From positions 193,501 through 257,500 of the forward strand of contig JACGZH010000007.1 in NCBI GenBank assembly GCA_014706385.1: DNA of 64,000 bases, written 5' to 3'. Below the pieces are notes generated by a model that worked only from the letters and a program-made list of their open reading frames with translations, was not told the DNA's origin and ran no database searches. Made by a program: the position numbers and the translations under genes. Each line of letters begins with the position of its first letter. Within the stretch, counting starts at the first letter, position 1. Of this stretch, positions 1-64,000 are shown piece by piece. This stretch comes from Phaffia rhodozyma (taxonomy: Eukaryota > Basidiomycota > Tremellomycetes > Cystofilobasidiales > Mrakiaceae).

Positions 1-1275
1 AGACAACGATGTGTCCTCCGTTCTTCAAGAAGTGATGGGCGTTGAGGGCAACAATTCGAGCCTGATCGGGCTGGGCAACATCGGCAAAGATGACATCGAC
101 CATGGAGAGAAGCATTCGGTACTTGTTGGGGTATCGAGCGTCCTCAATGATGGGGATGACGTTCGTCCTCTTCTTGGCCATGTTGATCAGATCTCGACCA
201 GATCGGTGAGAGAACTCAACAGCGTAAACGGTTCCCTCAGGTCCGACGACGTCAGCAACGTGGGAGACGGAGGTTCCAGAGGCAGCTCCAAGGTAGAGCA
301 CCTTCTTCCCAGGGGCAATGTAGATCTCGTCGAGACCTCCAAGAATTCCGGCAGCCAACTTGGATCGGAAGGGGTTCCAAACTCGGTACTCGGTCTTGTT
401 CTCAGTACCATCCTCTCCAGGGGAGGCGATGGTAATTCGCTTTTCTCCGTAGACAGACTCTCCGGGAACCAAGTTTCGGGAGACAAGGAGGTGCTCCTAG
501 ATAAATGAAATGTAGCGTAGGTATTAGAACTAGAAGCGTTGATAGCAACAAACTAGGCGCGTTGAGGAAAAGAGAATTAAAACGAACCTTGCCCTTGGCG
601 ATGAACACACCCTTGTGTCTGTGGGGCTCGAGGATCACAGCAGCTCCACCCTTAGCGCCGACACCAGCCTTTCCACCTCGGGCTCCTCCTCGTCCTCCTC
701 CTCGGCCACCCCGTCCTCGATCGGCTCCTCGGGCCCCACCTCGGGCTCCTCCTGAGTCATTTGTAAATTATTGATTGCCAAAGTAAAAAGGTCGAGAGTT
801 GAATGTGAGGTGAGTGGTAGATTAAATTTTACGAGTCCAAGATATAAAGAGGAGAAAAGAGTTGTAACGAAGTACAAGATCAGGCTGATAATTCATTGGG
901 AAGAATATTGGAAGAAGAGTCATAAACGTACCTCGACCTCCTCGGTCACCACCAAAGCCACCTCGTCCTCCACCTCGTCCTCCGGAGGCACCAAATCCAC
1001 CTCGTCCTCCACCTCGTCCACCTCGATCACCGCCGAAGCCGCCTCGTCCACCACCTCGTCCACCTCGTTCTGTTTAGATTTTGGGTGTTTGAGGAAGGGG
1101 AAGATGAAGCGGGAAAGAATTGTATGTGTTAAGAAGTTTTATTTGAAGACGAAAAGTTGCGAAGGAAAAGTTGTGGAGGGAAAATCACAGCAGCAAAAGC
1201 TCATAAGTTAGCGATCTCGGCAAACCAAACAACCCATTGAATGGGAGAACAAGCCAACTAACCTCCGAAAGCCAT
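1..1275 (-). CDS. NOP1: fibrillarin (rRNA/histone 2'-O / Gln methyltransferase), 3' end cut by window
   Basis: Nucleolar SAM-dependent methyltransferase of box C/D snoRNPs that 2'-O-methylates rRNA. Reading leftward from the ATG at 1275, the first exon gives MAFG and a donor (GTTAGT). The next two exons give a long glycine-arginine-rich (GAR) region of repeated RGG, GGRGGF and GGARGG. The catalytic part follows: [38 protein letters not shown], the SAM-binding motif [34 protein letters not shown] and [12 protein letters not shown]. The order and motifs match fibrillarin throughout. The last exon(s) run off the left edge, so the stop is not visible. The intron after FIAKGK uses the donor GTTCGT (582-587, minus strand). 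Two CACGTG boxes lie 170-205 bp upstream. The GAR domain is built from repetitive GGHCGA-type codons, which explains open antisense frames over it. Confidence 0.95.
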
Positions 1276-2572
1276 TTTTAAAGAATAAAAGAAGTAAAGG
1301 GGGGAGGGGAAGGAGACAAGAAAGTAAGAATAAGAGGTCGAGTGCAAAAAGACCTAAACTGGTTTGAAGAAGGAAAGTGGAAAAAAAAGAAAGATTTCTC
1401 TGTAAACTGTAAGAAAAAATTTGGGCCAGGGCCAGCCCTGATCACGTGATGTACTTATGTAAGCCTTGAGCCGTCACGTGCAGATCTTTGTTTTGCTTTG
1501 ATAAGCGATCGAAAGAGAATTATCAAGATGGCAGCACACATGTCCTTTCCTGATTATACCTTTGAAAGTAGAGTAAACCCAAAGATATCTCTTCAGGTGA
1601 GACAGAAGCAAAGGTGATATATCTGTTGAGTTAGAAGCTGTTCTCTATGTGACCTCGATATGGACATTTTTCTTAATGAGTTGGCTCAGCCTGCCCAGAG
1701 ATTATCTTTCTTTCTGCCGACTATACAGTGTTCTTCCCACTCTTCTTACATAGAACAAAGTAAACGGTTGTATTCTTGTGTTAATGGTAATCTTGGTCGA
1801 AACTCCTCAGTTTCATCTTTGCTCGACCAGTTTGGAAAGTTCTTTGGGAGAGATTTATACACTCTTATTGCTGTTATCTTATCACATCACACTCTTAGCT
1901 TGCGTAGATCGAGTTTGATTCTCCCATTTTTGTTCCGAACAGTAAGATGGTCTGGCTAGCTGTGTGCAACATCAATTCTCTATCAGTCCAGTCGAGTTCT
2001 AACCTCAACTTCTTGTTCGCCGTCGCTGCTCGTCAATCGAATGTCCGTGCTTAATTCGTCTTCAGACTTGATTTCTCTTTAATCATAAGATGATCCTAGT
2101 CCGATATTTCTCCCACTCAAATCACTCGTTATATAGAACCTCTTTTTTCTTTGTTTCACAGAAGAACCTGAGTCGAACAAGTGTTATGGGTATGCAACTC
2201 TTGGTTTCAACTTGAACTCTCTCGAGTTTATCGATCAGTAATTGACCTACAAGATGGTTGAATACGAATATGGACCGTTGCCTATCGTCTGCCTGTCGAT
2301 TTTTGATCAGTAGCTTCTCTCATCAGTACAAAATGCCGTAGTCCAGACTGTGATACTTCACAGTCAAATTCTCGTCGCGCGGGAACCTAAAAGTCACGAA
2401 CTATCAAACACTCTGACTTGATTAGAAATATTTGTAGTCTCTATTATAACGTCTTGATCTCGCTACCTCCACCAGTCATCTGAACATTCTGTCAAACCAT
2501 CTCGACCGACTCTCCGAGCGATCAGGCCATTCTTTCAATCAAAGATCCGTTTATTTGAGCCCCATCTGTTGT
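1276..2572. other. intergenic region between divergent fibrillarin and M16 protease genes
   Basis: About 1.3 kb without a convincing gene. It serves as the divergent upstream region of fibrillarin (minus) and the M16 protease (plus). A 99-codon open frame at 1660-1959 starts with ATG but has no recognisable domain and lies in AT-rich sequence; I do not call it. The only motifs I can point to are the two CACGTG boxes near 1443 and 1475. Confidence 0.5.
1441..1480. promoter_or_regulatory. two CACGTG (E-box/Cbf1-type) sites upstream of fibrillarin
   Basis: CACGTG occurs at 1443-1448, in the palindromic context ATCACGTGAT, and again at 1475-1480 (GTCACGTGCA). RTCACGTG is the binding motif of Cbf1-type bHLH factors in fungi. 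Placement 170-205 bp before the fibrillarin ATG fits a promoter element. Function is inferred. Confidence 0.4.
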
Positions 2573-5500
2573 ATGCTCCAGTACTCACTCAGAAATTTCA
2601 AACTCCAACACACTAAACCTTACCTGGCCACTTTGTTCATCCGATCGTTTTCTTCAGCTTCCTTTTCTACGCCCTACTCACCGCTCAAAAGGATGTCTCT
2701 TCACACTCAGCCCACCACGACTCCTCTTCCCATGGAGGAAGGGCAGACTGTCTATGGAAATTATGAACTTGGTATGTAAATCTATCAGAACCATTGTTTT
2801 CATGCGTTGTACGTGCACGACTGGCTTACTGTGGCCCGTATCTTGAATTGGAATCATATGTGTGCTTCTTGACCGAGATCAGTCAGATCGTTTACTCCCC
2901 CCTCTTCCACTGTTCCGATTCAAAAATGGAGATCGACAAAGACCGGTCTATCCGTTACCTGGGCTGGTGTTCCTGGACCTATCGTAAACGGGACATTCAC
3001 CGTGGTGCGCACACACTCTATCGTCTTGAAAGCCTATAATTGTTTGACAGTATAAGCGGAGCTTGCCAGATTGACGTGTCTTTCCCCTTCTTTTGCTGTT
3101 AGCCTACCGAGATTTTTGATGAGTTCGTATTTGACCCAAAATGCCAATAGAAGTGAATACATGTATGATCAACGAGTCTGATTATGCATCGATGTATACC
3201 TCGTTTTTTCTTCTCCTATGTAGTACCGGACGACCCCATACCCTAGAGCACCTCATCTTTCTGGGATCTTCGAGCTACCCTTACAAGGGGATCCTGGACA
3301 ACCTAGCAAATAAGTCGTTTGCCGATGGAACCAACGCATGGACCGACAATGATCATACTGGTTTGCGCTATTCTTTCATCTTCCTCTACCTTCATCTACC
3401 AGAAACTGACAACACAACATGCATGTATTCGAAAATGTACTACGATACACACTCAAATGACAGCCTATACAATCTCTTGCGCTGGAGGTGAAGGCTTTCT
3501 CAAGCTACTTCCTGTTTACATTGATCATATTCTCTACCCGACTTTGACAAAAGAAAGCTTCGTCACGGAAGTTCACCATGTCAATGAGAAGGGTGAAAAC
3601 GCTGGAGTTGTCTATGCAGAGATGCAGGCTCGAGAAAATGGAAGTGGGGATCTGATGGCGCTCAAGTGAGTCAAACATAACCGAGCTTCGTAAATTATGC
3701 CATCTAATCGGGTTATCGCTCGGCTCTGTCTCGTATATCTCTAGGATGCAACGGATCATGTATCCTCAATCTAATGCCTATCGAAGCGAGACCGGAGGTC
3801 TAATGGGCGCACTTAGGGACCTCACTGTCGAGAAAAGTAAGTCAATCATCTCATCTGTCTGTCTTCCGCTCAGTTGTGTATACATGTATGCTGACTGGCA
3901 ATCTTCAACGTGTGCTGTCATGAAGTCAAAGAATATCACTCGTCTCTCTATCTCCCTCACAATCTTCACTTACTCATTACCGGTTCCTCTTGCCCACTCC
4001 CTTCACTCCTGCATACGCTGAATGAAATCGTCGAGCCTTACATTCTCTCCAAGACGCCGAGTTTTCCTCCAGCTGACTGGAAGCGGCCTTTCCTCGAGAC
4101 AAGTACAAAGGAGCCCGTCGAGTGGTCTTCGGAAGAGAAAGAAGAAGTAGTTGAATTTCTAGAGGCAGATGAGAGTGTAGGAGAGGTCCAAATCGGGTTT
4201 GAAGGAGTAAAGAGGGAAAACCTCATTGATAACCTTGCCATTGATGGTCCGTATATGATTCCTTGTGTTCGATCTACACAGAAAGCTTACTGAACACTCT
4301 TTTTTCTTATTGGGACCAAAAATCAGTTTTGACTACTTATCTGACCGACTCGCCCATTGCGCCGTTGAACAAAGAATTTGTAGAGATTCCCGAACCGTTA
4401 TGTACATCAATCGATCTTTACACTAGCAACCGGGTAGCCGTTAACGAACTGGCGTTCTATCTCTCGGACGTACCCGCCGAGCAATTGGACAAGATGAGTG
4501 GAATGGTGAAGAAGGTCCTTCAGAACATTGTCAAGGAAGGTATAGACATGGAAAGGATGGGTATGGTCTTTAGGAGAGAGAAGAGACAGACGCTACACAA
4601 TCTTGAAGCTAAACCGTGAGCTTTCTGTTCATTTCTATGGTGTTAACGACCTTGTTCTGATCCAGTCAACTTGGTACATGTGTTGTCATTCCCGACAAAT
4701 CAGAGAGGGGATTATTGATGCTGCTGTCATAAGTGGTAGGTCCTCTCTATATAATTGTGTTCTAGTCAGGATGAGAAGGTGATACTGACATGGACATGTT
4801 ATATGACGACGTTCTAGATCTTCTTTATGGAAACCCTAACGGAGAAGATCTACAGGAATCCCATAACTTCATGAGACACTATGATGAATTGGAATCCTGG
4901 ACCAGTACCGACTGGTCTGCATTCCTCGACAAGTAAGTGACTAGCTTCTTTCCTCTTCTTCTCTCCCATCGGCTTCTGTCTCTCTAGATCAGGATGACCC
5001 TCAATAGTGAACATCGTGACCTCGTTTAGATACCTGGCATCTGCTCCTTCAATCACAGTCATTGGTAAGCCGTCGGCTGCTCTGGCAACTAAGGTCGAGA
5101 CGGCCGAGAAGGAACGTATCAAGCAGCAACGAAAAGACCTAGGCGAGGACGGTCTCAGGCAGAAAGGAGAAGAGCTGAAGGCGGCCAAAGCAGCGAACGA
5201 TAGAGAAATTCCAAAGGAAATCTTGGAAAGTTTCCAGATCCCAAATGTAAGCATCTGGTCGTTGTCTTTGTCAACTTGCATTTGAGTCACCAACTGACTC
5301 TCCTCATGCCTCTCGTGACGGGTCGGTAGGTCAACAGCATTTCGTGGATCCCAGTTGAAACTGCTGTCAACGATGGAAAGGTTTCGAAGAAAGGCCAAGT
5401 TCAAGAGTGCATTGCTTTCGACGGGGAAAATCTTCCCTTTTTCATTCACTTTAGTCATCTCCAGGTTCGTTCATGTGTAACTTTATTTGGCGTACATTGT

Positions 5501-7674
5501 ACTGACATGTTTTCAACTTAATTTCAGTCTAACTTTCTTACCTTGAATGTGTATCTCTCTACGGCTGATCTACCTGCGGATCTTCGACCGTGAGTTGACT
5601 GGCTTTGGTTATGGTAAACAAAGGAGTCTTCCGATGCTGATACACTTGTTCGTGTTGCGACAGGTATGCCTCTTTATGGCAAGACTCGTTTTTCTCATTG
5701 CCTATCAAACGAGCTAACGGTTCCGAGTTGAGTCATGAGGATGTGATTAATCAACTTAATGAGTATGTCGACTTTTCTTCTATATCTCGAATCTTGTCAG
5801 CTTACTGTACTTGTGAATTTTGACATGCTATTTTTCAATTTAATTCATAAGTCAAACTGTTCAGTACTACACCGATTATGGGTGCGCTGGTGCTTTCCAG
5901 GATCTGCTACGAATTCAGATCAAAGTGGAGAAGCACCAGTATGGTTCGACTATCGCTTGGATTCGAGATCTTATCTGGGGCTCCACATTCGTCAAGGATC
6001 GATTAGAGGTCACCATCGCGAAGCTTGTTCAAGAATTGCCTCAGCAGAAGAGGGACGGAAGCTCGGTCGCGAGGAGTGTGTCGGAGAGGATGATCATGGA
6101 TGAGGGGAAGAGCACGAGTGTCGCCAATGGGTTGTTGAGGCAATTGGAGTTCTTACCCGAAGTAGCTACCAGACTGAAGGACGATCCTGAGAGTGTCATT
6201 AGGGATCTTGAGAAGTTCAGAGAAATCAGTAAGTCAACATTCCTCTTCTTTCTTCTCCCGTCTAACTGTGACGTCAGTAGTTCATGGGAACTGATAGTTC
6301 CTCTTTGGTCTTACGTATGTGACGTTGACACAGTCACTGCTCCTCGAAACTTGAGAGTAGCTGTCTCGGGAGACATCCTGAACCTCTCTGAGCCCAGGTC
6401 TAGCTGGCTCAAGAACTTTAAAGCTTTGCCTGTTCGTCGAATATATGCTTGCTACTTGTGCCAACGTAATCTGAATGCGAACGTTCTTACTTCCTCATTT
6501 TCAAACAGAAATCCGAATTAGGCGCTGTCCCTTGGTCCAAGGATGCTCTCTCTCCTCTTGGAAAGGCGCCTTCGAAATCAGTAATTACAGCTGCTTTTAT
6601 TCATCCTGCTTGTATTCATTTGCTCAACCCGTTAACCTGTTTTTTTTCCAATCATTCCACTTACTTTGTAGGCCGTCCTTGTCACATTGCCCAGTATCGA
6701 GGGCAGTTACTCCAATCACACCGCTAAGGGCGTCGTTGGATGGGATCACCCCGATCTACCGAGTTTGGAAGTGACGAAAGCAGTATTGAATGCTCTGGAA
6801 AGTTATCTTTGGAAGTATATCAGAGGTGCCGGGTTCGCCTACGGTTGTGGAGTAACGCTGTCGATTGAGTCCGGCACCGTTGGTTTTTATGTCTACCGAG
6901 TGAGTGGCTTCGTCTGTCTCTGCTTGATACAACGGCACTGGTCTTTCATCCTTTTTTCTTATCGTGCTCACAATTTTATTACTTTTGCTTACTCATTGGT
7001 ATATATTCAGTCTCCCGATGCATTCAAAGCTTTCGAGGAGGGTGCTCGTGTTATTCGAGGTCTAGCCGATGAGACGGTTCGACTCTCTCTTTTGTCTTTT
7101 TTTGCGCAGCTTCTCCTCAAACTAACCCGTTTCTTCCCATCTTTTTGGGGATGACTAGATCAAACTGGATTCGAACATCGTCGAAGCCGCAAAATCATCC
7201 CTTGTGTTCGCATACGCGCAAAAAGAGAAGTCTCTCTCATCAGCGTGTAGTCTAGCGTTCAACAACGAAGTCTTGAAGCGTTCTTCTTCAAGGGATCTTT
7301 TGAGTCGCATGCAGGTTCGTCCCAAAATTTGAAACCCGAGAGCGTTATCAGATGAGAAGCCTTTTTTGCGTCTCTTCATTTGAACTAACTTCATGTGTGT
7401 ATTCTCAAAGTCGGTGACCAAATCCGAGATTCTAGGAGCGCTTAGGAAATACATCTTGCCGATATTTGACCCAGCAAGCTCTGTTGTCGCTTGTACGTCT
7501 GCTCCTGGGAAAGCAGAAGAGATCGCAAACTCGTTCGAGACGTTCGGGTATGCTGTCGAACGAAGGGTTCTCTCCGGCCTAGGGGGGGATGATGAGGATA
7601 GTGGAAGCGAGAGCGGGAGTGATATGAGTTATAGTGATGAGAGCGTGAGTGGAAGCGAAAGCGAAAGCGAGTGA
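2573..7674 (+). CDS. SDD3: M16-family zinc metalloprotease, YOL098C/SDD3-like
   Basis: Large multi-exon gene. Exon 1 ends NYELG at a GTATGT donor. Later exons give KWRSTKTGLSVTWAG, GPIVNGTFT, PTEIFDD and TGRPHTLEHLIFLGSSSYPY, which carries the inverted zinc motif HxxEH (HTLEH). Then come LANKSFADGTNAWTDNDHT, GGEGFLKLLPVYIDHILYPT, and FVTEVHHVNEKGENAGVVYA with EMQARE, which supplies the third zinc-ligand region. This series is characteristic of the ~1000-residue M16C relatives of yeast YOL098C and not of Cym1 or insulinase. The C-terminus is an acidic Ser/Glu/Asp tail (DEDSGSESGSD...SESESE). Two in-frame ATGs exist: 2573 gives an Arg/Ser/hydroxylated leader (MLQYSLRNFKLQHTKPY...) resembling a mitochondrial presequence, and 2693 gives MSLHTQPTT. 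I report the longer form; which one is used is unknown. At least three introns use GTTCGT donors (3123, 5465, 7316). Confidence 0.85.
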
Positions 7675-8297
7675 TTTGAATCAGTACACGAAGAGGAGGA
7701 AAGCTGTATCGACGAGGAAGAGAACGACGATCTCTAGATGTTAGTTCTCTAAATTCAAAGGATATATTTATGTTGTTTATGTTTTGGTTTCTCTGATTCG
7801 CCCAATTCAACGGAAGAGTGTCATAAAGAGGTATTTCATACAAAGGTAAGTGATAAAGGTATGGAGGGGCAAAAGGACGAACGAATAGGGCAGGTAATAT
7901 GTTTTTGGGGGTGATAAATGAGAAGAAACGAAAGTAAAGAAGGAGCAATGGTGGAAGGAAAGGAGTGTATAGGACAAAGGTTTTTCAGAAGAGATGCATT
8001 CTGACACTCTCAAAAGACTCAGGCACCAGGAACGAATAGATAATAGCAGAACGGCAACAAAGGAACGACTCCGGAAATAGGCAATAAGCAGAGTTTGGAG
8101 GCTATATAGAAGAAGGAAACAGGGAATGCAAGAGGCGAGTAAAGACCCGACATGATGAAAAGCAGATTGCTCTACGCGCGCAGGAGTGTTTGAGAGATCA
8201 AGGTCAGTTGGAGTTGTATTTAAGACGGAGATAGGGAACAGGCTAGGACTGACAATTACAACGACATATTCTTAGGAACAGATTTTGGTCTACATAT
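7675..8297. other. intergenic region between convergent genes
   Basis: About 620 bp between the stop of the M16 protease and the stop of the minus-strand repeat-peptide gene, so it should hold both 3' UTRs. Open frames here are low-complexity shadows. I see no RNA gene or repeat. Confidence 0.5.
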
Positions 8298-8816
8298 TTA
8301 CTTGAGGTCGGCGGCGTGGTTCTGCCACTCAGGAGTCACGTCTCGCTTGAGGTCGGCGGCGTGGTTCTGCCACTCAGGAGTCACGTCTCGCTTGAGGTCG
8401 GCGGCGTGGTTCTGCCACTCAGGAGTCACGTCTCGCTTGAGGTCGGCGGCGTGGTTCTGCCACTCAGGAGTCACGTCTCGCTTGAGGTCGGCGGCGTGGT
8501 TCTGCCACTCAGGAGTCACGTCTCGCTTGAGGTCGGCGGCGTGGTTCTGCCACTCAGGAGTCACGTCTCGCTTGAGGTCGGCGGCGTGGTTCTGCCACTC
8601 AGGAGTCACGTCTCGCTTGAGGTCGGCGGCGTGGTTCTGCCACTATCGATATGACATCACGGACATTACAAGTCAGCTTGGTCATGTAACATTGCGCTTG
8701 AATATTCGTCGCGATCATGAACGATGACGTACCTCGGGATCAACAGAGGCGATAGGAGCGGCAGCGGCCAAGGAGGCAAGAGCAAGTGTAACAAGGGTGG
8801 CCTTAGGGAAGATCAT
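8298..8816 (-). CDS. secreted Lys-Arg repeat peptide precursor (KEP / alpha-factor-like architecture)
   Basis: Two exons: 8816-8733 and 8642-8298, separated by a 90-nt intron (GTACGT...ATAG). Exon 1 encodes 28 residues: a classic signal peptide (MIFPKATLVTLALASLAAAA) followed by PIASVDPE. Exon 2 continues in frame with WQNHAADLKR, then six copies of DVTPEWQNHAADLKR, then a last copy ending DLK before TAA. The total is 142 residues with eight copies of the core PEWQNHAADL, and seven KR sites. Kex2-type protease cleaves after KR, so processing would release near-identical 13-mers (DVTPEWQNHAADL after removal of KR). The layout is that of yeast alpha-factor precursors and of fungal Kex2-processed repeat proteins such as Ustilago Rep1, but the peptide sequence is not one I recognise and there is no CAAX tail as in basidiomycete mating pheromones. 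The 45-bp units look identical at DNA level. Function unknown. Confidence 0.85.
8301..8642 (-). repeat. 45-bp tandem repeat, about 7.6 copies, within the peptide precursor
   Basis: Unit of 45 bp (15 codons), repeated head to tail without visible differences. The length is a multiple of three, so copy-number changes keep the frame. There are no spacers between units, so this is a minisatellite and not a CRISPR array. The unit is stop-free in more than one frame on both strands, which creates long shadow frames. Confidence 0.95.
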
Positions 8817-9657
8817 GTTTTATAGTGTCAAAGAAGAGAGGAAAGGAAAAGAAAGGGTAAGATGGCTTTTGATAGGAAAGGTCGAAGGGACTTTGAAGGA
8901 CGTTAAGCGGGATAGAGAGCAAGAGTGAGTACAAGTGAGGACGATGCTTTATAGGATTGAGTTGACTGTCTTTGCCAGATGAATCCCATGTGCGTGCTTG
9001 CTTCCGTTCATAGGTGCGCACGCCGTGGGTACCTCTCCCTTTGTTTGGTATATTGCGTTTTTACGTTTGGGTCTCTCTCGGTATGCTCATTCTAGATGAG
9101 AACGATGACTGTTGTTATTGTTGTTGTTTCTCCGACCACCACCAGCACTCCAGAAACGTTTCGGGGCGGCGCTCACCGAACATAAAAACAAAGGGCGCTC
9201 AGTAGTGATCAGCGAGAGCAAGAGGACGTGGTTGCCACTTGACAGGGAATGCGGGATGAGGTACCACGAGAGGTACCCAGGGCAGAGGGGATATGCCGAA
9301 GCAGCGTGAGGACTGATGGGCGCATCGGGCTTTATTGGCCCTGCGTGGGTTTAGGACTGAATTCGCGGACTACCACCAAGTGCTGTCCTCTTCCATTTTA
9401 CTCAGCCTCCTTTTTTCGTTTCTTCAAAGTTCAAGAGCGTTTCAACAACGCTCTCTCGACTCGTTGTCTTTCCTTCTTTGTTTTGTCTCCCCTTGACGTG
9501 TTCGCTCTCAGTTTCACAAAACCATTGAGGCAGCCTCAACTGTAATCATGAGTTCTCGATCGTCCTCTCTTCCGAGAACAGTCCTTGAGTGGAGCGCAAT
9601 GCAATAAAAGGATGCACACGTATTCATCGCACACATACAAATATACAACCGCGGCCA

Positions 9658-9780
9658 ATGATGACGAAAGGCTCTTGGAAGACGGGAAGGATTAAACGGG
9701 CAAACAAGATGTTAGCGCAGAAAAGGGTTCTGCAAGAAAACGCACTAAGAGAGATCATCCGGCCCGATAAGCTTTTTTAG
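9658..9780 (+). CDS. possible small basic protein, unrecognised
   Basis: ATG-ATG start followed by 40 codons to TAG. The product is lysine/arginine-rich and could be helical (MTKGSWKTGRIKRANKM, then LAQKRVLQENALREIIRPDK). Composition is more protein-like than most random frames nearby, and the frame is open a further 23 codons upstream. I recognise no family. It could equally be chance; there is no intron or context support. Confidence 0.2.
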   Translation: MMTKGSWKTGRIKRANKMLAQKRVLQENALREIIRPDKLF

Positions 9781-11186
9781 TCTATAACCAAAAAAACATC
9801 AAAAGAAAAGTGGTGAGAGGAAGAAAACCGATAAATAAACAATGATTGCCTCATTCGTTACGTAATGTTCAAGTCAAATTCGATTAAGGCAAAATAGAAA
9901 AACGCATCTGTCGTCCGAACCGACCTGATGCGCCATCTTGAGAAAAGCATGTTGGGTGGCCGGTTGTTCATCTATCTGTACCGGTGGACGGCTTCTTGAA
10001 TTGATTCCGCCGCTCAGTTACCCTCCATACCTTCTCGCCTGTTTGATCATCGTGCCTTTGACTTGGTCATCGGTTCCTTAACTGACAACAAAGAGGCACG
10101 CACATACAAAAAAAGAAAACGCCACGTCTTTGAATCTTAGCATATATTTGACAACTGTATGACCCTTCAGTCCGCGCAACGGGAGTTACCTCCATCTCGT
10201 TCCTATTCCTCTCCGATCAGCCACAACCATCGGCCGGCCACTCGCCTCAGCCTCAGTTTGATCCAGTAAGTTGGTGAGATGCTAAATCACCGAAGGGGTA
10301 GAAACCATTAAGAAAACTCAAAAGACCAAAAAGACGAGTACAACCGTCTCCGTTTCGTCATGATGTCCCGGATAGAATGAATGGATGAATGTTAACCTAT
10401 CATTTCATTTTCTCAATCTTGTTCTCGATCGTGGTCTATTCCACTGAACATGCATCAATTTATCGGACAGAGCACGTTTTCATGATCTCTTTTGTGGGTC
10501 CAACCTTCCATATCACTGGGTCGATGCCAAGAAGACGGAAGAAACGAAAAAGCTAAAACAAGAGCACAAAGCGGGAACAGGAAAGAGACAAAAAGACAAG
10601 CAACGAAAAGAAGGCGGGACGGTAAGGAAGTAAAAAAAAAAAAAAAAAGGGAGGGAAACTTGTGACGCGTGCTCTCAACGATCTCAAGTACACGCTCATA
10701 ATGTTACATTTGCGACAGTTGGCTGTGTAACCAGCGTGACAGGAAAGCTCATTAAATCATAGAATCATAAAATCATAAAACCTAGGACATCTACATTCGT
10801 TGACAAAATATTTGGAGGGAAAAAAAGTCAGTGAAAAAGATCTTGGAATTTGGATAAACGCACAATAAAACAGATAGAAGCAGCAATAAATAGATGGGAA
10901 GTGGAGGAAGAGGGAACCAGGAGCTCGAGTTTCAGTCCCGAAAGATGGTTAACATGAGAACATCATCGTCGTGCAAGACTAGTTGTTTCATTGAGCGTCA
11001 TGGATAGACGTATGCATCATTCAAAGAGCCTTGGCTTCACCTCCGAAGAAAGATAGGTGTGTTCGTTTAAAGAATTGAAGACTCACTCTTCAGAAAGAGA
11101 TTGAAACAGTGAATGATGGAGGAATGAAGGGAACATTGTAGACTCCTTCAAAATGTGTTTTTGAGAATAAAACAAGTTTTACGTAT

Positions 11187-11371
11187 CACGTGACTGTGTC
11201 ACGCCGAAAGAGTCACGTGTGACGAGAAGTTAGGGTTAGAGGATTACTGTCAAGGATGTTGCCTGAGCATCATTCATTCTACAGGCTGACCCGTAGACCC
11301 TTCACTCTCATCTCTCCTTCCTCTCTGGCTTCCCACGTATCCTGTTTCTTATGTATCAAGTCTCCCACGTG
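11187..11371. promoter_or_regulatory. cluster of CACGTG boxes upstream of the phosphatase gene
   Basis: CACGTG at 11187-11192 (ATCACGTGAC), 11214-11219 (GTCACGTGTGAC) and 11366-11371 (CCCACGTGTC), with a half-similar GTCACG between the first two. A further CACGTG lies at 11710 inside the dispersed repeat. Such clustering suggests bHLH binding, but the sites are 470-650 bp from the ATG at 11838 and the target gene is not certain. Confidence 0.35.
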
Positions 11372-11493
11372 TCGTATGCGGTGTGCAATGTATTGCGCGC
11401 ACATTCCTTTCAGAGCTCATGATATCTAAGAACCATGTACAAGACGGGCGTCCTCGACCAGTTGTCCATAGATAGCTGAAGCCTGATTTCTTT

Positions 11494-11497
<4 letters not shown>

Positions 11498-11532
<35 letters not shown>
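11498..11532 (+). repeat. TTTCTAC heptamer tandem repeat
   Basis: About four to five consecutive copies of the heptamer TTTCTAC, ending in a degenerate TTCTAC. A pyrimidine-rich microsatellite in the upstream region of the phosphatase gene. Confidence 0.85.
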
Positions 11533-11706
11533 CCTTCCTCGTCCTTCTGTCCTCGTTACCTAGTGATTCTATCAATCCTGTTTCCCTTATTCCAAGCGCC
11601 TGAGCTTCTTTCTTTGAACCTCAGATTCCTTCTGTGGCTACTTCAATTGTAGCCCTCCTGTTATCAGCCCAGCTTTCGCTCTAACACCTGCCAATGGAGG
11701 TAAGGT

Positions 11707-11789
11707 AAACACGTGACCCATAGGATCTTGATGGTTTGTAGTCTGAGGGCACCCAAGTCCAAGAGGATACGTATCAACCATCATCGGTC
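11707..11789 (+). repeat. dispersed repeat, copy A
   Basis: First of four related sequences on the same strand. It starts with AACACGTGACCCA, then GGATCTTG, then GTCTGAGGGCACCCAAGTCC, and ends GTATCAACCATCATCGGT. It lies about 50 bp before the phosphatase start codon at 11838. The 3' hairpin half is truncated compared with copies C and D. Confidence 0.75.
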
Positions 11790-11837
11790 ATAGCTATCAC
11801 TGAACCTAGCACTCTATCTGTCCCGATAGAGACATAC

Positions 11838-13683
11838 ATGGCCGTTATGATCACAAGAATTCAATTCATTCTCTTTGTACTCACAGCCATAGTTATTCTC
11901 CTCATTCTCTCCCCTTCAACCTCGCTTCCGTCCAACAGTCCGGTTGCCAAAGAGCCGATAGCGGATGACTCTGACCCAATTTTCTTTAGCCAGATCATTG
12001 CGGTAGGAGATCTCCATGGTTCTCTACCTACCGCCAAGCGTGTATTTCGGATGGCAGGAGTCATAGATCGTCAGGATAGATGGATTCTCGGCAATGGTAC
12101 ACTCGTACAAACCGGAGACATCGTTGAGTGAGTTTCTTCTCTCTCGTTCGCCCTGATACTTGTGACAGAACACATGCCGTCCTGATACAAGGAGCTGTTC
12201 AGTCGAGGACACGACACCATCGAGCTCTATAGATTTATGGAGTCGCTCCGATCAGATGCTATCAAAAATGGCGGGCAATTCTTATCATTATTGGGCAATC
12301 ATGAAATCATGAACGCTCTGGGTTCGTCTTGTCTTCAAACTGTTCTAAGGTCCGGATCCTTATGTGACTTTCCTTCCATTGTGGTATGCAGGTGACTGGC
12401 GATACGTCACACATGATGACATCAAGACATACGACGGACTTCAGAACAGGCGACAGGCGCTTTCGCCACGCGGGGAGCTTGGAAAAATGTGGCTTTCGAA
12501 GTAAGAGCAAAATCCCTTCTCTTGCTCATTAGACTTCTTACTGATGTTTGGTTGAGTCTATAGCTACTCTTTGACAGCCAAAGTTCCTCTTCATCCGCTG
12601 AAACTCGGTTCAGAATCCTCATCTCCTTATCCTGTACGTTAACCAGTTGCCTCAATTGCTGATTTGGTGCTTTGTGGTCTGAGGGCACCCAAGTCCAAAA
12701 GTGCCATGTATCGACAACCATCAGTTGAGGTCACTCTCACTATGCCTACGGGGCAATACCAAATGCTAATGTTCTTCATGGCACAGGCCGTATCTTTCAT
12801 TCATGCCGGTCTCCCGACCTATGCACCGAACCTGACACCCTACCCTCAAGCGCTGAATGAGTTAGCCAAATCGTTTCTCTGGAAAGCATTGGATGAACAA
12901 GCGAACCCAAGCCCGCCCTACCCTTATTCCGGTTTACCCTCAACATTGACACCAGACGAAGCTCATCTTTGGGGTGGAGAGGGTGTTCGTACGTAGGCCC
13001 ATACCGGCTATCAAGAATCCCTAACTCAAGACTGATCGCAACTATTATTCCTTCCTGGTTTGACATTCACACCCCAAACAGTTTGGTACAGAGGATACGC
13101 TACGGATCCAGATGTAGAAGCCTGTCGGAATGCAAAGGAGGTCATGAGCCGTATCGGAGTCCGAAGGCTCGTCATGGGTCACACCCCGAATTTTGAGGTG
13201 TGTTTCTACTTTCTAAGACTATCGAGAGTATATCGATATGTATCTTGACTCTCCACCTTTGTTGTACAGGGTATGGTATCTCGTTGTGATGGAGCGATCC
13301 TTTTGATCGACACTGGAATATCTCCTGCGTACAGTCAGTATTTTCTCTTCTCGAAGCACATCTCACAGTCTTCTTACCATGCCTTTTTTCCAGGCGGCAC
13401 GCTCTCTGCACTTTCTATCAAAACAACCCTTCGTTCCCTGACTTCGCGTGACCAACCAAAGGAAGGCCTCAAGAGGAGGTATCCCCCACGAATTTCTCTT
13501 GACCACTCCCTCGAGACTGAGATTGATGTTGAGCGAACCCAACAGGATAAGTGGATTGAAACGGAATTAGTAGAAGCAATCGAGCTGCCGGATCGAACAT
13601 CTGCAGAGGGGAACGAACGAGTTGAGGGCAGACGAAGGGTTCTTTGGCATGGATCAAACAGACTGCAAGGAACGCTTGGTTGA
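11838..13683 (+). CDS. Shewanella-like protein phosphatase (calcineurin-type metallophosphoesterase)
   Basis: Membrane-anchored or secreted metallophosphatase of the PPP-like SLP group. The N-terminus is a hydrophobic segment (IQFILFVLTAIVILLIL, about residues 8-24). All metal-site motifs are present: VGDLHG, GDIVDRG (formed across the intron 12128-12202, acceptor TTCAG), LLGNHEI, FIHAG and MGHTP. SLP-type blocks follow GNHE: DWRYVTHDDIKTY, RRQALSPRGELGKMWLSNY and WYRGYA. The C-terminus (HGSNRLQGTLG) is low in recognisable signal. One intron (12634-12786, 153 nt) is about twice the usual length here because it contains a dispersed repeat. Another uses a GTTCGT donor (12322). SLPs occur in bacteria, plants and some fungi; substrate unknown. 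Confidence 0.85.
12664..12759 (+). repeat. dispersed repeat, copy B, inside an intron
   Basis: Shares GTGGTCTGAGGGCACCCAAG, CCATGTATCGACAACCATC and GTTGAGGTCACTCTCAC with the other copies, and a trailing CCTACGGGGCA like the CCTTAGGGCA of copy C. It sits wholly within the intron between SSSPYP and AVSFIHAG of the phosphatase. Confidence 0.75.
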
Positions 13684-13971
13684 TTGACATGTATCGACTA
13701 CCACCGGCTGAGGTTGCTTTGTAGTAACCGAAGCCATATGGTTTTTATACAAGGAACTGTACAGAACCTGATCCTTTGTATCAATTTCTACTCTCAGACT
13801 TATATTCACCATATCTACAACACTTGGCAGCATTGAGGTAGCGAGTCTGACAGAAGAAGAGATGAGTCTGATAAGTCAAGCATCCAAGTATGTGTTCAGC
13901 TCAGCCAATACATTCCAGAGATTGAGAACGATCTTAAGACCATTGGCTGCCTCGACCACTGTGATGATCAT

Positions 13972-14061
13972 GTTGTATACCTGACACCGGGCGTCTAACG
14001 GGACACCGCTAAGATCAGCTGCACATGGCCCGATCAAGAATATCATCTCTGTCTCCTTGTC
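13972..14061 (+). repeat. repeated intergenic segment, copy 1 (partner at 16209-16291)
   Basis: Shares TGTTGTATAC, then AGATCAGCTGCA, CGATCAA, ATATCAT and a pyrimidine-rich TTGTC end with 16209-16291, roughly four of five bases over the last 50 positions. Each copy lies 330-410 bp before a copy (C or D) of the dispersed repeat. Confidence 0.6.
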
Positions 14062-14065
14062 TTTC

Positions 14066-14121
14066 TGTTTTGTTTTGTTTTGTTTTGTTTTGTTTTGTTT
14101 TGTTTTGTTTTGTTTTGTTTT
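14066..14121 (+). repeat. GTTTT pentanucleotide microsatellite
   Basis: About eleven consecutive copies of TGTTT/GTTTT. It generates a spurious open frame of repeated Phe-Cys-Phe-Val-Leu. It lies in the intergenic stretch between the phosphatase and the C2H2 gene. Confidence 0.95.
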
Positions 14122-14395
14122 ATTTCTTTGTCAATTTATGTTTTTTTCATGGACGATAGAGTCATCACTAATAGAATGTTTCAGGACATTGTGTCGAGTA
14201 CTCATCGTTTTTCTCTGTTCGTTCTCAGACTTGGTGGAACAGAGATGTGGACGCGTCGCGCAAAATGCTGCATATAGCCCTTCACCAGGAGAAGAACTAG
14301 GAGGCAAGGATGCTAGAGTTCGACACTGTTTTTAGTGAGGCTGAATTTGAGATTGCCATAACCGTTGAGGATGAGGTTGAGGCTGGCACAAATTG

Positions 14396-14509
14396 AACAC
14401 GTGACCCATGGGATCTTGGAGGTTTCTGGTCTGAAGACATCCTAACCCTAGAAGGATCACGTATCAACCATCATCGGTTGAGGTAACTCTCACCAAGCCT
14501 TAGGGCATA
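14396..14509 (+). repeat. dispersed repeat, copy C
   Basis: The longest copy. AACACGTGACCCATGGGATC is followed by TGGTCTGAAGACATCC, then CACGTATCAACCATCATCGG and TTGAGGTAACTCTCACCAAG. TCAACC-ATCATC-GGTTGA forms a 6-bp stem with a 6-nt loop. It ends about 35 bp before the C2H2 gene ATG at 14543. Confidence 0.75.
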
Positions 14510-14542
14510 ATCTTTCTCTCAAGAACACATCTAATAACCAAC

Positions 14543-16141
14543 ATGAGCGGGTGGGGAGACACATCGTTTCATCAATGCCGCTGGGGATTCTGCCGTCTAT
14601 CGTTTCTCACGCTTGGCTCACTTGAGAAACACGTCGAGGATCATCTGAAACGTTCAGAATCAGTCGATAGAGACGCGTTAGAGGTAACATTTCGAGATGG
14701 ATGGTACAGAGGGGAGGGGAAGAAGAGTGTAGGACTAGGTGAGTAGCTTCTTATAGAATTCGCAGAGAAACATTTCTTCCTCTGATGGATCTACTCAATG
14801 CAAACCGGATGAATGGATGTATCGATTTGAGGGAGATATATAGAAATCTGATCTGCTGCATGTTTTCTTACCTCCTCATGAGCAACAGAATCTCTGATAG
14901 AGCAACTCGGTCATCACAAGAAGCCTAGGTTGTCTGACTTCACTCAGCAGACCAGCTCATACCATGCCGACTCGTCGACTTCTGGGTCCGCACCGGCAGC
15001 CATCATCGTCACCTCCACCTCGTCTTTTCTTCACTCTTCTTCGCGTCCTCATCCGGCCGGCTCACCTTCATCCCAAAGACAGTCACAGTCTCAACTCCAA
15101 TCACAGTCCCAACCACGGACCTCAACCACAAGCCCAGACATGAATGTCTCTCCTTCTAAACTGCGCTCCCAATCGCGTCGATATCTTTCTCAGAAATCGG
15201 GAGACCTCGACCTGTCAAAGTCGAGTCAAGACGCGTCTTTCTCTTCTGTTCCTTCGCGTGGATCGCAGTCGCAGGCGGCTGTCAGACGACCATCCACTGG
15301 CGAGTTGTCTGCAGAAAGTAGAACTCAACAGCCGGGCGCCAAAGTACGGCACACGACTCCCCATGTTAAATCTTTAACAGGCTCTGCCGGTGGTCCCTCT
15401 TCGTTATCGAAAGGGAAATCAAGGGCGTCAACCTTAGAAGTAAAGTCGTTTTCTCAAGCTGAATTACCGAACAAAAAGTCTCGGAAGAAGAAGATCGCGA
15501 GTGGTTCTCCATGTGGCGCGACAACAGGAGCAGGAAGGCCGTCCACGCATCTAACGCAGACTCCGACCACGACGAAGTCGAAGAAGAAAGCGACAACGAA
15601 CTCGGATGAAGATATACTAGATCTATTGGTGATGGACACTCCGTCGCCAGTCTCTCGACCTGTTACTCTTCCAGAGCTTGACGTCAAACATGAGGAAGGC
15701 GGGGATGATGTTCAAATTCTGACGGGCTCTCCTTGGGGGTTTCGTTCAGTCCAGTCGACTAGATCTGCTCAAGAAGACATCGTCTCCTCAGATCAAGCGA
15801 CAGCTTTAGTTGCCGATTCTGCAGACAAGCGAACGACACAAGATTCGTTATTGTCGCCGAAAGAAGACACAGAGATGGTCGACTTCACGTCGACTCCTTC
15901 TGATGCTTCACGCCCATCTGGGTCTACTTCAGTGTCTGTCATTCCTTCCGGTCTAACCCAACCAATAGAGCAGGATAGACAGGATAGTCAGAATGATCCG
16001 GATGTTTCGTTGGAATCTGACCTCGGAATTCAAACTCAGGTTGACGTTCAAGCTGTGATGAACTTTCATGGGATCCCGATCCCTGATCATCTGTTCGAGA
16101 TGGGACATGACTCATTGCATGCAGAAGAGGAGAACGAGTGA
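14543..16141 (+). CDS. C2H2 zinc-finger protein with long Ser/Thr-rich region
   Basis: Two exons. Exon 1 (14543 to about 14740) carries one C2H2 finger, C-x4-C-x12-H-x3-H, in QCRWGFCRLSFLTLGSLEKH plus VEDH. The intron (GTGAGT...CAACAG, ending 14887) joins in frame as VGLGES/LIEQLGHHKKPRLSDF, where a GLG to GLE shift at the split codon gives GLESLIEQLG. Exon 2 is one long open frame, rich in Ser, Gln and Thr with basic patches (NKKSRKKKIASG, TKSKKKATTNSDED), a possible nuclear localisation signal. The C-terminus ends with an ordered-looking segment, VQAVMNFHGIPIPDHLF. A DNA-binding or chromatin role is possible but I do not recognise an orthologue. About 490 residues. Confidence 0.7.
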
Positions 16142-16208
16142 GCTCAGGCGACGTGTCGGTAGAGGAGAAGGAGGATCTTTCAGCAGGGAGACTTGATCTC
16201 TTCTCTTC

Positions 16209-16291
16209 TGTTGTATACATAACACTTTGGATGCCATGTCTGAGATCAGCTGCATGTGGCTCGATCAAACATATCATTCCTTTCTCTTTGT
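16209..16291 (+). repeat. repeated intergenic segment, copy 2 (partner at 13972-14061)
   Basis: Second copy of TGTTGTATAC...AGATCAGCTGCA...CGATCAA...ATATCAT...TTGTC. It starts about 70 bp after the C2H2 gene stop and is followed after some 270 bp by copy D of the dispersed repeat. Confidence 0.6.
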
Positions 16292-16564
16292 CTCTATATG
16301 CCTTGGTCTATGGACTGTAGATCCACCACCAGGTTGTTCATCATGACTTACAGCCAGTCGAACCGATTAAACGAAATTGTTTACAAAGAAGGAGACATCA
16401 ATCTCAACAGCTGGCAAAGCCCATGAAGTCGGGTGAGGAGAACAATCTTTCGCATCATCAATTGTGCTGGTGTTTAACACAGCTGCCGCTGACGCTAAGA
16501 CTGATGCCGACGCTGACACTGCCCCCATCGGCGGGGGCAAACTAAACCTATGAGTTATACGATT

Positions 16565-16650
16565 TTGGTGGTTTGTGGTCTGAGAACACCCTAGTCCAGA
16601 AGGCCCATGTATCAACCATCATCGGTTGAGGTTACTTTCTTGGAGCCAAA
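16565..16650 (+). repeat. dispersed repeat, copy D
   Basis: Contains GGTTTGTGGTCTGAG, ACACCCTAGTCCAGAAGG, CATGTATCAACCATCATCGG and TTGAGGTTACT. The TCAACC/GGTTGA hairpin is intact. It lies just upstream of the TatD-like gene. The CACGTG-bearing left part seen in A and C is missing. Confidence 0.75.
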
Positions 16651-16671
16651 GCAAACTGGCTGTTCTATAGT

Positions 16672-18414
16672 ATGTGCCCGTCCATCGACTACGCTGACCG
16701 TCCTGCTCGTTCAGGAGAATTAAGCCAAGGTCCAGATCCTAAACTTCTGAGTCGACGTGAGCTTGTACCAGTTCATCCTATTCTTCCTTGCCACGGATAC
16801 CGAGCTCACCTCTCCCTTCTTCATTAATCGCTTGGGTTGATCGTGGTGAAACCTTCCAAACAAACCGACCATCGCGTCGATTTCCCCCCGACTACCCAGT
16901 GCATGATGCACATTGCCATCCAACAACATCGACGCCTTCACCTGGATCGCTAGAGATTCTAAAGGGATTGAATGTTGGCTCGATCACGGCGATGAGTTCT
17001 GATTTCAAGGATCAACAGCAGGTGGTCGAACTAGCGGTAGGAGCTGGAAATAGAGTCATTCCTTCTTTCGGTGAGCCAATCTGTTTCATTGGCTATGGAA
17101 GGATGATTGAGTAAGAGGAGAAGGGTGTTTGATGGCTCGAAAAGGTCTTCTCGACAGGTTATCACCCATGGACGACCCATCAGATCTCTCTCAAGCCCAT
17201 CAGTCCGAGTTTCTCCAAACGAGATCACTATAGCTCTGTCTTTCTCACCAACAAATCACCGCTCCTTCACCAGAGGCTTCTTGACGACTTATTACCGTAC
17301 CTTCCGAACCCGACGCATCTATCGAGTCTCCTCCCTGGCTTGAAGGATAATCTCTCGAAGTTCCCAGGGTCTCAGCTGGGAGAAGTCGGTCTAGACAAAA
17401 AGGCGAGGGTCCCGTTTCCGGTTGAATGGTTGGAAGCGCATCGATCGGATGAGGACATCACAAACCAGTCCTGTACCCTTAGGACGTCTTCATTGACCAA
17501 GTTAGACTTGGAGAGTGAAGAGAAGGAAAAGAAAGATATGGCAAGGCTGACTCGGATGAAGCTGACACCTTTCTTCACCTCGCTGGAGCATCAACGAACG
17601 ATCCTTCATGCTCAGATGGCCGTCTTGAAGGATATCATTCTGAGCACACCTATAGATGTCGAGTGGGGTCGTTCAGTCAGCTTCCACGCGGTCGGAGTGA
17701 CGTCTTGGGTGGAGGATGCGCTGAGATATTGGGAGATGGATGTGTTTGGAGGAGACAGGCTCGTTTGGAGGAATAGAGTCAAGGTGCTGATACATAGTTG
17801 TGGGTTAAAATGGCAGGCTTGGAAGCCCCTTGAGGTTTGTCTTTACGTTCTTCTACTGAATCCTGTTCTCTTCTCTGAAGGAGACAGAAAGATCTTGCAC
17901 CGATTCTCTGTCCTGTCTCGTTTGTTTGTTCCGCTTTCATTTAAACCGACTTCATCTTTATGATAAACCGCAGAAAGAACATCCCAACATATACCTATCC
18001 CTATCTCCACTCCTTCTCTATCCAACACGGACACCTACAAAGATCCCCCGATTGACCAATCTTCCAGAAACGATCGAGTGCTGTAACCCTGATCGGATCC
18101 TGATCGAGTCTGATCAGTCGAATCTGAACAAATCGGAAGGAGCACTCTGGGACTGTGTCCTCGGTCTAGCAGAAGGAAGGATGGGAGATCCGATAGAGCC
18201 TGCTGACCTGGCAGAGGTCGAGGCGTCCGAGAAAGAAGATGAATGGGCGGAACGAGTGGAACGTACGATCGAGAGGTTAGAAAAAAACTGGAAGGTCTGG
18301 AGAGGAGAGATCGAGGAAGTTGTGGTTGATAAGAAAGGGAGGAGGACGAAAGGTAAGAGGGGAAAGATTGTGAGCGAACTCATCATGGGGAGCGATAGTG
18401 AGGATGAACTTTGA
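16672..18414 (+). CDS. TatD-like metal-dependent hydrolase (S. pombe scn1 type)
   Basis: TIM-barrel metallohydrolase of the TatD DNase group; the fungal members include S. pombe Scn1, known as a Cut9-interacting protein. Visible blocks: YPVHDAHCHPTTST (metal-binding HxH), LNVGSITAMSSDFKDQQQVV, VIPSFGYHPW (joined across an intron), LLPYLPNPTHLSSLLPG, LGEVGLDKKARVPFP, LEHQRTILHAQMAVLKD, SVSFHAVG, SWVEDALRYWE, KVLIHSCGLKWQ, KEHPNIYLSLSP (after a GTTTGT intron) and DRILIESDQ. The tail is charged: EKNWKVWRGEIEEVV, KKGRRTKGKRGK and SDSEDEL. The first exon is not settled. An ATG at 16672 can be spliced through an intron 16757-16899 to HDAHCHP, but the longer frame PPDYPVHDAHCHP also looks coding, so the 5' end is provisional. 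Confidence 0.75.
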
Positions 18415-18750
18415 TATATATATGTTCATGTCTCGTCTCAAAGGCGCTCTTTTAACCCATCTTCCTTGACTCTTCTAAAAGATGAGCGAACAGAGAGAAC
18501 AAGGATGACACTGATGAAGCTCCAGAAATTGTGATCGACACAGAAAGCTTGTTCGTTCGTACAGTACAGAAGAGTAAATTCATTCTCTATTGTAATACAT
18601 TGCAAGACGGAGGAGGAAGGTCAAGAAAAGAAGGAACGATGTTCCAAGAGATGAGGAAGGATGAAAAGGAGTGACCAAGTTATAGTTCGAGATTGTACAG
18701 GAGGAAGGGCACCCTGTGCATTCGCTTTTTGTTGCATGAAAACATAATAC
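18415..18750. other. intergenic region between convergent genes
   Basis: About 335 bp between the TatD-like stop and the SNU114 stop; expected to hold both 3' ends. I see no additional gene or element. Confidence 0.5.
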
Positions 18751-21700
18751 TTAACCGAGGAGATCTGCGTTGCCCGATGCTGAAAGCGCGATGATCGTAT
18801 CTGTAAGAAGCGAGTGAAAGAGATTGAACGAGATCGATAAGGGGATATAAACATCAGCAACCTCGGGGAAACAAAGTCGGCTTGATTTGCTTGGATGAAC
18901 GAACCTTGCTCCAAATATTTCGAAACAGCGATTCCATCACCAAGGCCTTTTCGCCTTCGCGTCTTAAGAACAAGATCTCTAGCCAAAGACTGTCCAGTAG
19001 CTGGCTCTAAAGGCCGAAGAACAATAGAGGTATCGGTCGGGTCTCCTGTTAAAACGACACGTAATGAAACAACGATATCAGAACCAAAAATGCATTATCC
19101 GCAAGGGGGAGGAGAACAAGGAAAGAGAAAAGATAGAAAATAGAGAAGCGAACCTGGAACTATAGCCCAATGATCGAATGTTTGCGTGCAGAAAGCCTGA
19201 CCCTGCGTGGCAGTTCTCAGGTCCGTCTCGAAACCATTGGCATCCAACACAGGGATCAACGCCTTGACGGTATAGAGTGGGGAACCAGCCTTGGGTGTAT
19301 CCCTAACAACGTGTCCTCGTCGACGAGCTAGGACGGTGAAGACGGCGGAGACACAATCCGCCGGTGCCTGGACCTCGACAGAGAACATGGGCTCCATCAA
19401 TCGAGGAGACGCCTTTATTGTTTTCCAGGCGATACATAGACAGTCAATAAAGGAAAGAGCACACAAGGCGAGGTAGGAAAGAGAAAAAATAGAAGAAATA
19501 AGAAGAACAACAACGGACCATGAGGAAAGAAGAATAGCAGACTCGTCGAGCTGTGGGGATGATCTGACCACTACCTCGAAGAATAGCTTCCTGTGCAATA
19601 GTAGCATCCAAGATTCTGAACTTGACATTGCGTATCGCTAGAGAGATAGGAGAAAAGCGAATCTGTCTGAGTACGTGACTCGGAGGAATCTAGATAAATA
19701 AAGGTGATAGTGTTCGGAACTCACGTTCGTCGCACAACGGTCCTTCTCTAGCTCCCCACTGGAATCCTTGCTTGATCGACTCCTTCACGCTGAGCAGTAA
19801 CTTCTTATCAACCTGTTGCCCGTTCATCCCCATCGTCAGAAGAAAGAAGAGAGAAGAGACAAATTCGATCCGGTAAGCTTAAGGCCGACAAATGTCTAAA
19901 CAAAACAGGCACGGAAGAAGAGGAGGGGTTTGAGCGAAATGAACAGTACTGACTTCGGAAGGAAGGGTATCATCCATCAAGATATTCGGTCCGTTCTCAT
20001 CCGGTCCGAAGGCCCAGATAGATCTCGAAGCCAACAGATCCCATTGGTACTTGGCCTCAAAGTGCTTTCCTCTCTCCTTAGGAGTCATCCTCATCGATAC
20101 CCGACCGGTCTCGATATCCTCTGCAATCCCGGTCTCCAAGGGCTCGGCAATCATCGTGAGTTTATTCCTTTGCAGGTTGTTAATTGCCAAGTGAAGGTTC
20201 GAACAAGCCAACCATCAGTTTGCACTCGCCAGACAATGCGTCGCTGGAAAAGTAACGGTGAGCACTTACTTCTTGTTGGGGGTCTCGGCATACACCTTGA
20301 GAGCAGAAGTCTCGATGACGGTCTCTCTGAACTGAACGATCGGATCGGACACCTTGATCTCGATTTCTGCAAAGATCCTTCTTAGGTCATGCATGACCGA
20401 GTCCAAATAAAGCTCTCCGGTTCCAAGGATGATATGCTCTCCACTCTCTTCAACCTTGGTCGACACGAGCGGGTAAGACTTGTTGATCTTTCGAAGACCG
20501 TCCAACATCTTGGGAAGCTCTGAAGGCGCGATCGGCTCGACAGCGATCTTCAAGACGGATTGTGTGATGTGCTTGATGGGTCGGAAGATGTATAGGTCGT
20601 CCTCGATCGAGGTGGACACGATGGTGGCGGTCTTGGTGATCGAGTTGTCGATTCCACCGATGAGCACTAGACAACCCGGGGGAGCTTCCTCAGTCTCGAC
20701 GAAATATCTATACAGACGAGGCGGGGAACGGCGATGAGCAAAAAGATGAAACCCAAGAGACCTGGAAGAGAGATAGGAAAGAGGGGAAGCAAACTGACCT
20801 GGACTCATAGATCCAAAGGTTGTCCACCACAGAGATCACCATATCTTCTTCATCGTCGATCGAATAACCTTCTCCCAATACCTTGACCGGCTGACCCCTC
20901 TTAAGAGTTCCGCTCATCACCCTTCCAAACGCCCTAAACTCCTGCGCGTCTGATGTCGGGTACAGCTTGGACACGTGGATGACCACAGGGCCTTCGGGAT
21001 CAACCTTGAGCATGGAAGCGGCCAAGTCGGTGTTGAGGGGTCCGGTGTAGGTGTGCTGAATCTTGTTGGCGGCGTTCTCTTTCGGACTAGGAACATGGTT
21101 GACGATCATGTCGACCAAACCAGTCGATGGGCCGAAGAACTGATCCAACACCACCTTCAACAACGGCTTGACATCGATCTTGTACGTCGCTGGCTTGAGA
21201 ACGATCCCAAGGGAGGCCAGCGTGTTTTTCAAATTTTCGGAATCTTCACTCAAGACCTATCCGACCCAAAACACGCTCTTTCATCAGGCATAGGAACCAA
21301 CTCGAGTGAGATGCAGCATGAGAAAGGACATACCTGAGTGTATAGCTTGTAGAGGGGTTCCAATACGAAATGGACGAATGACCTTGGAGTATCGATCGAG
21401 CCGGCCGATTTTGTAAACTTGCGGTTTTCGACATCGTAATAGATGTTTCCCCATAACCTCTGCGCGAATTGGTCAACATCAAGGGGACCTAGGATTTGTT
21501 AAGACGAGTTCACCATCACCACCCGTATGCATGCGCATTCCCACACAAATCCACACCCCCATCCGTATTCATTACACGTTCGAGATCATCATCCAACACG
21601 TCCAGAAATTGAGGAGAGAAGAAGAAGAAGAGGAAGAAGAAGAAGAAGCAAAGAAGAAAGAGCAAGAAATTCAGCGTACGTCTCGGATGGTTCGCTCTGT

Positions 21701-23572
21701 GTTTGCAAGAAAAGGAGAGAAAGAAGAGAGCCGAGCGAAAACGCGTACCGAAAGTATCCGAGTATAATTTGGCAAAGCTTCCGAGGGTGAAGCACCATCC
21801 GGTCTGTGTGCTCGCGAAAGCGACGTTTCCTCTCTCTGGGCTTAACCTAAGTTTCGGGTCCGGGTTGACGGACGAGATGACGGTGTTAACTTCTTCGATC
21901 GTATGCTTGATTTTGTAGTATGCCTCCTGAGGGGGCAATCGAAGCTCGAGGATCAATCGGTCGATCTTGTTGAGGACGAGGGTGAGCGAGATGTTTTCGG
22001 AGAGAGCATGACGAATGATGTCTTCTGTGTTGGACATGACCTTGGCAAAGGAAGAAGTCGCGCGAGGTGAAAAAGAAAAAAAGACACGTTTAGATAGGAC
22101 GAACGAGAAACGAAGACAAACTCTTTTGCCTATGGAACGCGATCAGAGAAGAAAGCACAAGAAACTAAAAATGCTTACTCCTTCAACCACATCGACTACG
22201 AGGATCATTCCGTCGGCCAATCGACTAGCAGCAGCGACCTCATCCACAAAGTTGACATGTCCAGGGGTATCGATCAAGTTGACCAAATGGGATTTACCCT
22301 TGGTGGTCTGAAGGACGAGCGACATGGGGGATGACTTGACAGAGATTCCTCGTGATCGAGAAAGAACATGGGTATCGGTATATCGTTCCTGTGAGCAGAT
22401 TTGTGATCATATCGTTGAGTACTACAAAGGAAGCGACAGGATCTAGGGAAAAGAGGGAGGGAGAAGATCAGAAGGAAGAACTGACAGGCTGGTCGGCGTT
22501 CCAAGTCATCTGATGGGTCTCGAACACGAGCATATCCATTAGCGAGGTCTTTCCGTGGTGGAGATGTCCGGCGACGACGACGTTTCGCATCATATCCGGG
22601 AAGTGAAGCATATCTAACATGAAGCTGATCGTCCGTCGCGTTTCGAGTGACGACGTTCACGACGCGATGGCCGAATTCTTAGTCTGAAGGAAAGAAAGAA
22701 AGAGGACAAACAAGATCTAACAAAGTAGTAGCTCACGTCTTTTCGTATCGAGTCACCGGCATATCCTTCTCTGCCAAGTTGTACTTCCGAACCTTCACTG
22801 GCTGGACAATCGGCTCGGACAACAGCTGGGCGTCCTCCTCCTGAACCATCGCCTCGACATCTTCTCCGTACGTCTCCTCGGCCGACTTGTAATACCTTTT
22901 GTTTTCGTGTAGGACGATTGAATTTGCCGGTCCGGCTGATTAGGTCGGGAAGATCGAGTTTAGCAGCAAAGGTAGCGAAAGCGACGCGAAAGAAAGGGCA
23001 AGAAAGAATGGAGGAAAACGTAGATGAACAAGCTCGGACGGTTCAGATTCTCTCGATCATACGTAGAGCGAGAAAGAGAACAAGTCCGACTCACCATCTG
23101 CACTGAGTCCAACGGTGAGCGCACCATCCATCGGGTGATCTTCGTTATCATCATCAAACCCCTCTAAAGGCTGTTGCTGTTGCTGCTGTTGAGGAACCGG
23201 CCCGGGGGCGGAATGATCCACTCCTTCGTCGTCGGATCTCTCCAAGTCAGAATCATCAGAGTCCGGTCCCTTTATCGATTGATTGATTGATTGTTGGGTT
23301 CGAGCGAGACGCGTTTAGCGGCCAGTAGCAGAGACCAGGTCAGTCTCGGTGATGACGTTATGATAGGAAGTAAGAGATAAAGAGAGAATAAGAAGAGAAG
23401 TAGAAGAAGAACGAACGATGTAGTTTCCAAACTAGATCAAGATTCCACCAGGAAGTAGATTTGTTTTTTTCGGACATAGGACGAACGATCAGCCGACCAC
23501 ACCCAGACGCTCAAACAAAGCACACACACACACACACAAACAAAATACACCTACCTCGTCGTACTGATCCAT
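18751..23572 (-). CDS. SNU114: U5 snRNP GTPase Snu114 (EFTUD2/Cwf10)
   Basis: EF-2-like spliceosomal GTPase that controls Brr2 during activation and disassembly. Exon 1 is 18 nt (MDQYDE, 23572-23555). Exon 2 is a 15-nt microexon (FGNYI, 23431-23417). Exon 3 starts GPDSDDSD. Together they give the Snu114 signature [15 protein letters not shown]. Next come [39 protein letters not shown], the P-loop [20 protein letters not shown], the switch/G3 region [16 protein letters not shown]4 [14 protein letters not shown], and EF-G-like domains ([77 protein letters not shown]). The C-terminus is [19 protein letters not shown] then [20 protein letters not shown] before TAA at 18751. Two introns use GTTCGT donors (23411-23416 and 18899-18904, minus strand). 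Confidence 0.93.
23417..23431 (-). other. 15-nt microexon of SNU114 encoding FGNYI
   Basis: Flanked by an upstream acceptor (GATCTAG) and a GTTCGT donor. The five codons are in phase and supply the conserved FGNYI block of the family, which would otherwise be missing. Confidence 0.85.
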
Positions 23573-23726
23573 TTGCGAGACGTGAGATCCAAGAAGATTG
23601 GAGGGAGGAGAGACACAGAAGATTGTTGGTGGAGGTGAGAGTGAGCGGAACGACGAGCGAGACGAAAAGAGAGAGAGAGCGAGTGGGAAAAGAGCGTGTG
23701 TAACCAAGCGTAACCAAGAAGTATGT

Positions 23727-23732
23727 CACGTG
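23727..23732. promoter_or_regulatory. CACGTG box between divergent SNU114 and PFD1
   Basis: GTCACGTGATAT lies in the 307-bp divergent promoter, 155 bp before the SNU114 ATG and 148 bp before the prefoldin ATG. A shared bHLH site is possible; inference only. A (CA)n run of about 10 units sits at 23517-23538 within SNU114 intron 1. Confidence 0.35.
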
Positions 23733-23879
23733 ATATATGCTTACCTAAGCATCCACCTCCTTTTTCTCCCTTGGCCTCCATCAGCATACACACCCAGAGA
23801 GACGACATCTGTGAGCGATCATCCCGGAAGAATCACCATACAGGCATCGTTCTAGAAGCATCGCACCAGCTCTATCGAC

Positions 23880-24799
23880 ATGTCCGGTCTCAACGAGGAA
23901 ACGATTCATCGTGTGAGCGTTGGAATCGGTCGAGTATCTCGAGTTTGTCCGTTCTGACGGCTTGGGTTTCTTTCTTCTTCGTTTAGGTCCTTCAACAAAT
24001 CCAAGTGCAGCTCCAGAAATCTCGTAAAGAACTCTCGCTCGTCAACGCCCAGATCCTCGCGAAAGAGAGGGAACGGAAGATGCTCCAGCTGACTGTCCGC
24101 CAGCTGGGCGATGTTCCGAGTGAGGAAAGCGTTCGGATGTACAAAGGGGTCGGAAAGATGTGCGTACCCACCTCACGAATGAGTGTCTTCCCGGCCGACA
24201 CATGATGCTTGTGTGTGAAACACTGACGGACGAAATCATTCGTCTGTACTCGATTCAAAAAACGAAACGGAAATGAAATCAAACAAACCATACAAACAGG
24301 TTCCTCCTCCAGCCAAGATCCACACTGGAAGAAGCCCATTCGACAGAAGAAGCCGCGCTCTCGGACGAGATCACCAATCTAACTAAGAAGGTCCGTCCGA
24401 CAGGTCTCGCTTTAGAGCAAGAGCAGATGATTCTATTTACGTTTGAGTAACCGACTGACCGAGCAGAGAATGTGTGGCGTGCTTTATCCGGCCAATTTGA
24501 TCCACACATGGTACCGGTTTCGATAGGCAAAGTATCTCCAGAAACAGTTCGACGATGCGAATAGTCAGATGAAGGATATCGTACGTCTCTCCTTCTCTCG
24601 TTCCCTGCTGATGAGGGTGTATGCCGATGACAGCGTCCGACTGAATGTCGTTCGGTCGTCTTGGAGCACTTGCTTTCGTATCTGACAACCTGCATATGTG
24701 TGTGTTTGCGTTCTTTCATCATCTCTATCTGTCGGCCGTTTGTTTGGAAACATACGCATATGTGAACAGTTCCACAGCCAGCGCCTACGTGAAGATTAG
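23880..24799 (+). CDS. PFD1: prefoldin subunit 1
   Basis: Beta-class subunit of the prefoldin hexamer, which passes unfolded actin and tubulin to the CCT chaperonin. Five exons can be joined in phase. MSGLNEETIHR, intron, VLQQIQVQLQKSRKELSLVN, AQILAKERERKMLQLTVRQL, GDVPSEESVRMYKGVGKM, intron, FLLQPRSTLEEAHSTEEAAL, SDEITNLTKK, intron, YLQKQFDDANSQMKDI, intron, FHSQRLRED stop (24797-24799). The coiled-coil/beta-hairpin/coiled-coil layout, about 120 residues, and the YxGVGKMF(L) block are typical. It is divergent from SNU114 and convergent with the thioesterase. Confidence 0.92.
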
Positions 24800-25183
24800 A
24801 CAGAGATCGAAGAACAAGCAAAGGGAAAAGTCTGGGCTGGGGTCGTTCAGTCTTGGATACTGTTGTATTTCTAGTATTGCTCTCTTATACCACAAGAAAA
24901 AAGAAAAAGAAAAAGAAAACAGAGAAGAGAGAAACCGAAGGGCTTGTCGAGAGTGACCATACGGGGGGAGACGGAGAGAGTTGCATGCTGTTTTAGGAAC
25001 GAAAGTAGCGATGCGCGTGCCTTGCAACGACAGCCACGAAGAAAGTAGAGAAACGAAAGAGAAAAGAAAAGAAAAGAATAGGGAGAAAGAAAGATAGAAA
25101 GATAGGAAGGAAGAACACTGATCGTGTGCATCCCCGTATGTATGTCCGATCCCTCCGGCCGGAAGGTCTAAACCCGGACGAGA
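24800..25183. other. intergenic region between convergent genes
   Basis: About 385 bp, very A/G-rich on the plus strand. Expected 3' ends of PFD1 and the thioesterase gene. No gene seen. Confidence 0.5.
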
Positions 25184-26770
25184 CTACAACTTGGATGAGC
25201 CAGCCGGTCGTTTAGGTCTGACGACACCTTCCTGAGTAGTCACGGCGACCAACTTTCCGTGTTCTGTAAAGATCTTTCCGTGCACCGTCGCTCGGCCGTC
25301 ACCCCCCACGATGGGTTCCATCAGGTGAAGCAGCCAGTTGCATGTATCGAAATCGTTACTGTTGATCCCATCGGATCGGTGAAAACGCCGTCGTCGTTGT
25401 CGTCATCATCATCATCAGCAGCAGCAGCAGTCATAGACAGAGCGCGGATTGAGAACAAGAAAAGGAAGGGGACGAAACTCGTAGAACCAAATGGTATGAT
25501 CGAGCGAGACGTTCATCCCAAGCTCATACTTTCCCTTCCCGGGCTCCAAGGAATTTGTGATCCCTAGCGGTCTATGGGCGGTTCCGATGAACAAGAAATC
25601 TGACAGATATGCTAGTACCGCCTTTTATTGATATCATTTTAAATACCCCAAACCCCCAACCGAGATGTTCCGAGATCGGTGTCGATCAGTCTAGACACGT
25701 CCTTCCTAGCGCGAAAATCGAAACGCAACAAGGGAAGAGAAAGGGAGAAAGCGCAACAGCAAGAAAGGAAGGACACACCTTCTGCATCCCACGATCCAGC
25801 GCACCGACCTCAATACCCTTCACCTTCAGCCAGAACGCCCGTTGGGGTCTCATCGATTCAGGGAGCGGGGCATCCATGATGGCTATCGCCGAGTCCCTCC
25901 TTTCCTGTTGGTGTCCGAAAGAGGAAGGCCAAAGGATGGCAAGAAAGGGTGGGCATTGAGAGACCGAGTTCCTCATGAATCAAGAGAAAGAGAAGAAGAA
26001 GAAGAAGAAGAAGAAGAAGAAGAAGAAGAAGAAGAAGAAGAAGAAAGAACACGGACGTTGACGACGTTCTGTAGAGTGACTCTGACGGCTGAAGGCCAGG
26101 AATGACTCTGATCCAAAAAGGTCTGCAGACGGTCCTCTCTGAGCACACAGTCTGACGGTCTCGGGACTGTTTCCGGCAGTTTCATCTAGTACCGGAAGAT
26201 ATCAGCGACGGCGTTGACTTGAGCGTACTGGGGCCAAACCAGCAGAAAGAGCAAGAACAAGAAGACGAGGACGACGAACCTGGAACGAAAGTGCGCCGTC
26301 TTCGGTCGATTTGAAACTACAGATCAGATAGAAGATCTTGACACCCTTCTGAGTGGCATAGACCGAGAACGTGGCGTACGATCTCCCCTGGCGGAGGAGA
26401 TCCGTGAAGAAGATGAGTGGGAGGGAAGAGGAGGCTGCTGCTAGGAAGTAGCTCTATCCGAAAGAGAAACCATCGGTTCTTCAGTAAGCCTACCGAAAGC
26501 CGATCTTCATCCGGTTCAAAAGCGAAAGACGAAGGGAAGCCAAGAGACGGAAAGATGACAAGGATCAAATGAGAGAAGAAGACACACATGCAGCGAGTGC
26601 AAGACAAACCCCTCTGGGGCTCGTTTTGTAGCTGCCAAGACGGCCTGAGCGATGACCTGGCCGCCAAAGACTCCTCTTGCGTTCTTTGGTTTCTCCAGTA
26701 TCCCGGGGAGCGAGGTAAACACGTTAACGTCTATCTCTTGTAGCTGGAGGGAATCTGTGATCAGCGGCAT
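25184..26770 (-). CDS. TES1: peroxisomal acyl-CoA thioesterase II (TesB/ACOT8/Tes1)
   Basis: Double-hotdog thioesterase that hydrolyses acyl-CoA in peroxisomes. Exons read leftward from ATG 26770: MPLITDSLQLQEIDVNVFTS, LPGILEKPKNARGVFGGQVI, AQAVLAATKRAPEGFVLHSL, then after an intron SYFLAAASSSLPLIFFTDLL, RQGRSYATFSVYATQKGVKI, FKSTEDGALSFQ, MKLPETVPRPSDCVLREDRL, ESMRPQRAFWLKVKGIEV, AVLAYLSDFLFIGTAHRPLG, ELGMNVSLDHTIWFYD, NDFDTCNWLLHLMEPIVGGD, GRATVHGKIFTEHGKLVAVT, TQEGVVRPKRP. It ends GSSKL, a canonical PTS1 peroxisomal signal. One intron donor is GTTCGT (26274-26279, minus) and another appears to be GTTTCG. A GAA-type microsatellite lies in an intron. The start could be further upstream, since the frame stays open. 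Confidence 0.88.
25987..26045 (+). repeat. (GAA)n microsatellite in a thioesterase intron
   Basis: About 18 consecutive GAA/AAG units. On the coding (minus) strand it is a pyrimidine run (TTC)n inside an intron, where it could act as an extended polypyrimidine tract. Produces spurious poly-Glu, poly-Ser and poly-Leu frames. Confidence 0.9.
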
Positions 26771-27662
26771 TCTCTCTGCGTTGGGTGTGTGCTTTCTGAC
26801 TTGATCGGTCTGTACGCGTGGGCGTGAATCCGTTTGGATGCTTGGATGCTTGATGTCGTGGGTGGAATGAAAGTAGGTTATCGGGTTCAAGCTAGGCAGC
26901 GGCCCAGATAAAGATGAACGGATGGAGAGAAACCCGGGAAGCCGCCGGCTAATCTCGTTAGCCGGAGGGGATTGGTAAATTATCGTCAACTTGAACATTC
27001 TTATTTCAGCGACGACGACGACGACGACGATCTGCCCGCTGTGCATTATAAGATGACATAAAATATAGAACAAGAAGCAAGAACGACCAAAAGAACAAGA
27101 TAGAGCAAAGAAATAAGTAAAAGACAAGACCAGGACCCGTCTGTGAAGAAGGACGCATTTGAGCGGCAGAAGAAAAGGTCTGGAGAAAAGAAGGAAGCAA
27201 GAGAAAGATTATACGATAGAGATAAACACATCCAAGAAAGCGACCAAAGTTTGAAAACAAAAAAGAAACCAATTCCAAGATGTCTATGAGACGACGAACA
27301 CAGTGAAGGCGAGCGACAGATGGGAACCAGAGAGAGAGAGATCAGAAAAGAAAACGACAAGAAAAAAAGCAAGATGATGGAAATCACCACATACTCTAGA
27401 CGTGGGTATCGACCATAGATGGACTGCAAGCAGAGGAGAAGCAAACAGAGAAAAAAAGAAGGAAAGAGAGACGAGCGGAGCTGATTGCCAACACATGAGA
27501 TTAGTTTGTGTAGACAACATCAGAGCAAGGGGGAAGGGTGAAAAGAGGCCAGGTTTCCTCCGTTTAGAGAGAGTCGTAGCCTATAAGGAAACAAAACATG
27601 AGCACTGATAAGTACAAAAAGACCGAGAAAGCGTATGTGAAGACTGATGGCAACCAAAGGGA
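26771..27662. other. intergenic region between two minus-strand genes
   Basis: About 890 bp upstream of the thioesterase and downstream of the epimerase. Strongly purine-rich on the plus strand with a (CGA)n stretch near 27010-27030. Several open frames are low-complexity. No gene seen. Confidence 0.5.
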
Positions 27663-29920
<2,258 letters not shown>

Positions 29921-30119
29921 GATCGAAAGTACGGACTGGAACGAGGAGGAGATCTAGACGAGCGTGTGCTGTGTGCGCCTGTGGGAATGAGCGAGCTCGA
30001 GATGGGCTGAACGATGGATGATGGGGGTGATGGTGAGAAGAAGGAAGAGAAGGAAATGAAAAATAAATAGAGAAAATAATAATCTGAATTAAATTGAATG
30101 GCCCGAGGGAATCTCACTC

Positions 30120-30135
30120 CGCCCCCCCCCCCCCG
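30120..30135 (+). repeat. poly-C tract upstream of the Dph4 gene
   Basis: A run of about 13 cytosines, flanked by CG, in the divergent region between the epimerase and Dph4. Such a tract is prone to length errors in sequencing. Confidence 0.8.
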
Positions 30136-30261
30136 CCTCGATGGGTTGTATGTTCCCCACGTCCGTGTTGGACTGGCCCGATGGTGTGTTACGGATAACG
30201 GCTGGTGCTGATGTGGGTTGATGTGTTATAGGATGTGTTGTAGGATGTCATCATCCGTTCA

Positions 30262-31349
30262 ATGGCCAGACTGAATCCCGCTTTCTCTATCAGCCGGCGG
30301 TTTCGCTCTGGGATCGTGTTCGTTGCGTTTCTCCCCAACCGTCCATCCGGTTTGGCTCTTCTTTCGCTTCCTCTCGCTCTCTCTTTGGTCGGAGATAGCG
30401 TTTAACGTTCGGCGTTCTCTTCGTGCGCCTTACGTCAATCAAGTAAAAAAGGACAAAAGAGAAAAAACAAAAAAAGAAGAGTTCCCGACGATTTCACCTC
30501 TACGTCCACAAACGGCGTACGAGATCCTGGACGTTCCCTCGGATGCCTCCCAACAGTCCATCCGATCCGCCTGGAGGAACGCGGTGTTGAAGGTATGGGG
30601 TTTGTTCATTTGTCTGTCTGTCTTGCTTAGTGCTGTGGAGAACGAATGTGGGCTGATGGCGCTCTGTTCGTGTTCTTCTTTGGCCATTGCTTTGCTCGCC
30701 GGCCGTCCTCAGTACCATCCGGACAAACACGGCCAGGACTCGGACGGACATGGAGAACACAACGAGCACATCCATCGGATCACCCAGGCTTGGAACTCTC
30801 TCAGAGACCCGCTCGGCAGGGAGACCTACGATCGAGAGCTCAGACTCGGTCGGCTTGATGCACCTATGCACTCGCACTCCGGTACGTATCTTGGCTGTCC
30901 TTTTTTCTTTCTCTTCTTTCTCTCTTTCTTCTTCTATCGATTTCTTTCTCCTCTTGGTGTTCCCCGTCCTCACTGTCAAGATGTGTACTGACTTTGTTCT
31001 TGTGTTCATACAATCGTCCATCGCGTTCTCTTTTGCTCGCCCAGCCGACAGAGAGACCAACACTCCTCAACCGATGAATCCACGGACGGTGATCTCTTTG
31101 TCCCTCTTTACGTCTCATTACTCTGCCAGGGAGGACGGGACGGACGGGACGACTGAGCAAGACGACGACGACGAAGACGACGATGAAGAAGACGAGCCGG
31201 TGTATTACACGTATCCCTGCCGATGCTCCGCTTTGTTCGTCATCCGCACGGTCGATCTCGAGCAAGGTGTGGACGTGATCGGGTGTGACGGCTGTGGGGA
31301 CTGGATCGGTGTAGGCTACGAGACCATCATCGAACAAGACGAAGACTGA
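30262..31349 (+). CDS. DPH4: Dph4/DnaJC24: J-domain protein with CSL zinc finger
   Basis: Supports the first step of diphthamide synthesis on EF-2. The J domain reads RPQTAYEILDVPSDASQQSI, RSAWRNAVLK, then across an intron YHPDKHG with the essential HPD, then ITQAWNSLRDPLGRETYDRE. After another intron comes an acidic linker, then the CSL finger YTYPCRCSALFVIRTVDLEQ, GVDVIGCDGCGDWIGVGYE, with CxC and CxxC. It ends IIEQDED, TGA at 31347-31349. J domain first and CSL last is the Dph4 order; Dph3 has only the finger. The start exon is uncertain: ATG 30262 (MARLNPAFSISRRFRSGI) can be spliced in phase to FPTISPLRPQ, but other starts are possible. A possible short (about 41 nt) intron before REDGTDG was not resolved. 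Confidence 0.85.
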
Positions 31350-31356
31350 GGCTGCC

Positions 31357-31380
31357 TATGTGTGTGTGTGTGTGTGTGTG
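31357..31380 (+). repeat. (TG)n microsatellite
   Basis: About ten TG units just after the Dph4 stop codon. No function inferred. Confidence 0.85.
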
Positions 31381-31595
31381 GATGTGTATGTTGGATCAAA
31401 GATGCAATGAGAATCCGTCATATCTGCCTCTGTCTCTCTGTTCTTGTTCTTTTTGTGTGCGCCAGCGTGTCCTTGCCTTCTGTCCATCTATCCCTCCATC
31501 ATTCTGTCGTCCTCCCTCTTTCTCTCCCTCCGCATCCATCCCATCAGAGGGGGCGCACAGAGAGTGAGCCCGACCCCCCCCCCCGGGGGCGCTAT

Positions 31596-31648
31596 TGGTT
31601 ACGCGTAACCACCCTTCCACCGTGGTTACACCCCTCGGGTAACACCAC
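31596..31648. promoter_or_regulatory. perfect 16-bp palindrome and a second GGTTAC inverted pair upstream of coatomer alpha
   Basis: TGGTTACGCGTAACCA at 31596-31611 is its own reverse complement. About 10 bp downstream, GTGGTTAC (31622-31629) faces GGTAACACCAC (31638-31648), a looser inverted pair of the same half-site. This puts four GGTTAC/GTAACC half-sites within 53 bp, about 115-165 bp before the coatomer ATG. It looks like a dimeric transcription-factor site; the palindrome core ACGCGT is also an MCB-like sequence. No direct evidence of binding. Confidence 0.45.
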
Positions 31649-31762
31649 CCTCATCTCTCATCTCTTTCCCCCCCGGGCAGACAAACAGCACACACACCAT
31701 ACACATCACCCTCACTCCCCCCGCCCCGCCCCCGTGCTTGCTTCACTCGGACGCTCTCCAAG

Positions 31763-34700
31763 ATGCGCATGCTCACAAAGGTCAGTGTTCAGGATGCATG
31801 CCCCGGCAGAGGCGGTCAGGACGAGTAGAGAAAAAACAGAAGAGACCGGCTGGAACACTCGCTGACGCTCTGTTTTCATCCTCTCATCTCTCTCTCTTGC
31901 GTGTGTGTATGTGTTGTGTTGTGTATGTTCTTCTGTTGATGTTGGTGCTTGTGTCGGCGTCGCTGCTGCTGCTGGTGATGCCGCTGCTTGTGTGATGGCA
32001 TGCGTGTCCATCTGTGCTTGTTCCGAACGATCAGGTATGTCCCCCCCCCCATCCATCAACTCCCAGCCCAAGGAAGAACGACTGACCGTCTCTCCGCTTT
32101 TTTTTTCTTCTTCTTCTTTCGTTCTTGTTCTCTCAACTCTTCTGTTCATCATCGCCTGCATCGTTTGGACGTGTTCTTGGCCTTCCTACTGCTGCCTCGT
32201 CGTCAACCTTCGCGTCCCCCCCCCCGACCGCTAGTTCGAGTCCAAATCTCCCAGAGTAAAGGGCGTCGCCTTCCGTTCGTGTTTCTTCTCGACCTTCTCT
32301 CGACCGTCCATCTCAGATGGAGAACCATTGAGTTGACCTATCCTTCCTTTTATTCACACAGACCCAAAGCTTCCTCTTCTGCTTGCGTCCCTTCACAACG
32401 GAACGATCCAGCTATGGAACTACCAGATGGGTACCCTGGTCGAACGGTTCGAAGAACACGACGGCCCAGTCAGAGGGATCTGCTTTCATCCGACCCAGCC
32501 AATCTTTGCCTCGGCCGCTGATGATTACAAGATCAAGGTCTGGAACTACAAGACAAAAAAGTGCTTGTTCACCATGAACGGCCGTCAGTCTTTCTCTTTC
32601 TCTTTCTCTGCCTGCCTCCCCGTTCTTTGCTCTCGGCTGACCGAGCTGGGTTGTTTCCCTCGTTCAACATCTGCCAGATCTCGACTACGTCCGAACCGTC
32701 TTCTTCCACCATGAGTACCCCTGGATCATCTCTGCGTCGGATGATCAAACGATCAGAATATGGAACTGGCAGTCGAGAAACTGTATTGCCATCCTGACGT
32801 GAGTTTCCATCAGATCTACCCTCTGCCTATGCTTTTCTCGAGAGAAATCAACCCGTTGACACATCCTGTCGCGCCTTTTTCCGAATACTCTCTATAACCC
32901 CGGTTGTTTCTCTTCCCCCCTCCATTCAGTGGACACAATCACTACGTGATGTGTGCCCAGTTCCACCCGAAAGAGGACCTTGTCGTCTCCGCCTCGATGG
33001 ATCTTACCGTCAGGGTTTGGGATATCTCCGGTCTTCGAAAGAAAAACACGTCCCATCAGCCGATGTCGTTCGAAGAGCAGATGGCCCGGGCGAATGCCGG
33101 TCAGGCCGACCTGTTCGGAAGTACCGACGCCGTGGTCAAATACGTGTTGGAAGGACATGACCGTGGAGTAAAGTCAGTCCCTTTCCTATCTTTTTTTTTC
33201 TTTTTTCTTTTCTTTGTCTGAGCGAAAAAGCGAACCAAAACAGAGCTGAACGCTCTCGCATCTCTTTTTCCTACCACCCAGCTGGGCCTCGTTCCACCCG
33301 ACGTTGCCTTTGATCGTCTCGAGCTCGGACGACCGACAGATCAAGCTCTGGCGAATGTCGGACACCAAAGCCTGGGAGGTCGACACCTGCCGAGGTCACT
33401 TCAACAACGTCCTCGTCGGACTCTTCCATCCCAGGCACGAGCTCATCCTCTCTGCCGGTGAGGACAAGACGATCCGGATCTGGGACATGGGCAAGCGGAC
33501 GCCCGTCCAGACGTTTAGGAGAGAACACGATCGGTTCTGGGGCTTGATCGCTCACCCAGAGTTGAACCTCTTTGCTGCTGGTATGTGGATCCTTTCGTCC
33601 CTCTGCTTTTGTCTTTTTCTTTGGTTTTCTTTTACCCCTTCTCCATCCTGATCACACTCTTTCTCCATCTCCCTCGTGCCTCTGCCCGACAGCCCATGAC
33701 AACGGAGTCATCGTCTTCAAGCTCGAGAGAGAACGACCAGCTTTCAGTCTGTACCAGGAGAAACTGTTCTACGTCCGTGAAAAAACCGTCAGAGTTCACG
33801 ATCTCAGCAACGGTTCCGATATCGGAGTGATGAACATCAAGAAACTAGGACCGGCACACTCGCCCGCCCTCACGTTGAGTTACAACCCTGCCGAAAAGTC
33901 CATCCTTGTCTCCGAGGTGCGCTCTTCTCCTCTTTTCTCTGTCGTTCTCTTTCCATTGTGTCGCCTAGTATTCAGACTGATCGGTCTGCCTGCCCGTCTG
34001 TTGCGTGCCGCGTACATTCCAGGCCTCGGACGGTGGGATCTTTGACTTTTTCAGACTGCCACAGGAGGGTATCGTCGGTGATTCCAACACGGATGCCAAG
34101 CGAGGTCAAGGAACATCCATGCTCTTTGTCGCCCGAAACAGGTTCGCCGTCTTCAACAAGGCCACCCAGGTAAGCTGGTTTTCTGCCTTTCTCATCTATC
34201 CCGGTGCTTCTTTCTTCATTCTCAAATATCTAACTCTCCGGCTGACGTCTTGCGCGCGATCGCTTTCGCCTCCGCCCCCCCCCTCCCCGCCTTTCTTCTC
34301 TCCAACAGACCATCGAGATCAGAGACCTTTCATTCTCAATCGTCAAATCCTTCAAGGTCCCGGTCGAGACCAGAGAGATCTTCTACGGTGGAACGGCCTG
34401 TGTCCTCCTCGCCGGACCCACATCGATCTCGCTCTTTGACTTGCAGCAGCAGCGAGTGCTGAACGAGTTGACCACCCAGCCGATCAAGTATGTCATCTGG
34501 AACGCAGATAACAGCCAGGTCGCCTTGTTGGGCAAGCACAGTCAGTTCTCCTACTCTTTTCTTTCCTCTACTATTCTCTATTCCTCCTTTTTGTTTTTTT
34601 TTTGTTTTGTTTTCCAAACTGTTCCCGAGCTGACGAAAGCGGGGATGTCGGATCACCATCATTATGACCACCATCCGATCAGCCATCACGATCGCCAACA

Positions 34701-37192
34701 AGAGTCTCGATCAGTCTTGCATGATTCACGAGACTATCAGAATCAAGTCGGCCGCCTGGGACGATTCAGGTATCTTGGTCTACACCACGTTGAACCATAT
34801 CAAGTACACCTTGACCTCTGGGTATGTACCTCTTTCTGTTTGATTGCACGAAGACGCGAGAAAGCTTCGAAGCTGATGTGTGCTTTTTTACTCTCCTTAC
34901 CTCTTGGTCAACTTGTTGCTACTTCCTAAACCCCCATCCGACCTATACCTTACAGCGACACCGGAATCATCAAGACCCTGGATCAGCCAATCTACCTGAC
35001 CAGGATCAAAGGAAAGATCGTCCATTGTCTCGACCGAGCCGGTCGACCTCGAACGATCGAGATTGACCCGACCGAGTACCGATTCAAGCTGGCGCTCGCC
35101 AAAGAAAACTTTGATGAGATGCTACAGATCATCCGAACCTCCAACCTCGTCGGTCAGAGCATCATCGCCTACCTCCAGAAGAAGGGCTACGCCGAGATCG
35201 CCCTGCACTTTGTCCAGGATCAGAGCACAAGGTTTGATCTGGCGATCGAGTGTGGAAACCTCGACGTCGCTCTCGAGATGGCCCGGGCGGTAGAAAAGCA
35301 GGAGGTCTGGGTCAGACTGGCCGAACAGGCTCTCAAGCAGGGAGCTCAGAAGGTGCGATCGACCTTCGTTTCTTCATGTTTTTTCTTTCCTCTCTCTTGA
35401 GGAGAAACCCTCATGGTCAACTGTTTGTTGGGACTAATGTTGAGAATCTCTGTTTTTTTTTTCTTCTTTTTTTTCTTTCTCTTTATCCTTTCCAATATCC
35501 CTTCGGACCCTGTCTGTAGATCGTGGAGATCGCTTACCAAAAGACAAAGAACTTGGATCGACTCTCATTCCTCTACCTCATCACCGGTAACCAGGAGAGA
35601 CTCAAGATGATGCAGACCATCGCCGGCAAGCGAGGAGATCAGATGGCCCGGTTCCAGAACTCTCTCTACTTGGGAGACGTCGAGGAACGGGTGAACGTGC
35701 TCCGAGAGGTCGGGATGGATTCCTTGGCCTACTTTGCCGCCAAGACCGCCGGGTTGGAGGAGGCGGCCGAAGGGATCCTCGAGAACGCAGGGATGACGGA
35801 GGAGGATGTGCCCAAGCGTTCGTTCACCCGATCCACCTTGGCTCCCCCGACGCCGATCACTCAGTCGTTCCGACAAGACTGGCCGTCCAAGTCGACGGGT
35901 GAGAACTTTTTCGCCAGAACGCTCACCGGCGGCTCGGCCGCTCCCGCTCTGCCGGTGTCCAGCAACGAGGCCGCCACGGCTGGCGCGGCTGAGCTGAGCG
36001 CCTGGGGGGCGGACAACCCGTTGAACGGGGACGATGGCCAGGACGACGAGGAAGAAGGCGAGGGTTGGGATCTCGATAACGACGTCCCTGATCACACCGC
36101 CGAAGCCGAGGAGGCCGAGGTCGAGGAAGCCATCCCGGAGGATGACACTCAGGCCGGGACGAGCGAGTACGACATCTGGATCCGGAACTCGCCTCTGGCG
36201 GCCGACAGAGTCGCCGCCGGTTCGTTCGAGACCGCCATGAAGCTCTTGAACCAGCAGATCGCGGCCGTCAACTTTGAGCCCCTCAAGCCGCTCTTCCTTT
36301 CGACCTACCAAGCTTCCCATGTGTACATCCAAGGAAACGGCTCGGTCGACCCGATAAAGCTCTACGCCAGGCGGAACCCACAGACGACATCGACGAACGA
36401 CATCCTACCCGCCGTTCGATCTTCGTTGAACCACATCGTTCAGACCGACCTTCAGGAGGCTTACAACTTTGTCAAAAAGGGCAAGTTCGCAGAGGCCGAG
36501 ACCTTATTCAGATCGGTCCTCCAGTCGATGATGCTCGTCGTCGTCAACACCGATGCGCAGGTCCAGCAGGTTCGAGAGGTGATCGACAGCTGTCGAGAAT
36601 ACATCCTAGGAATGACCATGGAGATCGAGCGAAGACGACTCGCGAAAGAAGAGCCCGAAAACGTCCGTCGGCAACTCGAGCTGGCCGCTTACTTTGCCAA
36701 CTGTAAACTCCAGCCGATCCATCTTCAGCTCGCCCTTCGGTCGGCCATGTCTGTCTGGAACAAGGCTCAGAACTACGCTACCGCCGCTGTGTTTGCCAGA
36801 CGGCTCATTGCCTTGAACCCTACGAACCCAACGGCTGTCACTCAGGTTCGTTTCTCTTCGTCTCTCTCTCTCGGTCTCTGCTCGCAGTAAAAAAACTGAC
36901 CTCCCGGGTTTCCTCTCCCTTTCTTGTTTTCCATCCTTGCTTTCTACAGGCTCGATCGATCATCACCCAAGGCGATCGAAACCCACAAGACACTCTCGAG
37001 ACGTCCTACGATCACTTTACAGAGTTTGACATCTGTGCCGGATCTCTCACACCCATCTACAAGGGTTCTCCCGTGGTCAAGAGTCTGTTCTCGCAAGCGT
37101 CCTACTTGCCAGAGTACAGAGGTTCGGTCTGTACGGTCGATCAGGTCGTCGCCGTGGGTCAGGCTGGCAGTGGGTTGCGATCAAAAATCTAA
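31763..37192 (+). CDS. COP1: coatomer subunit alpha (COPI coat)
   Basis: Largest COPI subunit, for Golgi-to-ER retrograde transport; binds dilysine cargo through its N-terminal WD40 propeller. Exon 1 is 18 nt (MRMLTK), followed by a long intron of about 455 nt to [22 protein letters not shown]40 blocks: [117 protein letters not shown]. The second propeller and solenoid follow ([92 protein letters not shown]), then an acidic linker ([11 protein letters not shown]). The C-terminal domain includes [56 protein letters not shown] and [20 protein letters not shown]. Complete, about 1200 residues. GTTCGT donors at 32275 and 36846. Confidence 0.96.
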
Positions 37193-38087
37193 AGAAGACG
37201 AAGGAGCAAAGAGGACAGGAAGTCGGCTTCGAGATCTTTTCTTTTTCTTACTTCCTCAATCTATAGACCTCTTATGCTGCTCATCTCGAGTACTAGTCTT
37301 CCGGTTTCCCTCGGGTTTCTTTCTTCTTTCTTCTTTCTTCTTTCTTTTCCTTTCCTTCCCCATCTCTTCTTTACGGTCGTGTTGTGTTGTGTTCCCTTCA
37401 CTGTGTCCTTTTCTTCTTTACTTCCTCTGCTTCTTCTTCTATCATCTTCCATTCCATCCATCCATTATTTTTTTAATGATCAAATCCATATAGAATCATT
37501 CTTCTCCATCTTCTTCTTTGATACCTCTTCTGTGCCTGATTAACGAGCGAGCGAATGAGAACACCGAAAGTCTAAGCATGAAGTTTCAACATCTGTCGCC
37601 TCGTCTCGGTTGAGCGGAACAGTTATGTAAAAAAAAAGGGGGGCCTAAGTGGGATGTACCTCTGTGGAACAAACTCTCGTTCGGTTCAGAACAATCACAT
37701 GGTAGAGAGAGATGAACGAATAGATACAACATGATCTAGGGATGGGTATAAGGAAGCGTGTGAGAGAGAGAAAAGAAAAGAAAACGAAAAGGAGGATGAG
37801 AAGAGCAGTACAAACAGATATCATGTCCAGGGCAGAATAATGTAGGACAAGTGTTGTATGGAGAAAAGGTATGACATCCGCTGGTTATTGGACGAATGAT
37901 GATGAGGATATAAGTGAAAGAAGAATCAAGAAACCCCGAAGAAACAGAGAGAGAGAGAGAGAGAAAGAAACGAAGTAGATACTCGGCAAGCTAGTGATAA
38001 GAAGGAAGAGAGGCAGACACAGAAACTAGCAAAGAGAGCCTAAAAGAAAGAGAAAGAAAGGAGGAAAGAAAAAGAACAAGCGTTTGA
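37193..38087. other. intergenic region between convergent genes
   Basis: About 900 bp between the coatomer stop and the Rictor stop. Pyrimidine-rich on the left and purine-rich on the right, as expected of two 3' UTR regions. A poly-A/poly-G junction lies at 37628-37642 and a (GA)n stretch near 37948-37962. No gene seen. Confidence 0.5.
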
Positions 38088-41000
38088 TCATCGCACAGGC
38101 GCAAAACCGATGACTTTCCTGGCTGGTCTTGAACAGACAACAGGCGTCATGGCTTTCTCGGCCCCATTCTCTCTGCCTTCATCCTCTTCCCCGCTCAAGA
38201 GGTCCACACTCAGATCTATTTCCAGCTTGAGTTTACCCTTCTCCTCACCCCGCTCACCATCTACCAAGCCAAGACCCGGTTTTAGATCTGGGTCCTTTAG
38301 GTCGACGTTGAAGTCTTCCCTGGACAATTTCGATCCGACCCTCTTGAGACTTCTCTTTGTCGATCTCGACCTGCCAAGATTCTCAAGTCCCGAAGACCTC
38401 TTCAGCTTCATTGACGTGGAAGATGATGCTGGCGATCTGGCTCCTCCTATCATCAAAGACGAGGTCGAAGCATCGGGCAATGCAGGTTCGAGTTTCAAGG
38501 TGAGTGAGGAGTTGATAAGTCCAAGGATTGTAGATGGTGTCATCGGGATATCAAACAGATCAAAGATGAATCGACGGATGGGCAGTCGGAAATGAGTCGA
38601 TGAGAGGATGTGAAGCGCTCGATAAAAAAGTGGAATGGATGAAAACAGGTCTCGATGTGTACGTTTGAGTCTACATGTGGTTTTGACCAATCCAAACGAA
38701 AAAAGCAGGCATCAAGATTTGTGAGACCAAAGACGGGAAATGAAAACATGGAAAAAGAATCATACCTGGAAAGAATGGAGAATGAAGCAGAAGCTTGTAC
38801 GTGGTTGCTCAGGTTTCCTATAGCACTCAGCACGCTCTGTTCGACAATTGATGTCGGCATCACCAACGCAGCTCCCGACGGCTCCAAGCTTCGAATCGGC
38901 TTCCATGGTTGGATCTATACAACAGAAAGAGCGGGCGTACAATAATGAGTTAATCGTTTAAATATAAGTCTCTCTTTCGTTTATTATTGCGAGATGAAGA
39001 AAAATCGTGAACGTACGTAAGAAAACTTTGAAGAATCAATAGGGATACATAACCCTGTGGGTTGTCCGGTAGAGGAATTCGTAGCTTCCCAATCGAACTC
39101 CATCAAGAAGTCCGCTCCTGGGCGAGTAAACGATATGAGGCCTAGGATAAAATAGCATGTCCTATTGAAAGGCAAGAAGAGCGTGTCCATGTCCACACAT
39201 ATCCAACACGTAAGATCTCGTTGGTCTTATTAGAAACTGTTCATTCGGATGAAGTTCTAGTACTGACCCTCGAACAGATAACACAGACGACTGCTCAGCT
39301 ATGTCTACAATGACCTCGAGCAAGTCTTCCTCCTCCAGGAATGGAAAACCACCTCTCGTTGATCCAATATGGCCCTATCATAGAAGAAATATAAGTATGA
39401 AACTAGATATATTGGATGGAACGAAAGGACTCACCACCGCCCAAAGCACACTCTTCAACTTGTTGATCACATCAGAATCAACACACTCCATCCCATTCTG
39501 TCTTACAAACTCTGCAAACTCGCCAAAATGGCCTTGCTCTCTTAGCATCTGACAACCCTCGGCCGTTTTAACGAGCTCGCCATAGAAGTGAGCAGGGACA
39601 GTTCCATCGAATGCGCTATTTAAATCAATCACGAAGCAGCTTAGCGTTGGTCGTCTTTCCCGGTAGATTTGTATCGATATAAAATGGTTGGAAAGCAAGT
39701 CGCAACTTACATAAGATCATCCGGATCGTCATTTGCAGCAGGATAGAATGCCCGAGAGAGAAAAACCTCAACCTGCACTACATAAAACTCGTTTCGTTCC
39801 TTATTTTTGATTGAACAAAAAGACATATATACCAGTGGTCAACGATCAGATTACCTGAGCAACATTCTTTTCCCCCAAAGCTCAAGAAGGTTACTTACAT
39901 GAAACCAGTAATCCAACTCTCGATTGAGATAGTGAACCTGATGGAGATATCGAAATCCGACAGAAGTCGAAAGAAAGCTTTTTAAATTCGAGGTGATTTT
40001 CAGGCCCATCAGTTAAAACTGCCGTATTCAGAGCAAGTGAACGAAGTAAGACAGACCCACCGGAGTAGTAGAGGATGGCCAATATCACCCAGATGATCCA
40101 AAAAAGGCCTCATTTGAACGACCAACTCTAACACGTCCGTTCTTTCACAGGCTTCCTCCAGGAACTGAACAGCCAGCTCACAGACTTCAGGCGAAGGATC
40201 ATATAACTGTGTGATCAACAGGCGAAGCGTCCACGGATTGGCATCGGCTGAGGAAAGGACAAGCTGACCGAGATGCTCGGTTGCGTAAAGTCGGATATGC
40301 TGGAAAGACATGTGGAATGATGAATAGATCAATAGAGACTACAATTGGTGTAAGATCAAAAGAGAAATACGAACCATATAACTAGATGTGAGAGCTTTTG
40401 ATAACACGATCCGTGAATGTCCGTCGCTGTGTCCAGTTAACGGTGATAGTATTATTAGCCTATCAAATCTTAAGAGAAATAGGTATAGAAGAGGAAACTC
40501 ACCTAGTGTAATCCAGATTCTCGATGATAGCTTTGATAAGATCTTCACGACTCCTCAAGTCGCTCAGGTGATAGAACAAGGTAAACATTTTAAAATTTTC
40601 AAGCAGACTATCGCGCGCCGCGCAAGAGATAGAAGACAGAAGAAACAAGTGAATAGCATAAGCTTGAGAATCATCTGGCATGTTCATGGAGGAAAGAGGA
40701 TACATCGACGAAGAGAATGACCTACCGAATTCCTTCTGGATGCGAACTTAACGTTCCAATCATCTCGAAATATCCACTTGTCAGCGTATCATCTAATCGG
40801 TGTTTCGACAACAACGGGTCCGAATTGACAGAGCCATGATACTTGCGAACCCATCACATTCCACAACAAGCCGGTACAGATAAGAGAGAGTAGTAAGAGA
40901 AGGGAATGAGATATAATCAGACGTTTAAATGGATCGATGAACTTACATGATCGAGCTCCGCAAAACATTCGTACAACTGAGGTAACAGTTTATCTGCTGC

Positions 41001-44000
41001 CAAGAACGCCACACCGTCCGGGTTGGATAGTAATGTCGTGATTAACGCGCAACCCAGCTTCACCCAACGAAGGTTCGGCTACACTCATTCAAAACACAAG
41101 TCACATGCAGTAAGATGATCAGTCCATGTTAGAAGCCAAAAATCGACTTAGCGTACCTTTGTCTTCTTGACATCTGAAAATCGATGATTTAATGGATGAA
41201 AAAATGACAGCAACCTGCGGCCAAACTTTGAAGCCTTCAGAGCTTCTTCCAACCGACGAGGGTTCAACAATGGACCTTGAATGATCCCCATCAGGACATC
41301 ATAATTCCACTTATTGTGGTCTCGAGAGAACAAGACCTATATGTTCAGCCAGAGCAGATCAAGGAAAAGAAGAAGTCAGACAAAGTTATTTCTGAATAGG
41401 AAACTATGGAACAGAGGCAGACCTGTGTATCATTGAGTAAGACTTGAAACTGCCGATCATCCATCTGAAGACCCATTCTCATCTTGACATTTTCTACTTG
41501 TCGCTGACCTCTCAACAAAGGGTCCTGTATTGGATTTGATCTTTGTCCCCGTTTCCACCAAAATAAAAAATAAAAAATCAGAGTCAGATCAGACTCAGAA
41601 ATCATTCAACAGAGCAGAAGGGCGAAAGAGGAAAAGAGGACCCACCGTTTTCTACCTTCCTTTGTTCCTACAGCTGTCGTGTCTCTCAATCGACTTCGAT
41701 TTCTGTTCAAACTGTCGATAGCTGACAGAGCAGATGAGGCTTTACCTCTCTCCTCGGGTTTCGCAAATTTTGCGGCATGAGAGAACAACCTGGGAAGAGA
41801 CTTTGTTTTCAAATATTAAGTATTAATGATGAATATCAAGTCAGTAAGTATAGCGGCATCAGCGACAGATAAAAAAAATGGAGAGAAAACGGAGTTCTCA
41901 CTTGAATCCGAGCAGCAATGGTCGATGGAAGGAGCTTGTTGGACAATGCTAGAAGTTCGCCTACCAACAATGTTGCTTTGCGGGACAATATGTCCAATGC
42001 TTCTTCCACGATATCGATTAATGCCTGATCAATTAATATTTCCTGTTGTATTAGCTTAGTAGAAAAAGGGGGTACGGAGAGAACAAACATATCGAAGAGA
42101 GACATACGTCGACTAAGCCGACCTCTATAAAGACGCTGAGGACGAGAGCGACGTAATGATCAATCAATGTCAATTTGTCTGGGTCCTCCTTTTCTTTTCC
42201 TGATGCGCTGTAAGCATTGGACCTGAAGTCTTTTGAGTACACTATGTTCTCGACAAAGGGATAAGAATCAGTACATGAGGACGAGAGATGATTGAAGAAA
42301 CGCGTGATTGTAAAGACTAGAAAGTATAAGTCAAGGAGATGGCTCACTTGTTAAACGACGGTCGTCTAAAAACGCATGGTACCAAAACGGAGTTTTGATG
42401 CGAAAGATATCAAAAAACATATCTAGCAGAACTTCCTATGACATCATTCATAATACGCGGGAGAGACGAAACAAAAGAAAATAGGATTAGTGGTAGCCTA
42501 CGATGCTTTAGAAAGTAACGTGAACTGACTCTCATCTGAACGGTCGGTACTCTGAGAGAATCGACTAGGGACCGGATTGCTTTTCGATCGTCCATACACA
42601 GATATAAGAATCCTTTATAAGGAAAATCAGAGTAGGATATATAAATTCGTTAGCGAAGAGCGATTGGCAGAGGGGATACCGAGAAAAGAGGGAAAAGAAC
42701 TCACCTGACCATGACTTGAGCAATGTTGAAACAACCTTTGAACTCGATCTAAGTCTGCTCAGATAAGCCTCGCCAGAACCATGAACATCTGTAAATCCAG
42801 AGAGAGCCATCTATCGATTGATAGTAAAGAAGAAAAAAAATGACGACCAGTTAATATAAGAAGAGAAAGACACGTCAGAGAGCGGAGAAGAAACAGACCT
42901 CGATATCCATCCCGGGATTTAACGACTCCCTCCTTTCCGGACAATCGATGACGTACAGAAACACATGGGCAATGGCAGGCGCTAACTCATGTGGTCCCTC
43001 CGAGAAGCATTGAAGAAGAACTCTGATAGCGTTTGAGGGGACAAGTGTTTGGATGTCCAAAAGGGCTTTTGCATAGATATGTGATAGGTAAGCTGAATAG
43101 TGTACGAACAGTTTCTGCGAAAGAAGGCAAAGCTTACCAATTTCTGCCAAGGTCTCTAAACTAACAAATCTAAACGGATCATCCCCGTTCTCTGCTAAAC
43201 TGACTAACGTCCTTATCACCGAATCACTCAATGGAACTTTTGCGCTTCTCCTGAACCCTCGTCTTTCTAGATCATTGAGATTTCGATAGTCACTCAGAGA
43301 TTTTGACCTCGAAGGAGTAGATATTAATGGTGGGGTAAATGGAGATGGCGGGAGGTTCAAAACCGATCGGATCAGCTTGAGCGCCTGTATCTTTTCAGGA
43401 GCGCATGAGACATCTCTGGTAAATGTGCTGTACACATCGGATGGACCATATATAATTGAAGTTTATCAAATCAGCTTGTAGAAGTATGCAAATGCTTCTG
43501 TATAAACATATATGCGCGCGCTCTTAGAAACAGAGATGCAAGCTGAACATGAGAACAATCACACTTACCGAATGATGTACCAATCAATTCCCATCCGCTC
43601 GAGTGTTTTCCATCCCTCTGAATCAACAAGTAGGTGTCTAAACACCCTATATCCAGTGGCTCGTAGTTCTTTTGAGCTTGTTTCCGAGATCAAGGCGAAT
43701 ATTCTGTGTTTACATTCATGCGCCCGCGCAAGATCAATGATAAGATTGAAGACGGATGGTTAATCGGTCATGATCAGAGTCGACTCACATTTCCAAGACG
43801 TCCTCTCGACCTGCAAGATCATACCGAACCCTTCTGTTCTTTTTGAGGACTCCGACGAGTCTTCCTGCGTCCTCAAACTTCTTTCCGTCATCCCTACTTT
43901 GCACATCAAGATCTCTCACCAGAGCTCTTGCGACAGTCAAGATGGTCTGGAAGTCATCTTCTGGACTAATCGGTCGGGGATGTCGCATATTTTGCATAGC

Positions 44001-44843
44001 CGAATAAGAAGAAGAAGTTGAAGCTGGGTGATTGATGACGTTGTTATGACTGTTGGTAGTACTACTACTGCTGTTAGCAGAGCTGAGTTTCGGCGGAAGT
44101 CGACGCGTCGACTGATTCGAAGGAAACGCCTGCTGTGATACTTTCTTCTGAAGCGCGCGAGAAATTTCTTCAAGACAAGATAAGACAAGACAGGCGTTAG
44201 AGCTCTACAGAGTAGGAGAGTGAACATTGTCTAAACACAAACCTGGGTGCTCTTTGAGTTCTTGGATTTCGTTCAAGATTGTGACAATCATCTTGTTGGC
44301 CGCTCTCAGTTCGCCCTCGACCTCTTTCCGAAGATCGTTTCTATCTGATCCTGTTTCTACAGCAGACTCAAGGACCTGAGAACGAAGGAAATGAAGACAT
44401 GATGAACTGAGTGTTCCCAATCGGAAGTTGAAGGCGTTTCGATGGATTCATATGCGTATATAGGTCTCGAAGATCCACCAAATCCAAAGGGCGTATAGGT
44501 AACTGAACTGAGGGCTTACCTGAAGCATATTCTCCGCGCCATCTTTGATCTTGTTCTCTATCACTAATGATTTCAGCAAGGCCTCCAATCTCTCTGATAC
44601 AAGCGTCTTGTCTGTTTCCACGATTGGTAGAGCTTTTGCTACCGGAAGGCTTCTATCGGTCACAGCTTGACCATCTCCATCCGAGAGTGGAGTCAACTCG
44701 GCGGGGATGGATTGTTTGATTCGAGCAAAAGAGGAGAAGGAAGACGAAGCTGTCCGAAAGGAGTCGTCCGACTGCGACTGAACTTGTAGTGGTGGACGAG
44801 TGGGTGGTGATGGCGATAGAATCGCTGCCGGTAGAGGCGACAT
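38088..44843 (-). CDS. AVO3: TORC2 subunit Rictor / Avo3 / S. pombe Ste20
   Basis: Scaffold of TOR complex 2, acting in AGC-kinase (Gad8/Ypk) signalling, actin and membrane-stress control. From ATG 44843: a Ser-rich start, an HR1-like coiled coil (DKTLVSERLEALLKSLVIEN, VEGELRAANKMIVTILNEIQ), DDFQTILTVARALVRDLDVQ and LKKNRRVRYDLAGREDVLEM. The armadillo-like Rictor N-domain follows: ELRATGYRVFRHLLVDSEGW, APEKIQALKLIRSVLNLPPS, FVSLETLAEIGKLCLLSQ, AIRVLLQCFSEGPHELAPAI, DMFFDIFRIKTPFWYHAFLD. Then MDDRQFQVLLNDTQV, NKWNYDVLMGIIQGPLLNPR, WVKLGCALITTLLSNPDGVA, HIRLYATEHLGQLVLSSADA, WTLRLLITQLYDPSPEVCEL, VGFRYLHQVHYLNRELDYWF, GTVPAHFYGELVKTAEGCQM, INKLKSVLWAVGHIGSTRGG and CYFILGLISFTRPGADFLME. The last exon has LFSSIPLFYRALHILSSTHF, RLPIRRFIFDLFDIP and a basic tail ending APVR. 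Many introns; at least one GTTCGT donor (40369, minus). Confidence 0.9.
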
Positions 44844-45311
44844 GCTCGAGGTCCTTCAAGTGGAAAGATGACAGGGAGAGATTGAAGGTGACAAGGAAAT
44901 CAATGAGATCAATCTACAGTTGGTTACCGATCAAATGTAAACCTTGGTTACGGCTGGCATGCTAGCTCACCTCCTCGTCCGACTCGACGACGTTCGACTG
45001 ACTCTTTGAATCTCAACTCTTGATTTTCCTTTGAGAATATGTCTTCTTCTTCAAGGATTGGATTCGACACTGACCCTGATTGTGTTACCGAATACTTATA
45101 TGAAGAGATCGAAACCTCCTCTGAACATTGCCTTGGCTTGTTTGTTTCGCTATCTTACTCACTTTTGTCTTCCTTGTTCACTTCTAATCTTGCACTCTCC
45201 CTTGAGAATTCTAATGTCTAACCGAAAGATTGAGTAAACAGACCAACTGATTGCTCTTCATCGCCCATCGAGTATAGTCGCATCTATCAACACTGCATTT
45301 CATTATCAAAA
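44844..45311. other. divergent upstream region of Rictor and the zinc-finger relic
   Basis: About 470 bp. An ATG-initiated 60-codon frame at 45039-45221 (MSSSSRIGFDTDPDCVTEY...) is present, but it has no recognisable domain and may be 5' leader of the following gene. Nothing else seen. Confidence 0.4.
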
Positions 45312-46169
45312 ATGTCGCAAGACAATACTGCCAGTCTTTCGAGTCATACGTCTAGGTCCACCTCAAGTCATGACCAACCGCGCGCCGAATCCCAGTCAAT
45401 CCCGTCCTCATTCAACAGTATTCACCCAATAGGCCAGAAAAGTACAACCTCAAGTTTGGCAGCGTACTCTGTCTCTTTTTTCCTCACGTGCTTCGACACC
45501 AACATCCGATACGATGAAATCGATGGATATAGCAGACCCAATGCGTATCAACCTAAAGATCGTCAGATCCGATGACGACACTCGAACAATTACTACTGTC
45601 ATCCACGGATCGAACACTTCCAGAAAGAGAAAGTTTGGAAGAATGCCGAGAGCAATGTCTATCGCAGTGTCATTTATTTCGAAAAGAAGCACAGGTTCGA
45701 TCACATATGCGGAACAAGAGGAGAGAAAAGTATTCGAATGTACTACTGAGGGCTGTCAGAAATGGTTTAGGTAGGCTCTCCTAATCTTGGGTATTATGTT
45801 TCTATGTAACATCTGAATGACGAGATTCGTCCCTCTCATACACCTCTTGCTAGACGAAGTGGTCACTTAAGACAGTTTGTCCTGCAAATTTACGACAGGT
45901 TGTCTACCAACTCCGAAAGAAGATAGGCAATTGACTTTAATGTTGAAAGGGCATGTTAAATCCATTCATACAGCAGAAAAACCGCATGTGGGTATGATTC
46001 AAGATTGTGGAAGATCATTCTCGAGAGTCGATCATCTGTTTGTCCATTCCCCTTGCTTCATTTGAATGAGTTTCCGAACGAACTCGATATCCTGACTTTC
46101 CGTTCATTGACATAGAAGCAAACATCACCAGGTCCACACACAAGTCGATACTAGAGATGAGGGATAGAG
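45312..46169 (+). pseudogene. degenerate C2H2 zinc-finger gene
   Basis: The ATG at 45312 opens a Ser/Thr/Gln-rich frame (MSQDNTASLSSHTSRSTSS) that stays open to 45575. The protein-like continuation (FSSRASTPTSDT, MKSMDIADPMRINLKIV) lies in a different frame, entered near a T run at about 45478, which suggests a one-base slip or an unrecognised splice. Finger 1 reads FECTTEGCQKWFRRSGHLRQ across an intron, but the position of the first zinc histidine is Phe (LRQFVLQIY) and a stop follows soon after. A second finger is recognisable as HVKSIHTAEKPHV and QDCGRSFSRVDHL, but its first cysteine is Gly (HVGMIQDC). KHHQVHTQVDTRDEG near 46131-46169 looks like its end. Lost ligands in both fingers plus frame breaks argue for a relic. 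Sequencing error could explain the frameshift but not both ligand losses. Confidence 0.6.
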
Positions 46170-46406
46170 GTGATCGTTCGGCCAGCTATCATGGCATTTT
46201 TCTCATCCATATTTCTCATCGTTTCTTCAAAAGTTTTTGTGCTTATACTTAGGCTTGGTACCATTCCTTTGCGCGCGCACTAATTTACTCATTGGGCCGT
46301 TTGTTTCTCAAATGTATCAAGTTCAATACATCGAAATACACCCATCTTGATCTCGAGATCTCCATCTTTGTTCTAGTCATATTTCATAGATCCTTCCGTC
46401 ATCGAC
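46170..46406. other. intergenic region
   Basis: About 240 bp between the zinc-finger relic and the uridine kinase stop codon. Nothing recognised. Confidence 0.4.
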
Positions 46407-49400
46407 TCATGTAGGCTGAGCAGATGTGTTCATCTGTATACCCAGATTGGCAAATATATCAAATTTAGGTTCTGTGATGAGGTAGCTAGACCAGATAGTA
46501 GCTATTTTGATCAAAAAACGATCCCAATTAGCTGATATAATCGAGAGGAGTAAGAGAGTCAAGGGAGAGAACAAGAAGAAAGAAACGAACCGATCGCCGA
46601 TATCTCCGCATCCAGGTCTAACCACCCATTCTTTCAATTCCTTTACCCTCTCCTCCGACTTGTTCTTTCCCTGTACTCCAGACATGGATTCAGACATCTT
46701 GATTCCCAATCCTGATGCAAGTCCCTGACCTGATTCAGAGAGAGAACCTCGATGAACGCGTCGGTGATGAGTGATCTGTTCTAACTCGTAATCAATCGCA
46801 CTAGTGATGATTCGGACTTTAGGGAACGCCCTTTCAATCGCTTTCAAAGAATGCGGGGTCCTAGGTTCATCGGAAAGATATAGACAAAATGAGTTCACGA
46901 TAGAACCGAGGTCATGAGGAAAGATTAAGAGGTGAGAAGGAAATCAACGGGCGTACACTAAGAAACTGAGGAAGAGAATTTGATCCTCTGGAACATGGTG
47001 GTCCAATAAGACTCGTATGGCCACTGTCAATGCAAAAAAAAAACACCAAAAGGAAGATGTGCGGTTATTCAGCAAAGAAAGAACGGTCCGATCTTTTCGC
47101 AAACAGACAAGCAGACTTACTGAGGGCAGAAGCACCAGTTCCCATCTATCCGACAAACACGACAAGGATGATCAATTATCTGATAAAAAGGCCTTACCGA
47201 TCCTCACAATCGGAACACACCTGAGAGTCAAGTAGCAACACCCAAGCTTTCTCTGCGAAAGACCGCTCCTGCAAACCAGGAAGGACCATGTTATAAAGCA
47301 GTGGCTCTTGTGTAGTCTCGTCATTCTGAAAGACAATGGTAAAAGGGACACAATATCAGCACACAGCCTCCATCCAGTCGGCGGGTTAGGTGACCAAAAC
47401 GAAAAGAGAAGAAAGAAAATCCCACATGAATAAGAAGCGTTCCGAGTCGAGCGTCCAACACGACTCGCCTCAAGCCTTTCTCCAACGGACCTCCCGAACG
47501 ACCAAGTGAAACTCCTATGATTTTCTGCTCAATTTTTTCCCACCCAAACCAATCAATTAATTCCGACATATGAAACGAAACCGTCATCCCGACATAACAG
47601 GACTAAAACTCACGCCTGGATCAAGATCTAAGACCTTTCCGACAGCCACCTCTTCGATTGGGGTTATGACTTTTTTGTCCTTGTAAGGGAATAGCCCAAT
47701 CGCTTCCTCGACCACTCTGTGTCATCGAAGTATCACACCCACGGTGGAAAAGAACATTTAAGATTAGTCCGACTTCTATGAGGGCTTCCCTGATGAAGGA
47801 ATATGGGAATACTAACATAGTGGCAAGGCGGTCGCTATAATGAACGAAGTCTTCTCTGATCGTCTTTCGATCTCTCAATATAGTAACTACGCCTTTCACG
47901 CCTGACGTTTGGTTGACCAGGACCAAGTTCGGATGATCCCTTGATTTACCGTTAACAGAAACTTGTGGATCAGTCTTATCCGAGCCTGATGCGAGGGGAG
48001 ACGGAGATAATGTGGAAGATGGGTCGGTCGAAGAAGAGAGCGACTTTGCTGAGGAAGGTTGAGAAGAAAGGGTCACAGGGGCAGATAGCGTCGACCGGAA
48101 ACGCATGTAGCGCTCGGAAAGTTGTCGTCGGATATGAGTCACGATCAGATCGATAGCGACATTGTTTTGCGCGCCAGGAACGATCTGACAACCATATCAA
48201 GACAGTACAGTATATTTGCCGATACCTTTGTTCAGAATACCAGAAAGACAATAACAGCGAATGCAGACCGGGAAACCACTGACAATATCTGCAAACTTAG
48301 ATGAAGGCAACACGAAGTTGTCGTAACTCGGTTTGACAAACCTTGTTTCCGCCCAGACACATAGTTAGTCGACTTCCATTTAGAAGGAATGTTTGGGAAG
48401 CATACGAACCGAAGATACTGGTCAACAATACCCATAACATCTCTTCCTCGCTCGACAACATCTCTTCGAATTCGCCGCGCGAGCATAAGGTCGGTCTGAT
48501 GAGAAGAGATTTGACGGGAAAGGATGATGAATATCAGTTTGACGTCTCGAGTATCCCTTTCCTTGAGCAAAAGAGGATAAACCCACATCGCACTATAGAA
48601 TGTCGTATGTCCGGCACACAAATGAAAGAAATAAGACACCCTGATCGCTCTTCATTCTCCAAAAAAAAAAAAGGAAAAAGAGATGCGCGTAAGATAATTG
48701 ATGAGGATGACGACGTACATTGACGAACACTGCACATTAAAAGGGTAAAATAACGAAGATCAGTCCATTTATGCAACATACTCCTTTAGCGGACTGACAT
48801 ATGTACAAGACCTACCTTTCAGATCAAACAAATCCCTAAGGCTTGGATCGGTCAGCGCCAGGATTCCCTCAACGATGATGACAGATGCTCCATAGAGGTA
48901 TGATGTCTCTGGCATACGCTGATGGTGAACAAAGGAGTAAACAGCTACAAGTTGTCCCGGAAGTTTGATCATCAGTATTGTGTTCATTGTAAATTCGACG
49001 GGTGAGCTTTAAACTTGCGATCTTAGAGAAAGAAGCATATCTCAGGAAGAAGAACTTACGGATCTGTATAATGATGTCATGACCAGCGATGAAGATAGTG
49101 TCAGCTCTTCATATGGATTGGCAGCGCACTCGGAAAGCGTCACAAGTGGTGCTGTCTTGACTGATATCTAGAGAATAAAAAACCAAAGATACGAACCTGA
49201 ACGGCCAAGCCATTTCTCAGATCGACTAAGCACTCTCTGAATAGTTTGAAATCAATGGAGTCTGGATGGTCAAAATCCTTGTTGTTCTCGAATGCCATAA
49301 CAATTTCTTCGGGCGAGTTGCGCTTGTAGAATGAATCCTGAGAAAGGATTAATACGTTTGGAATATGGTTCAACTGGCGGAGAATTTCTCTCGCAACGCT

Positions 49401-49811
49401 TGTCTATTGAAGTAAGGGTCAATATAGGAAGAACGATTCGCAGCAGGTCAGAACATGAAGATGGTCAGTATCTATCATGCGGGTATAGGATAAGCAAAGA
49501 AAGTGTGATAGATTGAGCCAACTGACCTTTCCACTTGCACTTCCTCCGGCGATTCCAATGACATAACACTCTCTTGTCTTTCCATTTGAGTCATACCAGG
49601 GTGGTCTACCGAAGCTACCTCTACCGAGAACAACATTCTTGAGGTTTCCTGGGATAGAGCTTGCTACGGGAGTGAATGCGCCCGGTAGCCTGCCGAGTGC
49701 AGGAGAGCCAGGTTGAGCTGATCCTACGGATGCTGTCCGAGAGAGCGTGGGAGTTGAAGCATATATGAAAGATGGATCGTGAAGGAGCGGGTCTTGAGCC
49801 GGCGTCGGCAT
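46407..49811 (-). CDS. URK1: uridine kinase with C-terminal uracil phosphoribosyltransferase-like domain
   Basis: Pyrimidine salvage: phosphorylates uridine and cytidine. The N-terminal leader is Ser/Pro-rich (residues 1 to about 75). The kinase domain shows the P-loop CYVIGIAGGSASGK, then IPNVLILSQDSFYKRNSPEE, NNKDFDHPDSIDFKLF, SYLYGASVIIVEGILALTDP, SDVMLARRIRRDVVERGRDV and GIVDQYLRFVKPSYDNFVLP. After a Ser-rich linker, the UPRT-like half gives RDRKTIREDFVHYSDRLATM, LVEEAIGLFPYKDKKVITPI, LRRVVLDARLGTLLIHNDET, PLLYNMVLPGLQERSFAEKA, VLLLDSQVGTGASALMAIRV and LLDHHVPEDQILFLSFL. It ends IFANLGIQMNTSAQPT. The same two-domain fusion is found in yeast Urk1 and human UCKL1, so it is normal. Three GTTCGT donors (49191, 48404, 46585, minus strand). 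Confidence 0.93.
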
Positions 49812-51012
49812 TGATTTCTATATATCTGAAGGGGGATGAGACCAAAGCGATGTCTCGGAAGATGATAGGAGAAGGCAGGGAGAGAAGTAAAGAAATGCCG
49901 CAGAAGTTGATCACTTTTTGGTTAATTATCTCTGCTCCTTCGTTCACTCATCTTGTACGCTCTTGAATCGACGAATATCTTCCTCATAGCCGCCAGGATA
50001 TTCATGATTAGATCTTTGCATCTGTCTTTCTCTTGACGTGGGTCAAGCTGCTAAATGAGTAAATCTAACCAGTTCGATGTGTTTTGATAGACAGACGATC
50101 GTCTGGCAGAATTCATCTTGCATGTTTCTGTATCAACATTTTCTAGATCACCGGCTATCGACTGATTTTTGATCGTATCTCAAACATCATCTTCGTTTCT
50201 CTCTATCTTAAGTGGTCCTCATTTTCAAGTTTACAGACCATCGATATTGTTACGGATTTGTCTGAACTGAGATTGTGTGAGCTATTTGCAGTGGAAGGTG
50301 ATATTGATGATTGAGCTCTGTTCTGCCTAAATTTTGATCCCTTCTTTCAATCATGGACCACGGATCAGAACGTCTAGCATTATTCTATACAAATACTTCG
50401 TTCCTCGGGTCTCACGTTGATTGGCGAAGCAGCCAAACCAACAGATGCTGGTTATCGAATATATGATCATATACCACTCTCACTTACATTCTGAAATAAC
50501 AGAACAAGTCTAGTGATGAGATTTCTACACCATAAGGAAATCTGCATCAGACAAAGGAAGGGAAGGCTTTTGACTACACGTGCTAAATCATACACCACTA
50601 CTTGCCACGCTGAACTGGAGAAGACGTAACGGACAAGAGACCAACTTGGTATCAATCGGTGCTTCGGCTATGTGATAGAACGCGACTGAAAGACTGTTCG
50701 AATCTGCTCATGTCCTCTATCTTGAACGATCTTCGAGCTGCTTTCAAATGAAGCTCTTCCATCCTTCTTGCAACAGAAGCTTGGCTCTTTGTCGTGCAGA
50801 GAATCTTTGGTTGCTCTGATTACCTAATCAAGTCACGTCGCGTTGCGTAAATGAAAACGCGACTTGTTGATCGATGGAACTGAGTGCGCGTGTTTTCTCC
50901 TTGTCCGCTGTTCTCATTCTATTCATTAACATCGTCACCGAGCAACTCTTTCTCTCTGTATATCTGCTCGAAGAGTCATCACTACCTCTCTCAATCTTTG
51001 TGTTAAAAAAGA
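49812..51012. other. divergent intergenic region URK1 / MCM5
   Basis: About 1.2 kb without a recognisable gene on either strand. The right part carries the CGCG inverted repeat listed separately. Other open frames are short and without domains. Confidence 0.5.
50837..50863. promoter_or_regulatory. CGCG inverted repeat upstream of MCM5 (possible MBF/E2F-type S-phase site)
   Basis: GTCGCGTT at 50837-50844 and AACGCGAC at 50856-50863 are perfect 8-bp inverted arms around an 11-nt spacer. Each arm contains the CGCG core shared by MCB (ACGCGT) and E2F sites that drive S-phase genes in fungi. The pair lies about 150 bp before the MCM5 start. MCM genes are classical MBF targets; binding here is inferred. 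Confidence 0.5.
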
Positions 51013-54732
<3,720 letters not shown>

Positions 54733-54993
54733 AATTTGAAACTGGCTTCCTTACTTCATATCCCTCAAGTTTCAACACCTATCTTCTTTCTTGCCTGATA
54801 TATACCCTGTTTACACCTCGTCACGTTTCATTGTTTTCGATTCTTATTATGAGCACCAAACATACTTTCGATTTTCTCATTTCTTTGCCTTCCCTCATGA
54901 TTCTCTGTTGCCTATCCATTATGATTTATTTTGATTACAATTTGTGAGAGCGACGGCTATGTTGTACCAAACGCCCAGTTTATGGATTCAAGC

Positions 54994-56022
54994 CTCAAAC
55001 AACAACACCGACACACTCCCCTTTGCTTCCTGGGGGTAGGCCTTCCTTCTCTGGTGAAAGCGCACCCGGCCATTGCACAAGAAACCTATCGACCAGAGGT
55101 CGTAAGATCCGCCCAGAAAGACTTATAGAGTTTGTTCTAGCGAACGATTCGATATATATCGTCCTCGGACTTGGAAGACCTAGAAACTAGGGATGACAGG
55201 TTTCGAATTGAAGTCATCCCGACTACGGTCTTAGCGCATAGACGAAGGAGTCAACAGGAGACGGAAAATGTGACTAACGCGAGAGGTAAGGACAGCCAAG
55301 ACAAGGCATGTCGCTGTCCCTGGACCATTCAGAATGAGGATATCTGCGAAAGGTTTCTTCCGACTCGACCGACGCGAATGGATAACCGTACTTATAGTAA
55401 AATGATAGAGAGTATGAACAATGGTATGCAGGGTTGTGAAGACTGATCATTGGAGAGCAGTAAAACGAAATTTGAGACACACGTAAATTCGGATAGAGGC
55501 GCATCCAGAAACACGACGTACTTGATGATACATATGATTGACCGACTTGACGAGCTCTCGGAAGAGGGATTGTCAAGAATGCCTGCAAAGAATTGCTCTT
55601 CTTGAGCTGGTGTGATGGGATCTCAGCTGAAGCCAAGGATGATTCAAACTCCATGGCTTTACGAAGACTCATAGAGTCTCCAGCAGAGTAAATATACACT
55701 CTTCCAGCATATTTGGCCGCATCCATGATGTCTAGTATTTTTAAAGCTTCGTATGTATGACCTCCTATTTGTTTGTTTATTAATTGTGTTAGAACGCTGG
55801 GGTCAATGCATCTGAGACGATTAACGAGCTAGCAGCATACAACTCACCGGAACCCAAGAAGACACCAACGACTTTATCTGATCGCTTATCCTTGATGTTG
55901 GTGACATCCTTGGTACGACTGGATGAGGGTTGAGGAAGATATCCTCGAGGTAAAATGTACCATACCCGATAGAATACCACTAGCGGTGTTAACAAGATCA
56001 AAGGAACTATCCAAGGAAGCAT
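54994..56022 (-). CDS. ALG14: UDP-GlcNAc transferase subunit ALG14
   Basis: Membrane anchor that recruits Alg13 to the ER for the second step of N-glycan lipid-linked oligosaccharide synthesis. From ATG 56022: a hydrophobic N-terminus (MLPWIVPLILLTPLVVFYRV), KVVGVFLGSGGHTYEALKIL (joined across an intron; the GSGGHT motif is diagnostic), DIMDAAKYAGRVYIYSAGDS, LTIPLPRARQVGQSYVSS, ADILILNGPGTATCLVLAVL (NGPGT motif), RTIYIESFARTNSISLSGRI and LRPLVDRFLVQWPGALSPEK. It ends ECVGVVV, TGA at 54994. The C-terminus is slightly longer than in human ALG14 between the QWP motif and the end. Convergent with MCM5 and divergent from ADE12. Confidence 0.92.
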
Positions 56023-56166
56023 AGATCTGATAGTCCTTGATCGAGACTGTAAGTGCTTGTGTATGTGTTCTATGAACCGAGAGATGATGTTGATACTAGT
56101 GGAACGTGCGGTTAGTAACCGACAGTTGTTCAGCCCTAGAGTTGCCCAGACCTACCCCAATTTTGA

Positions 56167-56171
56167 CCAAT
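56167..56171 (+). promoter_or_regulatory. CCAAT box in the ALG14/ADE12 divergent promoter
   Basis: TTGACCAATCAAAC lies in the 305-bp region between the two ATGs, 157 bp before ADE12. A plausible HAP/NF-Y site; inference. Confidence 0.35.
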
Positions 56172-56327
56172 CAAACCCCAAATTTCCCCAAATGATGTAC
56201 ATCCGCTTTTTCGCTTTTTTTCCAATTCCATTCTACTTTTTTCCTTTCTCTCTTCTTCTCTTTAGCAAGAAGATCCATCTCGGTGTGCGAACTTCTTACA
56301 CAAACACAAACACACACACTTGACACC

Positions 56328-58414
56328 ATGGCTGATAACCGTATGTACTGCTCTTTGTTGCTAGCTGTTGAAAAACGGAATGCTCTCGAGCCGGGGTCTC
56401 TTTTCTCGAGTCCCATACTCGATCGGAGATTTCGGGAATGTAAGATGACTCTCTGTTGCTTCACTGACTTCTTTTTTTACCATTCTATCTTTTTTTTTCC
56501 TTCTCTCTTCGTCGACTTCTTCCGTTTTCCTTGGTATAATCATAACTATCTCTCTGTGATTCCTGTTATATTCAGTCGTAGCCAAGTCCGGGGTCACCGT
56601 CGTGTAGGTTCCTCTCGGTTATGGGAGTCCCTCTTTCTCTCACTGCCAAGCTAATATCTTTCATCTATACAGTCTTGGATCCCAGTGGGGAGACGAGGGC
56701 AAAGGTAAACTCGTCGATATTCTCGCCCACCATGCCGACGTGACCGCTCGATGCGCCGGAGGAAACAATGCCGGGCACACCATTGTCGTCGGCAAGGGAG
56801 AGACTAAGAAGAAGTACGACTTCCACTTGCTTCCCAGTGGGCTTATGAACCCGGATGCCCAGGCTTTGATCGGAAGCGGAGTCGTCGTTCACGTTCCCAG
56901 CTTGTTCGAGGAGCTTGAGAGCTTGGAGAAGAAGGGTTCGTTACATCTGTTTGTCGATCGCGGACATTTTAGAAAGATGAGAACTGATAGAAACAATTGT
57001 AATGACACCATCTGGGCTGAGAATAGGCCTTGACTGCGCTGGTCGGCTTTTCGTCTCTGACCGAGCCCACCTCGTCTTTGACTTCCACCAAATCGTTGAC
57101 GGCCTCAAAGAGGTCGAGCTCGGTGGATCCTCGTTCGTTTGCTTGTCTCTTCTTGAGAGTTATCTATTGGAACTTACCATCTGGTCGACTTTTGTTCCGC
57201 ATACAGCATCGGAACTACCAAGCGAGGAATTGGGCCAGCTTACTCTTCCAAGGCCTCTCGATCGGGTCTTCGAGTGCATCACTTGTACGACCATGAGGTC
57301 TTCGCTACCAAGTTCCGAAAGCTCGTCGAGGGCCGAATCAAGCGATACGGCCACTTTGAGTACGATACCGAGGCTGAGATTGAGAGATATAAGGTCGGTT
57401 TTGTTTTCGTGTATATGTTTCTTCTGTCCTTTCAGTTTTATGGCCCAAGTTTGACATCTCTTTGTCTTTCTCTTCCTTTTTTTACGCGCGGTCCTCTGGG
57501 TCTTACTTCACCTAGGTCTTTGCCGCTCGACTGCGACCGATGATCGTTGATGGAGTGTCTTACCTCCACAAGGCAATTACTACCCCCAAGCGAGTCCTCG
57601 TTGAGGGTGCCAACGCGTTGATGCTCGACCTCGACTACGGAACCTACCCTTACGTCACTTCATCCTCTACCGCTATCGGTGGAGTCTGCACTGGATTGGG
57701 TATCCCTCCCAAGATGATTGGCAAGGTCATTGGTGTCGTCAAGGCCTACACCACCAGAGTTGGTGGTGGACCTTTCCCTACGGAGCAGTTGAACGTCAGT
57801 AACTTGTGTTTGTGTGTTTGTTTGAAGCATTTGACAAAGGCTGATGTCTTGCATTGCTCATGTGTGTTGCGCTCGAATCCTTTACTATCTCGACAGTCCA
57901 TTGGAGAGACCATGCAGGAGGTCGGTGCCGAGTGGGGTGTTACCACCGGTCGACGACGACGATGTGGTTGGTTGGATCTCGTTGTGCTTCGATTCTCGAA
58001 CCAGATCAACGGTTATGATACCTTGAACTTGACCAAGCTCGATGTTCTTGACGGACTCGACGAGATCAAGATTGGTGTCGCTTATGAGGTTGACGGAAAG
58101 GAGCTCGACGGGTTCCCGGCCGATCTCGAGTACTTGGCCAAGGTCGAGGTCAAGTACAAGACTTTCCCCGGATGGAAGTCGGATATCTCGAGCGTCCAGA
58201 AGTATGAGGATCTCCCTGAGAACTGCAAGACCTACATCGAGTTCATCGAGTCTTACCTCGGTGTGCCTGTAGAGTGGATCGGAAACGGCCCTGCCCGAGA
58301 GTCGATGTGAGTTGTCTTTTCTTCTCTTGTCTTGCCTCCTCATCTATTGGAGAATGACTGACCCTGAGTTGTTTGGGCGATTGCATTAACAGGATCCTCA
58401 AGGAGGTCAAGTAA
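56328..58414 (+). CDS. ADE12: adenylosuccinate synthetase
   Basis: Catalyses IMP + Asp + GTP to adenylosuccinate in AMP synthesis. Exon 1 is 13 nt (MADN plus one base). After it: VAKSGVTVV, then across a second intron [20 protein letters not shown] (the GDEGKGK GTP/IMP loop), [180 protein letters not shown] and [20 protein letters not shown]. It ends K, TAA at 58412-58414, with the last six codons on a separate exon. Complete. Codon choice looks more uniform than in neighbours (frequent CTC, GTC, AAG), consistent with high expression. GTTCGT donors at 56936 and 57133. Confidence 0.96.
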
Positions 58415-58747
58415 AGCATGGAAGCCATCGCTAAAGATTTGATCAACAGGCAAGATGATGACGATGGCGGCGAGGGATTTTAGAACCCAAAGGGGAAGGG
58501 ATGGGATGCAGATTTCTCTCTATTTATATTCTTCTTCGTTACAATTCAATTAGCTATATCTTCTTTTTCAATCATAGCCGGCTGGCTTGTTTTTGGTTGT
58601 TATATATCTCCATTCCTGTCTTTCATCGCAATGTTGAAAGATCACATATTAGACCTTTTGTCTGAAAGCCAGAGACGAACACCGAAACCCGAAAACTCCA
58701 AATTCCTATGACAAGTAAAGTTGAGAAGTCACCATACTATAGACATA

Positions 58748-59628
58748 TCAGACCCATTTCTTTCCTCTCTCAAACTCCTGTTCTTCTTTGCTCTTCGGCA
58801 TCTCTCCCCATTGAGCCACCCCAACCGGTCTTTCGACTCGCTTTACCTCCCAATCCTCCGGAGGTGGTTTATCGAACAATGTCTCGGATTTCTTCAGCCT
58901 CTTTGTAGGAGGGCGGATTGGACGAGCAGGTGGGAGGACCACATCGTCATCCATAGGCGTATTTGATGAGATTTTCTGATACAAGTAGTCGTCAGGAGAG
59001 AGAAGGAACAAGATGTTTAAGCCGGCATTGAAGACAAGAAAACACGGGAAAGAGAAGGGAACGAACGTAGTAGAATTCTCGGATATCAAAAGGTTTCTCG
59101 TCGATCGCTTGTAGTTCCTCTTTCGACATCTAAGCGCGGCAAAATATGTCCATTGATATCAGTCTTCGGCTTTCATGATGTATTTCATATATATATCTGC
59201 TCTCTCTCTCTCCCGGACATAAAGGGCCTGGACGTAAAGGTGAAGACCGAAAGGCAAAGATAGAAGAGGAGAAAAGAGATATAGAGGAGACCTGAACGTA
59301 CATAGCTTTGTTTCTGATCGTGCAGTTCATACCTGGATTATCTTACCAAAAAGTTCTCTCAAGCCCATTAGCTTTTAGTTTCCCTCCCGTGTTGATTACA
59401 AGTCGGTATCTCTCTCTCTCTTTACATAAGCTCTGGAAGCTACTAGATGAAGGAGCTTGAGCGAAAACCTTACCTGGTACTTGTGAAATTGACCATGAGT
59501 AAACTGGTTCCCAGTACTAAAGCAATGAATGGTCCGCCGAAACCAATAAATGAATGACGCCTGATCCAGGGTGATTTCGTTGACGGTTTCGGCTTGAGTG
59601 GGTTTGAACGAGGAGGTGTCCAGCTCAT
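58748..59628 (-). CDS. COX16: cytochrome c oxidase assembly protein COX16
   Basis: Mitochondrial inner-membrane factor for complex IV assembly. Four exons from ATG 59628: MSWTPPRSNPLKPKPSTKSP, then GFGGPFIALVLGTSLLMVNF (the single transmembrane segment), TSTRYELHDQKQSY, MSKEELQAIDEKPFDIREFY, and KISSNTPMDDDVVLPPARPI through PEDWEVKRVERPVGVAQWGE to KKWV (TGA at 58748). The RYE-DQK block after the membrane segment and the DWE-KR-RP block near the end are COX16 hallmarks. About 158 residues, longer than the ~120 of yeast because of a Pro-rich insert before DWE. The third intron has a GTTCGT donor (59061, minus). Confidence 0.88.
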
Positions 59629-59903
59629 TGCTGCGTTAGCTTTTGACTGATATGAACAAAGATTTTTTTAGAGACGAAAGAGGCAGGAAGAGAAAGTGCT
59701 GGATGGTAAGACTAAGGATGCTGCTGCTGATGATGATGTATTATGTGTTATTGGACACGGTCTTTCTCCTTTTTCGCTAAAACATCGACCAGTGAACCCA
59801 ACACTCAATATATACAATATATATTGACCCTCACCATCTCTAGCTCATACTACCCTGTCCTCAGTCTTATATTAAACACACCTCGTCATACCTCTTACTC
59901 AAG

Positions 59904-61176
59904 ATGTCGCTCCCTGTGCTCCGTCGATCGATTCCTCTTCTCAACCAGCCCTTTCGTATAGCGTCTTCCTCCTCCCTTCTTCATACACCAATCAGCCGAT
60001 CGTTCCACCCAACTTCACCCGGAGCCTCCTTTCATTTCGACACCCATGCGTTCGTCAACAGGCTTGAACGAGAAGGTCTTCCTAGAACTCAAGCAGAGGG
60101 GATTATGAATGCTTTGGCGGAAGTCATCGACGAGAGTGTGACCAACATGAGTGCGGGAATGGTATCGAGAAGTGAGCAAGAAAAGGTTCGTCTTTATCGT
60201 TGTGTCATGCGTGTTGTGTTGGTTTTTGGCAGGTACATGACATGAACTTATCTTGGTTGTCTTATACGTATACAGCAATCCTACACCCAAAATGTCGATT
60301 TCTCTCAACTTAAATCTGAACTTCAGGTCTTGGAAAAGCAGGACCAGAATCTGATGAAGGGAGAGAACGAAAGGTTGATGAACGAGGTGGAAAAGCTGAA
60401 ACAACAGCTGAAAGAGCAAATCACAAGAACTCAGGCTGGTGTCAGGTTGGATCTGAATCTGGAAAAAGGTCTGTTCTACTTGGTCGTCTCCTCTTTCTTT
60501 TCCTCTTTCTTTTCTCGTCGTCATTGATCGATAGCTAACGGATCGTGTGATGATCATCCAGGTCGGATCAGAGACGAAGCATCCCTTCACGAACTGAAGA
60601 TCAAAGAGGTCTGTATCCGATTCTTCTTTAGACTGCTAACTACATCCGTCCGATATGAATAAACACTGAGTGATAACTCCTCTTTCCTTGCATGGACATG
60701 TGATTCGGTTGGAAACGATCGCAGGTGGATACTCGGATAGAAAGCGAGATCGCAGGTTTGAGAACTCAAATTCAAGGTGCCAAGGTATAGATCTCCTTCC
60801 TCGTCTTTGTTCGATCCTCTATTGTTCATCCCAAAGCCGGCAAGTAAGGGACTCAAACAAGAAACATGCTCTGTCTATTTCTCTTACGGATCTGTTGAAA
60901 CACATAGTTCTCGATCCTTCAATACATGGTCACCGTCGGTACGTTATGCTTCTTTATCCTTTCTTTTGTCTCTAACCATTGAATCGTACAACTTACCGAG
61001 ACTATATCTGCAATCCTACAAACAAACGAACAAACAAATAAACAGCCACGGGAGGGGGCGCTCTCCTACTCGCCTACAGTATGTCACGTTTCTCCGTCTT
61101 CGATCTTTGTCTTTTGTTCGGATGCTTGTGTTGATCTGCCTACCTTTTTTGTTCCCACAGTGCGTTTCATCCGTTA
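59904..61176 (+). CDS. FMP32: mitochondrial coiled-coil protein, FMP32/CCDC90/MCUR1 family (DUF1640)
   Basis: MSLPVLRRSIPLLNQPFRIA plus a Ser/Arg stretch is a mitochondrial presequence. The family core follows: FDTHAFVNRLEREGLPRTQA, EGIMNALAEVIDESVTNM, SEQEKQSYTQNVDFSQLKSE, a long coiled coil (LEKQDQNLMKGENERLMNEV, EKLKQQLKEQITRTQAGVRL), DLNLEKGRIRDEASLHELKI, and DTRIESEIAGLRTQIQGAK. Three short final exons give FSILQYMVTV, ATGGGALLLAYMRFIR (C-terminal membrane segment) and the stop TAG at 61174-61176. Family members are inner-membrane proteins linked to complex IV assembly (yeast Fmp32) or calcium uptake (MCUR1). GTTCGT donor at 60186. Confidence 0.88.
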
Positions 61177-61713
61177 GAGTCTTGCCCTTTTCTTCGAATC
61201 TCTCTGTGCTCCTTCTCGGTTCGCCTCCTAGAGCGTCACCCCTTTGTTGATTTTCCGATCAGACGTTGTACGACATATACATATGTGTATCCATTCCCTA
61301 ATCCAGAAAAAAGTCCACAAACATCTTGTGTAAAGAGAATGAGATAGATTGCATGTAGAGAACCATGAGAAACACTAACACACGAGAAAGCAACCCAGCA
61401 GAGTGCGAGGTATGAATGGGCAAAGCTACAAAACGTCGCCGGAGGACATATCGAGTCGACGTTTTAGATAAAGAGATGACAAAATGAAAGAACAAGAAGA
61501 TATCCTCCAATGGTAAGGTCGGGCAGATATGGGAAGAGACAGGCAAGATCGTAAAGCAGATTGAGATAACATGAGAGGAACCATCAGAGGGCTACCAATT
61601 AGAAGAAAGATGAGAGACAGAGGGAAAGGACTGAAAGAAGGACTACAACGCGAGCAAGAGAAAGGAACGTGTACAGAGTGAATATGCAAGTCTCAAAGCG
61701 GCTGGTATAGTAC
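61177..61713. other. intergenic region between convergent genes
   Basis: About 540 bp. Likely 3' UTRs of FMP32 and the unrecognised minus-strand gene. A minus-strand frame at 61426-61689 is hydrophobic/Ser-rich but without recognisable domain; I leave it out. Confidence 0.4.
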
Positions 61714-63487
61714 CTACCGCCAGAAATCTTTCACAGAGAGACCCATAGGGGCACTGCCGCCCATGTCGTTACCCACCAGGGGAGAGCTTAAAGTGAATTT
61801 TGGCGGCTTCATAGTCAGGGACATCTGAGCAGGGGACCGTGGCAAGGGAGACCAGACGGCCATGTTGCCCTTGGCGGAACCGTCAGAAGCACGCCGGATG
61901 AGCTGGGGGGAGCTGGTGGAGTGGAGAGTTCTAGACGAGGAAGTTGGCGGAATAGTATGGGGAGGGTGGGTGTGACGCTTTACAAGTTTATTATATGAAA
62001 AAGGAAGTCATATCAGTCATGGTATATTCATATTGCAACAAAGAACACATAATAGAAGCTCTCACCATGAAGCACGTTCGAGGACCGGTTGGCTCATCGA
62101 ATCGAATATATGTTGATCCGTTCCTATTGGGAGAAAGTGTACGTAAGGAGTTGTTGGTACATAGACCTTGTGTCATCCTGCGTGGAAGAGAAGACACTAA
62201 CCGGTTGTCGTATCTATAACCCGTGATACCTGTTCCATCCGTTCGGCATAAACTCTCGCTATAGTTATAGGTCTATTTTTGTAAACAAATGGAATGATCA
62301 CTGAGTGTTAGCCAAGTTGATACTTTAATAACGTTGAAAAGAAATCACTCGCCTCGGGATTAAAATAGGCATCAGTGATCCTGAAGGGGAACACGGTTCC
62401 GTCGATGGTAGTCGATCCAGTCAAGGTTAAGGTCACATCATAAGCCTCGGAGATACCACGACCAGCCTGCCTGTGAAAAGTCGCTCGATGATTGAAATCG
62501 GCGTCAGAGGCTTGAGGAATAGAGGAGGACTCTGTTGTTGGTCGTAAAGTTTCCCACTCCGTCAGCAAGGTAGTCATACATGTGGACAAGAGAAGATAGA
62601 CAAACGAACCAAACCCGAGAGGAAGCACTCCCGACTCGAATCCTAACTTCAATCCCAGCGAGTTATCGACCTTTTCGCGATCTTGGATTTCCGGCAGTGC
62701 AGGAAACAGAGGAGAGTCGTGGGTAGAAAGCTGCCTGCAAACCTGACGGTCGGAAGGTGGGGGCGTGAGAAGCGGGGCTCGAGAGGGTTTTCGAGCATGA
62801 TAAGGGGTCCCGGGAACGACTCGAGCCGTATGCTTGCCTACCATAGAAGCAGGGGAAGATGCCGGAGACGGAGGTTCCCATTTGTAGGAGACGGAAGAAT
62901 CTTCGTTTTGTTTGTATATTCATTTTTGTTTTTGAAAGAGACACATGTAAGTATAGCTGTTCGCAACGAATAGACTGGCGCAAACATTCGTTAGTGCCGA
63001 ACCAGACGCTCAAGAACATACCAGACTCGGAGTTGCTGTGGCTGTATGAGAGCCCAGGGTCAGAAGTTGAAAACTCATGTCCGTCAAACGAGACGCTACT
63101 GTCGCTCCGATGAAAGTTCTTTTGGGACGTAACGCAAGAACCGGGGCCTGGAGACGATTAACAGAGATGGAACGATAAAGTCAGTGCCAAAACCGGGAGC
63201 GAGGATCAACTTCTAAACAGCTTACCCTGAGAATTGCTAGGCATAAGAACGGCAATGCTCAGAGAGCTGACAAGCGAGATAATTTGGCGAAGAGAGGACA
63301 TCGTATCGGCCGGATGAGCGTTATGCTCGACCAACTCGGCGCATTCTCCAAGCGATTTGAGAATCTCGATAAACATCTGAGGGCTAGCGGCAACCTGACT
63401 AGGTGTTTGCATAGGCTGACTGGTGGGAGTGGATGAGTGATAGTCGATCGCTGCAGGGCGGCGAGGAGCACGAGATACGGTGGCCAT
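61714..63487 (-). CDS. unrecognised protein, possibly lineage-specific
   Basis: Spliced frame from ATG 63487 in at least six exons. MATVSRAPRRPAAIDYHSST, MFIEILKSLGECAELVEHNA (amphipathic), SLRQIISLVSSLSIAVLMPS, SYKWEPPSPASSPASMVGK, KPSRAPLLTPPPSDRQ, ESSSIPQASDADFNHRATFH. Then a beta-rich segment, YDVTLTLTGSTTIDGTVFPF, RITDAYFNPE, and TYNYSESLCRTDGTGITGYR, YDNRNGSTYIRFDEPTGPRT. The Ser/Pro-rich tail ends KDFWR (stop at 61714). The exon junction after FNPE uses either a GC donor (GCGAGT) or another site that I could not settle. No known family recognised; about 430 residues. One GTTCGT donor (62604, minus). Confidence 0.6.
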
Positions 63488-64000
63488 GGTGAAAGGATCG
63501 GGTGCTGGAACGATGATGTCGATGGCGATAACTGATAGAAGAGATGGATCGAAGTTGATGCTGTCTTACTGGTGGACAGGCAAGGTAGAAAGAAAAGATG
63601 GAGTTGTACTGAAGGGATGTGTGGATGAAAGAAAGAGAAGAAAGAAAGAGAACGAGACAGACTCGCCACTCTTGTGAAGTCTTTATAGAAAACCCATGTA
63701 TGCTAGGAAGAGAAGGAAAAAAACCTGTCAATGTCGGCATGTCAATCAAAAAGGAACCTGTCACTTTTTTTTGGGTTTAAGGGGAGAAAACGATCGACAT
63801 GAGCGGATAGTAAGGGCCGGTAAGGGACAAAGAGAGAGAATGTGTATAAACCACCCGGAATTGGTTCCCTACAGGGTATATCTGTATTAAACAATCAGGT
63901 ATAGATGGAAGGCCGATCCGACGGATGATAATGAACGGTGGCTGGCTGGCTGGCTCACGACGGACCACAAGTCGCATTAGCTCATCAAAGGGATAGGCAA
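63488..64000. other. upstream region of the unrecognised gene, to window end
   Basis: About 510 bp, purine-rich on the plus strand near 63590-63660. Contains a short GGCT tandem (63941-63955). No gene recognised before the window ends. Confidence 0.4.

Follow-up and report, generated by a model that had tools for sequence, protein, structure and literature searches.

A Phaffia rhodozyma gene predicted to encode a KEX2-processed repeat protein with eight copies of a short acidic peptide

A gene on the minus strand of a 64,000-nucleotide stretch of DNA (hereafter the window) from Phaffia rhodozyma (Cystofilobasidiales, Tremellomycetes) encodes, at positions 8816..8298, a 142-aa precursor in which a signal-like start is followed by eight copies of WQNHAADL. 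Judged by its predicted architecture, this precursor is a KEX2-processed repeat protein (KEP) and falls in a fungal class that has already been named (PMC6339444, PMC7329392). The best explanation, which we consider rather probable, is that this secreted KEP is processed to a linear acidic peptide acting as an extracellular signal outside mating. An earlier note on the same DNA had described a secreted Kex2-processed repeat precursor of alpha-factor-like architecture in a basidiomycete, with a signal-like start, one intron and eight KR-separated cores at 8298..8816, and the sequence anatomy bears this description out.

Anatomy and coding evidence of the precursor gene

The coding sequence comprises 429 nt in two exons, with the TAA stop counted in exon 2, and starts with an ATG at 8816. 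The precursor can be laid out as MIFPKATLVTLALASLAAA-APIASVDPE-WQNHAADLKR-(DVTPEWQNHAADLKR)x6-DVTPEWQNHAADLK-stop. Exon 1 (8733..8816, minus strand, 28 codons) encodes the signal-like MIFPKATLVTLALASLAAA, the spacer APIASVDP and the Glu of copy 1, and is followed by a phase 0 intron of 90 nt (8643..8732, minus strand; GTACGT...CTGAC...ATAG) positioned exactly between Glu and Trp of that copy. Exon 2 (8298..8642, minus strand) consists of seven full 45-nt units and a final 30-nt unit with the stop, and carries the eight WQNHAADL copies and seven KR pairs. Copy 1, which the intron splits, has SVDP in front instead of DVTP. KR follows seven of the copies, and the last is followed by Lys and the stop, in line with the previous remark that the final copy lacks Arg. 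Upstream of the gene (8817..8960, minus strand), likeness to consensus alone, judged by eye, pointed to a pyrimidine-rich leader and, ~135 nt ahead of the ATG, a TATA-like CCTATAAAGC.

The signal-like start passes a rule-based signal test, the same rules being passed by 30 of the 794 ATG frames of at least 28 codons in the window. Residues 17, 18 and 19 are among those after which these rules permit cleavage; residue 19 was our choice. The intron model, as read from the DNA, is well supported: three GT donors (GT sites in the first 160 nt, introns of at least 45 nt) leave the eight WQNHAADL copies all in frame, and of these only the donor at 8732 rebuilds the PEW junction of the other seven copies. 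Splicing at this site restores PE directly ahead of WQNHAADL, which also upholds the 90-nt intron proposed earlier, and the A of a branch-point-like CTGAC lies at a distance of 30 nt from the acceptor.

TRF described the array as a 45-nt unit present in 7.6 copies with 100% matches, and the seven full units are identical at every base, synonymous sites included. Since identical units leave any stop-free frame open, the open frame across the array is no evidence by itself. Three of the six array frames contain stops; using the neighbouring exons (667 codons) as codon-usage reference, the sense frame scored +0.83 bits per codon, compared to -0.66 and -0.28 for the two other open frames. The GC3 of the array was 0.82. 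The coding evidence is therefore made up of the ATG start, the signal-like sequence, the splice junction and the codon usage. The same features bear on a rival explanation, in which a recently expanded tandem repeat sits in a decaying or incidental gene without a working peptide product. The DNA identity of the units does imply recent expansion or homogenisation, and the protein search described below found no relatives of the precursor; with the start intact, the splice junction restoring the register, the sense-frame codon usage and a stop directly after the last core, this explanation appears improbable.

A paralogue search for the precursor across the genome (19.77 Mb searched; window GC 44–52%) returned the gene itself alone, in two matches, unrelated KEPs lying outside the reach of such a search. 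For comparison, P. rhodozyma has been reported to have a genome of 18.9–19.5 Mb with ~47% GC (PMC5103461). A pattern match on C2, where PEWQNH followed by IPPV occurs once, was treated as chance. Elsewhere in the genome, two lycopene cyclase domain matches (G000:C1:285888-286687), one of them over the cut-off, were observed, as expected for a carotenoid-making yeast.

Class membership and known relatives

Three features used to recognise KEPs were present: a secretion signal (rule-based), at least three repeats bounded by KR, RR or KK (here eight copies and seven KR), and Kex2 in the genome. A survey of fungi counted 7878 KEPs in 1345 of 1461 strains, with an average of 1.00 per strain in Tremellomycetes (PMC7329392), and basidiomycete KEPs with a STE13 signature have been reported (PMC6339444). 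Furthermore, KEP peptides have been measured in basidiomycetes; MSGVAADW and its forms from Pleurotus and SGTGEASAADW from Lentinula have -AADW in common (PMC9769878). The peptide had been put forward as undescribed, and no match for it was indeed found, but the class had already been named, surveyed and studied at the peptide level in the articles cited here.

When the full precursor was compared to 5.8 billion proteins, as the earlier note had proposed, 31 candidates were returned, none at E<=10; the search was confined to candidates of ~78–248 aa, so that a longer or misjoined annotation would escape it. As the database includes at least one P. rhodozyma protein (P0001) as well as mushroom KEPs, the precursor gene has probably gone unannotated in the protein deposits searched, or has been annotated there at a different length. 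Four sub-threshold Pfam matches on the precursor concerned unrelated families (best E 0.022) and were ignored. The literature search found no paper with WQNHAADL and, among the titles listed, none on this gene, and covered the KEP surveys apart from their supplementary tables, which could list it.

A query combining the measured -AADW peptides with the Phaffia unit drew 4072 candidates, four of which reached E<=10. The best was P0121 from P. pulmonarius (E 1.1e-9), with EA and EP-EA spacers ahead of MSGVAADW, followed by P0122 from L. edodes (E 4.6e-8), with SGTNEGSAADW and no STE13 spacer, and by P0123, a protein of JGI source (E 2.5e-6). The fourth, P0124 (E 0.61), also of JGI source, is KEP-like, an alpha-factor-like precursor with EAEP-type spacers and FGNNW-like cores. 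Dipeptide spacers occur in P. pulmonarius P0121 and in KEP 1091723 of Pleurotus ostreatus (MSGVAADW, SGVAADW, LSGVAADW), and -AADW peptides are likewise encoded by Lentinula edodes KEP 2599 (SGTGEASAADW) and P0122 (PMC9769878). The Phaffia precursor resembles these mushroom proteins in having a signal peptide, repeats set between dibasic sites, short linear peptides of acidic character and, ahead of the dibasic site, AAD followed by a hydrophobic residue. It differs from them in the C-terminal Leu in place of Trp, in the Trp near the N-terminus and in the spacer DVTP with its X-Val, and no whole-precursor homology was detectable between the Tremellomycete protein and those of the Agaricomycetes. 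The defining AADW before the dibasic site reads AADL in Phaffia, and the shared AAD, three residues spotted after the fact, is a lead, not proof of kinship.

Two other groups of secreted peptides offer points of comparison. S. cerevisiae MF-alpha 1 encodes a signal sequence, a dipeptide spacer, KR and a repeated core that yields a linear peptide. Ascomycete alpha-factor precursors in general share these features with the Phaffia precursor, as also set out in PMC6339444, whereas the Phaffia protein gives no MF_alpha match, its genome gives no STE2 match (with a silent control), and mating in this species proceeds via MFA/STE3. Qsp1 of Cryptococcus neoformans is, like the predicted Phaffia product, a secreted Tremellomycete peptide. 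It is regarded as an unrelated, non-repeated peptide. Import of Qsp1 by Opt1 provides a model of a non-GPCR peptide signal (PMC7537855); genes of the OPT family also occur in P. rhodozyma, with 34 exon-level matches, and their presence is no evidence for uptake of the Phaffia peptide.

Predicted processing and nature of the peptides

The earlier note had suggested looking for homologues of Kex2, Kex1 and Ste13, and the genome encodes a kexin, a Kex1-like carboxypeptidase and a DPP IV-like peptidase as a candidate for the Ste13 part. A kexin with a P domain is encoded on C8, its catalytic part matching the solved kexin at E 1.4e-89 and furin at 1.1e-66. Serine carboxypeptidases (S10) gave matches at four places, two of which (C8 and C1) were compared with solved structures: the piece at C8:1.24 Mb matched KEX1 (5.2e-13) better than carboxypeptidase Y (1.8e-9), and the C1 gene piece matched carboxypeptidase Y only. 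One DPP IV-like gene was located at C8:602 kb; DPPIV_N was recognised in three scanned pieces of it, followed by Peptidase_S9, and this gene may supply the dipeptidyl aminopeptidase for the spacers. After entry into the ER, kexin would thus cut behind each KR, and the Kex1-like carboxypeptidase would take Lys and Arg off the C-termini, including the lone Lys of the last copy. A DPP IV-type dipeptidyl aminopeptidase may then remove DV-TP from copies 2–8 and AP-IA-SV-DP from copy 1, leaving EWQNHAADL eight times; if untrimmed, the main product would be DVTPEWQNHAADL. The 15 residues previously given for the eight-copy peptide correspond to the repeat length including KR. The Kex2/Kex1 product would have 13 residues, in keeping with the size of about 13 given before for the released peptides, with the trimmed 9-mer EWQNHAADL as a further candidate besides DVTPEWQNHAADL.

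If the signal is cut between LAAA and APIASVDP, the spacers are APIASVDP ahead of copy 1 and DVTP ahead of copies 2–8. Given this cut after residue 19, both are even in length and both end in X-Pro, so that stepwise removal of dipeptides could turn each copy into EWQNHAADL; a signal cut after residue 18 would make the first spacer odd in length and count against dipeptide trimming. SVDP and DVTP differ in both X residues, while Val and Pro are kept through synonymous codon changes (GTT/GTG, CCC/CCT). By our own arithmetic, two random changes among four spacer residues would both land on X places with a 1-in-6 chance. With the signal cut after residue 19, three of the four dipeptides of copy 1 (AP-IA-SV-DP) conform to the XA/XP signature of STE13; in DV-TP one of the two fits, and not the one adjacent to KR. 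Full trimming is accordingly uncertain, as X-Val, the first step in copies 2–8, lies outside the published signature.

The predicted products of 9, 11 and 13 residues are acidic and hydrophilic, with a charge of -2 to -3 (His excluded) and GRAVY values of -0.95 to -1.19; for the 17-mer that copy 1 would give without trimming, the GRAVY is -0.35. The computed [M+2H]2+ values are 542.246 for EWQNHAADL, 641.297 for TPEWQNHAADL, 748.344 for DVTPEWQNHAADL and 917.442 for APIASVDPEWQNHAADL.

These properties speak to what the peptides might do. In the main rival explanation the peptides act on other organisms, in an antimicrobial or competitive role, instead of on the producer. Antimicrobial peptides are typically cationic and amphipathic, and the acidic, hydrophilic character of the 9–13-residue products stands against this role. 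A part in biotic interaction has on the other hand been favoured for KEP peptides, as knockouts showed no phenotype in axenic culture (PMC9769878), and we keep action on other organisms as a possible, clearly minority explanation. The predicted products might alternatively be structural or surface peptides resembling the repellent Rep1 of Ustilago maydis, which forms fibrils on the cell surface. We think this unlikely, given the hydrophilic composition and the 9–13 residues of the Phaffia units; Rep1 peptides are reportedly longer and surface-active. In its favour, Rep1 is a basidiomycete KEP without a STE13 signature (PMC6339444), and the signature in Phaffia is only partial. The suggestion of an antimicrobial or repellent-like peptide is not the one we favour.

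Ustiloxin and dikaritin precursors share the KEP architecture with the Phaffia precursor (PMC7329392), and the peptide could in principle be a cyclised RiPP of that type, which we find scarcely credible. The Phaffia core contains no Tyr, and UstYa/DUF3328 gave no match in the genome, nor in any control genome. The window has 78 ORFs of at least 120 aa, of which 30, none of them within the nearest upstream stretch (8817–13248), were scanned against Pfam; 15 had a family at E<=0.01 and nine exceeded the curated cut-off, namely elongation factor G-like (two ORFs), DnaJ, coatomer alpha (two), RICTOR-like, MCM5 (two) and adenylosuccinate synthetase. The Pfam-named neighbours thus look like housekeeping genes, and neither a tailoring gene, UstYa included, nor a cluster was recognised among the ORFs scanned. 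Taken together, the acidic, hydrophilic peptides, the lack of a UstYa match (with its silent control) and the housekeeping-like scanned neighbours make a plain linear peptide likelier than a repellent, a cationic antimicrobial or a RiPP with a cyclised core.

Several further features of the window were recorded. A probable neighbouring convergent gene (6672..7674, plus strand; the last exon to 7674 is a guess) weakly matches the C-terminus of a presequence protease (E 5.5e-4; 20 bits, against a Pfam cut-off of 27). RGG/GRGG-rich coding repeats at 670–1070 on the minus strand, apparently in two exons and overlapping TRF arrays at 672–753 and 930–1068, probably belong to an RGG-box RNA-binding protein. 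Adenylosuccinate synthetase exon parts of 91 and 137 residues (57516–58307) flank an intron and are both letter-identical to P. rhodozyma P0001. The clean microsatellites (TGTTT)12 at 14066–14125 and (AGA)18 at 25991–26045 are possible strain markers, and Rfam gave nothing at gathering scores within the window.

Mating genes and a proposed role outside mating

The alpha-factor-like architecture of the precursor, with its signal, spacers, KR and repeats, raises the possibility of an alpha-type mating pheromone. P. rhodozyma already possesses two STE3 genes, seen on C9 as five exon-level matches grouped at two places. A short ORF with a CVIA end adjoins each of them, and ~5 kb separates the two sets. 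The two ORFs, found by a CAAX filter and taken as lipopeptide pheromone precursors, have 41 aa (L015:6018-6143, plus strand) and 43 aa (L016:1923-2054, minus strand). The filter was loose and passed five ORFs in the P/R region; one of the others is a longer form of the first CVIA ORF, and those ending in CSIA and CSSH were set aside. The arrangement is as published for the P/R locus of this species (PMC4915694, PMC5103461), and two published primers flank both pheromone genes with zero mismatches (PMC5103461). Double mutants with one reciprocal Mfa/Ste3 pair left have been reported to sporulate at normal levels (PMC4915694). The repeat precursor itself has no MF_alpha Pfam match and no CAAX box, its end reading ...AADLK, in agreement with what had been noted before. 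The proposed search for a Ste2-type receptor gave no match in the genome, with the positive control equally silent; STE3 was found by the same method. Because two MFA/STE3 pairs are present and one has sufficed for sporulation in published work, the precursor is probably not a sexual pheromone, and we regard an alpha-type mating function as very improbable.

A secreted linear alpha-factor-like peptide, resembling those of the mushroom -AADW KEPs and used outside mating, is therefore the best reading of the gene, and an extracellular non-mating signal is judged most likely. With less certainty than its processing, such a peptide would serve communication among the yeast's own cells, or with neighbours. 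Knockouts of six C. cinerea KEPs were reported to have no apparent phenotype (PMC9769878), and the role of alpha-pheromone-like precursors in basidiomycetes that mate without them was left open by Le Marquer et al. (PMC6339444) and Vogt et al. (PMC9769878). P. rhodozyma is homothallic, gene deletions have been published for it, and its two MFA/STE3 pairs are known (PMC4915694). This tractability, together with the single gene returned by the paralogue search, would offer a single-gene setting for the role of such precursors. KEP surveys that start from annotation may have overlooked the gene, since the protein deposits searched seem to lack it or to give it a different length. More speculatively, and we hold this to be doubtful, basidiomycetes may retain an ancient alpha-factor-like signalling beside their lipopeptide pheromones, in which linear -AAD-[W/L] peptides are made by Kex2, Kex1 and a dipeptidyl aminopeptidase and act through a receptor or transporter. 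If so, the Phaffia gene would be a member of this system in a genetically tractable Tremellomycete yeast.
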